A stretch of 64,000 nucleotides of DNA, taken from Bifidobacterium thermophilum (lineage in GTDB: Bacteria; Actinomycetota; Actinomycetes; Actinomycetales; Bifidobacteriaceae). Position numbers and translations under genes: made by a program. The notes under the pieces are model-generated. The model ran no database searches, had not been told where the DNA came from, and saw only the letters and a list, made by a program, of their open reading frames with translations. The stretch spans positions 1-64,000 of the forward strand of contig JGZV01000001.1 in NCBI GenBank assembly GCA_000741495.1, written 5' to 3'. Numbering within the stretch: position 1 is the stretch's first letter; every line of letters begins with the position of its first letter. Positions 1 through 64,000 of this stretch are shown one piece after another.

Positions 1-250
1 CAATTGACTATAAAAGAAGTAGTACAGACACGACTCTTGAGTTCTCAAACCACCACCCACACACCCCGCAAAACCACACCCCCCGAACGAAGGCCGGCCC
101 GCGAGCGCAGCAAGAGAACAACATACACCACCCACCACACCCACGCAACCCCCACCACCACCAAACACCCCACAAACCCCCCAGAAAACCAACCAAACAC
201 CGGCGTGTCGAAAACACCCACACCACACCCAACAACACCAACCAAACACA
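1..250 (-). other. A/C-rich intergenic DNA, possible rRNA operon leader
   Basis: No credible gene is seen. The plus strand is almost devoid of G and T between about 50 and 250, giving a spurious Thr/Pro-rich reading frame. Read on the minus strand, the part nearest the left edge contains TTTGAGAACTCAAGAG (about 36-51). This resembles the GAGAACTCAA element common in actinobacterial 16S rRNA leaders, and it is followed by an AT-rich stretch. I infer that a 16S gene may begin just left of the window and be transcribed leftwards. This is inference only, because no rRNA sequence is visible inside the window. Confidence 0.35.
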
Positions 251-267
251 ACCGTCTAGCACAATTG

Positions 268-308
268 CAAGATCCCGGTCAGAGCATTACGCTCTGACCG
301 GGATCTTG
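268..308 (-). terminator. Perfect 18-bp hairpin, likely terminator
   Basis: Arms 268-285 and 291-308 are perfect inverted repeats (CAAGATCCCGGTCAGAGC and its complement) around a 5-nt loop. The hairpin lies 46 bp past the stop codon of the minus-strand zinc-ribbon gene, as expected for its terminator. No clear U-run follows on either strand. Confidence 0.6.
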
Positions 309-353
309 AGCTAGCGATCATCAGAGGGATTCACAGCCCCGGTACGGTGCCGA

Positions 354-3300
354 TCAGTCTCCAAATGAGACTTCAGGCTTACCATCATTCACGGTTACCG
401 TACCTGACAGGGAGAATGAATAATCTTGAGTTTGCGGAGTCCAGGTGTTTTCATCAAACCAATCCTGCTCCTCATACGTCAAGGTCGCTTTGCCGTCTCC
501 GTAATCGGTGCGGAAACTGATTCCGCTTGCATTGATGCCGATGTCTTGCTTGCTGACGGTCGGGAACTTGGTAACAGTCCAAGACATATTACGTTTGCTA
601 TCGGTATTGTAAATATGCTCATTCAGCACGCATGCTTTGGAAGAGGCATCATTGACTTTGCCGCATTTTCCCATCTTCGTCTTGATCGCATCATTGATTG
701 CGGATACCAGCTTGTCTGTCGCTTTGACATCGAGTTGCGCTTCGACCGTGGATTTCGATGAATCGCCCGTCACGTATTTCGTCACTGCAGAAGCAGTGAG
801 ATATTCACTCTTCGGCAGCGAAACCGTGTATGTACCCGGATACACCGTGAACATGAGCGCATCCGAACTTGAATTCGGGTCAGCGTTGCGCTTGGAAACC
901 TTGACGTTGTTCACCAGGACGGTATCAGCAGCGCCGGAATCCTCGACGACAATCGTGGACAGCAGCGGCTTGGACACCACCCACTTGGGGAAGAACAGCA
1001 TGGTATTGCCATCCTTGCGCAGCGTGAGCGTATCTTTGGTTGTCGTTCCATGGACGGAATACTCGATTTGAGCTACCGCTTCGGAACCATTGGCGGACAC
1101 CGAATCGATTTTCGGAGACGACAACGCATTCTTGCCGTTGGCCGACACGGCAGAAGTTAACAAAGCACGCCTGTTCGTGTCGATACCCGGGTCAACGGTT
1201 TTCGACGCGGCATCATAATCACCGGAAGACAGTTGGCTCAAATACGCGTTGGCAGCGTTCTTCGGGTTGAACACCGTCGAGGAAAGCACGCCGATCACCA
1301 CAGCCACCACAACAAGAGCGCCAACAGCGATACCGGCAATCATCATCGCCTTTTTCGCGTTCGGAGACATTGGTTGTGCGGCGGCAGCGCCAGGAACACC
1401 CGGTGCGGTTGGATTCGCGGGAGCAGCCATGGGGACAGCCACCTGGAAAACCTGCGACCCGTTGGCGGTGTTACCGTTCTGCCCGTCACCGTTCGGCGCA
1501 ATGGAAGCCACAGACGAAGGCACAGACGGTGAAGCGCCGCCGGGAACAGCGGCTGCTGGCATAGATGGGTTGGACGAACGCTGGTTCATCGCACGGTTGT
1601 ACTCCAGCACCTCTTTCGGCGTTGGCTGCACCGTGCCGCCAACAACGAATTTCCACAGCTTGGGAACCGAGACGATAACGGACTGGCCGAAGGTGAGAGC
1701 GACAACCTCGACGAGGAAAGACCAGAGCGCCACGATCAGGCAGGACCACATTGCGGGCATGGCGAACACGGAATGTCCTTGTGCGGTACCCCCAACGGAC
1801 AACGCGGCGAACGCATATACCAGCCAAAACAGTCCCGCAGTCAGTGGCGCTTTCCACGCATGCTGCCATCCGGCGTAGGCTGGATCATACATATTCCGGG
1901 CAGCTTCACGAAGACCGAGATACAGCGTGGCAACGACGACCACAAGCACATACAACCAGAACCATCCAAGTCCGCCACTCACCGAAGCAAACTCACCGGA
2001 ACTTCCGAGAAGTCCAACGCTTGCTCCGGCAGCCTCACCGTATACGGCGATTGCGCCAAGCGAACCGAAGCTGAACAAGAATCCGGCAATCATGGGCAGT
2101 ATCGCCGGGAAGAGAAGTATCGATACGGCTTCACCGGAACGGATCGCCACGTAAGCATACAGCACGAGCGCAATAGCGAACGCGAGGATGCCGAACACGA
2201 GCAGTGTTTCGACAACAGTACGCACGAAACCGCGGGCGCGATGGAACCACAGGTGCAAGGCGGTGAATACGTTTGACGCGTCAGGCGTGATTTGCGCGAG
2301 AGCATAACCGATAAGTGCACCGCCTCCGGCGAACAGGAAAGCCGTGAAGAAGGTGCGGACGCTGGTTCCGCTGACTGTAATCGAGGAAATCTGGATGCGA
2401 CCGATCAGGCCAAGGATTTCGTAAACGATACCTGCGGCAACGCCGACGACTGCGGATGACGCGACTCCCATCCATCGCAGGTGGATGGTGTTTTTCCGGC
2501 CGAGCAAGTATACGCCGAAGGCGGTACCCAGGAGGAGGGCGAATCCGGATAATCCTGCGCCCAACCATGCTGATCCGGTCGATGAAGATGAGAAGAATCC
2601 GTCACCTTGGTAGGTGATGGAGAAACCGCCTGCGACGCCTTGGATCATGAAGAAAATGATGGATTGCAGGATGTTCATGTCATGGGTGTTGCCGAACAGA
2701 TTGTCGGATGAGATCGATCCGAAAGCATTGAAGGTATCAGTAATCTGATCAAGCACTGACGAAGATACTGCGAGCGCGAGGATTGCAGTGATGACTGAGG
2801 TCACGAATGCGGCGCCGACACCGATACCGAGTCCAGCTCCACCACTGCGCGCGAGGTTTTCCATATCGATGGGTTGCGCTTGTTGCTGTATGTGTTGCGG
2901 CGGCGCCTGTGGAACAGTTGGTTGAGCGGATGGCGGTTGAGGCATTGTCGGCGTTGAGGAGCCGGACGCGTTGAATTGTTGCGTCGGGTTCGCAATCCCG
3001 GGCGTTGGCAGTTCTACCGTAGGCTGGGATGATGCCGGCATTGCGGGCGTGGGACTATGCAACGGCTGCGTCGCAACCGGCGTCGAATGGTGCGGCTGCG
3101 GCAGGGGCGGCATGCCCATAATCGGTTGTGGTATCGCCGGTACGGTTGCTGGCGTTGCCTGGTTCGACGTTACGTCAGACATGGCGACTGACGGCGTGGG
3201 CGTGGGCGTAGGTGCTTGCGGGACTGCCGGCGCGGGAACCGGCTGGTGCAATGTATCCGCACCTGACACCGATTGTGTCATAGTTGGCCGGATGGCATGC

Positions 3301-3386
3301 TCTTGGTGGTGTGCCAACGGTTTGCCGCATTGATTGCAGAATTTGGCACCTTCAGCGACGACATTGCCGCATTGAGGGCAGTACAT
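354..3386 (-). CDS. Zinc-ribbon polytopic membrane protein with TcaA-like extracellular domain
   Basis: The 1010-residue protein opens with a zinc ribbon (Cys3-x2-Cys6 and Cys17-x2-Cys20), followed by a Pro/Thr/Gln-rich linker to about residue 170. A long block with roughly ten hydrophobic segments runs to about residue 590. A second linker and one more transmembrane helix near residue 690 (MMIAGIAVGALVVVAVVIG) precede the C-terminal domain. That domain matches the plus-strand protein at 6220-7437 at several points: a repeat starting AYLSQLSSGDYDAA, a central LFFPKWVV, and the shared YPGTYTV. The architecture suggests a cytosolic metal ribbon linked through the membrane to an outside domain of the TcaA kind. 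Function is unknown. The start is the ATG directly before the first Cys pair. Confidence 0.8.
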   Translation of the reverse strand: MYCPQCGNVVAEGAKFCNQCGKPLAHHQEHAIRPTMTQSVSGADTLHQPVPAPAVPQAPTPTPTPSVAMSDVTSNQATPATVPAIPQPIMGMPPLPQPHHSTPVATQPLHSPTPAMPASSQPTVELPTPGIANPTQQFNASGSSTPTMPQPPSAQPTVPQAPPQHIQQQAQPIDMENLARSGGAGLGIGVGAAFVTSVITAILALAVSSSVLDQITDTFNAFGSISSDNLFGNTHDMNILQSIIFFMIQGVAGGFSITYQGDGFFSSSSTGSAWLGAGLSGFALLLGTAFGVYLLGRKNTIHLRWMGVASSAVVGVAAGIVYEILGLIGRIQISSITVSGTSVRTFFTAFLFAGGGALIGYALAQITPDASNVFTALHLWFHRARGFVRTVVETLLVFGILAFAIALVLYAYVAIRSGEAVSILLFPAILPMIAGFLFSFGSLGAIAVYGEAAGASVGLLGSSGEFASVSGGLGWFWLYVLVVVVATLYLGLREAARNMYDPAYAGWQHAWKAPLTAGLFWLVYAFAALSVGGTAQGHSVFAMPAMWSCLIVALWSFLVEVVALTFGQSVIVSVPKLWKFVVGGTVQPTPKEVLEYNRAMNQRSSNPSMPAAAVPGGASPSVPSSVASIAPNGDGQNGNTANGSQVFQVAVPMAAPANPTAPGVPGAAAAQPMSPNAKKAMMIAGIAVGALVVVAVVIGVLSSTVFNPKNAANAYLSQLSSGDYDAASKTVDPGIDTNRRALLTSAVSANGKNALSSPKIDSVSANGSEAVAQIEYSVHGTTTKDTLTLRKDGNTMLFFPKWVVSKPLLSTIVVEDSGAADTVLVNNVKVSKRNADPNSSSDALMFTVYPGTYTVSLPKSEYLTASAVTKYVTGDSSKSTVEAQLDVKATDKLVSAINDAIKTKMGKCGKVNDASSKACVLNEHIYNTDSKRNMSWTVTKFPTVSKQDIGINASGISFRTDYGDGKATLTYEEQDWFDENTWTPQTQDYSFSLSGTVTVNDGKPEVSFGD

Positions 3387-3509
3387 GGGTATCCTTTCTT
3401 CTCCCTGCTTTTCGTCGAATCGTCACGATGAAAAGCCTGCGTGTCTTCACACGTTAGGATACTTACGACAGCAGAAAATCCGTCATATCAACATTATTGT
3501 TATGATTCG

Positions 3510-4550
3510 CTACTGCAATATCGCCCATGTACTTGCGGAGATATCACGGATGTTGGCTTGTGCGGTACTTGATGAGTTGATGTCTTCACTCATGACTGCG
3601 ATGACATAGTCGCCTCGGCCGGGTTGGGAACCGGTGATATGTTGGCCGTCGTTCGACGCGAATACCATGGCGGAATCGTTCTCAACTCCGGGACTTTCGC
3701 CCGTCTTGTTCGCGACGCTGATTTGCGAAGGCAAGCCCGCCGGGATTTTGCTACGGCGTTGCTGGCCGAGCATCAAGTCAATCATCCGCTGGCTGTATTG
3801 CGCGGAAACCAGCTGTCTGCGGCAGGCGGCGGCGAGGAAATGTCCTTGGTCGTCCACGGAAGTCTGCTTGCCGGTTTTGCCGGTCAGGTCGCCCATTCGC
3901 TGGTTCAAATGCGATTGAGCGAACCCATACTGTTTGGCGATGGTGTTGACGGTATCATACCCGGCTTGGGTGTCCCCTCCCCCAAGCTCATCGACCAAGG
4001 TGTTCGTCGCCTCATTGGAACTCACGGTAATCATCCGCGTGAGCAGATAATCGACTTCGGCGGTGTCAGGAAATGTCCCGTCATGTATGCGCTGGAATAC
4101 GGCGAGCATGACCATAAGCTTGATCACACTTGCCGAATATTGCTGATGGTTGTTGATACTGATCGCCACGCCAGTTGGCAGATCCTCAACGTACACCTGC
4201 CAATGGCCGTCATACCCTGAGATTTTCTGCTGCAACTGGTTGGATAGCGAGTCAAGCGTCTGCTGTCTGTCACGTTTTGCCAGTTCCTGCGGGTCGGCGG
4301 TATTCAAAGGAGTTGACATGGATTGCGGCTGCCGAGCACGTGCAGACGTTGCAGGTGAGGAAGACCTGCGGGCGTTGTGACGGGAGGATACGGACTGCGT
4401 TTGAGCGATCCGATGCGTCGCGTTGGCATGCATGACCGTCGCGGACACCGCTGCCGCCATGCCAATCAAGGCGACACCCACGATAACGGCGACGATACTC
4501 AAGATACGCCGGCGAGACCTAGAACGGACAGTCGTCGAATGCCGAGCCAC
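3510..4550 (-). CDS. Membrane-anchored class A beta-lactamase-fold serine hydrolase
   Basis: The 346-residue protein has a basic N-terminus and a signal anchor at about residues 15-38, then a Ser/Arg-rich linker to about 90 and a class A beta-lactamase/PBP-type domain. All three catalytic motifs are visible: S141-V-I-K144 (SxxK), S177-S-N179 (the SDN position) and K282-T-G284 (KTG). Where true class A lactamases have the deacylating Glu166 (E-P-x-L-N), this protein reads Q-S-H-L-N, so efficient beta-lactam hydrolysis is doubtful. It is more likely a peptidoglycan-interacting serine hydrolase. Its stop lies 123 bp from the zinc-ribbon gene, and it follows the next gene upstream by 6 bp, suggesting one operon. 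Confidence 0.8.
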   Translation of the reverse strand: MARHSTTVRSRSRRRILSIVAVIVGVALIGMAAAVSATVMHANATHRIAQTQSVSSRHNARRSSSPATSARARQPQSMSTPLNTADPQELAKRDRQQTLDSLSNQLQQKISGYDGHWQVYVEDLPTGVAISINNHQQYSASVIKLMVMLAVFQRIHDGTFPDTAEVDYLLTRMITVSSNEATNTLVDELGGGDTQAGYDTVNTIAKQYGFAQSHLNQRMGDLTGKTGKQTSVDDQGHFLAAACRRQLVSAQYSQRMIDLMLGQQRRSKIPAGLPSQISVANKTGESPGVENDSAMVFASNDGQHITGSQPGRGDYVIAVMSEDINSSSTAQANIRDISASTWAILQ

Positions 4551-4556
4551 AGAAAC

Positions 4557-5926
4557 TCACTTTCCGGAAACAAACATCTTCTGCCACACCTGTTTGAGCA
4601 CATTCGACGTCAGTGATGCCGCCTGCTCTTTGGCCTGACCCTCGGTGAGCACCACCACGACGACTTTCTTCGAGCCGTTGGAAACCACCATGTAGTAATC
4701 GTAGGCGTCACCGACGCCCATGCCGCGATGTGCATGCACCGTTGCGCCATCAGGTACAACAACGCCATCCGATGCCAGGTTGTAGTTCAGTAGGCCATCC
4801 TCACCCTTGGCGATGAGCTGCGTCAACATTTTCGCGGCATCATCCGAGGATGTCGTGTTGTCATAACCGTTGTCGGAAGCATTCACGTCACCATAGAGGT
4901 GCCCGAAGCGAGTTTCGTCGTAATCATGGGCATTGAGCCAGCTGTTGAGCATATCCATACCGCCATCGCGGTCGATGAGCGCGTTCGCTTTGCCGTTGTC
5001 CATGGAGGACAGCACCGACTGATACCCGCCAGCGGGGCTTCCCCCAACCAGATCGTAATACGCGAGCCACGGCGGCAAGTACAGTCCTGCGGCACTCATC
5101 GAGTACGAGGCGTTGTTCGACGAATAGCTTTTCAAATTGTCGCTCGTCATCACCGATACCGCCGCACTACCAGACCCACTGTTATACGTGTCGACGATGG
5201 CGTCCATCACCTGCTTGTCCAGAACGCGGGACGCGGTGTCAGATGAAGCGGATCCGCTGGCCTTTGTGGCTGGGGATTTCTTGGGTTTCTTCCCGGCGTT
5301 CTTCTTCTTGCTACTGTTCGCGGTTGCACTCGACGTTACAGTTGCCGTCTGGGTCTGTGAATCCTTGGAATTATTGGATCGCCAAACCAGCACACCGGAA
5401 ATCACCAGCGCGACGGCAACGACAACAGCGACGATAATCAGCACGAAACGACGATTCTTGGCTTCCGTGTTGGTACTTGACATAGCGGCCGGATCGTCGG
5501 AATCCGCAGGGACCGGTGTCGGTGCGGCTGGGCTTGGGGGCGGAAGCACTGGAATCTGGATAGCTGAGTCGGCGACGCAGGTGCCGGCACAGAAGGCGTA
5601 GTCGCACCACCGGCAACCGGCGCCGGCACAGACGGTAACGGCACCGCAGACATCGGGAAAGCCGACATCACCGACGTCTGAGCCGCATCCTGATCAGACG
5701 ACCGTGTTACAGTACCCGGATCGACGTCAAGCGGTTTGCCGCACGCGGTGCAAAACCGTGACGACAGTTCATTGACAGCACCGCACGAAGAACATACGCG
5801 AACGTTCGTTTCCCCGGACGGTTGCGGAATCGATACCTCGCTTTGTGCAAGACTGCTCCCGCAACCGGTGCAGAACTTATCGTCGTCTTCATTCCACCGG
5901 CCGCAGATCATGCAGTGCTTCATCAT
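4557..5926 (-). pseudogene. Double zinc-ribbon protein with degenerate beta-lactamase-fold domain, frameshifted
   Basis: From the ATG at 5926 one frame encodes two zinc ribbons (CMICGRWNEDDDKFCTGC and CSSCGAVNELSSRFCTAC) and a Pro/Ala linker. Around 5540-5600 the sense passes to another frame: the upstream frame runs on as unlikely Arg/His-rich sequence to 5438, while the second frame continues from a similar Pro-rich linker into a transmembrane helix and a 200-residue outer domain ending at 4557. One missing base (or two extra) joins them. The outer domain aligns by eye with the neighbouring class A fold protein but lacks the SxxK lysine (SAAG) and has HRG for KTG, so it would be catalytically dead. 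It may be a live gene with a sequence error; each half looks under selection. Confidence 0.65.
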
Positions 5927-6219
5927 CAATCCCTTGTTCTCAGTCCCCTCGTCTTGCACATGCCGCAGCAAAACGAACTTGAATGCCACAAGTGTATACC
6001 GGCGTACCAACACCCAGCGCGTATCCAAGACACCGATCCGCGGTTACGACACGCCGCATCACGAGTGCCAGCACTTGAACCAGCACGATTCAAGCACCAT
6101 ACGATCCCCAGCCGGCGTCATCGATACGCACATACGGTATCCTTGTTCTTATCGTCAGGCGAACAGCCTGCGACCATATGGGGACGCTCCATACACGATG
6201 AATGGCCAGGGGGATTTTT

Positions 6220-7437
6220 ATGTACTGCTCACAATGCGGTCTGCACCAAGAAGACAACAACCAGGCGCACGCGTGCAATCGTTGCGGGATGCGCATGATG
6301 ACACCAAGCATGACGGGCATGCCGAACAGATCGGAGCATGCCGGCAGCCCACCGGCATCAACACCAGCGGCATCATCTCGCATAACATCACTGCGTTCAA
6401 TGGTGAAACAATGCTCGCAAAACAAGGGGATCATCATCACGGTCATCTGCGCATGCCTGCTGCTGGCAGCCTACAGCTGCTATGCACTGCTCGCACACAC
6501 CGTATTCGCGCCACGCGTCATCGCAGACGAGTATCTGACAGCAATCGCGAACGGTGATTACACAACAGCCACTGAACTTGGCAAACCGAACCTCACAACA
6601 TCACAACAAATCCTGCTTTCCAACCGTGCCGCGAAATCACAGTCAGCGCGCATATCGGAACCACGCGTCACATCCATGACCCGTGAATCGGACGGAACAT
6701 ACACCATAGGAATCTCGTATGAACTGAATCGGAAAACCTACGACGACAGCATCGCCATAGCACGATCCGGATCACAATACCTGCTGTTCAACAAATGGAC
6801 CATCATCCGTCCTCTACTCAAACAGCTGACGTTCAACGCGCCAACCGCACACGACAACTTTGTAGTCAACGACGTTCGCGTATCAACACACCACGCGGAA
6901 ATCACCAGCCACGTCGACGATAGCCGAACGATGGCGTTCACCGCCTACCCCGGCACCTACACAGTCAAAGCCGACACCGGCAAATACTTCAACACGAACG
7001 AACTCACCATCCACCTCAACGCCGACGGCGCCCCATTCGACCGGTATATCGAAATCAAACCGAATGGTGAACTGAAAACCGCCATCACACAAACCCTGCA
7101 CAACGAGCTGAACGAATGCGCAACCATGAAAACACTACGCAAAGACGGATGCCCATTCGGTTACACGCCCATATTCCTCTCAGGAGAAGAACCCGCCATC
7201 ACCAATATCAGCTGGGCCATGGAAAGCTACCCGACCATCGACGACCTTCAGCTCAACGGCACCTACAGCACCCGTTACGACGGCAGAGTCAAACGCGTCT
7301 TCGAAGCGCCAGACGACTTCAACAAAGACATCAGACGCATCTGGACAGATTATGAAACCTTCTCCGTCGACGGAACATACACCATCGACGGGGACAAGAT
7401 ACGGCTTCATATGGATTCGTATGGGTCGTATTATTAG
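6220..7437 (+). CDS. Zinc-ribbon membrane-anchored protein with TcaA-like domain
   Basis: The 405-residue protein begins with a zinc ribbon (CSQC near the start, CNRC about 16 residues later). A Ser/Pro-rich linker and one transmembrane helix (GIIITVICACLLLAAYSCYALL) follow. The remainder is predicted to be outside the cell and is paralogous to the C-terminus of the minus-strand gene at 354-3386 (shared EYL...NGDYTTA and YPGTYTV). The start at 6220 is chosen because AGGGGGAT lies at proper distance and the CxxC motif follows at once. It is transcribed divergently from the zinc-ribbon/beta-lactamase-fold genes, with a 293-bp shared upstream region. Function is unknown; envelope sensing is an inference. 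Confidence 0.8.
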   Translation: MYCSQCGLHQEDNNQAHACNRCGMRMMTPSMTGMPNRSEHAGSPPASTPAASSRITSLRSMVKQCSQNKGIIITVICACLLLAAYSCYALLAHTVFAPRVIADEYLTAIANGDYTTATELGKPNLTTSQQILLSNRAAKSQSARISEPRVTSMTRESDGTYTIGISYELNRKTYDDSIAIARSGSQYLLFNKWTIIRPLLKQLTFNAPTAHDNFVVNDVRVSTHHAEITSHVDDSRTMAFTAYPGTYTVKADTGKYFNTNELTIHLNADGAPFDRYIEIKPNGELKTAITQTLHNELNECATMKTLRKDGCPFGYTPIFLSGEEPAITNISWAMESYPTIDDLQLNGTYSTRYDGRVKRVFEAPDDFNKDIRRIWTDYETFSVDGTYTIDGDKIRLHMDSYGSYY

Positions 7438-7484
7438 GTGACAGGAGTGGAGGGAGTGGTTGTTTCCACCAGAGTGCGGCGGTA

Positions 7485-8165
7485 TCAAAGTCCACAGTGA
7501 CCGGTGTGCCTCCGAATGGTCGGCTCCTCATCGAGCGTGACCAGCGCGTAAGTACGTGGATACGAGATAAAATCCTGAATCAGCGACCATTGACGGCGTG
7601 AGACACCGATTCGTTCATCAGGACGAACCATCAGGACCGGCGCCGCGGGACGCAGCTCTTCCAATCGTGCACGTGCTACAGCATGGCATTCCTCGTCATC
7701 CAGCCATATCAACGGTGATGGGTCATTCTGCCGCCGCTCGAACCGCAGACGAGAACAAATTTGTTCAAATTTGCCGGTCAGCCGCCCTTCTCCCGTCACT
7801 GGGTCATACACTGGATGGTGTGCTCGAGCGTGTAAATCCCAGCCCAACACGGGATCAAGAATCCGATCGCAATACGGTTGCCAAGTGGTCAACCAATTCA
7901 CTTCCGCCACGCTGTCGACGGCGAGCGCATGGATCGCGTTTGCCAATTCGCGCGACCAGTGGATGCGAAAATGGCCTACAGGTACGTTCACTATGCGGTT
8001 GCCCGTCAGCTGGAATGCACGCTCCTCGCTGTACAGGATTGCTCGCGGGTCGTCGGGGTTCAGCCAGCCGGTATGACCGACACCGCCACGACGTTGAATC
8101 TTGTCATCAGGGAACGCGTTCAGCACACCATCGAAATCCGTGAAGATGACCGGACGATCCACCAT
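7485..8165 (-). CDS. HAD-like domain protein
   Basis: The protein of 226 residues starts MVDRPVIFTDFDGVLNAF. The DFDGVLN segment is the nucleophile motif of the HAD superfamily (D-x-D). Later segments such as LTTWQPYCDRILDPVLG and LIWLDDEECHAVA fit motif II and the acidic motif of small HAD-like proteins annotated as putative secreted acid phosphatase or HAD domain. The start at 8165 is favoured by AGGAGGG eight bases upstream. The substrate is unknown. Confidence 0.75.
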   Translation of the reverse strand: MVDRPVIFTDFDGVLNAFPDDKIQRRGGVGHTGWLNPDDPRAILYSEERAFQLTGNRIVNVPVGHFRIHWSRELANAIHALAVDSVAEVNWLTTWQPYCDRILDPVLGWDLHARAHHPVYDPVTGEGRLTGKFEQICSRLRFERRQNDPSPLIWLDDEECHAVARARLEELRPAAPVLMVRPDERIGVSRRQWSLIQDFISYPRTYALVTLDEEPTIRRHTGHCGL

Positions 8166-8603
8166 AATGACCCTCCTGCCCGCAGTGTCGACTTCGCATG
8201 TGCCTGCACGATACCAATTTGAACCTTTGAGTACCGTTCCTGTTCTGTACATGCGAGCATAACATCTTGGTCAGTGTCGCGAGTTGGCAGACAACTCAAA
8301 TTCAGCCTTTGTGCGCTCCACTCTGAGGCTATAAGAATGCCAATGATATTCCAATCGTATATAGGATGCCCATAATGGTAATGCCATAATCGGAATAACG
8401 TTGCCGGAGTCCTAAACAATTACGTACGAACGATTGCGGATGCGTCTGATTCAAGCGCTATAAGCCGAAGCGGACGCGCTCGCAATTCAGGTCAACACCC
8501 GATACATCGCCCGCCGCAACCGGCGATGCTGTCGGCATGCAGCAGACACCCGTCAGTATCCTGCAACGGGTTCATCAGTATCAACCCCGAGGTGCCACCA
8601 GTG
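8166..8603. other. Intergenic region, no gene seen
   Basis: These 438 bp separate the HAD-like gene from the broken SWIM gene. A relatively AT-rich stretch lies around 8330-8430 and may hold a minus-strand promoter for the HAD-like gene. I see no convincing coding frame, RNA gene or repeat. Confidence 0.5.
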
Positions 8604-9844
8604 TTAGCGGGGATTGTCCGCCAGCTCGTTCACCGCTTCGGTTTCCTTCGCTTCGTCGTCGGCATTGCAGTACGGCTCCAACCGTGCGCGCAGCCGATCA
8701 TGCCGGGGGGAACATGCTGATGATGCGGGAAGCCAGGTCGCTGGCAAAATCCTCTCCGAACACGGTTTCTATCCGTCGAATCCATGCTTCCACATACCGG
8801 GCCGAATCGTCACTATGCATACGATACAGTTCGGAATCAGGTTCCAACAGCATGACGTTCAGCCAACTCTTGCAACGTTCGGGATCCGCTTGAGCCACGA
8901 GGTCAAGCAGGTACATCCATGAGTGGTTGTCCGAACCACGGTAACAATATGATGCCGCTGCCTGCGTCAGCTGCTCTTCCCTCAGCAAGCGCTCATATGC
9001 GGGATTATTCCCACCATACGTGATTTCGAATGGATGCCGGTTTGCAAAATCGACGATGATATCGCAATCTTCCTGCCACTGCTCCCCCGAAACCGAACGT
9101 AGCCGTTGAACGTACACAGCTTCAGGCAGCGTGCGAGCCATCAGAATATACATGCGGTACAGGCGTCGCAGACCGGCGCAATCGCTGAGATGCTCGTATG
9201 CCGCTTCAAGAACGGTAAACCAGCCGTGAGGCAGCTGCGTGATATCCGTAGGACGGATGAGCGGAACCATCAACCGCATGTTGGCAACCGTTTCGCCACC
9301 ATTGCCACCGTCACACGACTGTTGTTTGGCGTACGAACCGTTTGAACGAATCAACGAAAACCAAGCGCGACTGCGCATCGGACATCCCCAGCCCGGATTC
9401 CAACACGCGACAGACCGCATCCCAATCCTGTTCATCCAACACGTCCACGGCGTCCCCACTCACACCGCCGGGGAACTGGCTGTGCCAGTACCAACGCACC
9501 GCCTTCGACGCGTCATCCGGAAGCGTGTCACCGGACGAACGCCGATCACGCTCACCCTGACGGTCCGCAATCGTAAGCAATACCGCACCGACATGCTTGC
9601 AATACGAATGCTTCTGACCATACGGGCAGGTGCATGCGGCGGATATCACCATTCCCCGGTGAATGCGGATATCCACATCATAGAATCCGAGTGTGCCCGC
9701 CACCCGGGCATGCCACAGATCACCGTCGTCGGCAGATTGCGCAACGCTAGTGACCATGCCGGCATCTCGGTATCCCCTCGCCCGTTCGAGAATCCGCTCG
9801 TCGAACAGCGACGAAAAATCCTTCAATTGTCCGATTCTTCCCAT
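8604..9844 (-). pseudogene. SWIM zinc-finger protein, two frameshifts
   Basis: The start at 9844 (MGRIGQLKDFSSLF) has GGGAGG upstream. The first frame carries the SWIM motif (CTCPYGQKHSYCKHVGAVLL, C-x-C-xn-C-x-H) and stops at 9311. Protein-like sequence then continues in a second frame (from about SNGSYAKQQ or MRLMVPLIRPTDIT) to a stop at 8698. At a run of six G on the plus strand (8705-8710), removing one base reads on in the third frame as RHDRLRARLEPYCNADDEAKE to a stop at 8604. Both junctions need one base fewer than observed. SWIM proteins of this type are conserved in actinobacteria; their nucleic-acid or protein-binding role is poorly known. Either a decayed gene or assembly errors. 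Confidence 0.65.
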
Positions 9845-10153
9845 ATCGACCTCCCTCACGACGCCGACATTGCCGTATTGCCCACATTATAGCGAACGTA
9901 TGGCCGTATCGGATACGCGATGGCACATCTCAGACTGGCATACGGCACGGGGAGGCACAAGCTATTGCCGAACATTTCGAAAGATGCACGAACAAGCGCA
10001 TCGCGCAGGATTAGACCCGTCCGCCCTCGCTGAACGACGGGCATGACCGGGTGGCGGAAGTCACGTGTACCGTACCGTGTATGCCGTGGCATACAGAACA
10101 CGCAGAACAACTGGGACTTATGACCTCAGCTCTTGCACGTCTCGCCGCCGGGT

Positions 10154-10283
10154 ACACATTTTGGCCTCTAACCCCCTATTACCTCAGATAGTGGTGGCAT
10201 GAGGATTCGAAACCGCGACACGCCCGGCAGGACAATCCATCACACCCGATTTCGAACACACGTTTTGGCCTATAACCCTCCAT
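10154..10283. repeat. Imperfect direct repeat pair in 565-bp intergenic gap
   Basis: Two copies of a roughly 24-bp sequence occur, at about 10156-10179 and 10258-10283, sharing TTTTGGCCT(C/A)TAACCC and a following C(T/C)AT. The spacing is about 103 bp. They lie in the gap between the SWIM gene start (9844) and tRNA-Asn (10409). Nothing else is recognisable in this gap. Confidence 0.45.
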
Positions 10284-10380
10284 GTCATCGAATGAGGCAT
10301 ATAGGAGCCAAAGAACGGAACCTAAAGCACCACGTTGTTCCTATACGCCACGGAAAGTGCAGGAGGGCGATACAGAAACA

Positions 10381-10400
10381 GCCCCCGGTGACCCGGGGGC
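10381..10400 (-). terminator. Terminator of tRNA-Asn
   Basis: GCCCCCGG and CCGGGGGC form an 8-bp perfect stem around a 4-nt loop. On the minus strand it is followed by TGTTTCTGT, eight bases beyond the end of tRNA-Asn. Confidence 0.75.
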
Positions 10401-10408
10401 TGATGAAG

Positions 10409-10481
<73 letters not shown>

Positions 10482-10649
10482 ATATCTGCTTTCGCTTTGT
10501 CCGTGGGATTAACTCCCGCGCACAATTGATATATATTACACACGGCGAGCAGATAAGCAAATCGAGTGGGCATTCGGCGTGTCGCCTTTGGTTTCAACGA
10601 GAATCGTCCTCAGTACGCCGATTACAAAGGCGCAACATCATGAAATAAA

Positions 10650-10692
10650 CCCGCCTGCGGTGTGACATCCAATCGCACCGCAGGCGGGTTTT
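10650..10692. terminator. Bidirectional terminator downstream of tsaD
   Basis: CCCGCCTGCGGTG (10650-10662) pairs with CACCGCAGGCGGG (10676-10688), a 13-bp perfect stem. TTTTCT follows on the plus strand and TTTATTTC on the minus strand. It probably ends the tsaE-tsaD transcript, which would make the palindrome array at 10729-11005 part of its 3' untranslated region. Confidence 0.8.
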
Positions 10693-10728
10693 CTCTGTAA
10701 ACCAACTGGATGAATCCAATGCCTGTCC

Positions 10729-11005
10729 TTGTGAGGACCCGCTCACACAACGGCCCATCCGGTGGCCGCAATCACCCATTTAGCCAAGCCACGCACCCAT
10801 CGTGTGAGGATTCACTCACACAACTACGGATAATCTGACCGGAATCAGCCTCTCGACCGGTCAATGCACATTCCATGCGAGGATTGGCTCGCACAGAGCC
10901 CTGCCACACAAGCAAGCCGAACAAGCCGAACGAGTCAATCTCCTAAGCCAATCCCCCAAGCCAAAGTCCCCACAGTTGTGAAAGTTGCGAGAATTCGCTC
11001 ACACA
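10729..11005. repeat. Array of four palindromes TGTGAG-N6-CTCACA, mostly 73-bp spaced
   Basis: Four copies of an 18-bp inverted repeat start at 10730 (TGTGAGGACCCGCTCACA), 10803 (TGTGAGGATTCACTCACA), 10876 (TGCGAGGATTGGCTCGCA) and 10986 (TGCGAGAATTCGCTCACA). Each is followed by CA. Start-to-start distances are 73, 73 and 110 bp. In the third copy both arms change together and keep the palindrome. The intervening sequences are unrelated. The last copy covers the stop codon of tsaD. Two more copies, again 73 bp apart, lie at 38288 and 38361. Confidence 0.8.
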
Positions 11006-12042
11006 CTGATGGTCGTCAGCGGCATGGCCGAGTCAATCGGGAAGTCCGGGTCGGACGGCTTGACTCCGGCCTCGACCAAATTCACACCAAGCATCGCGAC
11101 CATCGCCCCGTTGTCCGTGCACAGTTTGATCTGCGGGATACGCACTTGCACCCCGCAACGCTCCCCTTCCTCAAGCAACTTGGCCCGCAACTGGGAGTTC
11201 GCCGAAAAACCACCGCCGACGATCAGCGTCTTCGACCCGTATTGTTCGCATCCGTGCATTGCCTTTCGGGCCAACACGCTCGCCACGGAATCCGCCAACG
11301 ACGCGCACACGTCATCCACCGGGATGGCACGTCCTTCAGCCTGCTGCTCCTCGATCCACCGAGCGACAGCGGTTTTCACACCGGAGAAGCTGAAATCGTA
11401 CGGATGTTCCCGACCTGCCTTGCCTTGCGTCAACCCCTGGGGCACGCGGATGGCGTGCGGGTCGCCCTGTTGCGCGTGCCGGTCGATATGCGGGCCGCCG
11501 GGGTATGGGAATCCCAGCAATCGTGCGACCTTGTCGAAGCACTCCCCCGCCGCATCATCGAGCGTGGTGCCGACGACATCGATATGCCGCGCGACATCCT
11601 CGACATGCAGCAGTGACGTATGCCCGCCGGAAACAATCAGCGCGAGCGTGTCCGGCGGAAATGCGCCGAATTGCAGCTGCGTAACCGCAATATGCCCGAT
11701 GACATGATTGATACCGTAAATCGGTTTGTGCGCAGCCCATGCAAGCGCTTTGGCCCCGGAAACCCCGACGGCGAGGCATCCGGCGAGGCCTGGACCTGCG
11801 GACACGGCAATAGCGTCGACGTCGGAAAGCTCAAGCCCGGCATCTGCGAGCGCCTGTTGGACGCATGGGACGAAAGCTTCGGCGTGGGCGCGCGAGGCGA
11901 TTTCTGGGATGACACCGCCGTAGCGGGCGTGTTCGTTCATGGATGAGGCGACGACGTTGGACAGGAGGGTGCGGCCTTGGACGATGGCGGCTGCGGTTTC
12001 GTCGCAGGTGGATTCGATGCCGAGGACGATTGGCTGGTTCAT
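10999..12042 (-). CDS. tsaD: tRNA t6A threonylcarbamoyltransferase TsaD
   Basis: TsaD transfers the threonylcarbamoyl group from TC-AMP to A37 of ANN-decoding tRNAs, acting with TsaB and TsaE. The 347-residue length is usual. Family signatures are visible: the N-terminal GIESTCDETA ATPase-like motif, NEHARYGGVIPEIASRAH with metal-binding His, GHTSLLHV, and the C-terminal NGAMVA. It is the last gene of the tsaE-tsaB-rimI-tsaD run, 30 bp after rimI. Its stop codon overlaps a copy of the palindromic repeat. Confidence 0.95.
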   Translation of the reverse strand: MNQPIVLGIESTCDETAAAIVQGRTLLSNVVASSMNEHARYGGVIPEIASRAHAEAFVPCVQQALADAGLELSDVDAIAVSAGPGLAGCLAVGVSGAKALAWAAHKPIYGINHVIGHIAVTQLQFGAFPPDTLALIVSGGHTSLLHVEDVARHIDVVGTTLDDAAGECFDKVARLLGFPYPGGPHIDRHAQQGDPHAIRVPQGLTQGKAGREHPYDFSFSGVKTAVARWIEEQQAEGRAIPVDDVCASLADSVASVLARKAMHGCEQYGSKTLIVGGGFSANSQLRAKLLEEGERCGVQVRIPQIKLCTDNGAMVAMLGVNLVEAGVKPSDPDFPIDSAMPLTTISV

Positions 12043-12072
12043 GCTTGGTTCCTTTGGGTGTGTGTGGTGGCT

Positions 12073-12618
12073 TCAGCGGGTGCCGCGGTGGTCGTGGTTC
12101 CGGGCGTACCGGACGTGTTGGGGCAGGGTGAAGCCGGCGATGTGGGGTTTGAGGTCGAGCGCCATGGTGTAGGCGTCGACATTGTCCGGCTGGTAGTAGT
12201 GTTTGCGCCGTCCGAGTGTTGTGAAGCCGTGGCGCTGGTAGAGTGCGAGCGCCGGGGTGTTGTCGACGCGCACTTCGAGGAGGATGCGGCGTGCGCCTTG
12301 TGCGCGTGCCCGGTCGGTGAGCGCGGTGAGCAGTTGGGTGGCGATGCCGTGGTGTTGGTGTGGTTGGGCGACGCCGATGGTCATGAGTTCGGCGTCGTCG
12401 CCGTCGTACCAGTAGCCGGCGTATCCGCGGACTGGTAGGGTGCCGGGTTGTGCGGGCTGACTGGGGTCGATGTCGATGAGGTAGGTGCGTGCGGGGGCGT
12501 TGAGTTCTTGATGGATCATGGTTTGTGTCCATGCCCCGCGGCCGAACAGGTCGTGTTCGAGACTGGTGAGGGTGGTGACGAGCGGTTCGCGTTCGAGTGT
12601 AGTGTAGTCGACGATCAT
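12073..12618 (-). CDS. rimI: GNAT acetyltransferase, RimI type
   Basis: The protein is about 181 residues from MIVDYTTLEREPLV; a GTG at 12678 would add 20 residues that look unlike the family. The acetyl-CoA binding signature is Q-P-H-Q-H-H-G-I-A-T, and VDNTPALALYQRHGFTTLGRRKHYY is the typical C-terminal part of RimI-like N-terminal acetyltransferases. RimI acetylates the N-terminus of ribosomal protein S18 in E. coli. In actinobacteria the gene is regularly found, as here, between tsaB and tsaD. The exact substrate here is not known. Confidence 0.85.
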   Translation of the reverse strand: MIVDYTTLEREPLVTTLTSLEHDLFGRGAWTQTMIHQELNAPARTYLIDIDPSQPAQPGTLPVRGYAGYWYDGDDAELMTIGVAQPHQHHGIATQLLTALTDRARAQGARRILLEVRVDNTPALALYQRHGFTTLGRRKHYYQPDNVDAYTMALDLKPHIAGFTLPQHVRYARNHDHRGTR

Positions 12619-12649
12619 GGGTGTGTTGTGCCGGTTGGGTTGCGGGCTG

Positions 12650-13528
12650 TCAGTGGGTGTCCGCTGCGGTGGCGGCACCGTGGTTGAGTACGTGTTTGAG
12701 TGGGTTGGGGACGGATACGTCCGGTCGTCTCAGGTAGAGTGGTTCGGCGGGCGCGGGGGTTGCTCCGCCGTTGAGTTGGGTGATGGCGAGTTCGGCGAAG
12801 GCTTGTAGTCCTTCCTTGCCTTGTTCGGGTAGCGATGCGTCGAGTATGGTGTTTGCCTGTTCGAGGTGGCTCCACGCGTCGCTGTAGCGTTGGGCGCCAT
12901 GGCCGATGATGTCGATGCGGTAGTCGCCGGCAACGGTGTGGAGTTGCTTGGCGGCTTGGTTGACGCGTTGCACGATGCTGTCTGGATAGTCGATGTCCAT
13001 GCGGATGAGTGTGGCGAGTTGTCTGCGCTGTTCGGCGGGTTGCGAAGTCTGCAGCGCGCTGCGGTAGGCTTGGGCGTCGATGAGTTCGAAGTACAGTTGG
13101 CGGCGTCGTGCGTCGTTGACGGCGAGGATGAGTCGACGCTCAGTGGTTTCGGCTTTGTCAGCGTCATCGTCCGAGGTCTGCGCTTGGTGTTGGGCGATGG
13201 GTGTGAGACTGCCGTCATGGTTGCGTAGAATACCGAGGAGGGCTTGCGCGTCGAGGATGTTCTGTCCAATCAGTTGGGCGCCGTTCGCGAAGGCGAGCGC
13301 TTTGGCGGTGACGATGCCGGCTCGCAGTCCGGTGAATGGTCCCGGCCCGGTGCCCACGATGATGCGGGTTAGCTCGCTTGGCTGGATGCCGGCTTGTTCG
13401 CAGGCTTTCGCGATGTTGACTTGGAGGCGTTCGACGTGGGTTCGCGAGTCGGTTTCGATGATGGGCTCGTGGCCGACAAGCCCGACTGTTGAACCGTATG
13501 ATGTGTCGATGACTAGGGTGTGCGTCAT
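12650..13528 (-). CDS. tsaB: tRNA t6A complex scaffold TsaB
   Basis: TsaB is the non-catalytic paralogue that dimerises with TsaD in t6A synthesis. The start MTHTLVIDTSYGSTVGLV and the segment VGTGPGPFTGLRAGIVTAKALAFANG are hallmarks of the family. At 292 residues it is longer than the roughly 230 of E. coli TsaB, with an extended middle. It follows tsaE by 35 bp and runs into rimI, consistent with one operon. Confidence 0.92.
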   Translation of the reverse strand: MTHTLVIDTSYGSTVGLVGHEPIIETDSRTHVERLQVNIAKACEQAGIQPSELTRIIVGTGPGPFTGLRAGIVTAKALAFANGAQLIGQNILDAQALLGILRNHDGSLTPIAQHQAQTSDDDADKAETTERRLILAVNDARRRQLYFELIDAQAYRSALQTSQPAEQRRQLATLIRMDIDYPDSIVQRVNQAAKQLHTVAGDYRIDIIGHGAQRYSDAWSHLEQANTILDASLPEQGKEGLQAFAELAITQLNGGATPAPAEPLYLRRPDVSVPNPLKHVLNHGAATAADTH

Positions 13529-13563
13529 GATGCCTCCCGTAATGTTGCGAATCCTTGGCTACT

Positions 13564-14163
13564 TTACTCTTCGCTGCCGTCCGGGCGGGTCAACCGGTTG
13601 ATACGTTGCCGCCAGGAGTCGCCGACGGGGATGAGGCTGACGGTTCTGGTGCCGTCGCTGGTCAGTTCGCCGGTGGTGTCGTGTCGGTCGGGTGTGCTGA
13701 TTGGCCGGTCGATGTGGATGTCGAGTCGCTGGTCGGCGAGCGCGGCGGCCATTTGTTCGCCCCATTCCATGAGGATGATGGTGTTGTCGCCGGGGTTTTC
13801 GAGTTCTTCGTCCAAACCGATGGATTCGAGTTCGTCAAGAAGCCGGTCGACGCTGTCTTCGCCGGGGGCGTACGCGTTGCCGCCGAGCCGGTAGGCGTCG
13901 ACGTGGATGAGGGTTGCCGGGGTGCCGTCGGAGAATTGTCCGTGCAGTTCGCGGGCGATGGTGAAGGTGGGTGAGACGACGGGTTCGTTCACGTTGAGCC
14001 CTGTTCCGATACCTTGGGCGAGAGTGGTTTTGCCGGCTCCGAGCGGCCCGGACAGGAGGATGACGTCGCCGCCGTGGGCTTGTGCGGCGATACGGATGCC
14101 GAGCTGATGCATGGCTGCTGCGGTCGGCGCTTCGATGGTGATGGGTGTGGTCAGTTGGGGCAT
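13564..14163 (-). CDS. tsaE: t6A biosynthesis ATPase TsaE
   Basis: TsaE is the small P-loop ATPase of the t6A complex. Walker A is LSGPLGAGKTTLAQGIG and the following VSPTFTIARE with downstream LIHVDAYRL is characteristic. The 199 residues exceed the roughly 150 of typical TsaE, mainly through a C-terminal tail. It is the first gene of the four-gene t6A cluster, 41 bp after holA. Confidence 0.93.
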   Translation of the reverse strand: MPQLTTPITIEAPTAAAMHQLGIRIAAQAHGGDVILLSGPLGAGKTTLAQGIGTGLNVNEPVVSPTFTIARELHGQFSDGTPATLIHVDAYRLGGNAYAPGEDSVDRLLDELESIGLDEELENPGDNTIILMEWGEQMAAALADQRLDIHIDRPISTPDRHDTTGELTSDGTRTVSLIPVGDSWRQRINRLTRPDGSEE

Positions 14164-14204
14164 GATTGTGCTTTCTTTGGGTTGTGACGCGTTCCGTGTT
14201 GGGA

Positions 14205-15188
14205 TTATGCGGCGGGTTTGCCTTTGCGGGCGATCAGTTGGATGGCTTGTTCGAGGGCGTACACGGGGTCACCGCCGTTGGTTTTGCTTTGCTCGTCAGC
14301 CCAGGCGAGCTGTGTGATGCATGCTGCGAGCCCGGCTGAGGTCCATCCGGGTAGTTGGCGCATGGTGTTGCGCATGACCCACGGGTTGACTTTCGCTTCG
14401 GCTTGGCTGATGGTGCCGGCGCGTACGGCGGCAGCTTTGGCGATGGTGCGGAGTTTCATGGCGAGCGCGCCGATGAGAGCGATCGGATCGGTGCCTTGTT
14501 CGACGGCTGATCGCATGGCGATGATCGCTCCGGTGGTGTTGCCGGCCATGGCGGTGTCGGCGACGGTGAAGCCGGTGACTTGCGGGTTGGCGGTCAAGTA
14601 TTGGTTGACTCGATTCAGGCTCATGGGGTTGTCGTCGAAGTCGAAGCATAATTGTTCGCACATGGCGGCGAGTTCGCCGGTATGTTCACCCAGGACGGCG
14701 ACGAGCTGCTGGCATGCTGCGGGTTCGATACGTCGGTTTCGTTGTTCGAATTGTCCGGTGACGAATTGGAGTTTCGCGTCGGTGCGTTTCAGGTCGGCGG
14801 GCTTGTTGATGTAGGCGCCGGTGCGCGTGAGCTGGTCGAGGAGCCGTTTGCCTTTGGGACCGCCTTCATGCTGGGCGATGACGATGCTGGCTTGCTTCGG
14901 GTCGGCGAGCGCTTGCTTGCTGTAGGCGACCATGGTGTCGCCGAGCGGCTCGTCGGCGTTCTGCAGGTTGCGTACGATGACGATGGAAACCGGGGACAGC
15001 AGGGACGGGCTGACGGCTTCGTCGAATGCGTACCGGTCGGCGATTGTGGCGTCAAGTTCGATGAGTTCGGCATCCGGTCGGGCGTGTTGTGCTTGCTGTC
15101 GCAGGTCGCGGACCGCTTGATCGTTGAGATAGGGGTCACCGCCGGTGACGACGCAGAACGGTGCGTGGGATAGTGTCGTGGATGCCAT
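14205..15188 (-). CDS. holA: DNA polymerase III delta subunit
   Basis: HolA opens the sliding clamp within the clamp loader. From the ATG at 15188 the protein is 327 residues. It begins APFCVVTGGDPYLNDQAV, and contains SPVSIVIVRNLQNADEP and the C-terminal LRTIAKAAAVRAG... WVMRNTMRQLPGW typical of the actinobacterial delta subunit. A longer frame up to 15287 would overlap comEC and is Pro-rich, so the inner start is preferred. It sits 31 bp after comEC, in the common comEA-comEC-holA order. Confidence 0.9.
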   Translation of the reverse strand: MASTTLSHAPFCVVTGGDPYLNDQAVRDLRQQAQHARPDAELIELDATIADRYAFDEAVSPSLLSPVSIVIVRNLQNADEPLGDTMVAYSKQALADPKQASIVIAQHEGGPKGKRLLDQLTRTGAYINKPADLKRTDAKLQFVTGQFEQRNRRIEPAACQQLVAVLGEHTGELAAMCEQLCFDFDDNPMSLNRVNQYLTANPQVTGFTVADTAMAGNTTGAIIAMRSAVEQGTDPIALIGALAMKLRTIAKAAAVRAGTISQAEAKVNPWVMRNTMRQLPGWTSAGLAACITQLAWADEQSKTNGGDPVYALEQAIQLIARKGKPAA

Positions 15189-15219
15189 GGTTCCAATCTC
15201 GCGGTATCGGTGGACATCG

Positions 15220-16956
15220 TCATGTCGGAGGCTGACTTGTCGGGGGGCTGGTGTCGGTGCGGGGCGTGGACTGCCAGGAGTCATCAAGCATGGCGCGTGT
15301 TTCGGCCAGCCATGTGGTGATGTGTTCCCCCGCGGGACGACGATACCGTGTGCCGGTGCCGTTGCCGCGAAGCCTGCATGCCGCTGCGATGATACTCATC
15401 ATCATGATTGTCGCGGCGAGCGCGAGGAGACTGCCGCGGATACCGGATGGCCATGCCAGGCTCGCCCATGCAGGCGATCCGCACGCGTGCGCGACCCATG
15501 CCATGACTGCGGTGCCGCAACTGGACAGCCATGCGGCGGCGAACGCGATGGAAGGGGCGAACGGGGCGAGTATCAGGGCGATGAGCCCGGTGATGGTGGA
15601 CCAGCTGACGAATGGGGCGACCAGCAGGTTCGCGAGAGTGGACAAGAGCGGGATGCTGGGCTCCATGAGAATCTGGATTGGCAAGGTCAGGGCTTGTGCG
15701 GCGATGGTGATGCTGACAGCTTGCGCGAGTGTGCGGGGCAGACGGCGGGCGAGCAGCCGTTCAATAGGCTCGTTGAGCAGGGTGATACCAAGCACTGCGG
15801 CCGCGGACAAGGCAAACCCGTAGCTTGTGGCTTTGCTCGGGTCGATGACAAGGATGAGTATCACGCTCCAAGATAAGGCGCTGACGGCTTGGTGACGCCG
15901 TCCGGCGAGCATGGCGAGACTGTTGAACCAGCCCATGGCTAGGGCTCGCAGCACGGAATGTGAGGGGTAGACGAGCCCGGCGAGCCCATGGTAGGCGATG
16001 AGGACGGCGAGCGCAGCCGCCCGCCGCGGCATGCGACATGCGGCGCACGCCCACAGGACCAGTTGGGCGATGAGGATGAAATGGCCGCCGGAAACAGCCA
16101 TGAGATGCATGATGCCGGCGTCGCGGAATTCCTGTTCGACCTGGTTCGCGTACGTGGTGTCAATTTCGCCGGTGTCAGCCGGCCCGGCGTACGACTGGCC
16201 GAGCATGCCGCAGGTGACGCCGGGCACGAGGATTCTGCCTTGGTCGGATAATCGCGCGGTGGTTGCGGCGAACCGGTGACGCATTCGATTGGCGAGCGCG
16301 CGCGGGGCGTTCGGCTGGCTGATGATGGTGAGCGCTGTCATATCAGTGGCCCAGACGGGTTGGCTCCCGTACCGGGCTGGACTGAGTTTGGCTTGGAATC
16401 GGACGTGCATCCCATGGTCGAGGCTGGCGCATTGCTGTCCGACGGCGAACACTCGTGCCGGTGCGTGTGAACGGCCGGCGTTGAACCGGGTGATGGTGAT
16501 GTCGGCCTGGCAGTCGTATCCGCGCACGCTGGACGCAGTCAGCGGCGTGCTGACGCTTGCCTCCATGCTGACGAGTGTCGCTGTGTCGGTCTGGGAGTAT
16601 CGGATTGCTGGATCATGCGCCTGTGATTGACGGTAGGCGTGTACGGTGAACACACCGACCAGCAGGCCGGCGACGGTGAGCAGCATCACCATGCCGGCGT
16701 ACGGCGGACGGCTCACGTTGGAAACCGGACCGGAGCGACGCGCGTATCGGTAGCGGTATGCCGCTGCGGTGCCGATACCGCCAAAGAGCATGATGAAACC
16801 TGCGGCCGCACACCAGAATGTCACCCGTGTGGGGGTTCCTGAACCTTCCAGCATGTCAACGAGCCTGTTGCCTGCAAGCTGTCCTGTCCACACGGCGAGC
16901 GCGACGGGTAGGGCTCTCAGGTCACGCCTGCCGTCCACGCGTACTTGCCGGATCAT
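15220..16956 (-). CDS. comEC: ComEC/Rec2 DNA-uptake channel protein
   Basis: ComEC forms the inner-membrane channel for incoming single-stranded DNA in natural transformation. The 578-residue protein has N-terminal hydrophobic segments, an OB-like extracellular stretch, and the competence core with GIMHLMAVSGGHFILI and LRALAMGWFN, followed by many transmembrane helices. The C-terminal metallo-beta-lactamase domain found in longer ComEC proteins is absent: the protein ends in a short Thr/Pro tail. The start overlaps the comEA stop by four bases (ATGA), indicating coupled translation. Confidence 0.88.
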   Translation of the reverse strand: MIRQVRVDGRRDLRALPVALAVWTGQLAGNRLVDMLEGSGTPTRVTFWCAAAGFIMLFGGIGTAAAYRYRYARRSGPVSNVSRPPYAGMVMLLTVAGLLVGVFTVHAYRQSQAHDPAIRYSQTDTATLVSMEASVSTPLTASSVRGYDCQADITITRFNAGRSHAPARVFAVGQQCASLDHGMHVRFQAKLSPARYGSQPVWATDMTALTIISQPNAPRALANRMRHRFAATTARLSDQGRILVPGVTCGMLGQSYAGPADTGEIDTTYANQVEQEFRDAGIMHLMAVSGGHFILIAQLVLWACAACRMPRRAAALAVLIAYHGLAGLVYPSHSVLRALAMGWFNSLAMLAGRRHQAVSALSWSVILILVIDPSKATSYGFALSAAAVLGITLLNEPIERLLARRLPRTLAQAVSITIAAQALTLPIQILMEPSIPLLSTLANLLVAPFVSWSTITGLIALILAPFAPSIAFAAAWLSSCGTAVMAWVAHACGSPAWASLAWPSGIRGSLLALAATIMMMSIIAAACRLRGNGTGTRYRRPAGEHITTWLAETRAMLDDSWQSTPRTDTSPPTSQPPT

Positions 16957-17507
16957 CGGGCGACCGCCTGGGAGCGTATTTTTTCGAGGGTTTTCGCACC
17001 GATCCCTTTGATGTTGAGCAGGTCGTCAACACTGGCATACGGACCGTGTTCGGCACGATAGTCGATGATGCGCTGCGCGGTGACCGGGCCGACACCGTTC
17101 ATGCGTTGCAGTTGCGCGGCATCAGCGGTGTTGATGTTGATCCGCCCGTCCTCCTGTTGTCCGGACGGCGTGGCGCTTGCTGTAATGTCAGGCTCACCTC
17201 CCTCCTGCGCTGCGGGTGATGATGCTTCACCATGCTGCACGTCCGGGCTTGTTGGGCTTGCTGAGGGTGCTGTGCCGGAAGTTGGTGACGATGACGATGG
17301 CAGTGCAGCCGTGCTGGAAGACACTGTCGCCTCTTCAATCCGGGTGAGGTTCACGGATTGGCGGATCAGCAGCGTCAAACTCGCACACAATGCCGCGACA
17401 AGCATCAGGATGATCGTCGCGGCCTGCCGGGGAGTGCAGGCAATCCGTGGGAGGGATTGTACAACCTGCGATGATGCCGCGCGCTCGCTCGTATCGCAGG
17501 CGCGCAC
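16953..17507 (-). CDS. comEA: ComEA helix-hairpin-helix DNA-binding protein
   Basis: ComEA is the membrane-anchored double-strand DNA receptor for transformation. The 184-residue protein has a transmembrane anchor near residue 30 (ATIILMLVAALCASLTLLI), a Ser/Pro-rich linker, and a C-terminal tandem helix-hairpin-helix unit (INTADAAQLQRMNGVGPVTA, then VDDLLNIKGIGAKTLEKI). It overlaps comEC by four bases. The upstream start is uncertain. Whether competence is functional cannot be told from this window. Confidence 0.88.
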   Translation of the reverse strand: MRACDTSERAASSQVVQSLPRIACTPRQAATIILMLVAALCASLTLLIRQSVNLTRIEEATVSSSTAALPSSSSPTSGTAPSASPTSPDVQHGEASSPAAQEGGEPDITASATPSGQQEDGRININTADAAQLQRMNGVGPVTAQRIIDYRAEHGPYASVDDLLNIKGIGAKTLEKIRSQAVAR

Positions 17508-17697
17508 CCCCGCCGAGCTTCATCAACATGCCGTTGTCGGCATGATCGGCGTGCGTGTGAGCGTCGTCATGAGTCTCAGTGCGAGTCTCCCCAGGAGCTT
17601 CGGAGCGCAACGTGCGTTGGCGTGCGGACGGCGGCGGGGGCGGCGGGCTCAACGTCCGCTCCCCCGCCCGTGCCGTATCGTAATCGTGTGCATAATG

Positions 17698-17738
17698 AAA
17701 ACCACCCATGACTCCAGCATGCCGGGGTCATGGGTGGT
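17698..17738 (-). terminator. Terminator downstream of leuS
   Basis: ACCACCCATGACTCC (17701-17715) pairs with the GG-TCATGGGTGGT arm ending at 17738. On the minus strand TTTTC follows the stem. It lies 108 bp past the leuS stop and before comEA. The rest of the 338-bp gap (17508-17845) holds nothing else I can identify. Confidence 0.75.
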
Positions 17739-17845
17739 ATGCACGCCAGTCGGAGCAATGTGGACAGAGGATGTCCGCCAAGCTGGCAGACGTTTCGCAT
17801 GCTCGTAGTACGGGCGGTTATCGTGCGAGCGTCAGTCGCAATCGT

Positions 17846-20800
17846 TCACTGTGCGGGAACAATCGACACGATCTTCGGGGCTTTGACAATCACCTTGCGT
17901 GGCTCCTTGCCGCCCAGACGGTCGGCGACCGCTTCAAGCGCCATCTTCTGCAGTTCCTCCGGAGCGATATCCGGGCTGACTTCCAGCTTGGCGCGAATCT
18001 TGCCCTTGATCTGCACGACCGCGGTGACCGTGTCCTGGCCGACATAGCGTTCATCCGCTTTCGGCCACGGCTCGTGGGCGAGGGACTCGGCATGCCCCAG
18101 ACGGTTCCACAGTTCCTCGCAGATATGCGGGGCGATCGGCGAAAGCATAAGAATCAGCGGTTCCACCGCCGCGCGAGGCGTACTCTTCAAACCGGTCAGA
18201 TGGTTGTTGAGCACAATCAGCTTGGCGATCGCCGTGTTCGGGCGCATGTTCTCCATTTCCACGGTCACGTCAGCGATCGTGTTGTTCAAGAGCTTCAAGG
18301 TCTTCTCACCCATCGGATCGTCAGAAACCTTGACTTCGCCGGTATTCTCGTCGACCACGTTACGCCACAGGCGCTGCAGGAAACGCATGCCGCCGATCAC
18401 GTTGCGCGTGTTCCACGGGCGGGACTCGTCCAGCGGGCCCATGCTCATCTCGTACAGGCGGAAGGTGTCGGCACCGTAGTTCTCGTACATGTAGTCCGGG
18501 GTGACGATGTTCTTCAGGCTCTTGCCCATCTTGCCGAACTCACGATTCGCATGCTGGCCGTGCCAGGTGAAGGTCGGCTCGCCGTCCGGGCCGGCCGGGC
18601 CTTCCTCAACCTCGTCAGCCGGCACGTACTGGCCGCGATCATCCGTGTACGCGTACGCTTGGATCATGCCCTGGTTGAACAGCTTGTGGAATGGTTCCGG
18701 CGAGCTGACGAAGCCCAAATCGTACAGGACCTTGTGCCAGAAGCGTGAATACAGCAGGTGCAGCACCGCGTGCTCCACGCCGCCGATGTACAGGTCGACG
18801 CCGCCGGATTCGCCTGCGGTCTTGTTGTGGTGCGGGCCCATCCAATAGTTGAACTCGTCGGTCTCCACCATGTGCTCGGCGTCTTTGGGGTCGATGTAGC
18901 GCATGTAGTACCAGCAGGAGCCCGCCCAGTTCGGCATCGTGTTCGTGTCGCGATGGTACTGCTTGGGGCCGTCGCCCAGGTCGAGGGTGATGTTCACCCA
19001 GTCGTCGTTGCGGCTCAGCGGTGCCTCCGGATTGGATTCCGCATCCTGCGGGTCGAAGGTCTTCGGGCTGTAGTCCGGCACGTCAGGCAGGTTGATCGGC
19101 AGCATGCTGTCAGGCAGCAGGTGCGGGACCTCGTCCTCGTCGTAGACGATCGGGAACGGCTCGCCCCAGTAGCGTTGACGGCTGAACAGCCAGTCACGCA
19201 GACGGTAGCTGACCGTGCCCTTGCCGACGCCGGCGGCTTCCAGCCAGCCGATGACCTTGTCAATCGCCTCATCCACGCGCAGACCGTCAAGCGACAGGCT
19301 GTCGCCCTTCGCATAGGTGGAGTCAGTCGAGGAATTGATGACAATGCCGTCGTGGGAGACGAACGGTGCCTTGCCCTCATAGTTGGCGAGGTCGTCGTTC
19401 GAGCCAGGCAGCGGCTTGACGGTGTAGATGACCGGCAGACCGAATTTGACAGCGAAATCGTAATCACGCTGGTCGCCGCCAGGCACCGCCATGATCGCGC
19501 CGGTACCGTAATCCATGAGCACGTAGTCGGCGGTGAAAATCGGCAGCTGCTTGCCGGTGATCGGGTTGGTCGCGTACAAGCCGGTGAACAGGCCGGTCTT
19601 CTCGCCGCCTTCGTCGACACGATCCTTCGCGGTTTTCGCTTCCGCGGCAAGCCGGTATGCGTGTACGGCCTCCTTCGGGGTCGCGTATCCGCCCTTCCAT
19701 GCTTCAGGCACGCCCTGCGGCCATGCGGCTGGAACATGCTCAAGCAGCTCATGCTCCGGGGAAACCACGGCGAACGTGGTGCCGAACAGGGTGTCAGGAC
19801 GCGTCGTATACACTTCCATATCCTGTTCGCCGTCTTGCGAGGCGACCGGGAAATGCACGGCGGCACCATGGGACTCGCCAATCCAGTTACGCTGCATGAG
19901 CTTGACCTTCTCAGGCCAGTCGATGGTGTCGAGATCTTGGATCAGGCGGTGGCCGTATGCGGTGATACGCATCGACCACTGGCGCAGCTCACGCTGGAAG
20001 ACCGGATAGTTGCCGCGCTCGGAGCGACCTTCCGCGGTGACCTCCTCGTTCGCCAGGACTGTACCCAAGCCGGGACACCAGTTGACCGGGGACTTGGAGA
20101 TGTAGGCGAGACGGAAATCGTTGAGCACATCAGCCTGCTGACGGGCGTCAAGCTCATCCCACGCCCGGCCTTCGAACCCGGGGATCGGCTTGGCGCCGGA
20201 CTTGAACTTGTCGACCAGCTCGCTGATCGGTCGTGCCGACCCCTTGCCGCCGTCGCGACGAATGAAATCAGGATCATACCAAGCGTCGTAAATACGGGAG
20301 AAAATCCACTGCGTCCACCGCATGTAATCAGGGTCGATGGTCGCGAAGCTGCGGCGGTTGTCGAAGCTCAAACCCATGCGGTGCAGCTGACGGCTCATAT
20401 TCGCGATGTTCTGCTCAGTGGTCACACGCGGATGCTGGCCGGTTTGGACCGCATACTGCTCGGCTGGCAGGCCGAAGGCGTCATAGCCCATGGCGTGCAG
20501 CACGTTCTCGCCTTTCATGCGGTGATAGCGGCTGACCACGTCGGTAGCCAGATAGCCGAGCGGGTGACCGACATGCAGGCCCTTGCCTGACGGGTAGGGG
20601 AACATGTCCATGGCGAAGTACGGGGTGCGGCCGTCAGCGTTCTTGCCGTTGCCGTCCGTCAAATCACCCTTGACGTTCGCAGCCCAGAACGTGCCCTGTT
20701 CGTCCCAGGTCTTCTGCCATTTTTCCTCGATGGATTGCGCGAGCTTGGCGTTATAACGGTACGCCGGCTCGCCTTCATGCGCTTGCGTATTGTCGGTCAT
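17846..20800 (-). CDS. leuS: Leucyl-tRNA synthetase
   Basis: LeuS charges tRNA-Leu with leucine. The class I signatures are present: FPYPSGKGLHVGHPLG (HIGH motif as HVGH) and FGKMGKSLKN (KMSKS motif). The insert with the editing domain (TTRPDTLFGTTFAVVSPEH) and the C-terminal anticodon domain are complete. At 984 residues it is somewhat longer than bacterial LeuS of about 860, usual for this group. The second ATG (MTDNTQAHEGE) at 20800 is taken as start. No T-box fits in the 42-bp gap upstream. Confidence 0.97.
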   Translation of the reverse strand: MTDNTQAHEGEPAYRYNAKLAQSIEEKWQKTWDEQGTFWAANVKGDLTDGNGKNADGRTPYFAMDMFPYPSGKGLHVGHPLGYLATDVVSRYHRMKGENVLHAMGYDAFGLPAEQYAVQTGQHPRVTTEQNIANMSRQLHRMGLSFDNRRSFATIDPDYMRWTQWIFSRIYDAWYDPDFIRRDGGKGSARPISELVDKFKSGAKPIPGFEGRAWDELDARQQADVLNDFRLAYISKSPVNWCPGLGTVLANEEVTAEGRSERGNYPVFQRELRQWSMRITAYGHRLIQDLDTIDWPEKVKLMQRNWIGESHGAAVHFPVASQDGEQDMEVYTTRPDTLFGTTFAVVSPEHELLEHVPAAWPQGVPEAWKGGYATPKEAVHAYRLAAEAKTAKDRVDEGGEKTGLFTGLYATNPITGKQLPIFTADYVLMDYGTGAIMAVPGGDQRDYDFAVKFGLPVIYTVKPLPGSNDDLANYEGKAPFVSHDGIVINSSTDSTYAKGDSLSLDGLRVDEAIDKVIGWLEAAGVGKGTVSYRLRDWLFSRQRYWGEPFPIVYDEDEVPHLLPDSMLPINLPDVPDYSPKTFDPQDAESNPEAPLSRNDDWVNITLDLGDGPKQYHRDTNTMPNWAGSCWYYMRYIDPKDAEHMVETDEFNYWMGPHHNKTAGESGGVDLYIGGVEHAVLHLLYSRFWHKVLYDLGFVSSPEPFHKLFNQGMIQAYAYTDDRGQYVPADEVEEGPAGPDGEPTFTWHGQHANREFGKMGKSLKNIVTPDYMYENYGADTFRLYEMSMGPLDESRPWNTRNVIGGMRFLQRLWRNVVDENTGEVKVSDDPMGEKTLKLLNNTIADVTVEMENMRPNTAIAKLIVLNNHLTGLKSTPRAAVEPLILMLSPIAPHICEELWNRLGHAESLAHEPWPKADERYVGQDTVTAVVQIKGKIRAKLEVSPDIAPEELQKMALEAVADRLGGKEPRKVIVKAPKIVSIVPAQ

Positions 20801-20842
20801 AAACAAGGATTATTGCCGCACAACGGGACACGATGCGCCAGG

Positions 20843-21691
20843 CTATCCATTATCCGAACGAATCGACGGCGGGTTGAGCTTGGATGACGGCGTATACCGC
20901 AACTGGTCGCTCATCTGTCCGGCGAACGACTTCCACGTTTCCGAGCGGACCATCTGCTTGAGAATGGTGTCAATCTTCGCAGCGAGCGCCCGCTCCCCCG
21001 CCTTGACGCTGATCGCATGCAGGGACGACCCGAAGGTGTCCGACACCACATGCAGGTAGGCGGAGCCTTCGTTGGCGGCGAGTCCGGCGAGCGCCGCATC
21101 ATCGCCACTGATGGCGTCTGCTTCGCCTACGAGCAGTGCGGTGACGCATTGCAGGTAGGTGTCACGTTCTTGGATGTGTGCTGCCGGCTGACGGCGTTGG
21201 ATGCTTGCGGCGGCGCCTGATCCGGTGACGGTGCACACGTTGCGGTCGGCGAGGCTGGCGGTACTGGTGATGCGTTTGGTGTCGGCGGTGCGGATGAGCA
21301 GGCCTTGCTTGGCGTTCAAATACGGGCCTGCATACGTGGTGTCGGCGCTGCTTGCCCCGGTACCGATCGGCAGGGGTGCGGCGACGAAGTCGACGGTGCG
21401 CCGGCTGAGTTTGTCCTGGTAGTTGGCTGCGGTGACGGATCGGAAGATGATCTGCTTTTTCGCGTACCCCAGCTGGTTGGCCACGTACGTGGCGACGTTG
21501 ATGTCGAATCCGGAGTAGGAGCCGTCATGGAAACGGCTGAGTCCCGGCATGTCTGCCGCCACGCCGATGGTGATGGCGGGCCCTTCCGGCATGTTGGCTG
21601 TTGCGCGTGCCGTGGGACCACAACCGGCGAGCATGGTGGTGGCGAGCAGTGGGCACAATGCCGTGGTGAGGATTCGGCGTAGCCGTCGCAT
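20843..21691 (-). CDS. Family 3 solute-binding lipoprotein
   Basis: The 282-residue protein has a lipoprotein signal (basic RRLRR, hydrophobic core, LAGC lipobox near residue 24). It matches periplasmic-type binding proteins of polar amino acid ABC transporters: GPAITIGVAADMPGLSRF, then GFDINVATYVANQLGY and a central VDFVAAPLPIGTG. No transporter permease or ATPase gene adjoins it, so it may serve a transporter encoded elsewhere or act as a receptor. It is 42 bp upstream of leuS on the same strand. Confidence 0.85.
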   Translation of the reverse strand: MRRLRRILTTALCPLLATTMLAGCGPTARATANMPEGPAITIGVAADMPGLSRFHDGSYSGFDINVATYVANQLGYAKKQIIFRSVTAANYQDKLSRRTVDFVAAPLPIGTGASSADTTYAGPYLNAKQGLLIRTADTKRITSTASLADRNVCTVTGSGAAASIQRRQPAAHIQERDTYLQCVTALLVGEADAISGDDAALAGLAANEGSAYLHVVSDTFGSSLHAISVKAGERALAAKIDTILKQMVRSETWKSFAGQMSDQLRYTPSSKLNPPSIRSDNG

Positions 21692-21795
21692 TCTGGGGTC
21701 ACCTCCATGTTCGGGTGCTCGGGTTGGTTCCGTTGTGTTCAGACCTTAGCGGTTTGCCGTCATGTGCGCTTCAAGCGAAGTCGGTCAAACGGCGG

Positions 21796-22746
21796 TTATT
21801 TGAACAGTCGCGAACGGGCGAGGAACCATGCGGTCAGGCCGCCCGCGGCGACGGCGAGCACGATGACGATGAGGAATCCCCATTTGCTGTCTGACAGAGG
21901 CATGCCGAGCATGCCGGTCTGGAAGTTCATACCGTACATGGAGAATACGAGCGTGGGGATGGACAGCGCGATCGAGATGATGGTGAAGATGCGCATCACA
22001 TTGTTCAGGTTGTTGGACACGATTGAAGCGAACGCGTCGGTCATGTTCGCAAGGACCCCGCTGTAGATGTTCGCCATCTCGATTGCCTGCTTGTTTTCGG
22101 TGATGACATCGTCAAGCAGGTCCTCGTCCTCCGGATACTGTTTGATCCGTGAGAGGGTGGTGAGCTTTTCCATCACGATTTCGTTGGATTTCAGGCTTGT
22201 GGTGAAATACACCAAGGTTTTGCTCAGTTCAAGCAGCATGAGGATTTCACGGTTCTGCATCGAATGGCGCAGCCTGAGTTCAAGCTTGTCGGTTTCCCGG
22301 TCGATGATACGCAGGTACCGCAAGTACATGGTGGCGTTGCGGTAGAGGATTTGGAGGATGAACCGCGATTTCATATACGTGTTGAACCCGCGGATCGTGC
22401 CTTCCATGAACGGGTGGAGGACAGGCGTGTCCTGCATGCACACGGTGATGATGAGGTTCTGGGTGACGATGATCGACAACGGGATGGTCTCGTACCAGTC
22501 ACGGCCGCTGCGTTCTTCGACGGTCGGAATGTCGACGATGATCATCGTGTAATCGTCTTCGACGTCGACTCGGGAGCGTTCCTCGTCATCAAGCGGCGCA
22601 CGCAAATCAGCCAGATCAATTCCGGTTTCCTGCGAGACCGTGGCAAGCTCCACATCGGTGGGTTCCGAAAGACATAGCCATGCGCCGTTTTCCGGTTTCT
22701 CGATCTGCTCCACTTGACCGTTGATGGTGCTGAACATTCGCAGCAT
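21796..22746 (-). CDS. corA: CorA-family magnesium transporter
   Basis: The 316-residue protein has a cytosolic N-terminal domain and two C-terminal transmembrane helices. The signature Y-G-M-N lies in FSMYGMNFQTGMLGMP between them, the selectivity-filter motif of CorA channels. The C-terminus ends FLARSRLFK. Substrate Mg2+ (or Co2+) is inferred from the family. No M-box-like leader was recognised in the upstream sequence. Confidence 0.92.
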   Translation of the reverse strand: MLRMFSTINGQVEQIEKPENGAWLCLSEPTDVELATVSQETGIDLADLRAPLDDEERSRVDVEDDYTMIIVDIPTVEERSGRDWYETIPLSIIVTQNLIITVCMQDTPVLHPFMEGTIRGFNTYMKSRFILQILYRNATMYLRYLRIIDRETDKLELRLRHSMQNREILMLLELSKTLVYFTTSLKSNEIVMEKLTTLSRIKQYPEDEDLLDDVITENKQAIEMANIYSGVLANMTDAFASIVSNNLNNVMRIFTIISIALSIPTLVFSMYGMNFQTGMLGMPLSDSKWGFLIVIVLAVAAGGLTAWFLARSRLFK

Positions 22747-23615
22747 GCGCTCACCTGCCTTTCATTTATGCTCTCGCCGTACGCGAATCGTGCGCCTGAG
22801 CCACCGTCCTTCTGTGGATATCCTCACGGCCTGACTCCAAGCGAGTCGCGGCGACCGTCGAAGAATCCCAAACCAGCATAATCCCTCACGGCTGGGACGA
22901 AATCGCCTTCACGTGGTTTCGTCCGATGACGTAACCCGATATTCTGCGGATGTTTGTCTAACGGACACTCGGGCCTTGGCGCACAAGGCCGGGTGCGCTG
23001 CGCGCGACACGTTGTCGGCTTGTGGACTGCGGCGATGCCCGCCATGTGACCGCCGGGCGGAATCTCAATATCTCGCCGATGCGACCGATTCCATCGAGAA
23101 ATCGAGAAGAAAGTCTGAATATCTCTCCCCCAAGGCACCTTCCCGCGATTTTTTAAGAACCGGTCGCCATCACCCAACACAGTCAACAGCCTGAAATCCT
23201 TGATATTCCAAGCTTCTGAAGAATCCGCCCTTGTCCTCGCCACGTCGAGAAATCTCAATATCTCGCGAAAACAACCTCCGGACATGAGTTGTTCAGACTT
23301 TTTCTCACAATCTCGCCAAAACAGGGCGAAAACAAGAGATATTGCGATTGCGCGCATGGCAGAAGCGTGATGTCGATGACACGACGACAAGCCCGACGCA
23401 CTTGCCGTCCAAACCCTATCGTTCCCGCGGCGGGCCAGGCTACCAGGCATTCTGCCGATCTAGAGTTTCTCGGACTCAATAGGGTGTTAACTAACTCACC
23501 AGCTCTGGCAACAGCACGAGGCACTGAAACTGTGGCAACGATGTGTTGCGGCATTCACCGTTGATGCCACTAGAATGCCGTTGTCCACTGATGTCATATC
23601 GCTGGCGCAACAGTC
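22747..23615. other. Gene-free region with short repeats
   Basis: I see no gene in these 870 bp; a minus-strand frame at 22824-23450 has no recognisable domain and atypical composition. The 16-bp sequence AATCTCAATATCTCGC occurs exactly twice (23061-23076 and 23251-23266), with related forms near 23113 and, inverted, near 23335-23352. GCGAAAACAA occurs at 23264 and again near 23325. A minus-strand copy of the GGCGAGATTGTGAGAAA motif (23301-23317) relates it to the intergenic regions at 25062-25301 and 44360-44680. Confidence 0.55.
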
Positions 23616-24606
23616 TCAGCGGAAAACACAGGTGAGACTCTCCAGCTCGGCCAAGGGCGTGATATCAGTGATATTGTTCCGCACCATATCAAGAAGACCA
23701 AGGTTCGTTAGTTTGGCGAGCGGCGTGATATCGGCAATCTCATTATTCATCAGATCTAGCGAGGAGAGATTAGTCAGGCCAGCCAACGGCATGACATCGG
23801 TAATGCCACCGCCCCTGAGCTCAAGGGAATCAAGGCTCGGCATCCGGGAAAGCGGTGTAACGTCAATGTCGTCGATGCCCGAAAGGTCAAGCGTGGTGAG
23901 ATTCCTTAATTGAACCACCGGAGAGACATCATCGATATAGCAGTTGAGCAAGTCAAGTTCGGTGAGGCTAACCAAGTTTGCAAGCGGCTCAATGTCAACG
24001 ATGCTGTTCGCTTTGAGGTCAAGTCAAGTCAGTCTTGTCAGGCCGGCAAGCGCCGTTACATCGGAAAAATGGTTATAACCAAGATAAAGTTCGGCGAGGT
24101 TGGTCAGGCCGGACAGCGGCGACAAATCACTGATGTCGTTATTTGAAATCAAAAGGTCGGTGAGGTTCGTCAAATCCGCCAACGGGGCGGCATCGACAAC
24201 GTGATTCAATCCGAAGCTAAGGTAAGTGAGATTCGTTAAGCCAGCCAGTGGAGCGACATCCACGATATTGTTGCCCCACAGGTCGAGCACAGTGAGATTC
24301 GTCAGACCGGCGAGCGGCGACAAATCACTGATGTGATTGAATTCGAATCGCGCCTGCGTGAGGCCGGTCAGCCACTGAATGCCTTCCAAATCCGAAATCC
24401 CTTTGTTAGAAGCTTTCAGCCGCGTGGTGTTGTCGATCATTCGTTGCGTAAACATAGCATCTTCATCCACGCCGTTCGCATCGGCGACTGCTTTGGCCAG
24501 ACTCGGGTCTGGAAACGTCTGCTCGATCGTCTTTGTACTCCGGGCAGCAGAACCACCAGATGCAGCATCACAGTTACTTGACCAATGACCACCCGTATGG
24601 TTCCCC
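23616..24606 (-). pseudogene. Leucine-rich-repeat (internalin-like) protein with in-frame stop
   Basis: One continuous frame carries about eleven 21-22-residue leucine-rich repeats of the internalin type (for example ISDLSPLAGLTNLTVLDLWGN). It is interrupted by a single TGA near 24022 between TRLT and LDLKANSIVDIEPLA, which are in register. Upstream the frame stays open to a TAG at about 24606 and includes TIEQTFPDPSLAKAVA, the usual start of the LRR cap. No signal peptide is seen in this frame; a hydrophobic stretch (VIGQVTVMLHLVVLLPG) lies in another frame. The 3' end lacks an anchor domain. I read it as the remnant of a secreted LRR protein. Confidence 0.75.
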
Positions 24607-24803
24607 TATCCGATAGCGGAAAGCATCCTTGGCTTCCAGAAACTTTTCCTTGTGCTTCCATCCTACCGCGACGGTACGCAATGCCGTCATCATCCGAATA
24701 TTCCGAATATCACCGGGCTCGACTCACTGCGAGGCAACCGAGCGCGCCCGCCCGATGCAACGACGACTGGAAATACCGGAAATCAGAATCGGCCGGAAAC
24801 GAA

Positions 24804-24828
24804 AAACCCCGGGACTGTTCCCGGGGTG
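24804..24828 (-). terminator. Terminator of tRNA-Arg
   Basis: AACCCCGGGA and TCCCGGGGT form a stem with a short loop, followed by TTTTTC on the minus strand, a few bases past tRNA-Arg. Confidence 0.8.
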
Positions 24829-24834
24829 TGAACG

Positions 24835-24908
24835 TGCGCCAGACAGGATTCGAACCTGCAACCTGCTGATCCGTAGTCAGCTGCTCTAATCCATTGGGCT
24901 ACTGGCGC
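24835..24908 (-). tRNA. tRNA-Arg (ACG)
   Basis: On the minus strand: acceptor GCGCCAG pairs with CTGGCGC, discriminator A. The anticodon stem GCTGA/TCAGC closes the loop CTACGGA, giving anticodon ACG (A34 is expected to be modified to inosine). The T arm has GGTTCGAATCC. CCA is not encoded. Confidence 0.95.
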
Positions 24909-25061
24909 AATCGTTGGATGCGAGGGATTCATATCTCCCTTGCGGCAACTTGAACATAATACCCACGTTCTACCAGAATTGCCAATACGGCGTGTCTTGG
25001 TGTCCGAGCGCGAAACCGTGCACGCGCTCCGGCGACGTCGGTGAATTTCCAGGGTAGGATA

Positions 25062-25301
25062 TGGGAGGTTACCCATACGCCGGCCATCGGAGGGAAAGTC
25101 CCATGGTTTCGTGGGAGTTTACCGGGAATGGGCGGTTTCGACGACGTTCTCCCGAAAACGGTTTCGGGGACGATTTTTCACAATGGCGGAATTCCGGCGT
25201 TCCTGTTGGCAGATCAATCGCGACGGCGCCGAATTCTCACAAACTCCCACGCCGAATCTGGGAGAACAGGCACGAATCGGGGAATCCGACAGTTCTCCCA
25301 C
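25062..25301. repeat. Cluster of GGGAG(A/T)-type motifs between tRNA-Arg and tRNA-Ala
   Basis: Six copies of a short motif lie in 240 bp without a gene. Plus strand: TGGGAGGTTACCC (25062), GTGGGAGTTTACCG (25111), TGGGAGAACAGG (25259). Minus strand: CGGGAGAAC (25146-25154), GTGGGAGTTTGTGAGAATTC (25231-25250), GTGGGAGAACT (25291-25301). The same motif family recurs at 44360-44680 and 23301-23317. No other feature was found in 24910-25445. Confidence 0.55.
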
Positions 25302-25445
25302 TCGATCGCACACGAACCCGCAAATACTGGACTCCCCCACTTCGGCTGTCATTCGGTGCCGCCTCAACGCCGGCACCGACGCGAGTCAAGGGAAAAGACA
25401 CAGATGCCTCATGCAACGGCGCCTGCAGTGCCAGGGAATACGAAA

Positions 25446-25473
25446 AACCCGCATCGCGATGCGCGATGCGGGT
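25446..25473 (-). terminator. Terminator of tRNA-Ala
   Basis: ACCCGCATCGCG and the complementary CGCGATGCGGGT form a strong stem. TTTTTC follows on the minus strand. It lies directly after tRNA-Ala. Confidence 0.8.
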
Positions 25474-25479
25474 TGTCTG

Positions 25480-25552
25480 TGGAGCTAGGGGGATTCGAAC
25501 CCCCGACCCCCTCCATGCCATGGAGATGCGCTACCAGCTGCGCCATAGCCCC
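25480..25552 (-). tRNA. tRNA-Ala (GGC)
   Basis: On the minus strand: acceptor GGGGCTA pairs with TAGCTCC (including G-T pairs), discriminator A. The anticodon loop ATGGCAT gives GGC. D arm GCGCAGCTGGTAGCGC and T arm GGGTTCGAATCCC are standard. Confidence 0.95.
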
Positions 25553-25722
25553 GGTCGGTCTTCAGTTATCAGGTCCGTTCTTTGCGAACCTCGTATACAA
25601 TACATCAGCTGCGTGCGATGTCAAAATCGACCACGCTATCGGCGTGTCGTTTTTTGCGAAGCGCCGCGCACCCGGTATACGGCGTGCGCGGCGCTGACGC
25701 TGTGTGTCTAGCACGTGTGCGG

Positions 25723-26883
25723 TCAGTTCACACTTGATGACCCGCTGTCGGAACCCGAAGCGGTCGATCCGCTCTGGGTATCAGTCGTGCCGGAAGACGA
25801 CGAACCCGAGTTGGACGCGTCGTTCTTGTCGGAGGTCTTGTCGCTGTCGCTGTCCGTCGCACCGGACGTGCCGTTTGAGGAATCAGTGCCGGTCGAGCCG
25901 GAATTATCCGAAGAACCGTTCGAACCGGTGGACGAGCCGGCGGAGCCTGAGGTCGCACCCCCGCTTTGCGAGCCGGTGCCCGATGTGGAACCAGCGCTGC
26001 TCGAGGCGCTGGGGGATGGCGTGGAACTCGCCGACACGGACGGTGAAGCGCTGGCCGTCGAAGACGGCTCATCATCGGGGCGTTTATGCGACTTGTCATC
26101 GCCATCGGTTGTGTCACCGGTGTTGCTCGGCTTAGGTGAAGGCGTCACTTTGGTGGTATTGACCATGTCACGCACCACACTGTCGGTGCCCTGTCCGCGG
26201 GTGACCAGCATGATGATGCCCGCAGTAATGCCAACGGCAACCAACGCGCTGACAACGGACACGATGATGGCGACACGCTTGTTCCTTCGCGCCCGTTCCT
26301 GCGACGCAGCCAACGGATGGTTGGCGGTTTGACGTCCGGAGTTTTCGCCGGAAACGATGACACGGCCTTGGCGACCACTCGCAGCATCGGAGGTCTTGAC
26401 CACCTCAGACCCCGGCTTGACAGCACCGATGACACGCGTAGCGTCATCAGCCGGACCGATAACCGTCGTCTCGTCGGAAGCGGCAGTCGTGACAGCCGCC
26501 ATAGTTCGTGTCGCATCCCCGGCCTTGCTTGTGTCACCAGCGGACAGCACCGCGGTCTCATCGCCTGCCGCCTGCGCACTGTTCGAAACCCGACGCCCGC
26601 TGACCGCCTGCTTGTCGCCGGATGTCTCGGAGCCATCGGTCTGCGCGGCATCATCTTCCGAGCCGTCACTGCTGCCGCCCGCAACATCCTGGAATTTCTC
26701 AGACGATGCTTTGAGAATGTTCTGGTACAGCTGCGAGGAGACCGCGGAGACAATCGAACCGGCAGCCACGCCTATCACCGAACCGGCGATGCCGATTTTG
26801 GCGGACAGCAGGAACGACGTGACCGCGGCGAGCGCACCGGCCACAATCTGGGGTATGGAAATCCCCTTGAAAAAGTTCTTCAC
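25723..26883 (-). CDS. Membrane protein with Ser/Gly/Thr-rich extracellular tail
   Basis: The 386-residue protein begins with a hydrophobic hairpin region (MKNFFKGISIPQIVAGALAA, then SVIGVAAGSIVSAVSSQLYQ). An Asp/Thr-rich central linker follows, with repeated short TxxxGxxD-type units such as DATRTMAA and DATRVIGA. A further transmembrane helix lies near residue 240 (VAIIVSVVSALVAVGITAGIIML). The C-terminal 130 residues are almost wholly Ser, Gly, Thr and Asp and would extend outside the membrane. No catalytic motif is visible and no function is proposed. Low-complexity tails of this kind often act as stalks. Confidence 0.75.
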   Translation of the reverse strand: MKNFFKGISIPQIVAGALAAVTSFLLSAKIGIAGSVIGVAAGSIVSAVSSQLYQNILKASSEKFQDVAGGSSDGSEDDAAQTDGSETSGDKQAVSGRRVSNSAQAAGDETAVLSAGDTSKAGDATRTMAAVTTAASDETTVIGPADDATRVIGAVKPGSEVVKTSDAASGRQGRVIVSGENSGRQTANHPLAASQERARRNKRVAIIVSVVSALVAVGITAGIIMLVTRGQGTDSVVRDMVNTTKVTPSPKPSNTGDTTDGDDKSHKRPDDEPSSTASASPSVSASSTPSPSASSSAGSTSGTGSQSGGATSGSAGSSTGSNGSSDNSGSTGTDSSNGTSGATDSDSDKTSDKNDASNSGSSSSGTTDTQSGSTASGSDSGSSSVN

Positions 26884-27124
26884 GCGTCCGACTGTAATGG
26901 ATGAGTTGGCGATTCGCTGGGGGCGGGCTGAAAAATCGCGTCACGATTACATTCCGGATGCGTGTCGCGCCACGCTGATGTATCGGTTAAGGTATTGGCG
27001 TTATTGATTGCGTACATCGTTTCGCTATGAGACGACGCTTGCCCGTTGTACGAGCATCATGATCTGTTTGTTCGTCAGTATAGGCATAATGGCCGGGTGA
27101 CTTTTTTTCGATACCACCACTGAT

Positions 27125-27832
27125 ATGCAAGCGTCCGCCGTGCTTGACATGCCGGCGAAGCTTCCTGCGGCCGTGTTCTGGGATATGGACGGCACGCTGA
27201 TTGATTCCGAGGTTTACTGGGCCGCCGCCGAACAGTATGTGATTGAGCGGCATGACGGCACGTTCAGCGATGAGGTTCCGCTGCGTGCGCGCGGACAGTC
27301 GACACCGCGTCTGCTTGAAATCGTGCAGGAATACATTCCTCAGCATGTGGACGCTGAGGTGTTGCGCAGCGAAATCATCGGGTATGTGATTGACCGCGAG
27401 CGTGAGAAGCCGTGCTGGGCGACCGGCGCCGTGGATTTGCTCAATACGCTCTCGCAGGCCGGCATCCCGAATGTCATCGTGTCCGCTTCACCGCGCGCGA
27501 TGGTGGACAATATGGCCAAGCAGGCTCCCGCAGGCGCGTTTGTGGGGTATGTGTGCGGTGAGGATGGTTTGGCGGCCAAACCGGATCCTGCACCGTATCT
27601 GCGCGCCGCTGAGATTGTCGGTGCCGATCCGGCGGATTGCTTGGTGTTCGAAGACTCTCCGGTCGGCTTGACTTCCGGCGGCGCTTGCGGCGCCACGGTT
27701 GTGGCGATTACCGGTTTCACACCTGAGGGCGTGGTGTTCGACGGCCCGCAGGTGGAGAATATCAAGGATTATGTGGGTCTCGGCCTCGATGATCTAGCGA
27801 ACTTCATGGAGCTGGGTTCCGTCGAGAACTGA
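27125..27832 (+). CDS. HAD-family phosphatase, beta-phosphoglucomutase-like
   Basis: The 235-residue protein contains the HAD motif I as PAAVFWDMDGTLIDSE, motif II as NVIVSASPRAM, a Lys at AAKPDPAPYLRA, and the acidic motif as CLVFEDSPVGL. This is the cap type C1 subfamily of sugar-phosphate and related phosphatases. The substrate is unknown. It converges with the DMT transporter gene, with a hairpin between them. Confidence 0.9.
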   Translation: MQASAVLDMPAKLPAAVFWDMDGTLIDSEVYWAAAEQYVIERHDGTFSDEVPLRARGQSTPRLLEIVQEYIPQHVDAEVLRSEIIGYVIDREREKPCWATGAVDLLNTLSQAGIPNVIVSASPRAMVDNMAKQAPAGAFVGYVCGEDGLAAKPDPAPYLRAAEIVGADPADCLVFEDSPVGLTSGGACGATVVAITGFTPEGVVFDGPQVENIKDYVGLGLDDLANFMELGSVEN

Positions 27833-27928
27833 TATGTTACGGGATTTGCCCTGTCTGACGGCCTGGTGCGGCGTGCATGCCATGCGGTACCGGGCCGTAT
27901 GCGTTCATATGGTCATCGTCATGGCAAG

Positions 27929-27946
27929 ACACGGCGTCTGCCGTGT
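27929..27946. terminator. Hairpin between convergent genes
   Basis: ACACGGC and GCCGTGT form a 7-bp stem with a 4-nt loop in the 123-bp gap between the convergent HAD and DMT transporter genes. TTGTCCTTG follows on the plus strand. It could serve both genes. Confidence 0.5.
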
Positions 27947-27955
27947 TGTCCTTGA

Positions 27956-28876
27956 TTATGAACGTTTGGTGACTACGGACATGATGACGGCAGCGAAAAT
28001 CAGCGAGAAGCCCACGATGGAGGTCCAGCCGATGGCTTCTCCCCAGAATATGGCTGAAAAGGCGACGGCGAACAGGCTTTCCGTACACATGATGATGGCT
28101 GCGCTGGATGGGGGCACGTGGGCCAAGCCGATGTTTTGCATGATTTGTGCGAGCGTGGTCGCCCCGATCAGCAGGTAGAGGAAACTCATGATGACGTTCG
28201 GGGCGAGCCACGAGGCATTGGGCAACGGCTCAGTGAACAGTGCGCCGATAAGGAAGAACACGTCGGCGACGGCGAATTGCATGAACGTGACGGCGATGGG
28301 GTGGAAACGTTGCGTGTAGCGTCCCAGGAAGGTGAGGTTGAACGAGAAAATCACCGCGTTCGCAATCGTCATCCAGTCACCCGCCCCTAAGACGAGCGAC
28401 CCGGAACCGGGTTTCAAGGCGACAAACCCCACACCGGTCAGGCAGATGATCGCAGCGACCAGATTGATGAGTTTCGGCCGCTGCTTGGCCACAATCCATG
28501 CGGCGAACGGGGTGAGCACACAGTAGGAGGCGGTCAGGAAGGCGCTCCGTCCCGGGTCGATGGTTGTCAACCCTTCGGTTTGCATGATCATCGTGCCGTA
28601 GTAGGTGACGCCGACCACAAGGGCGGGAATGATGATTTCACGGGTGAGTGCAGGGATGATCACGCGATGGAACAGGGCGAACATGATGATGCACGATCCG
28701 GTCATACGCATGGTCATCAGCCATTGGGGCGTAATCGCGGTCATCGCGACTTTCGCGACCAGATAGCTGCCTCCCCACAATGCCGCACAGCACAACAGCA
28801 TGATGCGCGCGAGATTCGGAGGGAATGTACGGGACATGCGGCTTCTGAATTCCTGGAAGCGGATGCGTGCGCGCAT
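27956..28876 (-). CDS. DMT-superfamily (EamA) transporter
   Basis: The 306-residue membrane protein contains ten hydrophobic segments in two EamA repeats: the first starts near MLLCCAALWGGSYLVAKVAM and the second near ANAVIFSFNLTFLGRY. GRSAFLTASYCVLTPFAAW and SAAIIMCTESLFAVAFSAIFW are characteristic of the family. These proteins export or import small metabolites; the substrate is unknown. The start at 28876 is chosen for AAGGAGGAG upstream. Confidence 0.9.
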   Translation of the reverse strand: MRARIRFQEFRSRMSRTFPPNLARIMLLCCAALWGGSYLVAKVAMTAITPQWLMTMRMTGSCIIMFALFHRVIIPALTREIIIPALVVGVTYYGTMIMQTEGLTTIDPGRSAFLTASYCVLTPFAAWIVAKQRPKLINLVAAIICLTGVGFVALKPGSGSLVLGAGDWMTIANAVIFSFNLTFLGRYTQRFHPIAVTFMQFAVADVFFLIGALFTEPLPNASWLAPNVIMSFLYLLIGATTLAQIMQNIGLAHVPPSSAAIIMCTESLFAVAFSAIFWGEAIGWTSIVGFSLIFAAVIMSVVTKRS

Positions 28877-29244
28877 GTGTACTCCTCCTTCACGCCAAGC
28901 GGCGGTAAGCCGCAAACCTTACGCTCGGCACCTGGGATTGCGGGGCCGGTTTCGTCGTACTCACGATAGACGTCACCAGGAAAGAACACGCCCGCTCATC
29001 AGCGGATTTTTCACAAGGTTCACCGCAGCGCAACACGACACATTACGGCGTTGAGGCAACAGTCGCCCGCAACGAGTCGTGAGATACCTCACAATGCGCG
29101 GTGTCGTGCTGCCGGATTGGCGTGATATGAAGTACGCTGAAATCACCGGACAGTCACGCCCCGATCCGGCGGCAGCCGCAACGCGGCGGCGAAACGGGAC
29201 ACGGCGGCTGACCGAACGTCAGTCCATAGCGAAAGGAAACGATC
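28877..29244. other. Divergent intergenic region
   Basis: This 368-bp stretch separates the DMT transporter and the oxidase-family gene, which diverge, so it should hold both promoters. A short inverted repeat, CGTGAG-ATAC-CTCACA, lies near 29079-29095. It recalls the palindrome arrays elsewhere but has a 4-bp rather than 6-bp centre. A GAAAGGAAAC ribosome site precedes the ATG at 29245. No gene is seen. Confidence 0.5.
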
Positions 29245-29649
29245 ATGGCGACCATCACCCCGGAAATGAAGGATTTCATTGCGAACCACCTGCCTTGGGT
29301 GGCTACGATCAGCAAAGACGGCCAGCTCAACATCGGCCCGAAGATGTCCACCTTCGTGCTGGATGACCATCACATCGCCTACCATGAGCGCACAGCGCGC
29401 CAGCATTATCAGAATCTGCTGGACGGCAGCGAGCTGGTGATCGGCGTGGCGGATCTTGAAACCAAGACCGGTTACCGGTTCCGTGGCAAGGTGACCTTGC
29501 ACACTGATGACGCGATCTACGAGGAGCAGGTCAAGGTCGCCGAACGTAACGGCACCAAGAAGCCGGCGGTGGTACCGGTGCTGGAAGTCACCGAAATCGA
29601 TGATCTGACGGCTGGTGCGAAAGCCGGTACCATCATCGAGAAGGACTGA
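29245..29649 (+). CDS. Pyridoxamine 5'-phosphate oxidase-like flavoprotein
   Basis: The 134-residue protein fits the small FMN-binding split-barrel family: MATITPEMKDFIANHLPWVA, ATISKDGQLNIGPKMSTFVLDD, and LVIGVADLETKTGYRFRGKV. Members bind FMN or another flavin or haem and many have no proven substrate. GAAAGGAAAC lies eight bases before the ATG. A terminator follows, so it is probably a single-gene unit. Confidence 0.88.
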   Translation: MATITPEMKDFIANHLPWVATISKDGQLNIGPKMSTFVLDDHHIAYHERTARQHYQNLLDGSELVIGVADLETKTGYRFRGKVTLHTDDAIYEEQVKVAERNGTKKPAVVPVLEVTEIDDLTAGAKAGTIIEKD

Positions 29650-29653
29650 ACCG

Positions 29654-29687
29654 GCTTAGCGTGTTCCTGTCGCGCAACGCGCTAAGC
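29654..29687 (+). terminator. Hairpin after the oxidase-family gene
   Basis: GCTTAGCGTGTT (29654-29665) pairs with AACGCGCTAAGC (29676-29687), with one G-T pair, five bases past the stop codon. No marked U-run follows. Confidence 0.55.
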
Positions 29688-29756
29688 GCGCCATTCAGTA
29701 CACGGGGGCGGATGCGGTCACGTGCCACATACCGTCCCCGCGTACTGGTTTCGGCT

Positions 29757-31025
29757 TCACCCAAGGTACCGGTGAATATCAACCGGCAGATGCATACCAC
29801 CGAACGTACCCGGATGCGCATCCCACACGCCCGGAATCACAGCGCCGCAGTCCGGGCATTGTCCGTCTTCGGTCAGCCGGTAACCGGTGATATCATACCA
29901 GTCACGCTCAATCAACCGCGCCCCGCATGATGGACAGAACGTGGTTCCACCGTCATGGTCGGACACGTTGCCCGTATACACGTAACGCAATCCCTCCTGC
30001 AAGGCGATTCTGCGGGCGTGCAGCAGCCGCTCCTTGGGGGTGGCAGGCACGTCACGCATATGGTAATCCGGATGGAACGCGCTGAAATGCAAAGGCACGT
30101 CACGCCCGCAATGCTGCCGGATCCACGCGCATTCAGCATGCAAGGTCTTGTCGTCATCATTATGTCCGGGGATGAGCAGCGTCGTCAATTCCACCCATGT
30201 GTCAGTCGCATTGACCGCATAGTCGATGGTCGCCAGCACGTCAGCCAGATGAGTGCCGGTGTCATGCCAGTAGAAATCCTCCGTGAAACCTTTCAGATCG
30301 ATGTTCGCCGCATCCATGAACCGGTAGAATTCCGGCCGGGCGCACGCGGACATGTATCCCGCAGTGACAGCGACCGTGCCGATACCATGCTCCCGGCAGG
30401 CGCGAGCCGTATCAATGGCATACTCGGCGAACACAATCGAATCATTGTAGGTGAACGCCACCGACGGAGCCCCGCAACCGCGTGCGGCACGCACAATATC
30501 ATCAGGCTGCGCGTCAACCGCATACGCGTCCCATACGCGTGAACGGGTGATATCCCAGTTCTGACAGAACTGGCAGCCGCTATTGCATCCCGCGGTGCCG
30601 AAACTCAAAATCGGAGTACCCGGATGCCAATGGTTCAACGGCTTCTTTTCCACCGGGTCCAACGCGAATCCCGAACTGCGGCCATACGTGTCCAACATGA
30701 TCACCCCACCATGATTGGAACGCACAAAACAGAAGCCCCGCTGGCCGTCACGCAGCTTACAGCCTCGCGGACACAAATCGCATTGCACACGACCGTCCGC
30801 GAGACGATGCTGCCAACGTCCGACCATCGGCCTGCCGACGGTGTTTGCGGATTCAGCGACGGGCGAATCGCGACGCGCCACCAGATGCTCATACGTGTGC
30901 GAGAACGGGCTGGTCGGTTGGAAGCCGCCACGCATGGTCGCCGCCACCTCATCGGGATGCGGCTGATCAAGCGGCTGGCCGGCATCAGTGGCGCCATGGG
31001 ACGGCGTCGTATCATGCTCATGCAT
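29757..31025 (-). CDS. amrS: AmmeMemoRadiSam system radical SAM enzyme
   Basis: The 422-residue protein has the radical SAM cluster motif as C-N-S-G-C-Q-F-C in FGTAGCNSGCQFCQNWDIT. N-terminal cysteines (CDLCPRGCKLRDGQRGFC) precede it. The C-terminus carries two more CxxC pairs (CPSCGARL and CPDCGAV) that look like a zinc ribbon. This family is genetically tied to the Memo and AMMECR1 proteins; the modification it makes is not known to me. The ATG at 31025 overlaps the stop of the AmrB-AmrA gene (31018) and has AGGAAAGGAG upstream, so the two are co-translated. Confidence 0.88.
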   Translation of the reverse strand: MHEHDTTPSHGATDAGQPLDQPHPDEVAATMRGGFQPTSPFSHTYEHLVARRDSPVAESANTVGRPMVGRWQHRLADGRVQCDLCPRGCKLRDGQRGFCFVRSNHGGVIMLDTYGRSSGFALDPVEKKPLNHWHPGTPILSFGTAGCNSGCQFCQNWDITRSRVWDAYAVDAQPDDIVRAARGCGAPSVAFTYNDSIVFAEYAIDTARACREHGIGTVAVTAGYMSACARPEFYRFMDAANIDLKGFTEDFYWHDTGTHLADVLATIDYAVNATDTWVELTTLLIPGHNDDDKTLHAECAWIRQHCGRDVPLHFSAFHPDYHMRDVPATPKERLLHARRIALQEGLRYVYTGNVSDHDGGTTFCPSCGARLIERDWYDITGYRLTEDGQCPDCGAVIPGVWDAHPGTFGGMHLPVDIHRYLG

Positions 31026-32724
31026 GATGGCTCCTTTCCTGCGTGGATCGCCGATACGGCGTATGCATTTCATCGTAAGCACTGACCGTGTACGTCCACG
31101 CGGCAAACCGGGAATCCTGCCAGTCAGTTTCCCGGTCAAGGCCCGCTTTAACCAGCAGATGGCCGACAAAATCATGCGGATTCGGCAACTGTTGCCACAC
31201 CTGTGGCAGAAACGTCGCACGATGCCCACGCCCGTCATCGATGACCAGACCATCGCGGTATGGCTGAAGCGAGGCTTCCAACTGTCTGCGTGACGCCGCT
31301 TCACACATGCGTGGTGTGGACAGGACAGACACTTCAATACTGATTGCGGGATACTCCCAAGGTTCCACCGGCCTGAATCGCGGGTCACGGCTTGCCGCAT
31401 CCACGCAATGGCAGGCGACATCCTCACCCAAGGAACGGGTCGCTTCCAACGATCCGATACACCCACGCAGCTCGCCATGCTCACGCAATGTCACAAAACT
31501 GGCACCATCCCGGCGAAGCCACGGGTGCAGTCGCGTGGTTTCCATCGCACTCGGCTCATCCGTGTCAATTCCCAAATGTCGGGCAAGCACCGCACGGGCA
31601 AGACCCAACATGACCTCACCCGCCTCTTGCGGCAGGTCCTTGCCGCAACCATCAACGCTTGGAACGGCGGCAGCCGCGTGCTCAGACTCGCGCGAAGCGG
31701 GGAATGCGTTCGCTGCGTGTTCTGCGGACTGGTGGTCTGTCGGATAATCGTCATCCCATACCGCCCAGGACGCGTATCCCACCACGGCTTGATCAGGATC
31801 GGTCGTATCCGGACGGCGCATCGGCAGCGAGCCATCAGCGAGCGCAAGTACTCCCCTGTCACCTGAGGTGGCGCAGCCGAGCGGTCGGATGGCAAGTCCG
31901 CGATGTCGGCAGCATGCGATGAGCCCGTTGATCGGATACGCTCCGCATGCTTGGGCTGGCACGATGGGTAGGGTGCTGGCGCTGATGCGGGCGATGGTGT
32001 CGTCGTCGAGCCTGCGGGCTAGATGCTCGGGATGGTAGTGGGAGAGGTCTGAGCTGATGATGATCGCGGTTGCGCGATCAGCCCAGAAGTAGTCGATGAT
32101 GGCGCTCAGGTCGTGCGGCGTGGTGTCTCCCGCGTTCAAGGCGATGATTGTCACGTGGGGGCCGAGCACGTGTTGGATCCAGGGGACGTGGACTTCTACG
32201 GCGTGTTCGCGCCGGTGGGTGTCGTCGTTGACGATGAAACCGGGCAGCTGCGCATGCAAAGCGTCGCATTCGGCGTCTGTATCCACTTGCGCCACGCCGA
32301 GCGGGGTTTGGAATGCTCCGGCCGTGCAGCAGGCGGTGCCGCGGACCGGGACACGATGAGTCGGCCCGATAATCACCGTCCGGCGGATACTGCCACGCCC
32401 GCGGGCGAGCAGACTGTAGGCGAGTGCAGCCGTGGTTCCGGAGTACACGTATCCGGCGTGAGGCACGATGACGGCTTTGGGTGTGCCTTGTGGCAACCGT
32501 TCAAGAAGTGTGTGATGATGCTCGAGCATGGTGTGCGCGTATGCCAGCTGCCGGTCGATGAGTCGGCGCAATGCGTCCGGGTCTGCCGGGTAGAATGTGC
32601 CGGCTACGGCAGGTTTGCGGGTTGCTCCCTGCCAGATTGGTGTGGCACAGCTCGGGATGCGTGTCTCTTGTTTGGTTTCTGCCGCGGCTTCACTGCCGGG
32701 CGTATGCTCTTGTGGCGTGGTCAT
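31018..32724 (-). CDS. AmmeMemoRadiSam system fusion of Memo (AmrB) and AMMECR1 (AmrA)
   Basis: From the ATG at 32724 (AGAGGTGAT upstream) the protein is 568 residues. Residues of about 25-290 are Memo-like: RKPAVAGTFYPADPDALRRLI, VPHAGYVYSGTTAALAYSLL, IIGPTHRVPV and the metal-site region ISSDLSHYHP. Residues of about 365-555 are AMMECR1-like: SFVTLREHGELRGCIGSLEATRSLGEDV and RDGLVIDDGRGHRATFLPQVWQQLPNPHDF. Fusion of the two in one chain, coupled to amrS, confirms that they act as one system. The biochemical output remains unassigned. Confidence 0.9.
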   Translation of the reverse strand: MTTPQEHTPGSEAAAETKQETRIPSCATPIWQGATRKPAVAGTFYPADPDALRRLIDRQLAYAHTMLEHHHTLLERLPQGTPKAVIVPHAGYVYSGTTAALAYSLLARGRGSIRRTVIIGPTHRVPVRGTACCTAGAFQTPLGVAQVDTDAECDALHAQLPGFIVNDDTHRREHAVEVHVPWIQHVLGPHVTIIALNAGDTTPHDLSAIIDYFWADRATAIIISSDLSHYHPEHLARRLDDDTIARISASTLPIVPAQACGAYPINGLIACCRHRGLAIRPLGCATSGDRGVLALADGSLPMRRPDTTDPDQAVVGYASWAVWDDDYPTDHQSAEHAANAFPASRESEHAAAAVPSVDGCGKDLPQEAGEVMLGLARAVLARHLGIDTDEPSAMETTRLHPWLRRDGASFVTLREHGELRGCIGSLEATRSLGEDVACHCVDAASRDPRFRPVEPWEYPAISIEVSVLSTPRMCEAASRRQLEASLQPYRDGLVIDDGRGHRATFLPQVWQQLPNPHDFVGHLLVKAGLDRETDWQDSRFAAWTYTVSAYDEMHTPYRRSTQERSHHA

Positions 32725-32789
32725 GGCGATCACCTCTTGTATTGATGATAATCGTATGACGCTACGCACATATCTCCGCGTGAAACAAC

Positions 32790-32826
32790 GTTGACGCCTG
32801 TACCCCGGTCAGGTGCAGGCGTCAAC
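32790..32826 (-). terminator. Terminator of the glmU-rsfS-phosphatase operon
   Basis: GTTGACGCCTGTAC pairs with GTGCAGGCGTCAAC around a 9-nt loop. It lies 33 bp past the phosphatase stop, and GTTGTTTC follows on the minus strand. Confidence 0.75.
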
Positions 32827-32858
32827 ATAGCAAACCGTCAACGGCATGTCAACGGGGT

Positions 32859-33632
32859 TCACTGCACTGGCGGCGCCTCCCACAGGTCGGTGTCAGCTAT
32901 GGCGGGACCATGATTGTATGTGGTCATCCTCCAGCGGACTGTGCCGTCAGGCTGATCTGCGCCGGCCAAGCGCGCCCAATGCGCGTTGAACATGGAAGTC
33001 ATCGCCCCGAAATCATGATTGCCTTGCGCCATGCCGAGCAGGGTCTGCAAGGTTTGTGAAATCCACGCGCCATGCGAGAAAATGAACAGCGTGGTGTCAG
33101 GCCCCGCACGGTGTGACCAGTCGTCGATCGCAGCAACGCCTCGCTCCCCTACCGCGCCTTTGGGTTCGGCGCCATGGTTGAGCTCGCCGCCGGCAAAATG
33201 ACGCCAAGACTGGTAATCCTCAGCATACTGGCTGGCTAAATCCTCAAGCCGCATGCCTTCCCACTCGCCGAAGCTGCGTTCACGTACGCGGGCGTCAGGG
33301 TGGACGTCAAGCCCGAGGGGGTCGGCGAACGCATGGGCGGTTTGTTCGGCGCGCCCTAAGTCGGAGCATACGACCAGCTGGTTGGGAATGTCAGGCCTGC
33401 CATCCACATACAGTTCACGCAGCGTTACGGCGGTCTGCTCCACCTGCCAGGCGCCGACCTGATCGAGCGGGATGTCCACTTGGCCTTGCAGGCGATGCTG
33501 CTCGTTGTAGGCGGTCCGCCCGTGGCGCACGATGATGATGGATCTGACATGCGGTCCGGTCGGCTGGATGCGTTGATGCTCGGGGCCGTGGTATTCGCCG
33601 CCCATGCGCGTTGCCATGGATTCGCCGTTCAT
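32859..33632 (-). CDS. Histidine phosphatase family protein
   Basis: The 257-residue protein contains the catalytic R-H-G motif (SIIIVRHGRTAYNEQHRLQGQVDIPL), a second arginine in VCSDLGRAEQTAHAFADPLG, ARVRERSFGEWEGM, and the late His in FIFSHGAWISQTL. This is the phosphoglycerate-mutase-like (broad-specificity phosphatase) branch. The ATG overlaps the rsfS stop by four bases. The true substrate is unknown. Confidence 0.9.
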   Translation of the reverse strand: MNGESMATRMGGEYHGPEHQRIQPTGPHVRSIIIVRHGRTAYNEQHRLQGQVDIPLDQVGAWQVEQTAVTLRELYVDGRPDIPNQLVVCSDLGRAEQTAHAFADPLGLDVHPDARVRERSFGEWEGMRLEDLASQYAEDYQSWRHFAGGELNHGAEPKGAVGERGVAAIDDWSHRAGPDTTLFIFSHGAWISQTLQTLLGMAQGNHDFGAMTSMFNAHWARLAGADQPDGTVRWRMTTYNHGPAIADTDLWEAPPVQ

Positions 33633-34054
33633 TGGTTGGCGTCCGCCGTGTCCGCAGCGGCATCATCCGATGCGGCGGCTTCAGGCGCTTGCGGCAGTTG
33701 CAGGTCGATGGCCGGGCAGTCTTTCCACAGGCTTTCCAACCGGTAGAAGCGCCGCTCTTCCTCATGCATCACGTGGATCACGAAATCGCCGAAGTCAAGC
33801 AGCACCCAACGGCCTTCCTGCAGGCCTTCACGCGAGCGGGGCTGAAGATGGCCGCCCTTGGTGTACAGGTCTTTTTCGATCTCTTCGGCGACGGCAAGCA
33901 CCTGCCGTTCGTTGGATGCGGTGACGATCATCATCACGTCGGTGATGGCGATCGGTCCGGTCACGTCGAAAGCGACGATATCCGTGCCTTTCATACGGTC
34001 GGCCGCGGCGGCGGCGATGCGGACGGCGTCGATGGAACTTTGCAATGCGGTCAT
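33629..34054 (-). CDS. rsfS: Ribosome silencing factor RsfS
   Basis: RsfS binds ribosomal protein L14 and blocks subunit joining when nutrients are scarce. The 141-residue protein has the family core: ALQSSIDAVRIAAAAADRMKG, ITDVMMIVTASNERQV, and WVLLDFGDFVIHVMHEEERRFYRLESLWKD. An acidic Ala/Asp-rich tail follows. The ATG lies one base after the glmU stop (TGACATG). Confidence 0.95.
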   Translation of the reverse strand: MTALQSSIDAVRIAAAAADRMKGTDIVAFDVTGPIAITDVMMIVTASNERQVLAVAEEIEKDLYTKGGHLQPRSREGLQEGRWVLLDFGDFVIHVMHEEERRFYRLESLWKDCPAIDLQLPQAPEAAASDDAAADTADANQ

Positions 34055-34055
34055 G

Positions 34056-35438
34056 TCAGCGCTCCCATGCGGGCTTCCAGCCCTCGATATTGTGTTGTGT
34101 GTTCTCGGAGTATACCATCGTGTCGTCCGGCACGTCGTGGCGGACGACAGAACCGGCGCCGGTGGTGACATTGTCGCCGACCTCGACTGGGGCGACGAAC
34201 ATGTTGCCTGCGCCCACGTGGACGTTGGAGCCGATCTTCGTGCGGTTCTTGTGCACGCCGTCATAGTTGGCGGTGATCGTGCCACCGCCGATGTTCGTAT
34301 GCTCGCCCAGCTGGGCGTCACCGATGTAGCTCAGGTGCGGGACCTTGGTGCCGTTGCCGATATGGGCTTTCTTCATTTCAACGAACGCGCCGGCCTTGGT
34401 TTCCTCGCCCAGCTCATTGCCTGGACGCATGTAGGTCCACGGGCCGATGTTCGCGGCGCGACCCACATGCGATTCCTGGACGCGGGAGCGTTCCACGTGC
34501 GCTTCGGCGTCGATTCTCGCGTCGATGAGCGTGGTGTACGGGCCGACGACCGCGCCCTCACCGATGGTGGTGGAGCCTTGCAGGAAGCTGCCGGGCAGGA
34601 TCTGCGCGTCACGTTCGATACGCACGTCGTCCTCAATCCAGGTGGTCGACGGATCAAGGATGGTCACACCCTGACGCATCCAGTATTCGCATACGCGGCG
34701 GTTGTGCGCAGCGGCGAGCGCGGCGAGTTGCACGCGATCATTGACCCCTTCGACGCTCAAGGGGTCGGGGGCTGCCCATGCGCCCACCCGTCCGGTGTGG
34801 CGGGCGGTTTCCAGGGCGTCGGTCAGATAGAATTCGCCTTGCGCGTTCTTGGAGTCGAGCCCGGCGATGGCGGAGGCCAAGACTTTCGCGTCGAATACGT
34901 AGACGGACGTGTTGACTTCGCGGACGGCCAGTTCGCTGCTGTTGGCGTCCTTCTGTTCGACGATGCGCAGCACACTGCCGTCGCTGTCGCGGATGATGCG
35001 GCCGTACCCGGTCGGGTCGTCAAGCACGGTGGTCAGTACGGTCGCGTCGTTGCCGCTTGTGCGGTGGTAGTCAAGCAGCCCGGCGAGAGTCTGTGTGTCG
35101 AGCAGCGGCATGTCGGAGGCGGCGATGAGCACGGTGCCTTCCGCCTTGCCTTCGGCGGCGAGCTGGTTCATGGCGCATTGGACCGCGCGGCCGGTTCCGG
35201 GAAGGTCGTCCTGGTTGACGATTTCAACGGATTCGTTGTAGGAACGGGCAGCTTTTGCGACGCGCTCGGCTTGGTAGTGGACGACAACAGCAAGCGTGGC
35301 AGGATCAAGACCGGCGATGGAGGCCATGACCCGCTCAAGGAAGGTCTTGCCCGCGAGCGTGTGCAGTACCTTCGGCGTGGCGGAGCGCATGCGGGTGCCT
35401 TCCCCTGCGGCAAGAATGATTGCGGCTGACAATGTCAT
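34056..35438 (-). CDS. glmU: Bifunctional GlmU, UDP-GlcNAc synthesis
   Basis: GlmU acetylates glucosamine-1-phosphate and couples the product to UTP, giving UDP-GlcNAc for peptidoglycan. The start MTLSAAIILAAGEGTRMRS carries the nucleotidyltransferase signature. The C-terminal half is a left-handed beta-helix (hexapeptide repeats such as VGPYTTLIDARI and IGNGTKVPHLSYIGDAQLG), with the acetyltransferase site near GGGTITANYDG. The length of 460 residues is standard. It heads the glmU-rsfS-phosphatase operon. Confidence 0.96.
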   Translation of the reverse strand: MTLSAAIILAAGEGTRMRSATPKVLHTLAGKTFLERVMASIAGLDPATLAVVVHYQAERVAKAARSYNESVEIVNQDDLPGTGRAVQCAMNQLAAEGKAEGTVLIAASDMPLLDTQTLAGLLDYHRTSGNDATVLTTVLDDPTGYGRIIRDSDGSVLRIVEQKDANSSELAVREVNTSVYVFDAKVLASAIAGLDSKNAQGEFYLTDALETARHTGRVGAWAAPDPLSVEGVNDRVQLAALAAAHNRRVCEYWMRQGVTILDPSTTWIEDDVRIERDAQILPGSFLQGSTTIGEGAVVGPYTTLIDARIDAEAHVERSRVQESHVGRAANIGPWTYMRPGNELGEETKAGAFVEMKKAHIGNGTKVPHLSYIGDAQLGEHTNIGGGTITANYDGVHKNRTKIGSNVHVGAGNMFVAPVEVGDNVTTGAGSVVRHDVPDDTMVYSENTQHNIEGWKPAWER

Positions 35439-35600
35439 ACGATGAAATCTCCAATTCTTCGGAAAACAGCACTGCACCGTGCTGCCTGATGCGTGGCGTC
35501 AAACGGCGGCAGGCTGTGCTTTGAGGATTGTAACCGTCGGGGGCGGACATGGAATCCGGTTACGGGTAGCGAAACTGATGAGGCGACAAGATACAAACGA

Positions 35601-35646
35601 ACGGGGTGGATACCGGTCCCATATTGTAGACCGATTTCCACCCCGT
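35601..35646 (-). terminator. Terminator downstream of the pilin remnant
   Basis: ACGGGGTGGA (35601-35610) pairs with TCCACCCCGT (35637-35646), and the inner ACCGGT-like segments extend the stem. CGTTTGTATC follows on the minus strand. Confidence 0.65.
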
Positions 35647-35669
35647 ATCACGGTGCGGTGTTCAGGTGA

Positions 35670-36273
35670 TTACCTGTTGCGAGGCAGCATCAGTGCGCCG
35701 CCACCGATGAGCAGGATGGGGTTTCCCGTCATAGGTGATGGACAGATCCGTACCGACCACGATGGTGTGCCCTGTTGCCGAAGTTTCATAGCCGTCGGGC
35801 GCTTGGCTTTCTTTGAGTGTGTATTTGCCGGCTTTGAGCCCGGTGAACAGCGCCACACCTCCGGCCGTGGTTGTGGAGGTTTGCGTGATTTCTTCTCCAG
35901 AGGAGCGCCTGCCGGACAATGTGAATTGTGCTCCCTGCAAGCTTGCCGCGGTATGCGCGTCAATCTTGTGGATGGAGAACGCCGTGTCGCTTTTCTCCGG
36001 GGTGTTGGACCATGGGATGGTGTACGAGTCCGGATACTCGTCGGTGCCGGTCGGGTTGTCTTTCACCGTGAAGTAGATTTTGTCGCTGCGCTTGAGATAC
36101 CCCTGCGGGGCTTGCGTTTCGACCAGATAATACTTGGTGCCTTCAAACAGGGACCATCCGTCCTGATCCTGCCGGCCGGTGATGATGGCGATACCGTCGA
36201 CGTTGCGCCATGGGCGGCATGTGTACAATTCGCGCCGGTCCTGTGGAATGGTACGGCGATTCATTGCTGCCAT
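35670..36273 (-). pseudogene. Remnant of a Cna-B/SpaA-type pilin
   Basis: The main frame encodes parts of two Cna-B-like repeats: KYYLVETQAPQGYLKRSDKIYFTV and FSIHKIDAHTAASLQGAQFTLSG... KAGKYTLKESQAPDGYE. These are typical of sortase-assembled pilins, with the VETQAP and KESQAP E-box-like motifs. There is no signal peptide or N-terminal domain, so the 5' part is missing. Near 35720 the sense moves to another frame reading SPMTGNPILLIGGGALMLPRN to a stop at 35670, which resembles a decayed LPMTG sorting signal with a shortened membrane anchor. No sortase gene is nearby. One extra base explains the shift. Confidence 0.7.
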
Positions 36274-36364
36274 GTGGCAGATTCAAGCGTACGGTAGAGC
36301 ATATGCCGCAGTTCATAGGTGTTTGTGCGGCGGGTTGGTTCCTTGACGCGAGGAAGCGAAGGAT

Positions 36365-36946
36365 ATGAGAAGGGTATGCCGTCGTTCGTTGGGTAGTGTG
36401 ATATGCGTATGTCTGCTGCTGGTTTGTGCCGCGGCCTGTGGTACAAACAGAGCGACCCGCACCGGCACGCCCCATGCCAGCGCATCGCAAGCGCCTTCCT
36501 CCACGGCTTCGACGTCGTCGGACACGGCATCGCAGGAGGCAGAAAGCGCTCGGGTCTACCGCACGTTCACCATCGACGCGCTGCGCCCATACGCCGAACA
36601 CCACACGATGCGCGAATACCAGCCGTACACGGAACTCGGGGCCGCCACCCTGCACGGCAGCGGGGACATCACGTTCTCGCAGCCGGTGGCCGACGACGAC
36701 ATGTATTTCGCCGTCTTCATGTGCAAGGAGAGCAAACCCCGGCCGTACAGCATCGGCGTGCAGGACGCGGACGGCCACAGCTACACCATCCTCAGGCAGG
36801 ACGCATGCATGAGCGAAGCCGTCCAGGGCGCCGGACTGCCCGCCACACGATTGAAGCACGGCACCGCCATGACGGTCGATGCCGCCGACACCACCGACAT
36901 CGTGATCATCACCTACAAGTTCAAGGCCAGCCTCGCAGACGACTAG
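36365..36946 (+). CDS. Putative secreted lipoprotein
   Basis: The 193-residue protein starts MRRVCRRSLGSVICVCLLLVC and has a cysteine after AAA (CAAACG) that fits a lipobox-like cleavage site. A Ser/Thr/Ala-rich linker runs to about residue 60. The remaining domain (from RVYRTFTIDALRPYAEHHTM) has two Cys (VFMCKE and QDACMS) and alternating beta-type sequence ending IVIITYKFKASLADD. I recognise no family. It lies alone between a pilin remnant and a broken membrane-protein gene, in an accessory-like patch. Confidence 0.65.
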   Translation: MRRVCRRSLGSVICVCLLLVCAAACGTNRATRTGTPHASASQAPSSTASTSSDTASQEAESARVYRTFTIDALRPYAEHHTMREYQPYTELGAATLHGSGDITFSQPVADDDMYFAVFMCKESKPRPYSIGVQDADGHSYTILRQDACMSEAVQGAGLPATRLKHGTAMTVDAADTTDIVIITYKFKASLADD

Positions 36947-37236
36947 CGGTTCCCCGGCTTCCGGGGCTGCAAAGAAGCCGACCTCACCCGGCTTACCGGT
37001 CTTGAATGCCGTACATTTCAAGCAAAGTCGGCATTTGGTATGGAGATGCACCAAGGTCGGTACAGCACAATACCGAGGTGGGTGTCCCGCTCGTCTCGAA
37101 ACAACCAGCCGTGCGCGGCTTGAAAGCCGCGTGACGCAACCCGACACAAGTATGTCCAATCCCCAACACCCCTTGTCCGGACGATGACAGGCACAAGGGC
37201 GAAACGGCCATCCACACCCGATCGGGTCCGTCGCCG
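36947..37236. other. Intergenic region, no gene seen
   Basis: A short stem (CCCCGG-CTT-CCGGGG) just after the lipoprotein stop may be a weak terminator. Short frames exist on both strands but none has a ribosome site plus recognisable sequence. Confidence 0.45.
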
Positions 37237-38092
37237 TCATACTGCAGGCCGTTGCGGCCATCCGCCGTCGGGAATGCAGGATTGCTGCCGTTCGACCAGG
37301 AATCCCGCGCGTGACGCCACGCCCAGCAGCAGGACGTTCACCGCATACATGATGACGACGATACCAAGGACACGCATGGTGACACCGGCCGGACCGATAG
37401 CTGCCGTGACGGGGTGCGCCGGGAAGATGCCGCAGTACAGCATCACCGCCAGCATGGCGAGACTCACGACATCGCTTGCCGTATACGCGAGCACTGTAGC
37501 AAGGCCCGCATGCCGCCGTCCCCCCGCCGGTGTATCCGCCCCGGCACAGCGCACGCACGGCCAGGGATGACAGGGGGCCCGACGGTCCTTGGCGCGTGGC
37601 TCCCCCGTCGCCCAGCAGGTAGCAGGACGCCGTGAGCTCGTAGAAACTCCAGCCGATCAGCGGCATGAACATCTCATACCTGAGCCTCAACGTGTTGATC
37701 CCGCCGGCGTCGAAGCCTTCGCAGCTGGTCTGGATGCACCATCCGGCAAGCGCGCCCGCCACCACGATAATCACGATCCTGGCGATGGTCAGGGCGCGCA
37801 GCATCTTGGCGGTCCGCTGCGACGCGACCACCCTGCGGCATTCGATTGTCACATGATCAGCGGCATCACCGTCATGGCCGGTCGTGTCCCACGGCAGCGA
37901 CGTGCCCGTCCACACCGGAGGATGGTCGTCAAAACAGCATGACGGGCAGGCTGGCTCGCACGCCTGATACCACATGCGGCACCACGGGCACCGGACGTAC
38001 GGGCCGGAACCCGTGCCTTCCGACCGGCGTGACCAGTACATCAACGCGATTGCCGCCACCAGCCATATGAGATTCGCCGTCAATACCATCAT
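37237..38092 (-). pseudogene. Multi-pass membrane protein with Cys-rich segments, frameshifted
   Basis: The ATG at 38092 is preceded by AGAGGTGACG. The first frame gives a transmembrane helix (VLTANLIWLVAAIALMYW), a Cys-rich loop (CPWCRMWYQACEPACPSC), and two more hydrophobic segments ending at LLGDGG. At a run of five C on the plus strand (37602-37606), removing one base continues in the frame ending at 37237: EPRAKDRRAPCHPWPCVRCAG, then hydrophobic segments VVSLAMLAVMLYCGIFP and VLGIVVIMYAVNVLLLG. As written, the first frame runs on as meaningless sequence to 36143. The intact protein would be about 285 residues with four or five helices and a probable zinc site. Function is unknown. Confidence 0.6.
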
Positions 38093-38285
38093 CGTCACCT
38101 CTGATGCAATCGTATCGGAAATGCCATGACAGTAGCGCTGCCTGGACAAGCGACAAGTCGGGAATCACGGGTGTTGCGCCTGCCGGAACCGGGGCGGCGC
38201 CATGGCATACAAGCGTTTGACATGCGTGGCGGAACGCGCCGCCATCGGAAAAGGCAACAGAGCCGGGACATCCGTTGACAGCCGT

Positions 38286-38380
38286 TATGTGAGGATTCGC
38301 TCATACACCATGCCATCCAATGGCAACAATCAGCATTATTCACGAATCAGCTACCCACGGTGTGAGGAACGACTCACACA
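38286..38380. repeat. Second array of the TGTGAG-N6-CTCACA palindrome, 73-bp spacing
   Basis: Two copies start at 38288 (TGTGAGGATTCGCTCATA) and 38361 (TGTGAGGAACGACTCACA), exactly 73 bp apart, the same step as in the array at 10729-11005. The region lies between the start of the membrane-protein gene (38092) and the tRNA-Gln terminator (38487). No gene is seen in 38093-38486. Confidence 0.8.
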
Positions 38381-38486
38381 ATGAACGGTTCCCGACCGAC
38401 GCTGGCGAAGCCGGCTACAGCAAGGAAGATACACGGCAGTCGCATATATGCGGCGACATGCCGGATGACGACGGAAAACAACAAAA

Positions 38487-38513
38487 CGCACGGGACTGTG
38501 ACGTCTCGTGCGT
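38487..38513 (-). terminator. Terminator of tRNA-Gln
   Basis: CGCACGGGAC pairs with GTCTCGTGCG (one G-T pair). On the minus strand TTTTGTTGTTTT follows. It lies 80 bp past the tRNA. Confidence 0.75.
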
Positions 38514-38592
38514 TTGCGATGCCCCAGCCGGCCCCGGACTCGCAGGGCTGATTGGCACAGGTTCCGCATTGCGTCTGCGGAACCGTTTCGGG

Positions 38593-38663
38593 TTCCCCCA
38601 CCTGGACTCGAACCAAGACAAAGGGTTCCAAAGACCCGTGTGCTGCCATTACACCATGGGGGA
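38593..38663 (-). tRNA. tRNA-Gln (TTG)
   Basis: On the minus strand: acceptor TCCCCCA pairs with TGGGGGA, discriminator A. The anticodon loop CTTTGGA gives TTG. The first pair of the anticodon stem appears mismatched (C-T). The T arm has GGTTCGAGTCC. CCA is not encoded. Confidence 0.93.
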
Positions 38664-38716
38664 TCGGCGGCGTTCACCGCCAAGTTGTTATTATGCCATA
38701 CTCTGGCGTTTCGTCA

Positions 38717-38753
38717 ATTCCTCCGCGCGTTGCATCGGCAGGAGCGGAGGAAT
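38717..38753 (-). terminator. Hairpin downstream of prs
   Basis: ATTCCTCCGC (38717-38726) pairs perfectly with GCGGAGGAAT (38744-38753) around a 17-nt loop. It lies just past the prs stop and before tRNA-Gln. The flanking minus-strand sequence is only weakly T-rich. Confidence 0.55.
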
Positions 38754-38762
38754 CAACTCATG

Positions 38763-39782
38763 TCAGGCGAACAGGAAGCCCTGCCCGTGATGGACCGGAT
38801 ACGTGTCAAACAGCTCGGCAACCGAACCGTCTTCGAATACCGCCTTGATGGCGCTGGCAAGCAGCGGCGCGATGGACAGGACCGTCAAACCGTCCCAACG
38901 CTTCTCCTCCGGAATCGGCACGGTATCGGTGAGCACAACCTCGCGAGCGCCGCAGTTCTTGAGTCGTTCGACAGCCGGCCCGGACAGCACGCCGTGGGTT
39001 GCCACAACGGTCACGGACTTGGCGCCCGCATCACGCAGCACGTGGCATGCGCCGGCGATGGTGCCCGCAGTGTCGATGAGATCGTCAACCAAGACGCAGT
39101 CTTTGCCTTCGACTTCACCGACCACGCGGTTGGAAACCACCTGGTTGGGGCGGGTAATGTCGCGGGTCTTATGGATGAACGCGAGCGGGCCGCCGCCGAG
39201 ACGCTGCGCCCACTGTTCGGCTACACGGATACGTCCGGCGTCCGGGGAGACGACGGCGACATTGTCAAGCTGGTTGGCGAAACGGTCACGAATGTAATCA
39301 ACGAGCACCGGCATGGCGATCAGATGGTCGACCGGGCCGTCAAAGAAACCTTGGGATTGTGCGGCATGCAGGTCGACGCTCATGATGCGGTCGGCGCCGG
39401 CTGTTTTCAGCAGGTCGAACATGAGACGGCAGGAGATGGGCTCGCGGCCGCGATGCTTCTTGTCCTGACGCGAATAACCCAGCAGCGGGCATACCGCGGT
39501 GATGGAGCGTGCGGATGCGCGCTTGAGCGCGTCAATCATGATGAGCTGCTCCATGATGGACTTATTCACGGGGGTGCAGTGGCTTTGCAGGACGAACACG
39601 TCGGCGCCACGAACCGATTCGGTGTAGCGCACATACATCTCGCCGTTTGCGAAATCGTATGCTGTGGTTTCCAGTACGTCGATACCGAGCTGCTCGGCAA
39701 CATCCTGCGCCAGCTTGGGGTGTGCCCGGCCAGTGACGAGAATGAGGTTTTTATCAGGCTTTCCTTCGAGGATTGCGCTCAC
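38763..39782 (-). CDS. prs: Ribose-phosphate pyrophosphokinase
   Basis: Prs makes PRPP from ribose-5-phosphate and ATP for nucleotide, His, Trp and NAD synthesis. The 339-residue protein has NLILVTGRAHPKLAQDVAEQLG, VFVLQSHCTPVNKSIMEQLI, LLGYSRQDKKHRGREPISCR, and the PRPP-binding loop DCVLVDDLIDTAGTIAGA. It follows nadD by 63 bp on the same strand. Confidence 0.96.
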   Translation of the reverse strand: MSAILEGKPDKNLILVTGRAHPKLAQDVAEQLGIDVLETTAYDFANGEMYVRYTESVRGADVFVLQSHCTPVNKSIMEQLIMIDALKRASARSITAVCPLLGYSRQDKKHRGREPISCRLMFDLLKTAGADRIMSVDLHAAQSQGFFDGPVDHLIAMPVLVDYIRDRFANQLDNVAVVSPDAGRIRVAEQWAQRLGGGPLAFIHKTRDITRPNQVVSNRVVGEVEGKDCVLVDDLIDTAGTIAGACHVLRDAGAKSVTVVATHGVLSGPAVERLKNCGAREVVLTDTVPIPEEKRWDGLTVLSIAPLLASAIKAVFEDGSVAELFDTYPVHHGQGFLFA

Positions 39783-39845
39783 CGTGTCTCCAAACGTTGT
39801 TCGCTGAAGTGGACGTATTTTATAGTAACCATCCGCATTGACCTG

Positions 39846-40613
39846 TCAGGCGGATGGTTGCGTTTGCGTATCATGCTCGTCGGCATCGGCATAGTACAGG
39901 CCGTGTTTACCGATGTATTGCACCACACCGTCAGGTACGAGATACCACACGGGTTCGCCGTGCATCGCTCGTCGCCGCACGTCGGTCGACGATATGGCCA
40001 GTGCCGGAATCTCGAGCATGTCGACATGGCCGGCGCTGAGCAATTGGGATGACGGGCTGGTGTATCCGGGTCGGGTGACGGCGACGAATTGCGCGAGATC
40101 CCACATGCTGTCGGCGTCTTTCCACCGCATGATTTCCGCGACAGCGTCGGCGCCGGTGATGAAGAACAGTTCAGCGTCGGGGTGTTGGGCATGGATGTCA
40201 CGCAACGTATCGATGGTGTACGTAATGCCAGGACGGTCGATGTCAACACGCGAAACGGTGAATTTCGGGTTTGACGCGGTCGCAATCACGGTCATGAGAT
40301 ACCGGTCTTCGGCGTTGGTGACGTGCCGGTCAAGCTTGAAGACCGGACGGCCGGTCGGCACGAAAATCACTTCGTCAAGATCATAAACCCACGCGACTTC
40401 CGAAGCTGCGACCAGATGCCCGTTATGGATGGGGTCGAACGTGCCGCCCATGATGCCGATGCGCGGACGGCTATGCCAGTTGCCTCGCGCGGAACGGCGG
40501 GAGCGTGAGCCAGAGGCATCGATTTGCGGACGTTGCAGCAGGTCGGACATGCGCCGACCTTCGTCGGACTGTCCGGGAGCGGGCATCGGCGTGGAAGGAG
40601 TCGGCTCGCTCAC
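39846..40613 (-). CDS. nadD: Nicotinate-nucleotide adenylyltransferase
   Basis: NadD adenylates nicotinate mononucleotide in NAD synthesis. The signature [27 protein letters not shown] is clear, with [11 protein letters not shown] and a C-terminal [22 protein letters not shown]. The N-terminal 45 residues, Ser/Pro/Arg-rich, precede the core and may be an extension or a mis-start; the annotated start overlaps the upstream gene stop by four bases, which supports it. Confidence 0.93.
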
Positions 40614-41218
40614 TGTGCGCCCCCATGATGCGTCTCATGACGTTGCGCGTGATGGTCGAGGTCATGCTCATGCTCGCTAGAAACAGCTTGTTGGTGCTTG
40701 TCCGCCGCCTCGGTCTGCTCTTCGATCTGTTCAGCGGTCGGGTCTGGCTCTTTGGGATCGATTTTGCCCATGTCCTCATCCCACTCCTGCTGGACCACCC
40801 TGCGGATTTCCGCGAATGTCGGCAACAGGAAGCCAGGCTGGTAGAGCCGGCGGATTTCCGCGACGCGCTCGGTGATACGGATCAGCGTGTCGGTCATACC
40901 ATCAATATCGCCGTTGCGCTCCATATCGGCATACCGCCGGATATGCTCCTCCATGATGTGCATATGCTCGCCGATCTGGGCTTGCTGCTGTTCATCAAGG
41001 TCAACCACGTCAGGCGCGTCGTTTTCCGGCCATCCGATGAGCACCGCGTCCGCATATTCAAGCGACGCGCGTTGCGGGGCGGTGGCGATGCCATCCTCGA
41101 TTTGCACGAGGAAAATGTATCTCACCGTGCTCAGCCGTTCTGCCGCAATACGTAAGGCGAGCTTGGGGTCGTCCAAATCAATGCCACGGTCCCGCGCCAA
41201 TGCTTCATTCACTGCCAT
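40610..41218 (-). CDS. Conserved hypothetical protein between proA and nadD
   Basis: The 202-residue soluble protein begins [30 protein letters not shown]. It is rich in acidic residues and has a helical centre ([20 protein letters not shown]) and a His/Glu-rich tail ([18 protein letters not shown]). No enzyme motif is visible. Its stop overlaps the nadD start, and it follows proA by 77 bp. The His-rich tail could bind metal, but this is speculative. Confidence 0.75.
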
Positions 41219-41295
41219 GTGTTGTCACCTGCTCTTCCTGTACGGTGGTCTGCCGTCTTGATACGTACCGGATGTCACGCCATAGCGTGTACCGG

Positions 41296-42612
41296 TTACT
41301 GCCGTACCTGTCCGGTCCCGTAGCCGATCCACTTGGTGGTGGTCATTTCCTGCAAGCCCATCGGCCCGCGCGCATGCATTTTCTGCGTGGAAATGCCGAG
41401 CTCGGCGCCGAATCCGAACACCCCGCCGTCGGTGAATCTGGTCGAGGCGTTGACCATGACTACGGCGGAGTCCACAAGCCTGGTGAACCGTTCAATCGCG
41501 GAGTAATCCTCGGCGATAATTGATTCGGTGTGCCCGGTCGAATGCATGTTGATATGCCCGATCGCCTCATCAAGTGAATCGACGACTTTGACGCCCATTT
41601 TCAGCGCGAGGTATTCGGTATCCCAATCCTGCTCATCGGCCTGTTCAAGATCGATACCGTCGATGTTCGCGGCGTCGATGATGCCGTAGGCGCGCTCGTC
41701 GGCACGCAGCATCACATTCGCTTCGGCGAGTGCTTGCGCTGCGAGCGGCAGGAACGCTTCGGCGACATCGCGGTGGACAAGCAACTTTTCCGCCGCGTTG
41801 CATACGCCGACGCGCTGGGTTTTCGCGTTGAGAATGATGGGGATGGCCTTGTTGAGGTCACCGGAACGGTCGACGTAAATATGCACGTTGCCGGCTCCGG
41901 TTTCGATGACCGGGACTTTGGAATTGCGTACAACCGCCTGGATGAGGCCTGCTCCCCCGCGCGGGATGAGCACGTCGATGTGGCCGCGGGCCTCCATCAT
42001 GGCGGTGGCGCCCTGGCGCCCGTAATCGTCGACGGTGTTGACGAGCGCCTGGTCGAAGCCGTGGCTGGCGATGGCGTCACGGATGATACGCAGCGTGGCG
42101 GCGTTGGTGCGTTCCGCCGCATGCCCGCCTCGCAGAATAGCCGCGTTACCGGATTTGAGGCACAGGGAGGCGACATCGACCGTCACATTGGGGCGGGCCT
42201 CGTAGATCATGCCGATCACGCCGATGGGCACGCGTACCTGGTTGAGCCGTAGCCCGTTGGGCAGATTGTACCCGCGGACGACTTGTCCGACCGGGTCGGG
42301 CAGTGTGGCGACATGTCGGACGCCTTGGGCACTGGCTGCGACGCGATCCACGTCGAAACGAAGCCGGTCGAGTTTGCCTTCATCCATGCCGGATTCAAAC
42401 GCCTCCTGCATATCCCGAGCATTGGCGGCAGCAATATCGTCAGCACGCGCGTCAAGCGCGTCGGCGATAGCGAGCAGCAGCTCGTTTTTGGCTTCCGTAT
42501 TGGCTTGTTCAAGTGCACGCTGGGCTCGGGCGGCCGCGTCCGCCATCATGCACACCCCGCTGAAGACCTGCGCATCCACGCGCCCGGTTTGGTCGTTGTC
42601 TTGGTTCGTCAT
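41296..42612 (-). CDS. proA: Gamma-glutamyl phosphate reductase
   Basis: ProA reduces glutamyl-5-phosphate in proline synthesis. The protein of 438 residues has [34 protein letters not shown] and the catalytic cysteine in [20 protein letters not shown]. The start at 42612 ([10 protein letters not shown]) is preferred over an upstream ATG that adds 16 unlike residues. It is divergent from thrC. Confidence 0.96.
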
Positions 42613-42777
42613 AGCCAAAACAGTAGCGCACACCGCGGGCATCGCGGCGTTTTCGCCCACGGGATGGATTGAAACATCCTGTGACGGTGTCCATATCGGG
42701 GAACGGCAGTGTCATCTGCCTATGGCTGCCGGTAGAATACCGGCTATACAATCCACCTCGTTTTGCAAGGATGACAC

Positions 42778-44262
42778 GTGATTACGTTCCATAGCACTCG
42801 TAGCACCACCGATTCACTTACTTCCAAGCAGGCCATCCGCAAGGGCATCGCCGATGATGGCGGTCTGTTCGTCACCGACTCGCTCGGCGACACGCAGATT
42901 GATGTCGCTGCTCTTGCCGGCAAATCCTACCAGCAGATCGCCCAAGAAGTGTTGGGTGCGTTGCTGCCTGATTTCACCGATGAGGAGCTGGCGCAATGCG
43001 TGCGCGACGCTTACGGCGAGCAGTGGACGGACCCGTCGATCACACCGCTCAAGCCCTTGGGCGACGATTACATCCTCGAACTATTCAATGGTCCGACGTC
43101 CGCGTTCAAAGACGTCGCCTTGCAGATTCTTCCTCGTTTCATGGCGCATACCGCCCCGACCGGGGATCCGAACGAGAAGATCATGATTCTCACCGCCACC
43201 TCGGGCGACACCGGCAAGGCCGCGCTGGCCGGGTTCGCCGACGTTCCGGGCACGGGCATCACCGTGTTCTATCCGGAAGGCAAGGTCAGCCAGGTCCAGC
43301 AGCTGCAGATGACCACGCAAGCGGGCGCGAACGTGAACGTGTGTGCGGTGCGCGGCAATTTCGACGACGCACAGAGTGCCGTCAAGCGTATTTTCGGCGA
43401 CCATGAGCTCGCCAAGCGTATCGACGATCAGGCGAACGTGGTGCTTTCGTCCGCCAATTCCATCAACGTGGGCCGTCTGGTGCCGCAGGTCGTCTACTAC
43501 TTCTCCGCCTACGCGCAGCTGCTTGAGCGTCAGGTCATCAACGCGGGCGACGAAGTCGAGTTCTGCGTGCCGACCGGCAATTTCGGTGATATTCTCGCTG
43601 GATATTATGCGAAGATGCTCGGCTTGCCGGTCAAGCATCTGGTCGTCGCCAGCGACAAGAACAACGTGCTGTTCGACTTCCTGACTTCCGGCACCTACAA
43701 CCGCAAGCGCCCGTTCTTCCAGACGATCAGCCCGTCGATGGATATCCTGATTTCCTCGAACCTCGAGCGCATGCTGTACTACATGTCCGACAAAGACACG
43801 CGCCTGATCCAGATGCTCATGAACGACTTGAACCAGTGGGGCGCCTATGAGGTGCCGGCCGAGCTGCTGGCGAAAATCCGACAGCTGTTCGGCTGCGGCT
43901 GGGCCGATGAGGACCAGGTGCGCGCGATGATCGCCGACTGCTGGCAGAAGAACCATTACATCATCGACCCGCATACGGCGTGCGGCTATTACGTGATGCA
44001 GCAGATGCCACGCGATCCGCTCACCCCGCGCGTGCTGCTGAGCACGGCGAGCCCGTACAAGTTCCCGCGCGTGGTCAACGAGGCGTTGGGCTGGGATGCG
44101 TCCGGCTCCGATTTCGATTGCATGGACGTACTCGCCGAGCACAGTGGAACGACCGCTCCCAAGGCGTTACGTGGCCTTGAGCGGGCGGATGTCCGGTTCA
44201 CGGATGTTGTCGACATCGACGGCATGCCCGCTTATGTGGAACAGGCGGCGGACCGGCTGTAA
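42778..44262 (+). CDS. thrC: Threonine synthase
   Basis: ThrC turns O-phosphohomoserine into threonine using PLP. The 494-residue protein has the PLP-lysine region LFNGPTSAFKDVALQILPRF, ILTATSGDTGKAALAGF, and VPTGNFGDILAGYYAKMLG. It matches the long (about 490) subclass. Upstream, GCCGGTAGAATACCGGC (42727-42743) is a palindrome that includes a TAGAAT -10-like element. A strong terminator follows, so it is a single-gene unit. Confidence 0.97.
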   Translation: MITFHSTRSTTDSLTSKQAIRKGIADDGGLFVTDSLGDTQIDVAALAGKSYQQIAQEVLGALLPDFTDEELAQCVRDAYGEQWTDPSITPLKPLGDDYILELFNGPTSAFKDVALQILPRFMAHTAPTGDPNEKIMILTATSGDTGKAALAGFADVPGTGITVFYPEGKVSQVQQLQMTTQAGANVNVCAVRGNFDDAQSAVKRIFGDHELAKRIDDQANVVLSSANSINVGRLVPQVVYYFSAYAQLLERQVINAGDEVEFCVPTGNFGDILAGYYAKMLGLPVKHLVVASDKNNVLFDFLTSGTYNRKRPFFQTISPSMDILISSNLERMLYYMSDKDTRLIQMLMNDLNQWGAYEVPAELLAKIRQLFGCGWADEDQVRAMIADCWQKNHYIIDPHTACGYYVMQQMPRDPLTPRVLLSTASPYKFPRVVNEALGWDASGSDFDCMDVLAEHSGTTAPKALRGLERADVRFTDVVDIDGMPAYVEQAADRL

Positions 44263-44276
44263 CACGGTCACGAATA

Positions 44277-44314
44277 CGGCGGCCCGGGCGTTTCGTCCCG
44301 GGCCGCCGTTTTTT
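44277..44314 (+). terminator. Rho-independent terminator of thrC
   Basis: CGGCGGCCCGGG pairs with CCCGGGCCGCCG around an 8-nt loop, followed by TTTTTT. It begins 15 bp after the stop codon. Confidence 0.95.
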
Positions 44315-44359
44315 CACCGCAAGAACGGAACATTGGGCGCATCATCGGTGCCATCAGTC

Positions 44360-44680
44360 GCGGGATATTATCAACCGAAGTATCACCCCAGGCTTCATGT
44401 CGGCAACCTGACGGCTATGCCTCGTGTTGATGCGGGAGATTGTCTCAGCATCGGCAGGAGACCGATGAAGTCCCGGATTTATGCGGGAGTTTATCGCGGT
44501 GTTGCAGATTCGCGGGTGTTCTCCCGATGCCCGCGTTGGGGGCGTTTTTTGCTGAACCGCTGATTTCCAACGTTTCTCTTGGGAGATTATCCGCAAGATG
44601 ACGTTTTCTCATAATCTCCCGCCCCTCGTGTGGGAGTTTATACGCTCATCAAGCAAATCCGCCAGTTCTCCCGGCAGAAT
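44360..44680. repeat. Cluster of GGGAG(A/T)TT motifs downstream of thrC
   Basis: At least seven copies lie in about 320 bp with no gene. Plus strand: GCGGGATATTATC (44360), GCGGGAGATTGTC (44432), GCGGGAGTTTATC (44483), TGGGAGATTATCC (44580), GTGGGAGTTTATAC (about 44630). Minus strand: CGGGAGAACACCCGCG (near 44512), GCGGGAGATTATGAGAAAAC (44602-44622), CCGGGAGAACTGG (near 44665). Related clusters lie at 25062-25301 and 23301-23317. The remainder of 44315-44775 shows nothing else. Confidence 0.6.
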
Positions 44681-44775
44681 CCCGTAACCGGGCGCAGTGG
44701 ACAACCGACGGGCTGATAAGCACCCGACGGCTCCTCCAGAAGCAAAGCAGCTGAGGAACCCGAGAATCTGCAGGA

Positions 44776-45168
44776 CTAGCCGAGGCGCTGCTGTTCGATG
44801 TCCGTGTAGATATCGGCGAGCATCTGTTCCAGCTCACTCATGGACATGCCGGCACGCTGGGCGGCGGCGCACGCTTCTTCGAGACTTTCCTTGGTTTTGG
44901 TCAGCAGACGGCGGCGCAGCACTTCGGCGCTGCTTTGCGCGATGAATGTGCCCCGGCCTTGTTCGTTATGTACGATGCCTTCATCGGCGAGTTCGTCGTA
45001 GGCACGGGCGACGGTGAGCACGGACACCCCGAGTTCGGCGGCGAGCCGGCGCAGCGACGGCAGGGACTGGCCTTCGGCGAGTTCGCCGGAATACACAGCC
45101 GAGCGGATTTGGGTTTTCAGCTGCTCGTATTTCGGTTTGCCTGACTCGTCTGATACGAAGAATCGCAT
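44776..45168 (-). CDS. GntR-family transcriptional regulator, YtrA type
   Basis: The 130-residue protein is an N-terminal winged helix (MRFFVSDESGKPKYEQLKTQIRSAV, LPSLRRLAAELGVSVLTVARAYDEL, GIVHNEQGRGTFIAQ) with only a short helical tail. This size and layout fit the YtrA subfamily, whose genes usually sit beside an ABC transporter. None is adjacent here, so the target is unknown. Confidence 0.88.
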   Translation of the reverse strand: MRFFVSDESGKPKYEQLKTQIRSAVYSGELAEGQSLPSLRRLAAELGVSVLTVARAYDELADEGIVHNEQGRGTFIAQSSAEVLRRRLLTKTKESLEEACAAAQRAGMSMSELEQMLADIYTDIEQQRLG

Positions 45169-45319
45169 ACCGCCCTCCCATCCTTGGCATCACTACGCGT
45201 TGGTGGTGTCCGCCCGCGATGAGCGCACACCACCAACTGTCCTACTGTATTCCATATCAGCATATCACTCGATGGTGCAGTCGCATCGGACGGCACCACT
45301 GCTCGGTGGCCACTCGTCG

Positions 45320-45979
45320 TTACAAGCGTACCGGCGCATCACTGAAATCAAACATGATGCCGTCCGCCTCGTCGCAAATCGTCTGCCAATCCAAGTCAGA
45401 AGAATCGTCATGCATCGCCCACGCGTGCATGCCGACGGATTTCGCCGAGCGGATACCGACCAGAATATCCTCGAACACCGTGCAGTTCTTTGGCTCGACA
45501 TTGAGTAGTTGCGCCGCCTTGAGATACACGTCCGGCTCTTCCTTGCCGGTATCCCCCACTTCGTCAACGCTGCATACGACATCAAAATACTCGTCGAGAC
45601 CGGTATGGCGCATCGCCGCCACCCGCATACTCGGCAACAGTGTCGTCGCGACCGCAAGCTTGGCCCCGCTTTGGCGCAAATACGCAAGATATTGCAAGGC
45701 ATGCGGCTTGGCTTCGACGATGGTCGCATACGCGTGCGCGGCCATTTCAGTCCACTCGTTCATCAGGTCTTCCGGCGTGTCATCCAAATCGAAGCGTTTG
45801 ATCGTATATTCGGCGATCTGCCTAAACTGCATCGAAGAAACCGTTGACATGTAATCGTCCGGCACTTCGATGCCCCTTCTGCCGAGGAAATCGATATCCA
45901 CCTGATCCCATACGCCCATGGAATCAAGCAGTGTCCCATCAAGATCAAAAATCGCCGCCTTGCCGCTGTTGGCACCCAT
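45320..45979 (-). CDS. HAD-family phosphatase
   Basis: The 219-residue protein shows HAD motif I in KAAIFDLDGTLLDSMGVWDQVD, motif II as KLAVATTLL, a Lys in GKEEPDVYLKA, and the acidic motif in CTVFEDILVGI. It has a C1 cap and belongs to the beta-phosphoglucomutase-like group. It is 57 bp after recN on the same strand. The substrate is unknown. Confidence 0.9.
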   Translation of the reverse strand: MGANSGKAAIFDLDGTLLDSMGVWDQVDIDFLGRRGIEVPDDYMSTVSSMQFRQIAEYTIKRFDLDDTPEDLMNEWTEMAAHAYATIVEAKPHALQYLAYLRQSGAKLAVATTLLPSMRVAAMRHTGLDEYFDVVCSVDEVGDTGKEEPDVYLKAAQLLNVEPKNCTVFEDILVGIRSAKSVGMHAWAMHDDSSDLDWQTICDEADGIMFDFSDAPVRL

Positions 45980-46036
45980 CTCAGGCTCCTTTCGTCATTT
46001 CTGCCGCAACGTTACGGCAGAACATGTTGATACCTG

Positions 46037-47791
46037 CTACTGTACACTTGTCGCGAGCAATTCACGCGCATGGTCGAGCGAGGTTCCCGATTCACTGCCG
46101 GAGAGCATGCGGGCGATTTCCTGGATACGCTGTTCGCCATCCACACGGGTGACCGTCGTGACTACGCTCGCCTCCTCCGGCTCATCGGAAGCACCCGATT
46201 GGGCCGGCTGTTTGCTGACCACATACTGTTCTTGCGCCCATGAGGCGACCTGCGCCAAATGCGTGACCACGATGACTTGCGACGTACGGGCAAGCTTCGC
46301 CAAACGCCGCCCGAGTTCAGCCGCAGCCTTACCTCCGACACCGGCATCGACTTCATCGAAAATAAACGTCATGTCGGCGGCACTGCCACGCCGTTCGGCG
46401 ACAGTCAATTCAAGCGCCAACATAAGGCGGCTCAGCTCGCCGCCTGAAGCGCTCGATCCCATCGGCAGGGCATCCGAACCGGGGAACGGGGTGAATGCGA
46501 ACATGATATCGTCCATGCCATGCGCATCAAGCACCGCCGCATCCGCATCGCCTTCCGTGTCCGCACGCGGCTGTACGCGCACATCCAGGCTTGCCCCCGC
46601 CATCGCAAGTTCCGCCAATTCCGCAGTGACCCGTCGGCTTAACTCCCCCGCCGCTTCGGCACGTACAGCACTCAGCTTGCGAGCGGCCTGCAACGCCTGG
46701 CTGGCAAGCTCACTGCGCTGCGCACGCAACTGGTCGAGTTTCTCCGGGCTCGCATCCAGATCTTCGACCTCAAACACCGCTTTGTCCCGCCATGCGATGA
46801 CATCGGCAAGGCTTGGCCCCCACCGCCTCGTCAACTCACCCAGCTCGTGAATCCGCGCGTTGATCGCATCCAAATCACCCTCATCATCGTCATGATCCAG
46901 TTGCCGGGACAATGTGAACGCCACGTCAACAAGATCCGTTTCAATGGAATCCAAGCGTTGCGCGAGCCGGTCGTATGTGTCGTCACCATCCATGCGAATC
47001 GAACGCAGGCTTTGGGCAGCATGCCGGACCAGATCAGTCGCCCCCATCCCGTCCGAACCAGTGTCGAATTGTGACGCGTCCAAGGCGGCGAGCGCACTGG
47101 TGACACCCTGTTGGATGGAGGCTGCATTCTCAATACGGGAGCGCTTGGCTTTCAGTTCCTCGTCTTCACCGGGCTGGGGGTCGGCTTGGTTGATACGTTC
47201 GATGGATTCGCGCAGATAGTCGGCTCGCTGCCTGGCATCCGCCTGCTGATGTTCGAGCGTATTCAACCGCTCATCGATGGCTTTGAGCGCCTGCCAAGCG
47301 TCGTGATAGGCGTTCAGTTGTGTGCTGTCTTCGGCGTACGCGTCAAGCAGGTCACGTTGCCGTGCGGCGGAGGCGATGCGCAGCTGATCGGCTTGGCCGT
47401 GGATGGTGACCAGATGTTGCGCGATGTCTTCAAGCACCGACCTTGGCACGCTGTGTCCGGACAGTACCGAGCGGGACCTGCCGGATACCGGGATGGTGCG
47501 GGATAGAAACAGTTCGCCGTCGTCGGCGTTCGTGTCGACACCGGCCTCTTTGGCTTGGATGGCCGCCGGATTGTCGGCGTCTACCATGAACACGCCTTGC
47601 GCCCATGCTTGGGTCGCGCCCGGACGGACGCGTCTGGATTGTGCCGGCGCACCGGAAATGAGACGGATGGCGCTGAGCAGCATGGATTTGCCGGCACCGG
47701 TTTCGCCGGTGATGGCGGTCATACCTTTGGCTGGGGTGATACGCGCTTCCTGAATTGGCCCTAGATCATGGATTTCGAGCTCTTCCAGCAT
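46037..47791 (-). CDS. recN: DNA repair protein RecN
   Basis: RecN is an SMC-like ATPase acting early in double-strand break repair. The 584-residue protein has the Walker A in MTAITGETGAGKSMLLSAIRLI, a long coiled-coil centre, the ABC signature in SGGELSRLMLALELT, and Walker B in MTFIFDEVDAGVGGKAA. Its ATG overlaps the nadK stop (TGATG), so the two are coupled. Confidence 0.96.
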   Translation of the reverse strand: MLEELEIHDLGPIQEARITPAKGMTAITGETGAGKSMLLSAIRLISGAPAQSRRVRPGATQAWAQGVFMVDADNPAAIQAKEAGVDTNADDGELFLSRTIPVSGRSRSVLSGHSVPRSVLEDIAQHLVTIHGQADQLRIASAARQRDLLDAYAEDSTQLNAYHDAWQALKAIDERLNTLEHQQADARQRADYLRESIERINQADPQPGEDEELKAKRSRIENAASIQQGVTSALAALDASQFDTGSDGMGATDLVRHAAQSLRSIRMDGDDTYDRLAQRLDSIETDLVDVAFTLSRQLDHDDDEGDLDAINARIHELGELTRRWGPSLADVIAWRDKAVFEVEDLDASPEKLDQLRAQRSELASQALQAARKLSAVRAEAAGELSRRVTAELAELAMAGASLDVRVQPRADTEGDADAAVLDAHGMDDIMFAFTPFPGSDALPMGSSASGGELSRLMLALELTVAERRGSAADMTFIFDEVDAGVGGKAAAELGRRLAKLARTSQVIVVTHLAQVASWAQEQYVVSKQPAQSGASDEPEEASVVTTVTRVDGEQRIQEIARMLSGSESGTSLDHARELLATSVQ

Positions 47792-48735
47792 CAGCGGGTA
47801 TCCTCCTTGGTGTCGATGATATTGCCGGCATTGGCTGCGTTCTGCGACTGTCGGGCGTGGCCATGTTCACGCCAGCCGACAACCGGCAGGTCGAATTTGG
47901 TGACGAGACGTTGTGTGAATGGTACACCGGACAGTCGGGCGAGACGTAACCGGCATTGTGATTCGCGTACGACGACGCGGGTGCCCTTGGGTAGGGCGCG
48001 CTGGCGTCGGCCATCGCAGCAAATCCACCCGTCTGACGTGGAATTATCGAGAATCGTCATCGTAAACGACGATCCGGAGCCGATTACCAGTGGCCGGGCG
48101 AATAGGGCGTGTGCGGCGAGCGGGACGAGTTGCAACGCTTCGACATTCGGCCAGATGATCGGGCCGCCGGCGGAGAACGCGTAGGCGGTGGAGCCGGTCG
48201 GCGTGGATACGATGACGCCGTCACATCCGAATGAGCTCATCTCGACATCGTCAACACTGATGGACAGTTCCACCATTTTGCCGCGGTCGGATCGTTCGAG
48301 GGTGATGTCGTTGAGCGCCCAGTCGCTCAGCGGCTCGCTTACCCCCGGCAGCCACACGTCAACATGCGCGATCATGCGCTCGTCAATCGAATAGTCATGA
48401 TCCGCGACGCGCCGGATCGCATCGGCCATCTGGAAGCTTTCAAATTCGGCGAGAAATCCTACGTGTCCGAGATTGACGCCCAGAATCGGGACTTTGCTGG
48501 AATGGACAAGTTCCGCTGCACGCAAAATCGTGCCGTCTCCGCCGAGAACGACAACGATTTCCGTGTCGTCATCAATCTGCGTGACCGGTTCGGCGAATTC
48601 CGGGGCGGCGACATTATCGATGATCGAAACATCGAATCCTGCGCCACGCAACTGGTCCACCGCTTCGGACACCACGGTTCCGCTTTCACGCAACCGGGTA
48701 TGAGTCACCACAACAGCGCGTCGCCCAGACGTCAT
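47791..48735 (-). CDS. nadK: NAD kinase
   Basis: NadK phosphorylates NAD to NADP. The 314-residue protein has IVVLGGDGTILRAAEL (GGDG motif), GVNLGHVGFLAEFE, and GCDGVIVSTPTGSTAYAFSAGGPI. It is directly upstream of recN with overlapping stop and start. In many actinobacteria tlyA precedes it; here a K+ uptake cluster intervenes. Confidence 0.96.
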   Translation of the reverse strand: MTSGRRAVVVTHTRLRESGTVVSEAVDQLRGAGFDVSIIDNVAAPEFAEPVTQIDDDTEIVVVLGGDGTILRAAELVHSSKVPILGVNLGHVGFLAEFESFQMADAIRRVADHDYSIDERMIAHVDVWLPGVSEPLSDWALNDITLERSDRGKMVELSISVDDVEMSSFGCDGVIVSTPTGSTAYAFSAGGPIIWPNVEALQLVPLAAHALFARPLVIGSGSSFTMTILDNSTSDGWICCDGRRQRALPKGTRVVVRESQCRLRLARLSGVPFTQRLVTKFDLPVVGWREHGHARQSQNAANAGNIIDTKEDTR

Positions 48736-48864
48736 ATGCCGCCCCTTTCCGAGTAAGGCAGTGCCCGCGTATCAGACGCGGCCAAACCTACACCCATCCT
48801 AGCCGAATGTCATCTACAATAGCCGCAGAGCCCAAGTACCGGCACGCTGTAAGGAGCGCAGAAC

Positions 48865-50325
48865 ATGAACCTCGTCCTTGACGAGTCTTCCACGAATCGT
48901 GAGGCCTCGCGCGGCTACAGCTGGTGGTTCTCCGGCGACGCGTTCGAGCGTCAGGCGGCGCAAGACCGAAAACCGCCGCGACGGAACCTGTCCGCCAGAC
49001 TGTGGTCGCACCCGGGGCGTCTGACCATCCTGTATTTTTTCACACTGATCATCATTGCTACGGTACTGCTCGCTCTGCCGATCAGTTCGCACAGTCGCAC
49101 GGCCACCGACCCGGTGGTGTCGTTTTTCACTGCGGTGTCCGCCGCCTCAACCTGCGGCATCCAAGTGGTCAACACGACCACGCATTGGTCGGCGTTCGGC
49201 CAGGCGGTTATTCTCCTCGCAGTACAGTTCGGCGGCTTCGGGGTGATGACGTTCGCTTCCTTGATCGCGTTGGCGGTCAACCGGCATATCAAAGCATCGC
49301 AGCGCATGCTCACCGCCACCGAAATCGGTGCGACCAAATTAAGCGAAACCAAAGGTGTGCTCAACGCAGTCCTGGTCACGACCTTGCTGATTGAGGTCAT
49401 CACCTTCTTCGCATTGTTCCCCGGCTTGCTGCACGTCAACCACGGTAATGTGAGGCATGCGCTGTGGGAAGCGTTGTTCTTCGCAGTGATTTCGTACAAC
49501 AACGCCGGGTTCACCCCTGACGGCGCGGGACTGCATGTCAACAGCTGGTCGGTCGGATTGCCTGTGCTGCTCAGCGCGTTCTGCGGTACGCTCGGTTTCC
49601 CTGTCCTGCTTAACCTTATGCGTGCGGCACGCAACCATACGCCGCCCAAACGCTGGACTTTGCACACCAAAATCACCCTGATCGCCACGTTCAGCATGGT
49701 TGCCGTCTCGCTGATATGGTTCCGCTGTGTTGAGTGGAACAATCACACGCTGTTCGCACACGCCGACCTGCAAACCCGGATGCGGTACGCGCTCACCGCC
49801 GCAGTGATGCCGCGAACCTCCGGGTTCGACCCGTCGTGGGTGCCTCAGGTCAGCGATCCGACGAAAGTGTTCATGAGTGCGGTCATGTTCATCGGTGGCG
49901 GCAGTACGTCTACCGCGGGCGGCATCCGCGTGACCACTTTCGTTGTCGTCCTGCTTGTTTGCCGTGCCGCATTCCGAGGCCGTCATGATGTGACCGTACT
50001 GCGTAAACGTATCAGCGAGCGCACGACGATGACTGCGGTGAGTATTATGACCACGTGCCTGTCGCTGGTGTTTGTGGTGTCGGTCGCGTTGATGGTGGTG
50101 TCCGACTGTTCGCTCAGTGACGCGTTGTTCGATACGTGTTCAGCGTTCGGATTGGGCGGTTATACGGTCGGTGTTGCCGATCAGGGTGACCCTGCGGCGT
50201 TGCTGCTGTTGTCGGTGACGATGATTGTCGGGCGTATCGGCCCGATGACGATCGCGTATGCGATCAACCGGCCTGCCCAAGCGGAGGCTGTGCATTTTCC
50301 TGAGGAGCCGATTATCGTAGGGTAA
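48865..50325 (+). CDS. ktrB: K+ uptake channel subunit (KtrB/TrkH family)
   Basis: The 486-residue integral membrane protein has an N-terminal tail of about 45 residues, then repeated M1-P-M2 units. The selectivity regions include SAASTCGIQVV, SYNNAGFTPDG, MPRTSGFDPSWV and CSAFGLGGYTVGV. It transports K+ (possibly with Na+). The RCK-type regulator gene follows within 100 bp on the same strand. The pair is divergent from nadK. Confidence 0.92.
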   Translation: MNLVLDESSTNREASRGYSWWFSGDAFERQAAQDRKPPRRNLSARLWSHPGRLTILYFFTLIIIATVLLALPISSHSRTATDPVVSFFTAVSAASTCGIQVVNTTTHWSAFGQAVILLAVQFGGFGVMTFASLIALAVNRHIKASQRMLTATEIGATKLSETKGVLNAVLVTTLLIEVITFFALFPGLLHVNHGNVRHALWEALFFAVISYNNAGFTPDGAGLHVNSWSVGLPVLLSAFCGTLGFPVLLNLMRAARNHTPPKRWTLHTKITLIATFSMVAVSLIWFRCVEWNNHTLFAHADLQTRMRYALTAAVMPRTSGFDPSWVPQVSDPTKVFMSAVMFIGGGSTSTAGGIRVTTFVVVLLVCRAAFRGRHDVTVLRKRISERTTMTAVSIMTTCLSLVFVVSVALMVVSDCSLSDALFDTCSAFGLGGYTVGVADQGDPAALLLLSVTMIVGRIGPMTIAYAINRPAQAEAVHFPEEPIIVG

Positions 50326-50420
50326 TGGTGCAACTGGCGTCGTGTATGCCGCTTCGGTGGTGTGTTTGGCGTGAGCTGGGTCGATTGTGTCGGTCGGCAG
50401 TTTCGAAAGGAAAGCGTGGA

Positions 50421-51074
50421 ATGGCGGATAATAATCGCAGTGTCTTGGTGGTGGGGCTTGGTCGGTTCGGCAGTTCGGTGGCGGCGACACTTGACGAGTT
50501 GGGGCAGGATGTGCTGGCTGTGGACAAGGATCCTGATCTGGTGAACCGGTGGTCATCGACGATTCCGACCGTCCAAGCGGATATGACGGATGTGTTGGCG
50601 GTCGAGCAGATTGATGCCGGCATGTTCGCGACGGCTGTTGTGGCGATCGGTGACAGCATCGAAGCTTCGGTGATTACCACGGGAAATCTGCTGGACGCTG
50701 GGATCACTGATTTATGGGCGAAATCGGTGTCGAAGGAGCATGCGCGGATTTTGCAGCGTATCGGTGCACGGCATGTGATCAATGCGGAAATGGATGCCGG
50801 TAAGCGGATCGGGCATTTGGTATCCGGTGATTATCTTGATTACATTGAGATTGAAGGGCCCCATACCGTGGTGAAAATCCATACGCCGGCGCAGGTTGTG
50901 GACCGGACGGTCGCCCAGGCTCGCGTCCACGACCGCTACGGGGTGACGGTGGTGGCGGTGAAATCACCTGGCCGCGAGTTGCAGTACGGGTCGAAGGATA
51001 TCGTCATGCATCGCAATGATGAGCTGATTATCATGGGCAAACAAGACCAAATCGACCGTTTTATGCGTGGGTGA
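50421..51074 (+). CDS. ktrA: K+ uptake regulatory subunit (KtrA/TrkA, RCK domain)
   Basis: The 217-residue protein has an N-terminal Rossmann fold (SVLVVGLGRFGSSVAATLDELGQDVLAVDKD) that binds adenine nucleotides, and a C-terminal RCK_C domain (GVTVVAVKSPGRELQYGSKDIVMHRNDELIIMGKQDQI). It gates the partner KtrB channel. The start at 50421 has AAAGGAAAG upstream; a longer frame to 50325 is out of character. Confidence 0.93.
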   Translation: MADNNRSVLVVGLGRFGSSVAATLDELGQDVLAVDKDPDLVNRWSSTIPTVQADMTDVLAVEQIDAGMFATAVVAIGDSIEASVITTGNLLDAGITDLWAKSVSKEHARILQRIGARHVINAEMDAGKRIGHLVSGDYLDYIEIEGPHTVVKIHTPAQVVDRTVAQARVHDRYGVTVVAVKSPGRELQYGSKDIVMHRNDELIIMGKQDQIDRFMRG

Positions 51075-51242
51075 ATCCGGCGGATGTCCGTTCCACCCTG
51101 CGATTTGGCATCCTGCAGGCGTTTCGGTATGCTTTTGGTCATATCGGCGTGAATCCCGGGAAGGGGGCACGCCACATTCACCAGTGTCCGGGCGGCACGG
51201 CGCATGTCGGATTCGCACGGATGCTCTGGCGGAAGGGCGAAG

Positions 51243-52058
51243 ATGACCACAGAATGTCGGGGAGAACCGCGTCTGGAACACAGTCGGGGTAATGGCTTGG
51301 TGCCAGGCGCGCAACGTATGAATAGCGGGCAGAATGCTCATGCGATGCCGGCACGCCGGGACGCATTGATGACAACCATCGTGCAGGCGAGAACCTACAA
51401 TGAGCCGATTGATATGGGGCGAATTGTTGTGCTTCGACAGTTGTACTCCCCCGGCATCAGCGCTCGGAGCCTATTGTGCGATAACGCCACGGTGGTATGC
51501 GACGGCGATCTTACCGCGTCTCGTCTCAGCGGTTCCGGCAAACTCATCATCAATGGTCACGCTCGCTGTGACACATTGGATTTCATTGGGGAAATCCAAT
51601 GCGCTGGAAGCATCACATGCGCGAACAGGTTGACGGTGACCGGTTTGGTACGCACCCAGGCAGGCATTGGCGCATCGCATATTGTTATCACCGGCGTGGT
51701 GAATGCCCCTTGTCTTGTCGCCGATGACACGGTCACCATCCGTTGTATCGGCAGCGGACTGAGCGTACAGCGTGCTTTCCCTTATGCCATGCATCGCAGT
51801 GAAATCGGTGTGATTGATACGAGTGTGGTCACCGCCGAGCATATGGTATGCGACCGGATTGAGGCTGAGCGGATCGAACTGAACCATGCCTGCCGGGTTC
51901 GGGTTGTCCCCTCATCCGCGACCCTGTTGCATGACACGCATTCGCGGGTAGCGTTCAGCGCCGGCCCCGACGGCAATCTGATGATCAAGAAACGTATCGC
52001 ATCCGAAATAACGGCACCATCTCAACGTTCAATATCCGATTGTCCGGCACGCGCATAA
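51243..52058 (+). CDS. Hypothetical protein with bactofilin-like beta-helix repeats
   Basis: From the ATG at 51243 (GGAAGGGCGA upstream) the protein is 271 residues. The centre is a run of short beta-type repeats with Gly and small residues at regular steps: NATVVCDGDLTASRLSGSG, KLIINGHARCDTLDFIGEIQ, CAGSITCANRLTVTGLVRTQ, and so on to about residue 170. This recalls bactofilins and other right-handed beta-helix proteins, with several Cys in equivalent turns. It has no signal peptide. Its last 37 bases overlap the convergent tlyA gene. The family call is tentative; no function is proposed. Confidence 0.6.
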   Translation: MTTECRGEPRLEHSRGNGLVPGAQRMNSGQNAHAMPARRDALMTTIVQARTYNEPIDMGRIVVLRQLYSPGISARSLLCDNATVVCDGDLTASRLSGSGKLIINGHARCDTLDFIGEIQCAGSITCANRLTVTGLVRTQAGIGASHIVITGVVNAPCLVADDTVTIRCIGSGLSVQRAFPYAMHRSEIGVIDTSVVTAEHMVCDRIEAERIELNHACRVRVVPSSATLLHDTHSRVAFSAGPDGNLMIKKRIASEITAPSQRSISDCPARA

Positions 52059-52786
52059 AGCAGATATTCCACGTTACCAAAAGTCCCCTCAATCGGGGAT
52101 ACCGTCGTGCCAACAATCGTAAGTCCTTGGGCTTGGGCGCACGCGGTGACGCGGGCGACTGCCCGATCGCGCAGCTGCGGATCGTCGACGATACCGTTTT
52201 TGCCGAGATTGCCACGGCCGACTTCGAACTGGGGTTTGATCAGGAGCACAATGTGGGCTCCCGGAGCAGCGATCCGCGCAATCACGGGAATGACGTAAGT
52301 CAAGGAGATGAAGGAGACATCCGAGACAATCATGGACGGCGTGTAGGCCAGGTCCTCACGCGTGATATCGCGAATATTGACTCCGCTCATGTCAATCACC
52401 CGTGGATCGGCGGCGATGCGTGGATCCAGCTGGCCGTGGCCGACATCGAGTGCGATCACGTGCGCCGCCCCGCGTCTGAGCAGCACTTGGGTGAAACCAC
52501 CGGTTGAAGCGCCGATATCAAGACAATCCATGCCTTCCGGCTCAATCAGTCCACAATCGGCGAACGCGTCAAACGCTCCGACAAGCTTGTACGCGCCTCG
52601 GGACACGTAATCGTCCCCACGGTCGGCTTCAAGCGTGTCTTGGGAGGTGACAGCGAGCGATGGCTTGGTTTGGATGATCCCGTTGACGCGGACGTTGCCG
52701 CTGCGGATCAGTCGACTCGCTTTGGTTCTGGTCTGTGCCAAGCCCCGATCGACGAGCGCGAGGTCAAGCCTGGTTGAACCGGTCAT
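52022..52786 (-). CDS. tlyA: rRNA 2'-O-methyltransferase TlyA
   Basis: TlyA methylates cytidines in 16S and 23S rRNA, which in mycobacteria confers capreomycin sensitivity. The 254-residue protein has an N-terminal S4 domain (RLDLALVDRGLAQTRTKASRLIRSGNVRVNG) and an FtsJ-type methyltransferase domain (CLDIGASTGGFTQVLLRRGAAHVIALDVGHGQL, VSDVSFISLTYV, LLIKPQFEVGRGN). Its end overlaps the plus-strand gene at 51243-52058. Confidence 0.94.
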   Translation of the reverse strand: MTGSTRLDLALVDRGLAQTRTKASRLIRSGNVRVNGIIQTKPSLAVTSQDTLEADRGDDYVSRGAYKLVGAFDAFADCGLIEPEGMDCLDIGASTGGFTQVLLRRGAAHVIALDVGHGQLDPRIAADPRVIDMSGVNIRDITREDLAYTPSMIVSDVSFISLTYVIPVIARIAAPGAHIVLLIKPQFEVGRGNLGKNGIVDDPQLRDRAVARVTACAQAQGLTIVGTTVSPIEGTFGNVEYLLYARAGQSDIER

Positions 52787-52991
52787 GGTTGTCCTGTCCC
52801 TTCATCCACATGCGCTGCTTACGGTCAAACACCGCCAGATACGGCGGTATCCTGGGCATCCATTCCTTTTTCCGGGGATGCCCGTCGTACTGCGGGCAAC
52901 GTCGCCGGAGGATATCAAGCTTGCGCACGGCACGGATACGATACGCCTGCACGCCGGTTTGTGCGCCGGCACATTCCCCGAAGCGCGGCAC
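52764..52991 (-). CDS. Possible small basic protein between the NagD-like gene and tlyA
   Basis: A 75-residue frame fills the gap between the phosphatase stop and tlyA and overlaps tlyA by 23 bases. Its second half (CPQYDGHPRKKEWMPRIPPYLAVFDRKQRMWMKG) is basic and aromatic and looks protein-like, but I recognise no family and the start is unclear. It could be non-coding. Confidence 0.3.
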   Translation of the reverse strand: MPRFGECAGAQTGVQAYRIRAVRKLDILRRRCPQYDGHPRKKEWMPRIPPYLAVFDRKQRMWMKGQDNHDRFNQA

Positions 52992-54027
52992 TCATGCGAT
53001 GGCGAATCCGACAGCAGTGGTGTCCGTATCCTCGCCGACATCAGCCCGTTCCCATGTCGCGCACAGCGCGGCACGTAACGCGTTGATGCTTGTCGGGTCG
53101 CTGACCGTGAGCCTGCCATGTTCGACACTTGCCTGGGCGTCTGCACAACGCCATGAGCCGTCCGGCAGGCGTGCTGGCTGCGGCATGGCGGTAAGCAGAC
53201 CGCGTAAATCCTCGGACACGTATGTGGGCCGCAAATGCTCGGGTGCGTGCAGCAGCTGCTGCGGGTCGGTAACCCCGGTCAGTACGGCAAGCGAGTCATA
53301 ATCGCCACGGTTGCCTGCCTCGATATCCGTGTCAAGCCGGTCACCGATCGCCAGGCACTGTTCACGCGCGACCGGTGTGGCACCATCGTGTGCGGCAAGA
53401 ATCCGCGCCTCATCATACATCGCGGACTCCGGTTTACCGGCTGACCCAACCGGTTCCACGCCGGTGGCGTTGATCACCGCTTGAATCATGGAACCGCAGC
53501 CCGGGGCGATTCCGAGTTCACGGGGAATGGTCAGGTCACGGTTCGTGACGAAGTATTGGGCGCCGTGTTCGACCGCGTACGCGACTTGTGCCATTTCCTG
53601 CCAGCTCATCTGCGGATACCAGCCTTGGATGACCGCAACAGGATGATCCTGGGCTTGCCGCACGACGCGCAACCCCTGGTTGGTGACTTCCTCCGCCAGA
53701 TGTTCCGCCCCCAACACCAGCACGGGTGAGTCTTGGGGAACATGTTTGGCGACCATGCGGGCGGCGACAACCGATGAGGTGATGACCTGCCAGGGTTCGA
53801 CATCAAGGCCGAAACCTCGGAGCTGCTCGGCGACGATCCGCTGGAAGCGCGACGAGTTATTGGTCGTGTACTCGATGGTCATGCCAGCGGCTTGCGCCTG
53901 GCGGATACTGTCCGCAGCATGGTCGACCGGGAGTTTCCCCCCGGTAGACCACACCATCCAAATCAAGTAGCGCGAGCCGGTAGGTCTCGTCAAGCGGCCG
54001 CTTGGCGCCGCCGAGCAGCTTACTCAT
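52992..54027 (-). pseudogene. NagD-type HAD phosphatase, frameshift at a six-C run
   Basis: From the ATG at 54027, which overlaps the stop of the upstream TPR gene (ATGA), the frame reads MSKLLGGAKRPLDETYRLAL, then LDLDGVVYRG, which carries the HAD nucleophile motif. At the plus-strand C6 run 53937-53942 the sense moves by one base to the frame giving GKLPVDHAADSIRQAQAAGMTIEYTTNNSSR and on through FVTNRDLTIP, GKPESAMYDEARI and CLAIGDRLDTDIEAG to the end at 52992. One C fewer restores an uninterrupted protein of about 344 residues. The annotatable frame alone lacks the catalytic aspartate. Given the well-kept remainder, a sequence error is at least as likely as a true mutation. Confidence 0.75.
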
Positions 54028-55913
54028 GCCTGATCGCCGTCCGTCTGCGCAGCGTCGTCTTCGGTGGCGTCCATATCGGCGGTTTCTGACGTATTGTCAG
54101 TCTCGTCTGCGGCTTGAGCGGGCTCAGCGGACGTATCGGATTCGGCGGATTCGTCGGTGTCCGGCTGCTTGTCATCCGATTCAGGCTGCTCGCTCGCGTC
54201 GGCATCCGCTTGATCTTGTGTCTGCTGCGGTTCCTGATCTGCTTGGGCGCCTTCTTCGGTCTCCTGGGCGGGCAGTTCGGTTTCGTCATCCTCCTGCTCA
54301 GGGTCTTCAGGGGCATACTGGGCGTCGTCCTCGCTGATACCCAGATCTTCCATCAGGTCTTCTGGAAGATGCTCAAGATCGTAGTCGATGACGATATCGT
54401 CAGAAGACTGCTCGTCCTCGTCTTCCTCAGCGTACTGCGCTTCAAGCCGGTCGAGCAGGTCATCGAGCTTCACCGCCTCATCATCGCGCCCAGCCTGCTC
54501 AAGGAAGTACTGCTCGGCTTGAACCGCACGCATACGGTAGGCACCCGGCAGCCCCTTCGAACGACCCAGCTGATGGGCGATTTCGATGGCCTTGTCCCAC
54601 AGCTTCAGGTCGCCGAGCGCACCGGCATAGACAAGGAACATCTCCGCTTTCGCTTCACCGTTCAGTCCGCGAGCGTCATCGGACAACGCGATTTCGACCG
54701 CTTTCTTCGGGTGGCCGACACCGCGTTCGCAATCGGCGATCAGCGGCAGATAGTCAAGGTATCCGTTCATACGGTAAGCCGTACGGAACTCACGCAACGC
54801 GAGCTTGTACTTGCCTTGACGGTAGGCCACGAACGCGAGCGCCTCACGGGCGAAGTCCACGCGCGACGCCTGGCGTGCTGCCCACTGGGCGTGCTCGAGC
54901 GCAGCTTGCGGATCGTCCTGTTCAAGCGAATACGCGGCGAGGATATGCAGACCGACATTTTCGGCATGCTCCTTGGACAGGCCACGCAGCCGTTCACGCT
55001 CATCGGTGGACAGCATGGACCAGGTCAGCCCCTTCGGCATCTTCGGTTCGCCCGGACGTCGATCCGTGTACGGATTCTGGGACGGATAGGATACCGTGCC
55101 GTCAGAGTTACGGCGCGGCTTGGACATGTATTCCTCGCGCCTGCGTTCACGCCATTGCTGACGTTCCTCGCGGTTGAACTCGCGGCGTTCCTCACCCTGC
55201 TGTTCACGCTCGGCGGTACGGGAATCCTTACGCTCGTCCTTATTCCAAGGCTTCCGTTCGGCATTGCCGCCGCGATGGTCGTTGAACGGACGACGATGAT
55301 CATCGTGACGGTACCGCGGATTGCCGCCGTCTCGACGGTCGTCGCCGTCACGACGCGGACGGTCATACCCGCTCTTGCGGTCGCCGCGATGGAAGTCCTT
55401 CTTGCCGTAACCGCGCTTACCGTAGTCCTTGCGGTCGCCGCGGTAGCCGCGGTCATCACGACGCTGACCGTCACGGTCGCGGTACTGGTGCTCCTCACGG
55501 GCCTCGCCGTCACGGCGATCATCGTGCCTGTCGTCGCGGTGGAAATCCTTACGGAAACCGTCACGACGCGGCCCCTTATGGAAGTCCTTGCGGAAGCCTC
55601 CACGATGCTCGCCGTCACGGTGGAAATCCTTGCGATAGCCGCGGCGCTCACCGTCTTGACGGCGCTCACCGTCGCGATGCTCGCCTTCCTTGTGGAAGCT
55701 GCGGTGTTCGTCGTCGCGGTGGAAGTCCTTGCGGAAACCATCACGGCGCGGCCCCTTATGGAATCCTTCGCCATCACGATGGCCGTGGCCGAATGAGTGT
55801 CCTTTGCCGCCGCCGCGTGGCTTGAATCCTTTGCCTCCACGTGCGCCCGGGCGACGCGATCCGAATGATTTGCCGCCGCCACGATTACCGTTGCCGTGTT
55901 GTTCTTCTGCCAT
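54024..55913 (-). CDS. TPR-like protein with long charged disordered N-terminal region
   Basis: The 629-residue protein has three parts. Residues of about 1-265 are almost entirely Arg, Gly, Asp, His, Lys and Phe, with units such as GFRKDFHRDDEHR and KGPRRDGFRKDFH repeated several times. Residues of about 290-480 form a helical repeat domain (HILAAYSLEQDDPQAALEHAQWAARQ, ALAFVAYRQGKYKLALREFRTAY, AKAEMFLVYAGALGDLKLWDKAIEIA) of tetratricopeptide type. The last 130 residues are acidic and Gln/Asp/Glu-rich. Opposite-charge ends flanking a TPR core suggest RNA or protein binding; this is inference. It is translationally coupled to the NagD-like gene. Confidence 0.8.
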   Translation of the reverse strand: MAEEQHGNGNRGGGKSFGSRRPGARGGKGFKPRGGGKGHSFGHGHRDGEGFHKGPRRDGFRKDFHRDDEHRSFHKEGEHRDGERRQDGERRGYRKDFHRDGEHRGGFRKDFHKGPRRDGFRKDFHRDDRHDDRRDGEAREEHQYRDRDGQRRDDRGYRGDRKDYGKRGYGKKDFHRGDRKSGYDRPRRDGDDRRDGGNPRYRHDDHRRPFNDHRGGNAERKPWNKDERKDSRTAEREQQGEERREFNREERQQWRERRREEYMSKPRRNSDGTVSYPSQNPYTDRRPGEPKMPKGLTWSMLSTDERERLRGLSKEHAENVGLHILAAYSLEQDDPQAALEHAQWAARQASRVDFAREALAFVAYRQGKYKLALREFRTAYRMNGYLDYLPLIADCERGVGHPKKAVEIALSDDARGLNGEAKAEMFLVYAGALGDLKLWDKAIEIAHQLGRSKGLPGAYRMRAVQAEQYFLEQAGRDDEAVKLDDLLDRLEAQYAEEDEDEQSSDDIVIDYDLEHLPEDLMEDLGISEDDAQYAPEDPEQEDDETELPAQETEEGAQADQEPQQTQDQADADASEQPESDDKQPDTDESAESDTSAEPAQAADETDNTSETADMDATEDDAAQTDGDQA

Positions 55914-56060
55914 GTATTCGCTTTCCGTGTTTCGGTGGCGGCGTGTTCAGTACACCGCCACATGGGTATCTGTCGTATGGTATGTCACATCCGGGCGATG
56001 GATTCCACCCGTCTGGTATGAGATATGTTCGGCACTAGATAGTTGACGCCGGGGCGCAAA

Positions 56061-57386
56061 TTATTGTGCACACCGTACTGCGCCCAACGCCTTCTTTCCT
56101 CGCCTGATCAGCGCGTAGCCGCCATCGAGGAAATCATCCTCGCCAAGCAGCTGATCCTGGTCTTCGACGCGCTGATTGTTGATGTAAACACCACCGGATT
56201 TGATGGTTTTACGTGCCTCGGAAACGGACTTGAACAGTCCGGCTTTGACCCCTGCCTCGGCGATACGGTCTCCCGGCGCCACTTGTGCGAAGGTGCGACC
56301 GCCCTCGCCATCATCGACTTTCAGTCCTTCAATGGCGGCCTCAAGCGTATCCTTGCCGATGGTCGTCAAATCCCCGCCACGGCCGAACAAGGCTGCCGCC
56401 GCATCAATGGCCTGCTGGGTCGCTTCCTCACCGTGCACGAAGCTGGTGACCTCCCATGCAAGCGTCTTCTGCGCTTCGCGGGCACCGGGATTGGCTTGCA
56501 CTTCCCCGGCCAATCGTTCGATTTCGGCTTTGGGCAGGAAGGTGAACACTTTGAGCAGCTTCACAACCTGATCGTCGGGCTGGTTGAACCAGAACTGGTA
56601 GAACTTGTACGGGCTGAGCATCGTCGGATCGAGCCACATGGCGTTGCCTTCGGACTTGCCGAATTTCTTGCCTTGGGAATCCGTGATGATCGGGCTGGTC
56701 ATCACGTTCACGGATTCGCCCCTCACCTTGCGGATCAGGTCAAGACCGGATGTGAGGTTGCCCCACTGGTCGGCGCCACCGGTTTCCAACACCACGCCGT
56801 ATTCGTCGAACAGGTGCAGGAAGTCGTTGCCCTGCAACACCTGGTAGCTGAATTCAGTGAAGGAGATGCCTTCTTCGGAGTTGAGTCGGCGGGCTACGGT
56901 TTCTTTGCTGAGCATGGTGCCGAGCCGGAAGTTTTTGCCGACATCGCGCAGGAAGTCGATAACCGACATGTTGGCGATCCAGTCGTAGTTGTTGACAAAC
57001 CGCACGCCATTGTCACCTTCGGTGTCGAGGAAACGGGAAATTTGCGTGCGCAGACACTCAACCCATCCCGCGACGATGTCCCTGGGGTTCAACGTGCGTT
57101 CGCCGCTTTGACGTGGATCGCCGATAAGACCGGTGGCGCCGCCCACCAACGCATAGGGCTGGTGTCCGTCAGCTTGGAGGTGACGCATCACGATGAGCTG
57201 CACGAGATTGCCGATGTGAAGCGATGGCGCTGTCGGGTCGAAGCCGCAATAGTAAGCAATGGGATTCCCGTTGAGTACAGCTGCGAGCTGCTCCTTGTCA
57301 GTGGATTGGTTGATGAGTCCGCGCCACTCCAGCTCCTCCATAGGTGTGGAGAAGCCGGCATCCCTGTAATTCCTTACCTGGGCCAT
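56061..57386 (-). CDS. tyrS: Tyrosyl-tRNA synthetase
   Basis: TyrS charges tRNA-Tyr. The 441-residue protein has the HIGH-equivalent [23 protein letters not shown], the KMSKS-equivalent [15 protein letters not shown], and a C-terminal S4 domain ([17 protein letters not shown]). The start is [14 protein letters not shown] at 57386; a longer upstream frame is dismissed as it adds Cys/Arg-rich sequence. Confidence 0.96.
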
Positions 57387-57551
57387 GATGCTCCCTCTGT
57401 TGTTGTCATGCAGTGCTGTGCCGGCACGTACCGCGATGCTGCCGCACAGGCACACTCAATCTTACTTATTGTGCCAGCTCATACCGACAGCCGCATGGCA
57501 TACGATTCCACCTCGCTGTTGGATACGACGGCGCCTGCCAGACTGCGCGGT

Positions 57552-57585
57552 CTTGGCTGCCGGCAGACGCCGACCGGCAGCCAAG
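57552..57585 (-). terminator. Hairpin downstream of the CmpB-like gene
   Basis: CTTGGCTGCCGG (57552-57563) pairs perfectly with CCGGCAGCCAAG (57574-57585) around a 10-nt loop. It lies between tyrS and the CmpB-like gene, whose transcript it probably ends. Confidence 0.6.
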
Positions 57586-57661
57586 TCAAGTATCGCAATT
57601 GGCAACGAATCCGCTTCCGCAGCGTCAATGATATGTGCGGCAGACACGTTGTTGTGCGTGT

Positions 57662-58450
57662 TTACTTGGTGTGCTTCAGCAGATTGCGCACAGTTTCGAT
57701 CAGCGCGTTGTAGGTGTCGGACGTGGTCGAGGACAGGCGTGGGAACGCGTCGATCATGCGGCGCTGCTGATGGCTAAGCATATCGAGTGCCGCCCCGCGC
57801 CAACGCACGAATACCTCCTGGGAGGATTCGGACCAGGCTCGCATCCTGCGCACAACCGGCTGACCGTCCTTGAACGGCATGCTCTCCCCCGCCCGCACGG
57901 CATATTCTTGGACCGCGGCTTTGAGTTTGTCAAGATTCTCCTCGAAATCGGCCATACCGTGAATCGTCACCATGATATCCGCGACCAGTAGCGCTGTGAA
58001 CAGACCACATACCGCATGGAGCAGAGGCGACGGGATGAGCGCGGTCCATGCTTGGACCAGAGGCTGGACGACTTTCACGATGAGCACGCCCGCGACACCG
58101 AATACTGTTGCGCCGAGCAAACAGACGCGTCCTTGGATATTGAAACGGTAATGGCGATAATCCCACCATCGTGCGTGAAACAGGCGTTCCAGACCCCAAG
58201 ATGTCACGTATTCGAGAACGCTTGAGCCGAATGCGGCGGCCGCGAACACGATGACCGGATTGGCGATGCCGCTGAGCAGCACCACACCGAGGACCGCTCC
58301 CACCCCGTAAATCGGGCAGAGCGGCCCGTTCAGAAATCCCCTATTGACCCACCGGCGGCTGGTTATCGAGACGAGAGTAGATTCATAGGCCCATCCGATG
58401 ACACTGTAGCCGACGAACCACAGGAACAGCTGTTCGAGAGTGGTAATCAT
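57662..58450 (-). CDS. Putative ABC-transporter type IV (CmpB-like) membrane protein
   Basis: The 262-residue protein has four or five membrane helices. The sequence FVGYSVIGWAYESTLVSITSRRWVNRGFLNGPLCPIYGVGAV and the later LEYVTSWGLERLFHARWWDYRHYRFNIQGRVCL are characteristic of the CmpB-like family (putative ABC-transporter type IV). The function is not established. The ATG overlaps the HD-domain gene stop by four bases, so both follow argH as one unit. Confidence 0.82.
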   Translation of the reverse strand: MITTLEQLFLWFVGYSVIGWAYESTLVSITSRRWVNRGFLNGPLCPIYGVGAVLGVVLLSGIANPVIVFAAAAFGSSVLEYVTSWGLERLFHARWWDYRHYRFNIQGRVCLLGATVFGVAGVLIVKVVQPLVQAWTALIPSPLLHAVCGLFTALLVADIMVTIHGMADFEENLDKLKAAVQEYAVRAGESMPFKDGQPVVRRMRAWSESSQEVFVRWRGAALDMLSHQQRRMIDAFPRLSSTTSDTYNALIETVRNLLKHTK

Positions 58451-58962
58451 GCGCGTTGCATTCGTGGACGGCGAGAACGGCTGCGCGGCTTGGTGAATCG
58501 CGCCGGCGACAAGGTTTCCCGCGTGGCGCTGATCTTGTCTGCAACAGACACGATGTAGCCCTCGAGATATTTCGGCGGGATCGGCGTGAGCGGGAACATG
58601 TGCCGGACGATGCTGTCACGTTCGACTGAGCCGAGGTGGAAATCACGCGAAGCGTTGAGCAACGCGGTCTGCCCATGAGTGAACCCGTGCAGGCGGTGGG
58701 TGCCATTGTCCCACTCATGCCAGTCGTACAGGAAGTAATCGTGCAGTAGAGCGGAGCGCACAAGCGCACGCTGATCGACCTTGTTCCACAAGCGCATCCG
58801 GTCCGCCAGCCATACGCTCAGGCATGCCACTCTGATGGAATGTGCGAACGTCGTAACCACGCCATGCTGGTAACTGTTCTGTTCGATGCGCATATGCTCG
58901 TGCAGGATGATTTCCTTACCATGGTGCTCGACAATGCACTGGATTTGGGTGCGGTCGAGCAT
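58447..58962 (-). CDS. HD-domain phosphohydrolase-like protein
   Basis: The protein of 171 residues begins MLDRTQIQCIVEHHGKEIIL and contains an HD motif (LVRSALLHDYFLYDWHEWD) with a preceding conserved His (FAHSIRVACLSVWLAD). HD proteins are metal-dependent phosphohydrolases acting on nucleotides and similar compounds. The ATG lies one base after the argH stop (TGACATG). The basic C-terminal tail (RFTKPRSRSRRPRMQRA) is notable. Confidence 0.8.
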   Translation of the reverse strand: MLDRTQIQCIVEHHGKEIILHEHMRIEQNSYQHGVVTTFAHSIRVACLSVWLADRMRLWNKVDQRALVRSALLHDYFLYDWHEWDNGTHRLHGFTHGQTALLNASRDFHLGSVERDSIVRHMFPLTPIPPKYLEGYIVSVADKISATRETLSPARFTKPRSRSRRPRMQRA

Positions 58963-58963
58963 G

Positions 58964-60511
<1,548 letters not shown>

Positions 60512-60553
60512 TTACCTTACACCGGTGATTCGTCAAATCGGTTTGAAATGTCG

Positions 60554-60589
60554 GGAAGGCCATGGACCGGCATGCCGGCATGGCCTTCC
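60554..60589 (-). terminator. Terminator of argG
   Basis: GGAAGGCCATG (60554-60564) pairs perfectly with CATGGCCTTCC (60579-60589), and the loop contains a further GCCGGC palindrome. It lies 58 bp past the argG stop. The U-run is weak. Confidence 0.65.
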
Positions 60590-60646
60590 TGTGGTGTTTC
60601 TGTCGCAGCACGATGGTGTTGGATTCGTGTGCTACGTGAGACAGGT

Positions 60647-61885
60647 TTATTCGACGGTGTTCTCCGGCGCTTCGATGCCGTTGCCGAACTTCACGTCACG
60701 AGCGGCGGCGACCTTGCTTGGCAGGCCGTAGATCTCGATGAAGCCGTTGGAGGCATGCTGGTCGAAGCTGTCGCCGGAATCGTAGGTGGCGAGGTTGTAA
60801 TCGTACAGCGAGCTGTCGGAGCGGCGTCCGGTGACCACGGCACGGCCGCCGTGCAGGGTCATGCGGATTTCGCCGGACACGTACTTCTGCGTGTCCTCGA
60901 TGAAGGCGTTGAGCGAGTGGACTGCCGGAGAGAACCACTGGGCGTCGTAGACGAGCTCGGCCCAGCGCTTGTCGATATCGCGCTTGATACGATGCTGTTC
61001 GCGTTCGAGGCAGCAGTTCTCAAGCTCCTGGTGCGCGGTAATGAGCGCGACGGCGCCGGGGGCTTCATACAGTTCGCGGGACTTGATGCCGACCAGGCGG
61101 TCCTCGATCAGGTCGATACGGCCGATGCCCTGCGCCCCGGCGCGACGGTTCATTTCCTCGATGGCCTGCAGCGGGGTGACGGCCTTGCCGTCGATCTTGA
61201 CAGGCACGCCCTGCTTGAACTCGATGACGACCTCGTCCTCAACCGGCGGGAAGGCCGGGTCGTCGGTGTAGGAGTAGCAGTCCTTGGTCGGGGCATTCCA
61301 CGGATCCTCGAGGAAGCCGGTCTCGATGGCACGGCCCCACACGTTCTGGTCGATGGAGTACGGGCTCTTTTCGGTCTGGGTGATCGGCAGCTTATGGTCC
61401 TTGGCGAACTTGATTTCGACATCGCGGGTCAGAGACAGATCGCGAATCGGGCTGATGGCTTTGAGGGTCGGGTCGATTGACTGGATGGAGACCTCGAAGC
61501 GGACCTGGTCATTGCCCTTGCCGGTGCAACCGTGCGAAATGGTGTCCGCGCCGAACTGGTGGGCCGCACGCACCAGATGCTTGGTGATCAGCGGGCGGGA
61601 AATGGCGGAGACCAGCGGGTACACGCCTTCGTACATGGCGTTGGCCTTGAGTGCGAGCATGCAGTATTCGTCAGCGAATTCCTCGCGGGCGTCGACGACA
61701 TACGCTTCAACCGCACCGCAGGCAAGTGCGCGTTGCTTGATGGTCTCGAGGCTTTCGCCACCCTGACCGACATCAAGGGAGACGGCGACGACATCCTTGC
61801 CGGTGCGCTCCTTGAGGTATGGAATCGCTACCGAGGTGTCGAGACCACCGGAATACGCTAAGACGATGCGCTTGTTGTCGCTCAT
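60647..61885 (-). CDS. argG: Argininosuccinate synthase
   Basis: ArgG joins citrulline and aspartate using ATP. The 412-residue protein starts [24 protein letters not shown], with the P-loop SGGLDTS, and has [18 protein letters not shown] and [15 protein letters not shown]. It is downstream of argR with a 234-bp gap that holds a terminator and a probable ArgR site, so it is independently transcribed. Confidence 0.97.
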
Positions 61886-61943
61886 AACTGCCCTTTCTTA
61901 TCGGAGTTGCGCGTAGCTGATATTGCAATTATATACAGTCCTA

Positions 61944-61957
61944 TGCATAAATATGCA
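61944..61957 (-). promoter_or_regulatory. Probable ArgR operator (ARG box) upstream of argG
   Basis: TGCATAAATATGCA is a near-perfect AT-rich palindrome that fits the general ARG box pattern (TGnAT-n4-ATnCA), 59 bp upstream of the argG start. A second AT-rich half-site-like sequence, TATTGCAATTATATAC, lies at 61921-61936 towards the gene. argR itself is the next gene upstream. The role is inferred, not proven. Confidence 0.65.
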
Positions 61958-62060
61958 ATCAGGGTGTTTCGCGTGTCGTTTTATGTCGCGACGGCATACG
62001 AGGGCATGACCGCCTGAAGCGCGTACCATGCCAGAGAGGTTACGAAACCCGAGCAACGAA

Positions 62061-62102
62061 TGCGCCCGGCAGACCGTCGTTGATGACGGCCAGCCGGGCG
62101 CA
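62061..62102 (-). terminator. Terminator after argR
   Basis: TGCGCCCGGC (62061-62070) pairs with GCCGGGCGCA (62093-62102), with an inner CCGTC/GACGG stem. It lies 18 bp past the argR stop. Confidence 0.8.
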
Positions 62103-62119
62103 CAGTCCGACGGTATCAA

Positions 62120-62638
62120 TCAGTCACCGGCTTGCTGGCTGGTTGAGGCGATTTCCAACAACCATGAAGCTCGGGACGCGGCACGTTCATCATCCTTGCA
62201 GATGATGAGTACGGTGTCATCGCCGGCAATGGTGCCCAACACATCATCAAGCGACTGACGATCCATGACGCTGGCGACATATTGCGCGGCCCCCGAGGGG
62301 GTATGTACGACAACGAGATTGCGTGCCGCCGCCACCGAGGTGACCAAGCCGGAAAGGATCCTCGACATCTGCTGTTGCGCGGATTTCGGTGTCGCCGCCT
62401 TCGCGTTGCTGGCGAGCACGTAGGCAACAGTCCCGTCTTCAAGCCGGGTTTTCGTTGCGTTGATCTCTTCCAAGTCACGACTGAGCGTCGCCTGGGTCAC
62501 CTCGATGCCTTCATCGGAAAGCATACCGGACAACTGCGATTGGGAGGTGACGATGTGATGCACCAGCATCTCCTCAATCGCGCTCAGGCGTGCCGCCCGG
62601 GATGCCGGTCGTTGCAGCGGGGTTTTGTTGTCTGCCAT
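62120..62638 (-). CDS. argR: Arginine repressor ArgR
   Basis: ArgR is the hexameric arginine-responsive repressor. The 172-residue protein has an N-terminal winged helix ([43 protein letters not shown]) and the C-terminal hexamerisation and arginine-binding core ([19 protein letters not shown]... [19 protein letters not shown]). It begins 13 bp after argF, the usual position in this group. Confidence 0.95.
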
Positions 62639-62651
62639 ATCGTCACACAGC

Positions 62652-63617
62652 TCAGGCGAGCAGGCTTTCATCACCGCGAAGCTGTCCAGTCAGCCAGGTC
62701 AGCAGTGCTTTCTGGGCATGCAGACGGTTCTCCGCCTCATCCCAAACCACGGATTGCGGCCCGTCAATCACCGAAGCGGTGACTTCCTTTCCGCGGTATG
62801 CCGGCAAGCAGTGCTGGAAGAGAGCATCGGGCTTGGCGAGCTTCATCAGCTCGTCGTTGACCTGGTAATCCCAGAACGGCTTGGAACGTTTCTCATACTC
62901 CGATTCCTCGCCCATGGACACCCATGTGTCGGTGAACACGCAGTCAGCGCCGTCCACGGCTTCACGCGGATCCGTGGTCACGAGAATGGAACCGCCGTTT
63001 TGGGCTGCGATACGCTTGGCGTCATCGACAATATCCTGCGCCGGCAGGTAGCCGTACGGACCAGCGATACGAACGTTCATGCCGGCGGTCGCGCCTGCCA
63101 ACAGATAGGAGTTCGCCATATTGTTGGCGGCATCGCCCAGATACGCGATGGTCTGTCCGGCGAGCGCGTCGACTCCCCCGCGGAACTGTGCTATGGTCAT
63201 GAAGTCGGCAAGCACCTGGCAGGGGTGGAACTGGTCGGTCAGCGCATTGACGACCGGAACGGTCGCATACTTGGCCATTTCTTCGACACGCTCCTGGCCG
63301 AATGTACGCCATACAATGCCGTAGGCCATGCGGGTGAGGACGCGCGCGGTGTCCGCAACCGGCTCGCCGCGGCCAAGCTGGGAACCGGACTTGTCGATGA
63401 CCAGCGGATAGCCGCCGAGCTCGGCGACACCGATCGAGAAGCTTGAACGGGTGCGGGTGCTGGGCTTATCGAACAGCACGGCAACGCCTTGGGGCCCTTC
63501 GAACGGCCGCTTGTAGAAACGGTTTTCACGGAATTTCAGTCCGAGCGCGATGATTTGCTTCTGCTCGTCATGGTTGACGTCATCGTCGCGCAGCATGTGG
63601 CGCAATTGTCCATCCAT
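62652..63617 (-). CDS. argF: Ornithine carbamoyltransferase
   Basis: ArgF makes citrulline from ornithine and carbamoyl phosphate. The 321-residue protein shows the carbamoyl-phosphate site [31 protein letters not shown], and the ornithine-binding [13 protein letters not shown]. It lies 74 bp after argD in the arginine cluster. Confidence 0.96.
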
Positions 63618-63691
63618 ACGTATTCTCCTTCTTGTTTGCCTGGCACAAGATGTGTCGGGGGTGATCCACGGGATTGTCGGCGTATTGGCGA

Positions 63692-64000
63692 TCAGTCGTC
63701 TGTCAGATCGCTGGGTACGGCCGCCATAATCGATATCGCCTCATCGACATCCTGTTCGGATACGATCAGCGGCGGCGCCAGTCGCAACGCGTCTGGGGCG
63801 ACCGCATTGACGATCAGTCCGTGTTCGAGCATCCAGTTCATGGCGGCGTGCGCGCACGGATGAGTCAGTTCGACAGCATCCAGCAAGCCGGCGCCACGCG
63901 TGGACTTGAACAGCGGGTTGCCGGTGGCCATGATGCCGTCGCGCAGCTGTTCGCCTCGCGCTTGGGCGTTGGCGAGCAGATTGTCCTGTTCGATGACTCC
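63692..64000 (-). CDS. argD: Acetylornithine aminotransferase, C-terminal part
   Basis: The frame is open from the window edge and ends at 63692; only the last 102 residues or so are present. It reads GVIEQDNLLANAQARGEQLRDGI, then MATGNPLFKSTRGAGLLDAVEL and HGLIVNAVAPDALRLAPPLIVSEQDVDEAISIM, which match the C-terminal small domain of class III PLP aminotransferases. Its place before argF and argR supports ArgD. The 5' part lies outside the window. Confidence 0.9.
   Translation of the reverse strand, partial: GVIEQDNLLANAQARGEQLRDGIMATGNPLFKSTRGAGLLDAVELTHPCAHAAMNWMLEHGLIVNAVAPDALRLAPPLIVSEQDVDEAISIMAAVPSDLTDD

Follow-up and report, generated by a model that had tools for sequence, protein, structure and literature searches.

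What are the evenly set palindromes that lie between tsaD and a hairpin terminator in Bifidobacterium thermophilum? The earlier note on this locus described four 18-bp inverted repeats TGTGAG-N6-CTCACA at steps of 73, 73 and 110 bp and considered a multi-site operator, a structured 3' untranslated region or a small repeat family. All four palindromes are present at these steps in the window, the 64,000-nucleotide stretch of DNA analysed here (Table 1). With one mismatch allowed, the window contains six matches compared with 0.83 expected, a count reached by none of 100 shuffles. A second array of two units, which the earlier inventory had missed, lies at 38288-38378, with a tRNA gene about 200 bp away. 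Genome-wide, TGYGAG-N6-CTCRCA occurs in 76 exact copies compared with a single copy of the reversed-pattern control, and the palindromes thus form a genuine repeat family. The tsaD array is an ordinary member of it, with three phased units and one unit out of phase; in unit 4 only one arm is changed (TGCGAG...CTCACA).

Both strands of the palindrome contain TGA, and it is unit 4 (10999-11003) that gives tsaD its stop codon. Gene ends overlap a unit in the same manner at three further loci (L013, L022 and L113). The TsaD protein of the window genome has its closest counterpart in B. boum (99%).

Table 1. Palindromic units, spacers and flanking features of the two arrays in the window
Feature	Position	Strand	Sequence or remark
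Hairpin terminator beyond tsaD array	10649..10698	-	Strong; folded; T-rich on both strands
tsaD array, unit 1	10730..10747	+	TGTGAGGACCCGCTCACA; family A site
Spacer between units 1 and 2	10748..10802		55 bp; similar to equivalent B. apri spacer (step there 72)
tsaD array, unit 2	10803..10820	+	TGTGAGGATTCACTCACA
Spacer between units 2 and 3	10821..10875		55 bp
tsaD array, unit 3	10876..10893	+	TGCGAGGATTGGCTCGCA; changes in both arms
tsaD array, unit 4	10986..11003	+	TGCGAGAATTCGCTCACA; 110 bp (10.5 turns) from unit 3; overlaps tsaD stop codon
tsaD, flanking gene	10999..12042	-	TGA stop inside unit 4
Second array, unit 1	38288..38305	+	TGTGAGGATTCGCTCATA; one mismatch
Second array, unit 2	38361..38378	+	TGTGAGGAACGACTCACA; step 73

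Distribution and turnover of the arrays

Just 5 of 112 Bifidobacterium genomes hold more than three exact copies of the pattern. Besides the 76 in the window genome, there are 160 in B. apri (G008), 85 in B. boum (G014), 160 in B. thermophilum (G101) and six in B. minimum (G049). Paired copies occur in 8 of the 189 genomes of the family, namely in four species of the B. boum/thermophilum group (28-115 pairs each), two Pseudoscardovia-type genomes (G172 and G174), B. minimum and G132; G174, which belongs to another genus than Bifidobacterium, has 45 pairs, and the array of G172 recurs at identical coordinates in Pseudoscardovia radai. The motif is hence above chance, and the 73-bp step recurs at other loci and in other species, so that the search proposed in the earlier note upheld the element as real. 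As most Bifidobacterium species are entirely devoid of it, the element is not essential to the genus. In B. minimum the arrays (L070, 10.9-18.1 kb) flank a two-deaminase cassette (cytosine deaminase), a protein of which is 97% identical to one from a likewise array-flanked two-deaminase cassette of B. boum (L127). G132 carries, at two places, spacers and arrays near-identical to those of the deaminase cassette. Judged from these sequences, B. minimum and G132 look like recipients of a transferred block with arrays as its flanks. The pattern was not found in viral contigs, and a match in Paractinoplanes (L122) was judged to be unrelated, being a near-identical 71-bp tandem repeat with a different centre.

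Of nine loci compared between the window genome and B. boum, eight are orthologous, and the differences between them amount to whole 73-bp units. Single units are easily lost; 12 of 101 groups are single-unit loci, and the largest arrays reach 12-14 units in a tolerant scan. Some spacers are homologous within or between arrays, especially in B. apri, and in 18% of spacer pairs from the same array the alignment score lies above the 99.9% level expected by chance. The view that the intervening DNA is unrelated therefore holds only in part, all the more as every spacer shares the helical composition described below. Arrays have probably grown by tandem duplication of units that later diverged, while selection maintained the sites and their spacing, as the sequence comparisons suggest.

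The arrays occupy convergent, divergent and tandem gaps. Convergent gaps are enriched (20 of 62 compared with 29 of 220, p=0.001), in a count based on genes from a home-made caller that uses a simple codon score, with some orthologous loci entering from more than one species. An architectural or topological role would account for this excess better than an operator role would. The genes beside the arrays are of diverse kinds and include tsaD, smpB, a CHAP hydrolase gene, ftsX, prfB, dapD and cytosine deaminase. Since tens of loci adjoin such diverse genes, the tsaD array is unlikely to be a multi-site operator acting locally on tsaD.

Half-sites, helical spacing and phased composition

The 18-bp core TGTGAG-N6-CTCACA has a variable centre and variable arms and is bordered by weaker, degenerate outer flanks, part of which array-end units retain on their outer side too. 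Two families of sites can be told apart. Family A has the centre GATTCG and the flank CACAAtGgC and is dispersed. Family B has a CC-rich centre and the flank AACCAaC and is confined, in the window genome, to the smpB-CHAP-ftsX-prfB-dapD locus, the genes of which are found with family B arrays in the other three species too. B. apri has additional arrays intermediate between the two families. The family B cluster L007 (937-1834, 7348-8248 and 9542-10009; G000:C1 309-319 kb) comprises 13 units and then two further groups, and surrounds smpB, the CHAP hydrolase gene, ftsX, prfB, a DUF559-like gene and dapD in a local gene order unlike that of the outgroup genomes compared. The DUF559-type gene, found between family B arrays in all four species, was rejected as diagnostic, belonging to a broad genus-wide family. 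A position at the origin or terminus was likewise discarded, as in most complete relatives the distance between the family B locus and dnaA is about a quarter of the chromosome.

In the third copy of the tsaD array both arms are changed together, which had been taken as a sign of selection for pairing or for a symmetric protein site. Across 290 units, however, the third arm position is altered in both arms in three cases, in the left arm only in 25 and in the right arm only in 31, as expected for independence (z about 0), and the joint change loses its value as evidence of pairing. Because the core arms change independently, the palindrome fits two protein half-sites rather than a selected hairpin, and the symmetric protein site is likely. 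A seemingly strong covariation at dyad +/-4.5 stems from out-of-register TGTGTGAG matches, and covariation of the outer flanks largely reflects the two site families. The absence of covariation between the core arms speaks against the hairpin or RNA reading, and in the scanned loci Rfam gives tRNAs only. A structured 3' untranslated region likewise finds no support as a general function, given arrays in convergent, divergent and tandem gaps alike and a helical signal that resides in the DNA and not in pairing. At L014 (about 5017-5060) a perfect intrinsic terminator is built around one unit (GGCCCGCTG TGTGAG...CTCGCA CAGCGGGCC TTTTTT), which gives the impression of a co-opted palindrome.

The step between units averages 73.20 bp with a standard deviation of 0.61 bp (n=308, four species), corresponding to seven turns of 10.458 bp. 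In the deduplicated list it measures 72 (25 cases), 73 (198), 74 (76) or 75 bp (6), and other steps are frequently multiples (146, 147 and 221). The proposal that all copies face the same side of the DNA is thus borne out for the 73-bp steps (7.0 turns), in contrast to the 110-bp step of the tsaD array, which at 10.5 turns is half a turn out of phase. In G174, steps of 52, 125, 126 and 147 bp are also near whole turns, whereas those of 50 and 59 bp are not; a mosaic array of this genome (L194, 13043-15140) combines 73-bp steps with others of 52, 106 and 125-126 bp, most of them close to a whole number of turns. Related spacers of different species differ by 110 indels per 972 substitutions, and drift at this rate predicts a mean squared step difference of 2.3-9.1 after 20-80 substitutions. 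For spacers with unrelated interiors in one array the observed value is 0.64. As this falls short of the prediction, the spacing must be constrained.

The G+C content of the spacers oscillates with the helix, with AT-rich positions at the dyad plus multiples of 10.46 bp and a power about 60 times that of the null. Common ancestry of the spacers was rejected as the cause, as the signal persists in homology-free sets (24-34 spacers), with a period of 10-10.5 bp and an amplitude of 0.10-0.12 that none of 1000 shuffles (rotations) matched. In these sets G and C share their maxima, and so do A and T, half a turn apart from those of G and C, so that the oscillation represents a preference for a class of bases and not the imprint of one ancestral base. 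Both site families show it, as do small (2-3 units) and large arrays, and it is strongest in the middle of the spacer and continues in one phase through every unit. At a fixed period of 10.46 bp the phase is 173 degrees in the window genome, 165 in B. boum, 176 in B. apri, -163 in B. thermophilum and -174 in G174, within about 17 degrees of 180 in five genomes and two genera; G174 keeps this phase despite its other genus and its different outer flanks. Just outside the arrays no phased signal was found, either in a 'virtual spacer' (p=0.80) or from the array edges outward (p=0.46). An AT/GC signal recurring about once per turn marks the minor groove facing a protein, as for gyrase and nucleosomes (PMC6379681). 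The confinement of the phased signal to the DNA between neighbouring palindromes implies that this DNA is wrapped or tightly looped from site to site. The signal could have arisen from mutation bias on wrapped DNA instead of selection for bendability; either origin would imply a fixed path of the DNA in the cell.

Candidate explanations for the arrays

We propose, as the probable though by no means certain explanation, that each palindrome is occupied by a dimeric protein and that the intervening DNA wraps or loops tightly, so that a positioned nucleoprotein array forms at gene boundaries. A putative sequence-specific dimer would bind each palindrome over about 32 bp, including the weaker outer flanks. 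With sites every 7.0 helical turns, the bound dimers would come to lie on one face, and the DNA between adjacent sites would be bent, its minor groove turning to the inside once in every turn. The array would then be either a solenoid or a succession of 73-bp loops, specified by the sites together with the rotational signal between them, and its role would most likely lie in local chromosome architecture or topology at gene boundaries. We infer all three, the putative protein, the actual wrapping and the role. A special HU copy as the array protein was sought without success, the HU gene being single-copy in carriers and non-carriers alike. The single-unit loci, the easy loss of units, the out-of-phase unit 4 of the tsaD array and the lack of the element in most of the genus also weigh against the proposal.

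Alternatively, the arrays might be sites to which DNA gyrase binds with high affinity and, in function, counterparts of BIME-2 of Escherichia coli. Gyrase would then wrap the phased DNA and remove positive supercoils where genes end. The motif of gyrase comprises phased G+C arms with a period of 10.75 bp over 130 bp and AT facing the protein, and gyrase cuts are enriched at BIME-2 palindromes (PMC6379681). The arrays share with strong gyrase sites a G+C oscillation of about 10.5-10.75 bp with AT toward the protein, and their excess between convergent genes would suit such a function. However, the gyrase motif sets periodic arms on both sides of the cleavage site around a non-periodic 36-bp centre, an arrangement that the arrays do not show: their oscillation peaks in mid-spacer, is linked to a conserved palindrome at 73-bp intervals and is absent beyond the array ends, where the palindromes lack a periodic arm on their outer side. 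Moreover, gyrase occurs without arrays in most species of the genus. To our knowledge gyrase does not require a conserved 12-base palindrome either, and we regard this explanation as unlikely.

Rather improbable, too, are multi-site operators on which a tetrameric transcription regulator forms tight 73-bp loops and controls the adjacent genes as a regulon. The half-site TGTGAG is indeed that of the bifidobacterial LacI-type regulators AraQ/MalR1 (TGTGAGC><GCTCACA), and helical phasing strongly affects lac repressor loops of 57-155 bp (PMC1762422), which the arrays would resemble in their short, helically phased looping distances. Yet the half-sites are separated by six variable bp in the arrays compared with two in the AraQ motif, where they abut a central CG. 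Many arrays lie at 3' ends or between convergent genes, and their length of up to 12-14 units and their many loci beside diverse genes set them apart from LacI-type operators.

It is very improbable that the arrays are selfish REP-like palindromes, moved by a transposase and devoid of an architectural role. Like the BIME-2 arrays of REP palindromes in E. coli, they are intergenic, of high copy number, spread over many loci, variable by whole units and possibly linked to DNA topology, and their patchy occurrence across species would agree with mobility. On the other hand, the RAYT/Y1 transposase (Y1_Tnp, PF01797) is absent from carriers and non-carriers, in 14 of 14 genomes, and an empty site with a target duplication beside a solitary unit was found at none of the nine loci compared. 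Array positions are conserved between species, and unlike BIME-2 the arrays consist of half-sites without the arm covariation of hairpins. Mobility also leaves unexplained the fixed step of seven turns and the AT/GC phasing of spacers whose sequences are neither conserved nor homologous.

That the arrays are orphan or degenerate CRISPRs, repeats with captured spacers, is hardly credible: short repeats do alternate regularly with differing spacers, whole units are gained and lost, and an array of B. thermacidophilum subsp. porcinum with five repeats of TTGTGTGAGGATTTGCTCGCACA was once catalogued as an undetermined CRISPR lacking cas (PMC4521832), but there are tens of loci per genome, the repeats are degenerate around an 18-bp core with variable centre and arms instead of near-identical, many spacers are mutually homologous, orthologous spacers are conserved across species, and the spacers carry the helical composition. 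A source of spacers in mobile elements was rejected for the two arrays tested, one giving no match to phages and one none to plasmids. No cas-like genes were seen among the open reading frames read around the window array, and no association of the palindrome arrays with cas is known. CRISPR, REP/RAYT, gyrase site and LacI operator each lack at least one tested defining feature in the arrays.

A possible chromatin-like structure legible from sequence

The proposed nucleoprotein array recalls positioned DNA of another kind. Rotational AT/GC phasing over the bound stretch is a property of histone- or HU-bound positioned DNA and is found in the arrays, and as in nucleosome positioning sequences their AT and GC signals lie half a turn apart. 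In contrast to such sequences, the arrays are bacterial, their register is set by putative sequence-specific dimer sites, and no histone was identified. One superhelical turn of nucleosomal DNA comprises about 73 bp, a closeness to the array step that makes a solenoid physically plausible. A more specific and tentative form of the proposal, which we consider possible but doubtful, is a bacterial nucleosome-like array, in which a clade-specific dimer on palindromes every seven turns would wrap the DNA roughly once for each unit, building a regular solenoid and with it defined blocks of chromatin at gene boundaries.

The catalogue entry for B. thermacidophilum subsp. porcinum is the sole earlier trace of the arrays that we found in the open-access literature, where no description of the motif or of phased palindrome arrays was met with, suggesting that the sequence-coded, chromatin-like structure proposed for them is undescribed. 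If the proposal is true, the orphan-CRISPR reading of such arrays would have to be corrected. A regular chromatin-like structure would be encoded directly in the DNA, with both the sites and the rotational register legible from sequence alone. The arrays would then offer something rarely found in nature, a bacterial nucleoprotein complex whose DNA path can be predicted and tested at base-pair resolution.

Follow-up and report, generated by a model that had tools for sequence, protein, structure and literature searches.

Described intergenic repeats close to the arrays reported here include the neisserial intergenic mosaic elements (NIMEs) with their dRS3 element, a palindrome with 6-bp arms (ATTCCC...GGGAAT) for which the available part of the account gives 672 copies and 89 NIMEs (PMC3046118). 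In both systems, many intergenic rows are found in which a 6-bp-arm palindrome alternates with other sequence. The palindromes differ (ATTCCC-N8-GGGAAT in dRS3 and, here, TGTGAG-N6-CTCACA, hereafter class A) and the step is here fixed at 73 bp. NIME units are of variable length. There is also a likeness to REP and BIME elements, with more than 100 extragenic palindromes per genome organized in composite rows. However, BIMEs alternate in orientation, whereas the bifidobacterial arrays keep one orientation (75/83) and a fixed spacing. Inter-REP segments without mutual homology have been described, as far as the available text goes (PMC2817692). The RAYT profile PF01797 gave no match in the genome from which our sequence comes (hereafter the home genome), and the positive control was found in 5 of the 14 named genomes.

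The arrays resemble CRISPR loci in their palindromic repeat, the near-constant length of their spacers and the gain and loss of units. They differ in being many, short and dispersed, in the degenerate centres of their repeats and in a body of sequence shared by the spacers of class A. The dif site has arms of about 11 bp around an asymmetric 6-bp centre, and class A half-sites show what we take to be a candidate likeness to the operator half-sites of lac, Rex and SlmA. Within the bifidobacteria, B. animalis subsp. lactis carries the palindrome GGGACAG-N15-TGTCCC, with 20 of its 21 copies intergenic in the available part of the report (PMC5217627). This palindrome is likewise bifidobacterial and intergenic and differs from ours in sequence and size; a fixed step is absent from that part of the report. 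Among the papers listed by our literature search, titles and abstract openings gave no account of these 73-bp palindrome arrays.

We analyzed a window of 64,000 nucleotides that opens contig 1 of the 2.1-Mb home genome. It contains class A palindromes at two loci, with the following neighbouring features:

10408..10481, minus strand: tRNA-Asn, next to locus 1 and judged unrelated
10730..10747, plus strand: class A palindrome opening the locus 1 array downstream of tsaD
10803..10820, plus strand: class A palindrome of locus 1, step 73
10876..10893, plus strand: class A palindrome TGCGAGGATTGGCTCGCA of locus 1, step 73, symmetric changes in both arms
10986..11003, plus strand: class A palindrome of locus 1, step 110
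37237-38149, minus strand: small membrane-protein gene to the left of locus 2, with an apparently broken reading frame
38288..38305, plus strand: class A palindrome TGTGAGGATTCGCTCATA of locus 2, one mismatch (right arm)
38306..38360, no strand: 55-bp spacer joining the locus 2 palindromes; its counterpart in B. boum (L081) is 98% identical
38361..38378, plus strand: class A palindrome TGTGAGGAACGACTCACA of locus 2, starting exactly 73 bp past 38288
38591..38663, minus strand: tRNA-Gln, 213 bp right of locus 2, judged unrelated

An earlier, sequence-only reading of this DNA had noted that the palindrome recurs at a second locus, 27 kb away, with the same 73-bp step. The starts at 38288 and 38361 bear this out, as at locus 1, where the steps are 73, 73 and 110. 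By direct reading, the right arm of the palindrome at 10986..11003 provides tsaD with its TGA stop codon (10999-11001, minus strand). In the B. boum stretch L081, the palindrome at 38288..38305 has a perfect-arm counterpart and the membrane-protein gene is intact (2294-3232, a 312-aa frame). Allowing one mismatch, the window contains five sites where 0.16 are expected, and none of 100 shuffles reached five. With up to three mismatches, 15 sites were found for 26 expected, which is not significant; it is therefore the near-perfect sites, together with their spacing, that carry the signal. It had also been pointed out that both loci lie near a tRNA gene. Both indeed adjoin one, but no general link emerged: of 24 further arrays in the home genome, only L020 has a tRNA gene within 1 kb, and the proximity seen at the two loci is judged coincidental.

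The array family is lineage-specific, carried by a small set of gut bifidobacteria, and extends far beyond these two loci. The home genome contains 131 class A sites with at most two mismatches, against 24 for the reversed-pattern control. With at most one mismatch, four genomes are conspicuous among the 112 of the genus (G046 with 181 sites, G119 with 179, G049 with 108 and the home genome with 90); G077 has eight sites and the remaining 107 genomes have 0-7, level with the control. We infer from shared sequence and matching coordinates that G119 is B. thermophilum, G049 B. boum, G046 B. apri and G077 B. minimum. Exact pairs of sites separated by a gap of 45-70 bp were found in five of the 112 genomes (103, 55, 32, 20 and 1 pairs), and the control pattern gave none in any of them. 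A chance origin can therefore be rejected on both counts, that of the window shuffles and that of the pair control, and the view that motif and spacing would not recur by chance was confirmed.

A scan of named species for pairs returned 79 stretches, 68 of them from B. thermophilum, B. boum and B. apri, one from B. minimum (L041) and one from Pseudoscardovia radai (L098), which has three sites with steps of 73 and 73. Nine stretches came from outside the Bifidobacteriaceae: seven of them (L040, L052, L061, L084, L088, L099 and L108) appear to be unrelated repeats or chance matches, and the two from Myxococcota, L043 and L056, resemble an ordinary CRISPR array. Our working set comprised 89 loci (20 stretches of the home genome, the window and the 68 named stretches), and the clade counts exclude these nine stretches, L098, L041 and the duplicates L001-L004 and L025-L030.

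Among the clade spacings (adjacent sites within 400 bp), 328 of 367 measure 72-74 bp, and over the 89 loci they divide into 27 steps of 72 bp, 217 of 73 bp and 84 of 74 bp. The named stretches were chosen for holding a pair. The loci of the home genome were chosen by a single motif regardless of step, and 40 of their 51 steps also fall at 72-74 bp. The unit of 72-74 bp consists of the palindrome with its 6-bp arms, a 6-bp centre and a spacer of about 55 bp, and arrays contain from 1 to 13 sites.

A second palindrome, class C (CGTATG-N6-CATACG, extended form GTTGYGYATG-N6-CATRCRCAAC), presents the same step, with 40 of 51 class C steps at 72-74 bp. It is enriched in the same genomes as class A (94 copies in G046, 48 in G119, 29 in G049 and 17 in the home genome, with 0-5 in other genomes). 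We also searched the clade de novo, considering every palindrome that recurs at a step of 50-100 bp. Unrelated palindromes with a 6-bp centre yielded 12 pairs at 73 bp, 11 of them made up of class C, and at most three at any other step; no preferred step besides 73 bp was found in this search. The length of the centre is constant, at 6 bp, in classes A, B and C. Class A spacers present a mean identity of 0.473 within arrays and 0.338 between arrays, which indicates a weak common body; the corresponding values for class B are 0.319 and 0.283, with 0.269 for shuffled sequences. By eye, a stretch of B. boum (L073, 6463-7000) contains a degenerate row of TGTGACGGAACGGTCACA-like palindromes with steps of about 72 bp. 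A lone class C-like palindrome (TGTATGCCGTGGCATACA) lies at 10078-10095 of the window, left of tRNA-Asn.

Based on gene calls from a simple codon-based gene finder, the 103 arrays have 463 of their 465 sites outside genes. These arrays occupy 44 co-directional, 28 convergent and 18 divergent gaps, with 12 more at an edge and one overlapping a gene; the convergent share is 28 of the 90 classified arrays versus 79 of 471 gaps. Six arrays overlap the 3' end of a gene by 5 bases. A single loop orientation was observed in 75 of 83 class A arrays (centre GATTSG), and it shows no relation to the gene strand: 19 arrays have the same and 18 the opposite direction in co-directional gaps, and the two orientations number 13 and 12 in convergent gaps and 7 and 6 in divergent gaps. 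No regulator common to the neighbours of the arrays was found among the 45 gene clusters listed, which are mostly orthologous neighbours. In L007 (13348-16009), class B arrays flank a 379-aa reading frame (14367-15506) whose C-terminal part resembles, by eye, a Vsr/DUF559-type nuclease. All four species carry a further inverted repeat between genes, TTCTGCCGACGCTGAGA...GTCGGCAGAA, which lies towards the right end of the aligned gap in L020, L082, L091 and L062.

The sequence-only reading had proposed that strains be compared at the two loci for gain and loss of copies in 73-bp units. Arrays are present in 48 of 197 orthologous intergenic pairs, and such gain and loss is seen in these orthologous arrays: the order of the spacers is kept and many are at least 90% identical, beside units found in one species only. 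For instance, the B. apri array L047 matches spacers 1 and 2 of L006 from the home genome with its spacers 6 and 7, and spacers 1 and 2 of L107 from B. thermophilum with its spacers 5 and 7. Similarly, L060 of B. boum has two sites and L011 of the home genome has one, with matching outer flanks. In B. apri, blocks of one and two units (~147 bp) recur within and between loci with 75-100% identity. The outcome that would have refuted the sequence-only reading, two loci appearing as unrelated sequences in related genomes, was not observed: locus 2 is kept in B. boum as a two-site array with a spacer 98% identical, and locus 1 corresponds to arrays of four sites in B. apri, at least three in B. 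boum and at least two in B. thermophilum. B. apri, B. thermophilum and G077 lack an array in the stretch homologous to locus 2, and G077 also lacks one in the stretch homologous to locus 1. Comparing empty and filled sites gave no clean insertion junction, since the intergenic DNA is too diverged.

We further analyzed the constraint acting on the palindromes and on the spacers. Across 505 copies, arm positions 0-3 change singly without compensation (at position 2, 55 changes on the left, 57 on the right and three doubles). Positions 1-6 of the extended class A arm show no covariation either. Positions 4 and 5 of the arm covary somewhat (z 8.0 and 3.5), as do position 7 (z 7.2) and, weakly, position 8 (z 3.6) of the extended arm and the first outer pair of class B (z 7.5). 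Across the spacer, only scattered pairs covary. The absence of compensation at positions 0-3 and at extended positions 1-6 suggests a site in duplex DNA rather than an RNA or cruciform stem. The covariation evidence is mixed, and on balance the palindrome probably represents a duplex site with two half-sites.

The 58 orthologous spacers contain 22 indels, all of 1-3 nt. In contrast, 154 of 248 indels in flanks and plain intergenic DNA exceed 3 nt (0/22 in spacers; p = 2e-9), although misalignment may have raised the count in flanks. Spacers and flanks have small indels at like frequency (6.9 and 7.2 per kb), and substitution rates are 0.057 in spacers, 0.049 in flanks and 0.056 in array-free intergenic DNA. 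We then compared sister species (the home genome with B. boum, and B. apri with B. thermophilum). The arms differ at 11 of 324 positions versus 94 of 2419 in the flanks (p = 0.76), and the centres at 15 of 162 (p = 0.0027), which is 2.4 times the flank rate. We therefore see no present selection on the palindrome, as the arms drift at the rate of the flanks. This presents a puzzle: palindromes stay alike across copies and spacers do not, though both drift about equally between sister species. The likeness of the arms across ~500 copies despite this drift implies that either the palindromes are renewed by exchange or the units were young when made.

Our preferred explanation, which we hold tentatively and at somewhat short of an even chance, is that the pair in the window is a small array of a lineage-specific, BIME/NIME-like family of intergenic mosaic repeats whose palindromes act as duplex binding sites. 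The palindrome would be recognized as duplex DNA by a putative homodimeric protein. The 73-bp step is close to seven turns of 10.45 bp (73.2 bp), which would place bound dimers on one face of the DNA, from where they could bridge or wrap it. Units might be lost by recombination between palindromes and might spread by the copying of one- or two-unit blocks. This explanation is supported by class C, which has the same step and the same host genomes, and by the contrast between 0/22 spacer indels over 3 nt and 154/248 elsewhere. Counted against it are the arms diverging as fast as the flanks, the centres diverging faster, the covariation of arm positions 4 and 5 and the equal frequency of small indels. 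The arrays might bring a benefit to the host (nucleoid organization, insulation between genes) or might represent a selfish BIME/NIME-like repeat. Should the step prove to be a protein ruler, the arrays would offer a ready test bed for the organization of intergenic DNA in bacteria. To our knowledge, few nucleoid proteins have been described in Bifidobacterium, a genus of wide probiotic use.

Alternatively, the arrays could be purely selfish, REP/BIME-like palindromes copied by a transposase or by replication slippage, with the 73 bp reflecting the copying machine. We regard this as a genuine possibility, yet a rather doubtful one. It accounts for elements that are intergenic and lineage-specific and that are copied and lost as whole units, for the 147-bp blocks at several B. 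apri loci and for arms that decay at the flank rate. However, the home genome encodes no Y1 transposase (PF01797), dead repeats are not expected to lack spacer indels over 3 nt, and class C shares the step in spite of its different palindrome. If the arrays are selfish, they constitute a palindromic repeat family in a genome without a Y1 transposase and with a fixed unit length left unexplained. Under either reading, the gain and loss of units could serve for strain typing.

A putatively Cas-less, CRISPR-like accumulation, in which each unit would add a copy of the palindrome and a fresh spacer of measured length, appears very unlikely. Class B spacers are mostly dissimilar within an array and nearly constant in length, and orthologous arrays have some spacers in common and differ in others, as such a process would predict. 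Against this, class A spacers carry a weak common body and the arrays are dispersed and short. Moreover, a 961-bp class B array gave no phage or plasmid match, locus 1 gave no plasmid match and no pair was found in viral contigs.

We consider it highly improbable that the palindromes are tyrosine recombinase sites built like dif, with an asymmetric 6-bp centre between arms of ~11 bp. The centre that keeps its 6-bp length in classes A, B and C and turns over at 2.4 times the flank rate is compatible with such sites, as is a single inverted centre between B. apri (L047, 6007) and B. thermophilum (L107), GATTTG versus CAAATC, a match with one clear flank (100% identity on the left and 64% on the right). 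Yet the five array genomes have only 2-6 PF00589 matches, two of them strong in each, no array-specific PF00589 member was recognized among these five genomes, and 73 bp would be too short for the excision of a circle. Finally, RNA hairpins acting as terminators, mRNA stabilizers or small RNAs are a most improbable source, since arm positions 0-3 are uncompensated, the arrays have no link with the gene strand and an Rfam search of four sources matched tRNAs only (gathering score), even though arrays are relatively frequent between convergent genes.

We extended the analysis to 20 other genomes, sampled in 40 stretches of 20 kb. Rows of palindromes with a 53-bp step (~5 turns) were found in two of them, G063 and G006. 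The rows of G063 consist of the palindromes TGACCAGACTGGTCA and GTACCACGGTGGTAC at a 53-bp step; those of G006 consist of TTGTCTA-N7-TAGACAA (CATGTTGTCTA-N7-TAGACAACATG), with steps near 53 bp:

L122, 19028-19715: row of G063
L123, 2430-2694: row of G063
L123, 17768-18010: row of G063
L128, 7200-7400: row of G006
L128, 8910-9400: row of G006

L127 and L136 have rows with steps of 123-159 bp, which by sequence look like tandem tRNA genes. In Pseudoscardovia, L098 contains an additional 72-bp row of another palindrome, and in B. minimum, L041 contains both class A and class C rows. These rows suggest, on a small sample, a family habit of changing palindromes at whole-turn steps. They also bear on a broader and more speculative reading, which we judge unlikely: an architecture shared across the Bifidobacteriaceae, in which lineage-specific rows of palindromes would be laid at whole helical turns by a length-measuring machine and read by a face-aligned protein polymer. 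This reading takes in the 73-bp arrays of the boum/thermophilum/apri group, B. minimum and Pseudoscardovia radai, and the 53-bp rows of two further species. If true, it would define a chromosome element based on a ruler and distinct from CRISPR, REP and operator alike. The de novo scan also returned two weaker candidates, a 54-bp row of ACCCGGGGTTCCGGGGT-like palindromes in G040 (L145, 19696-19804) and a row with a step of 52 in G045 (L114).
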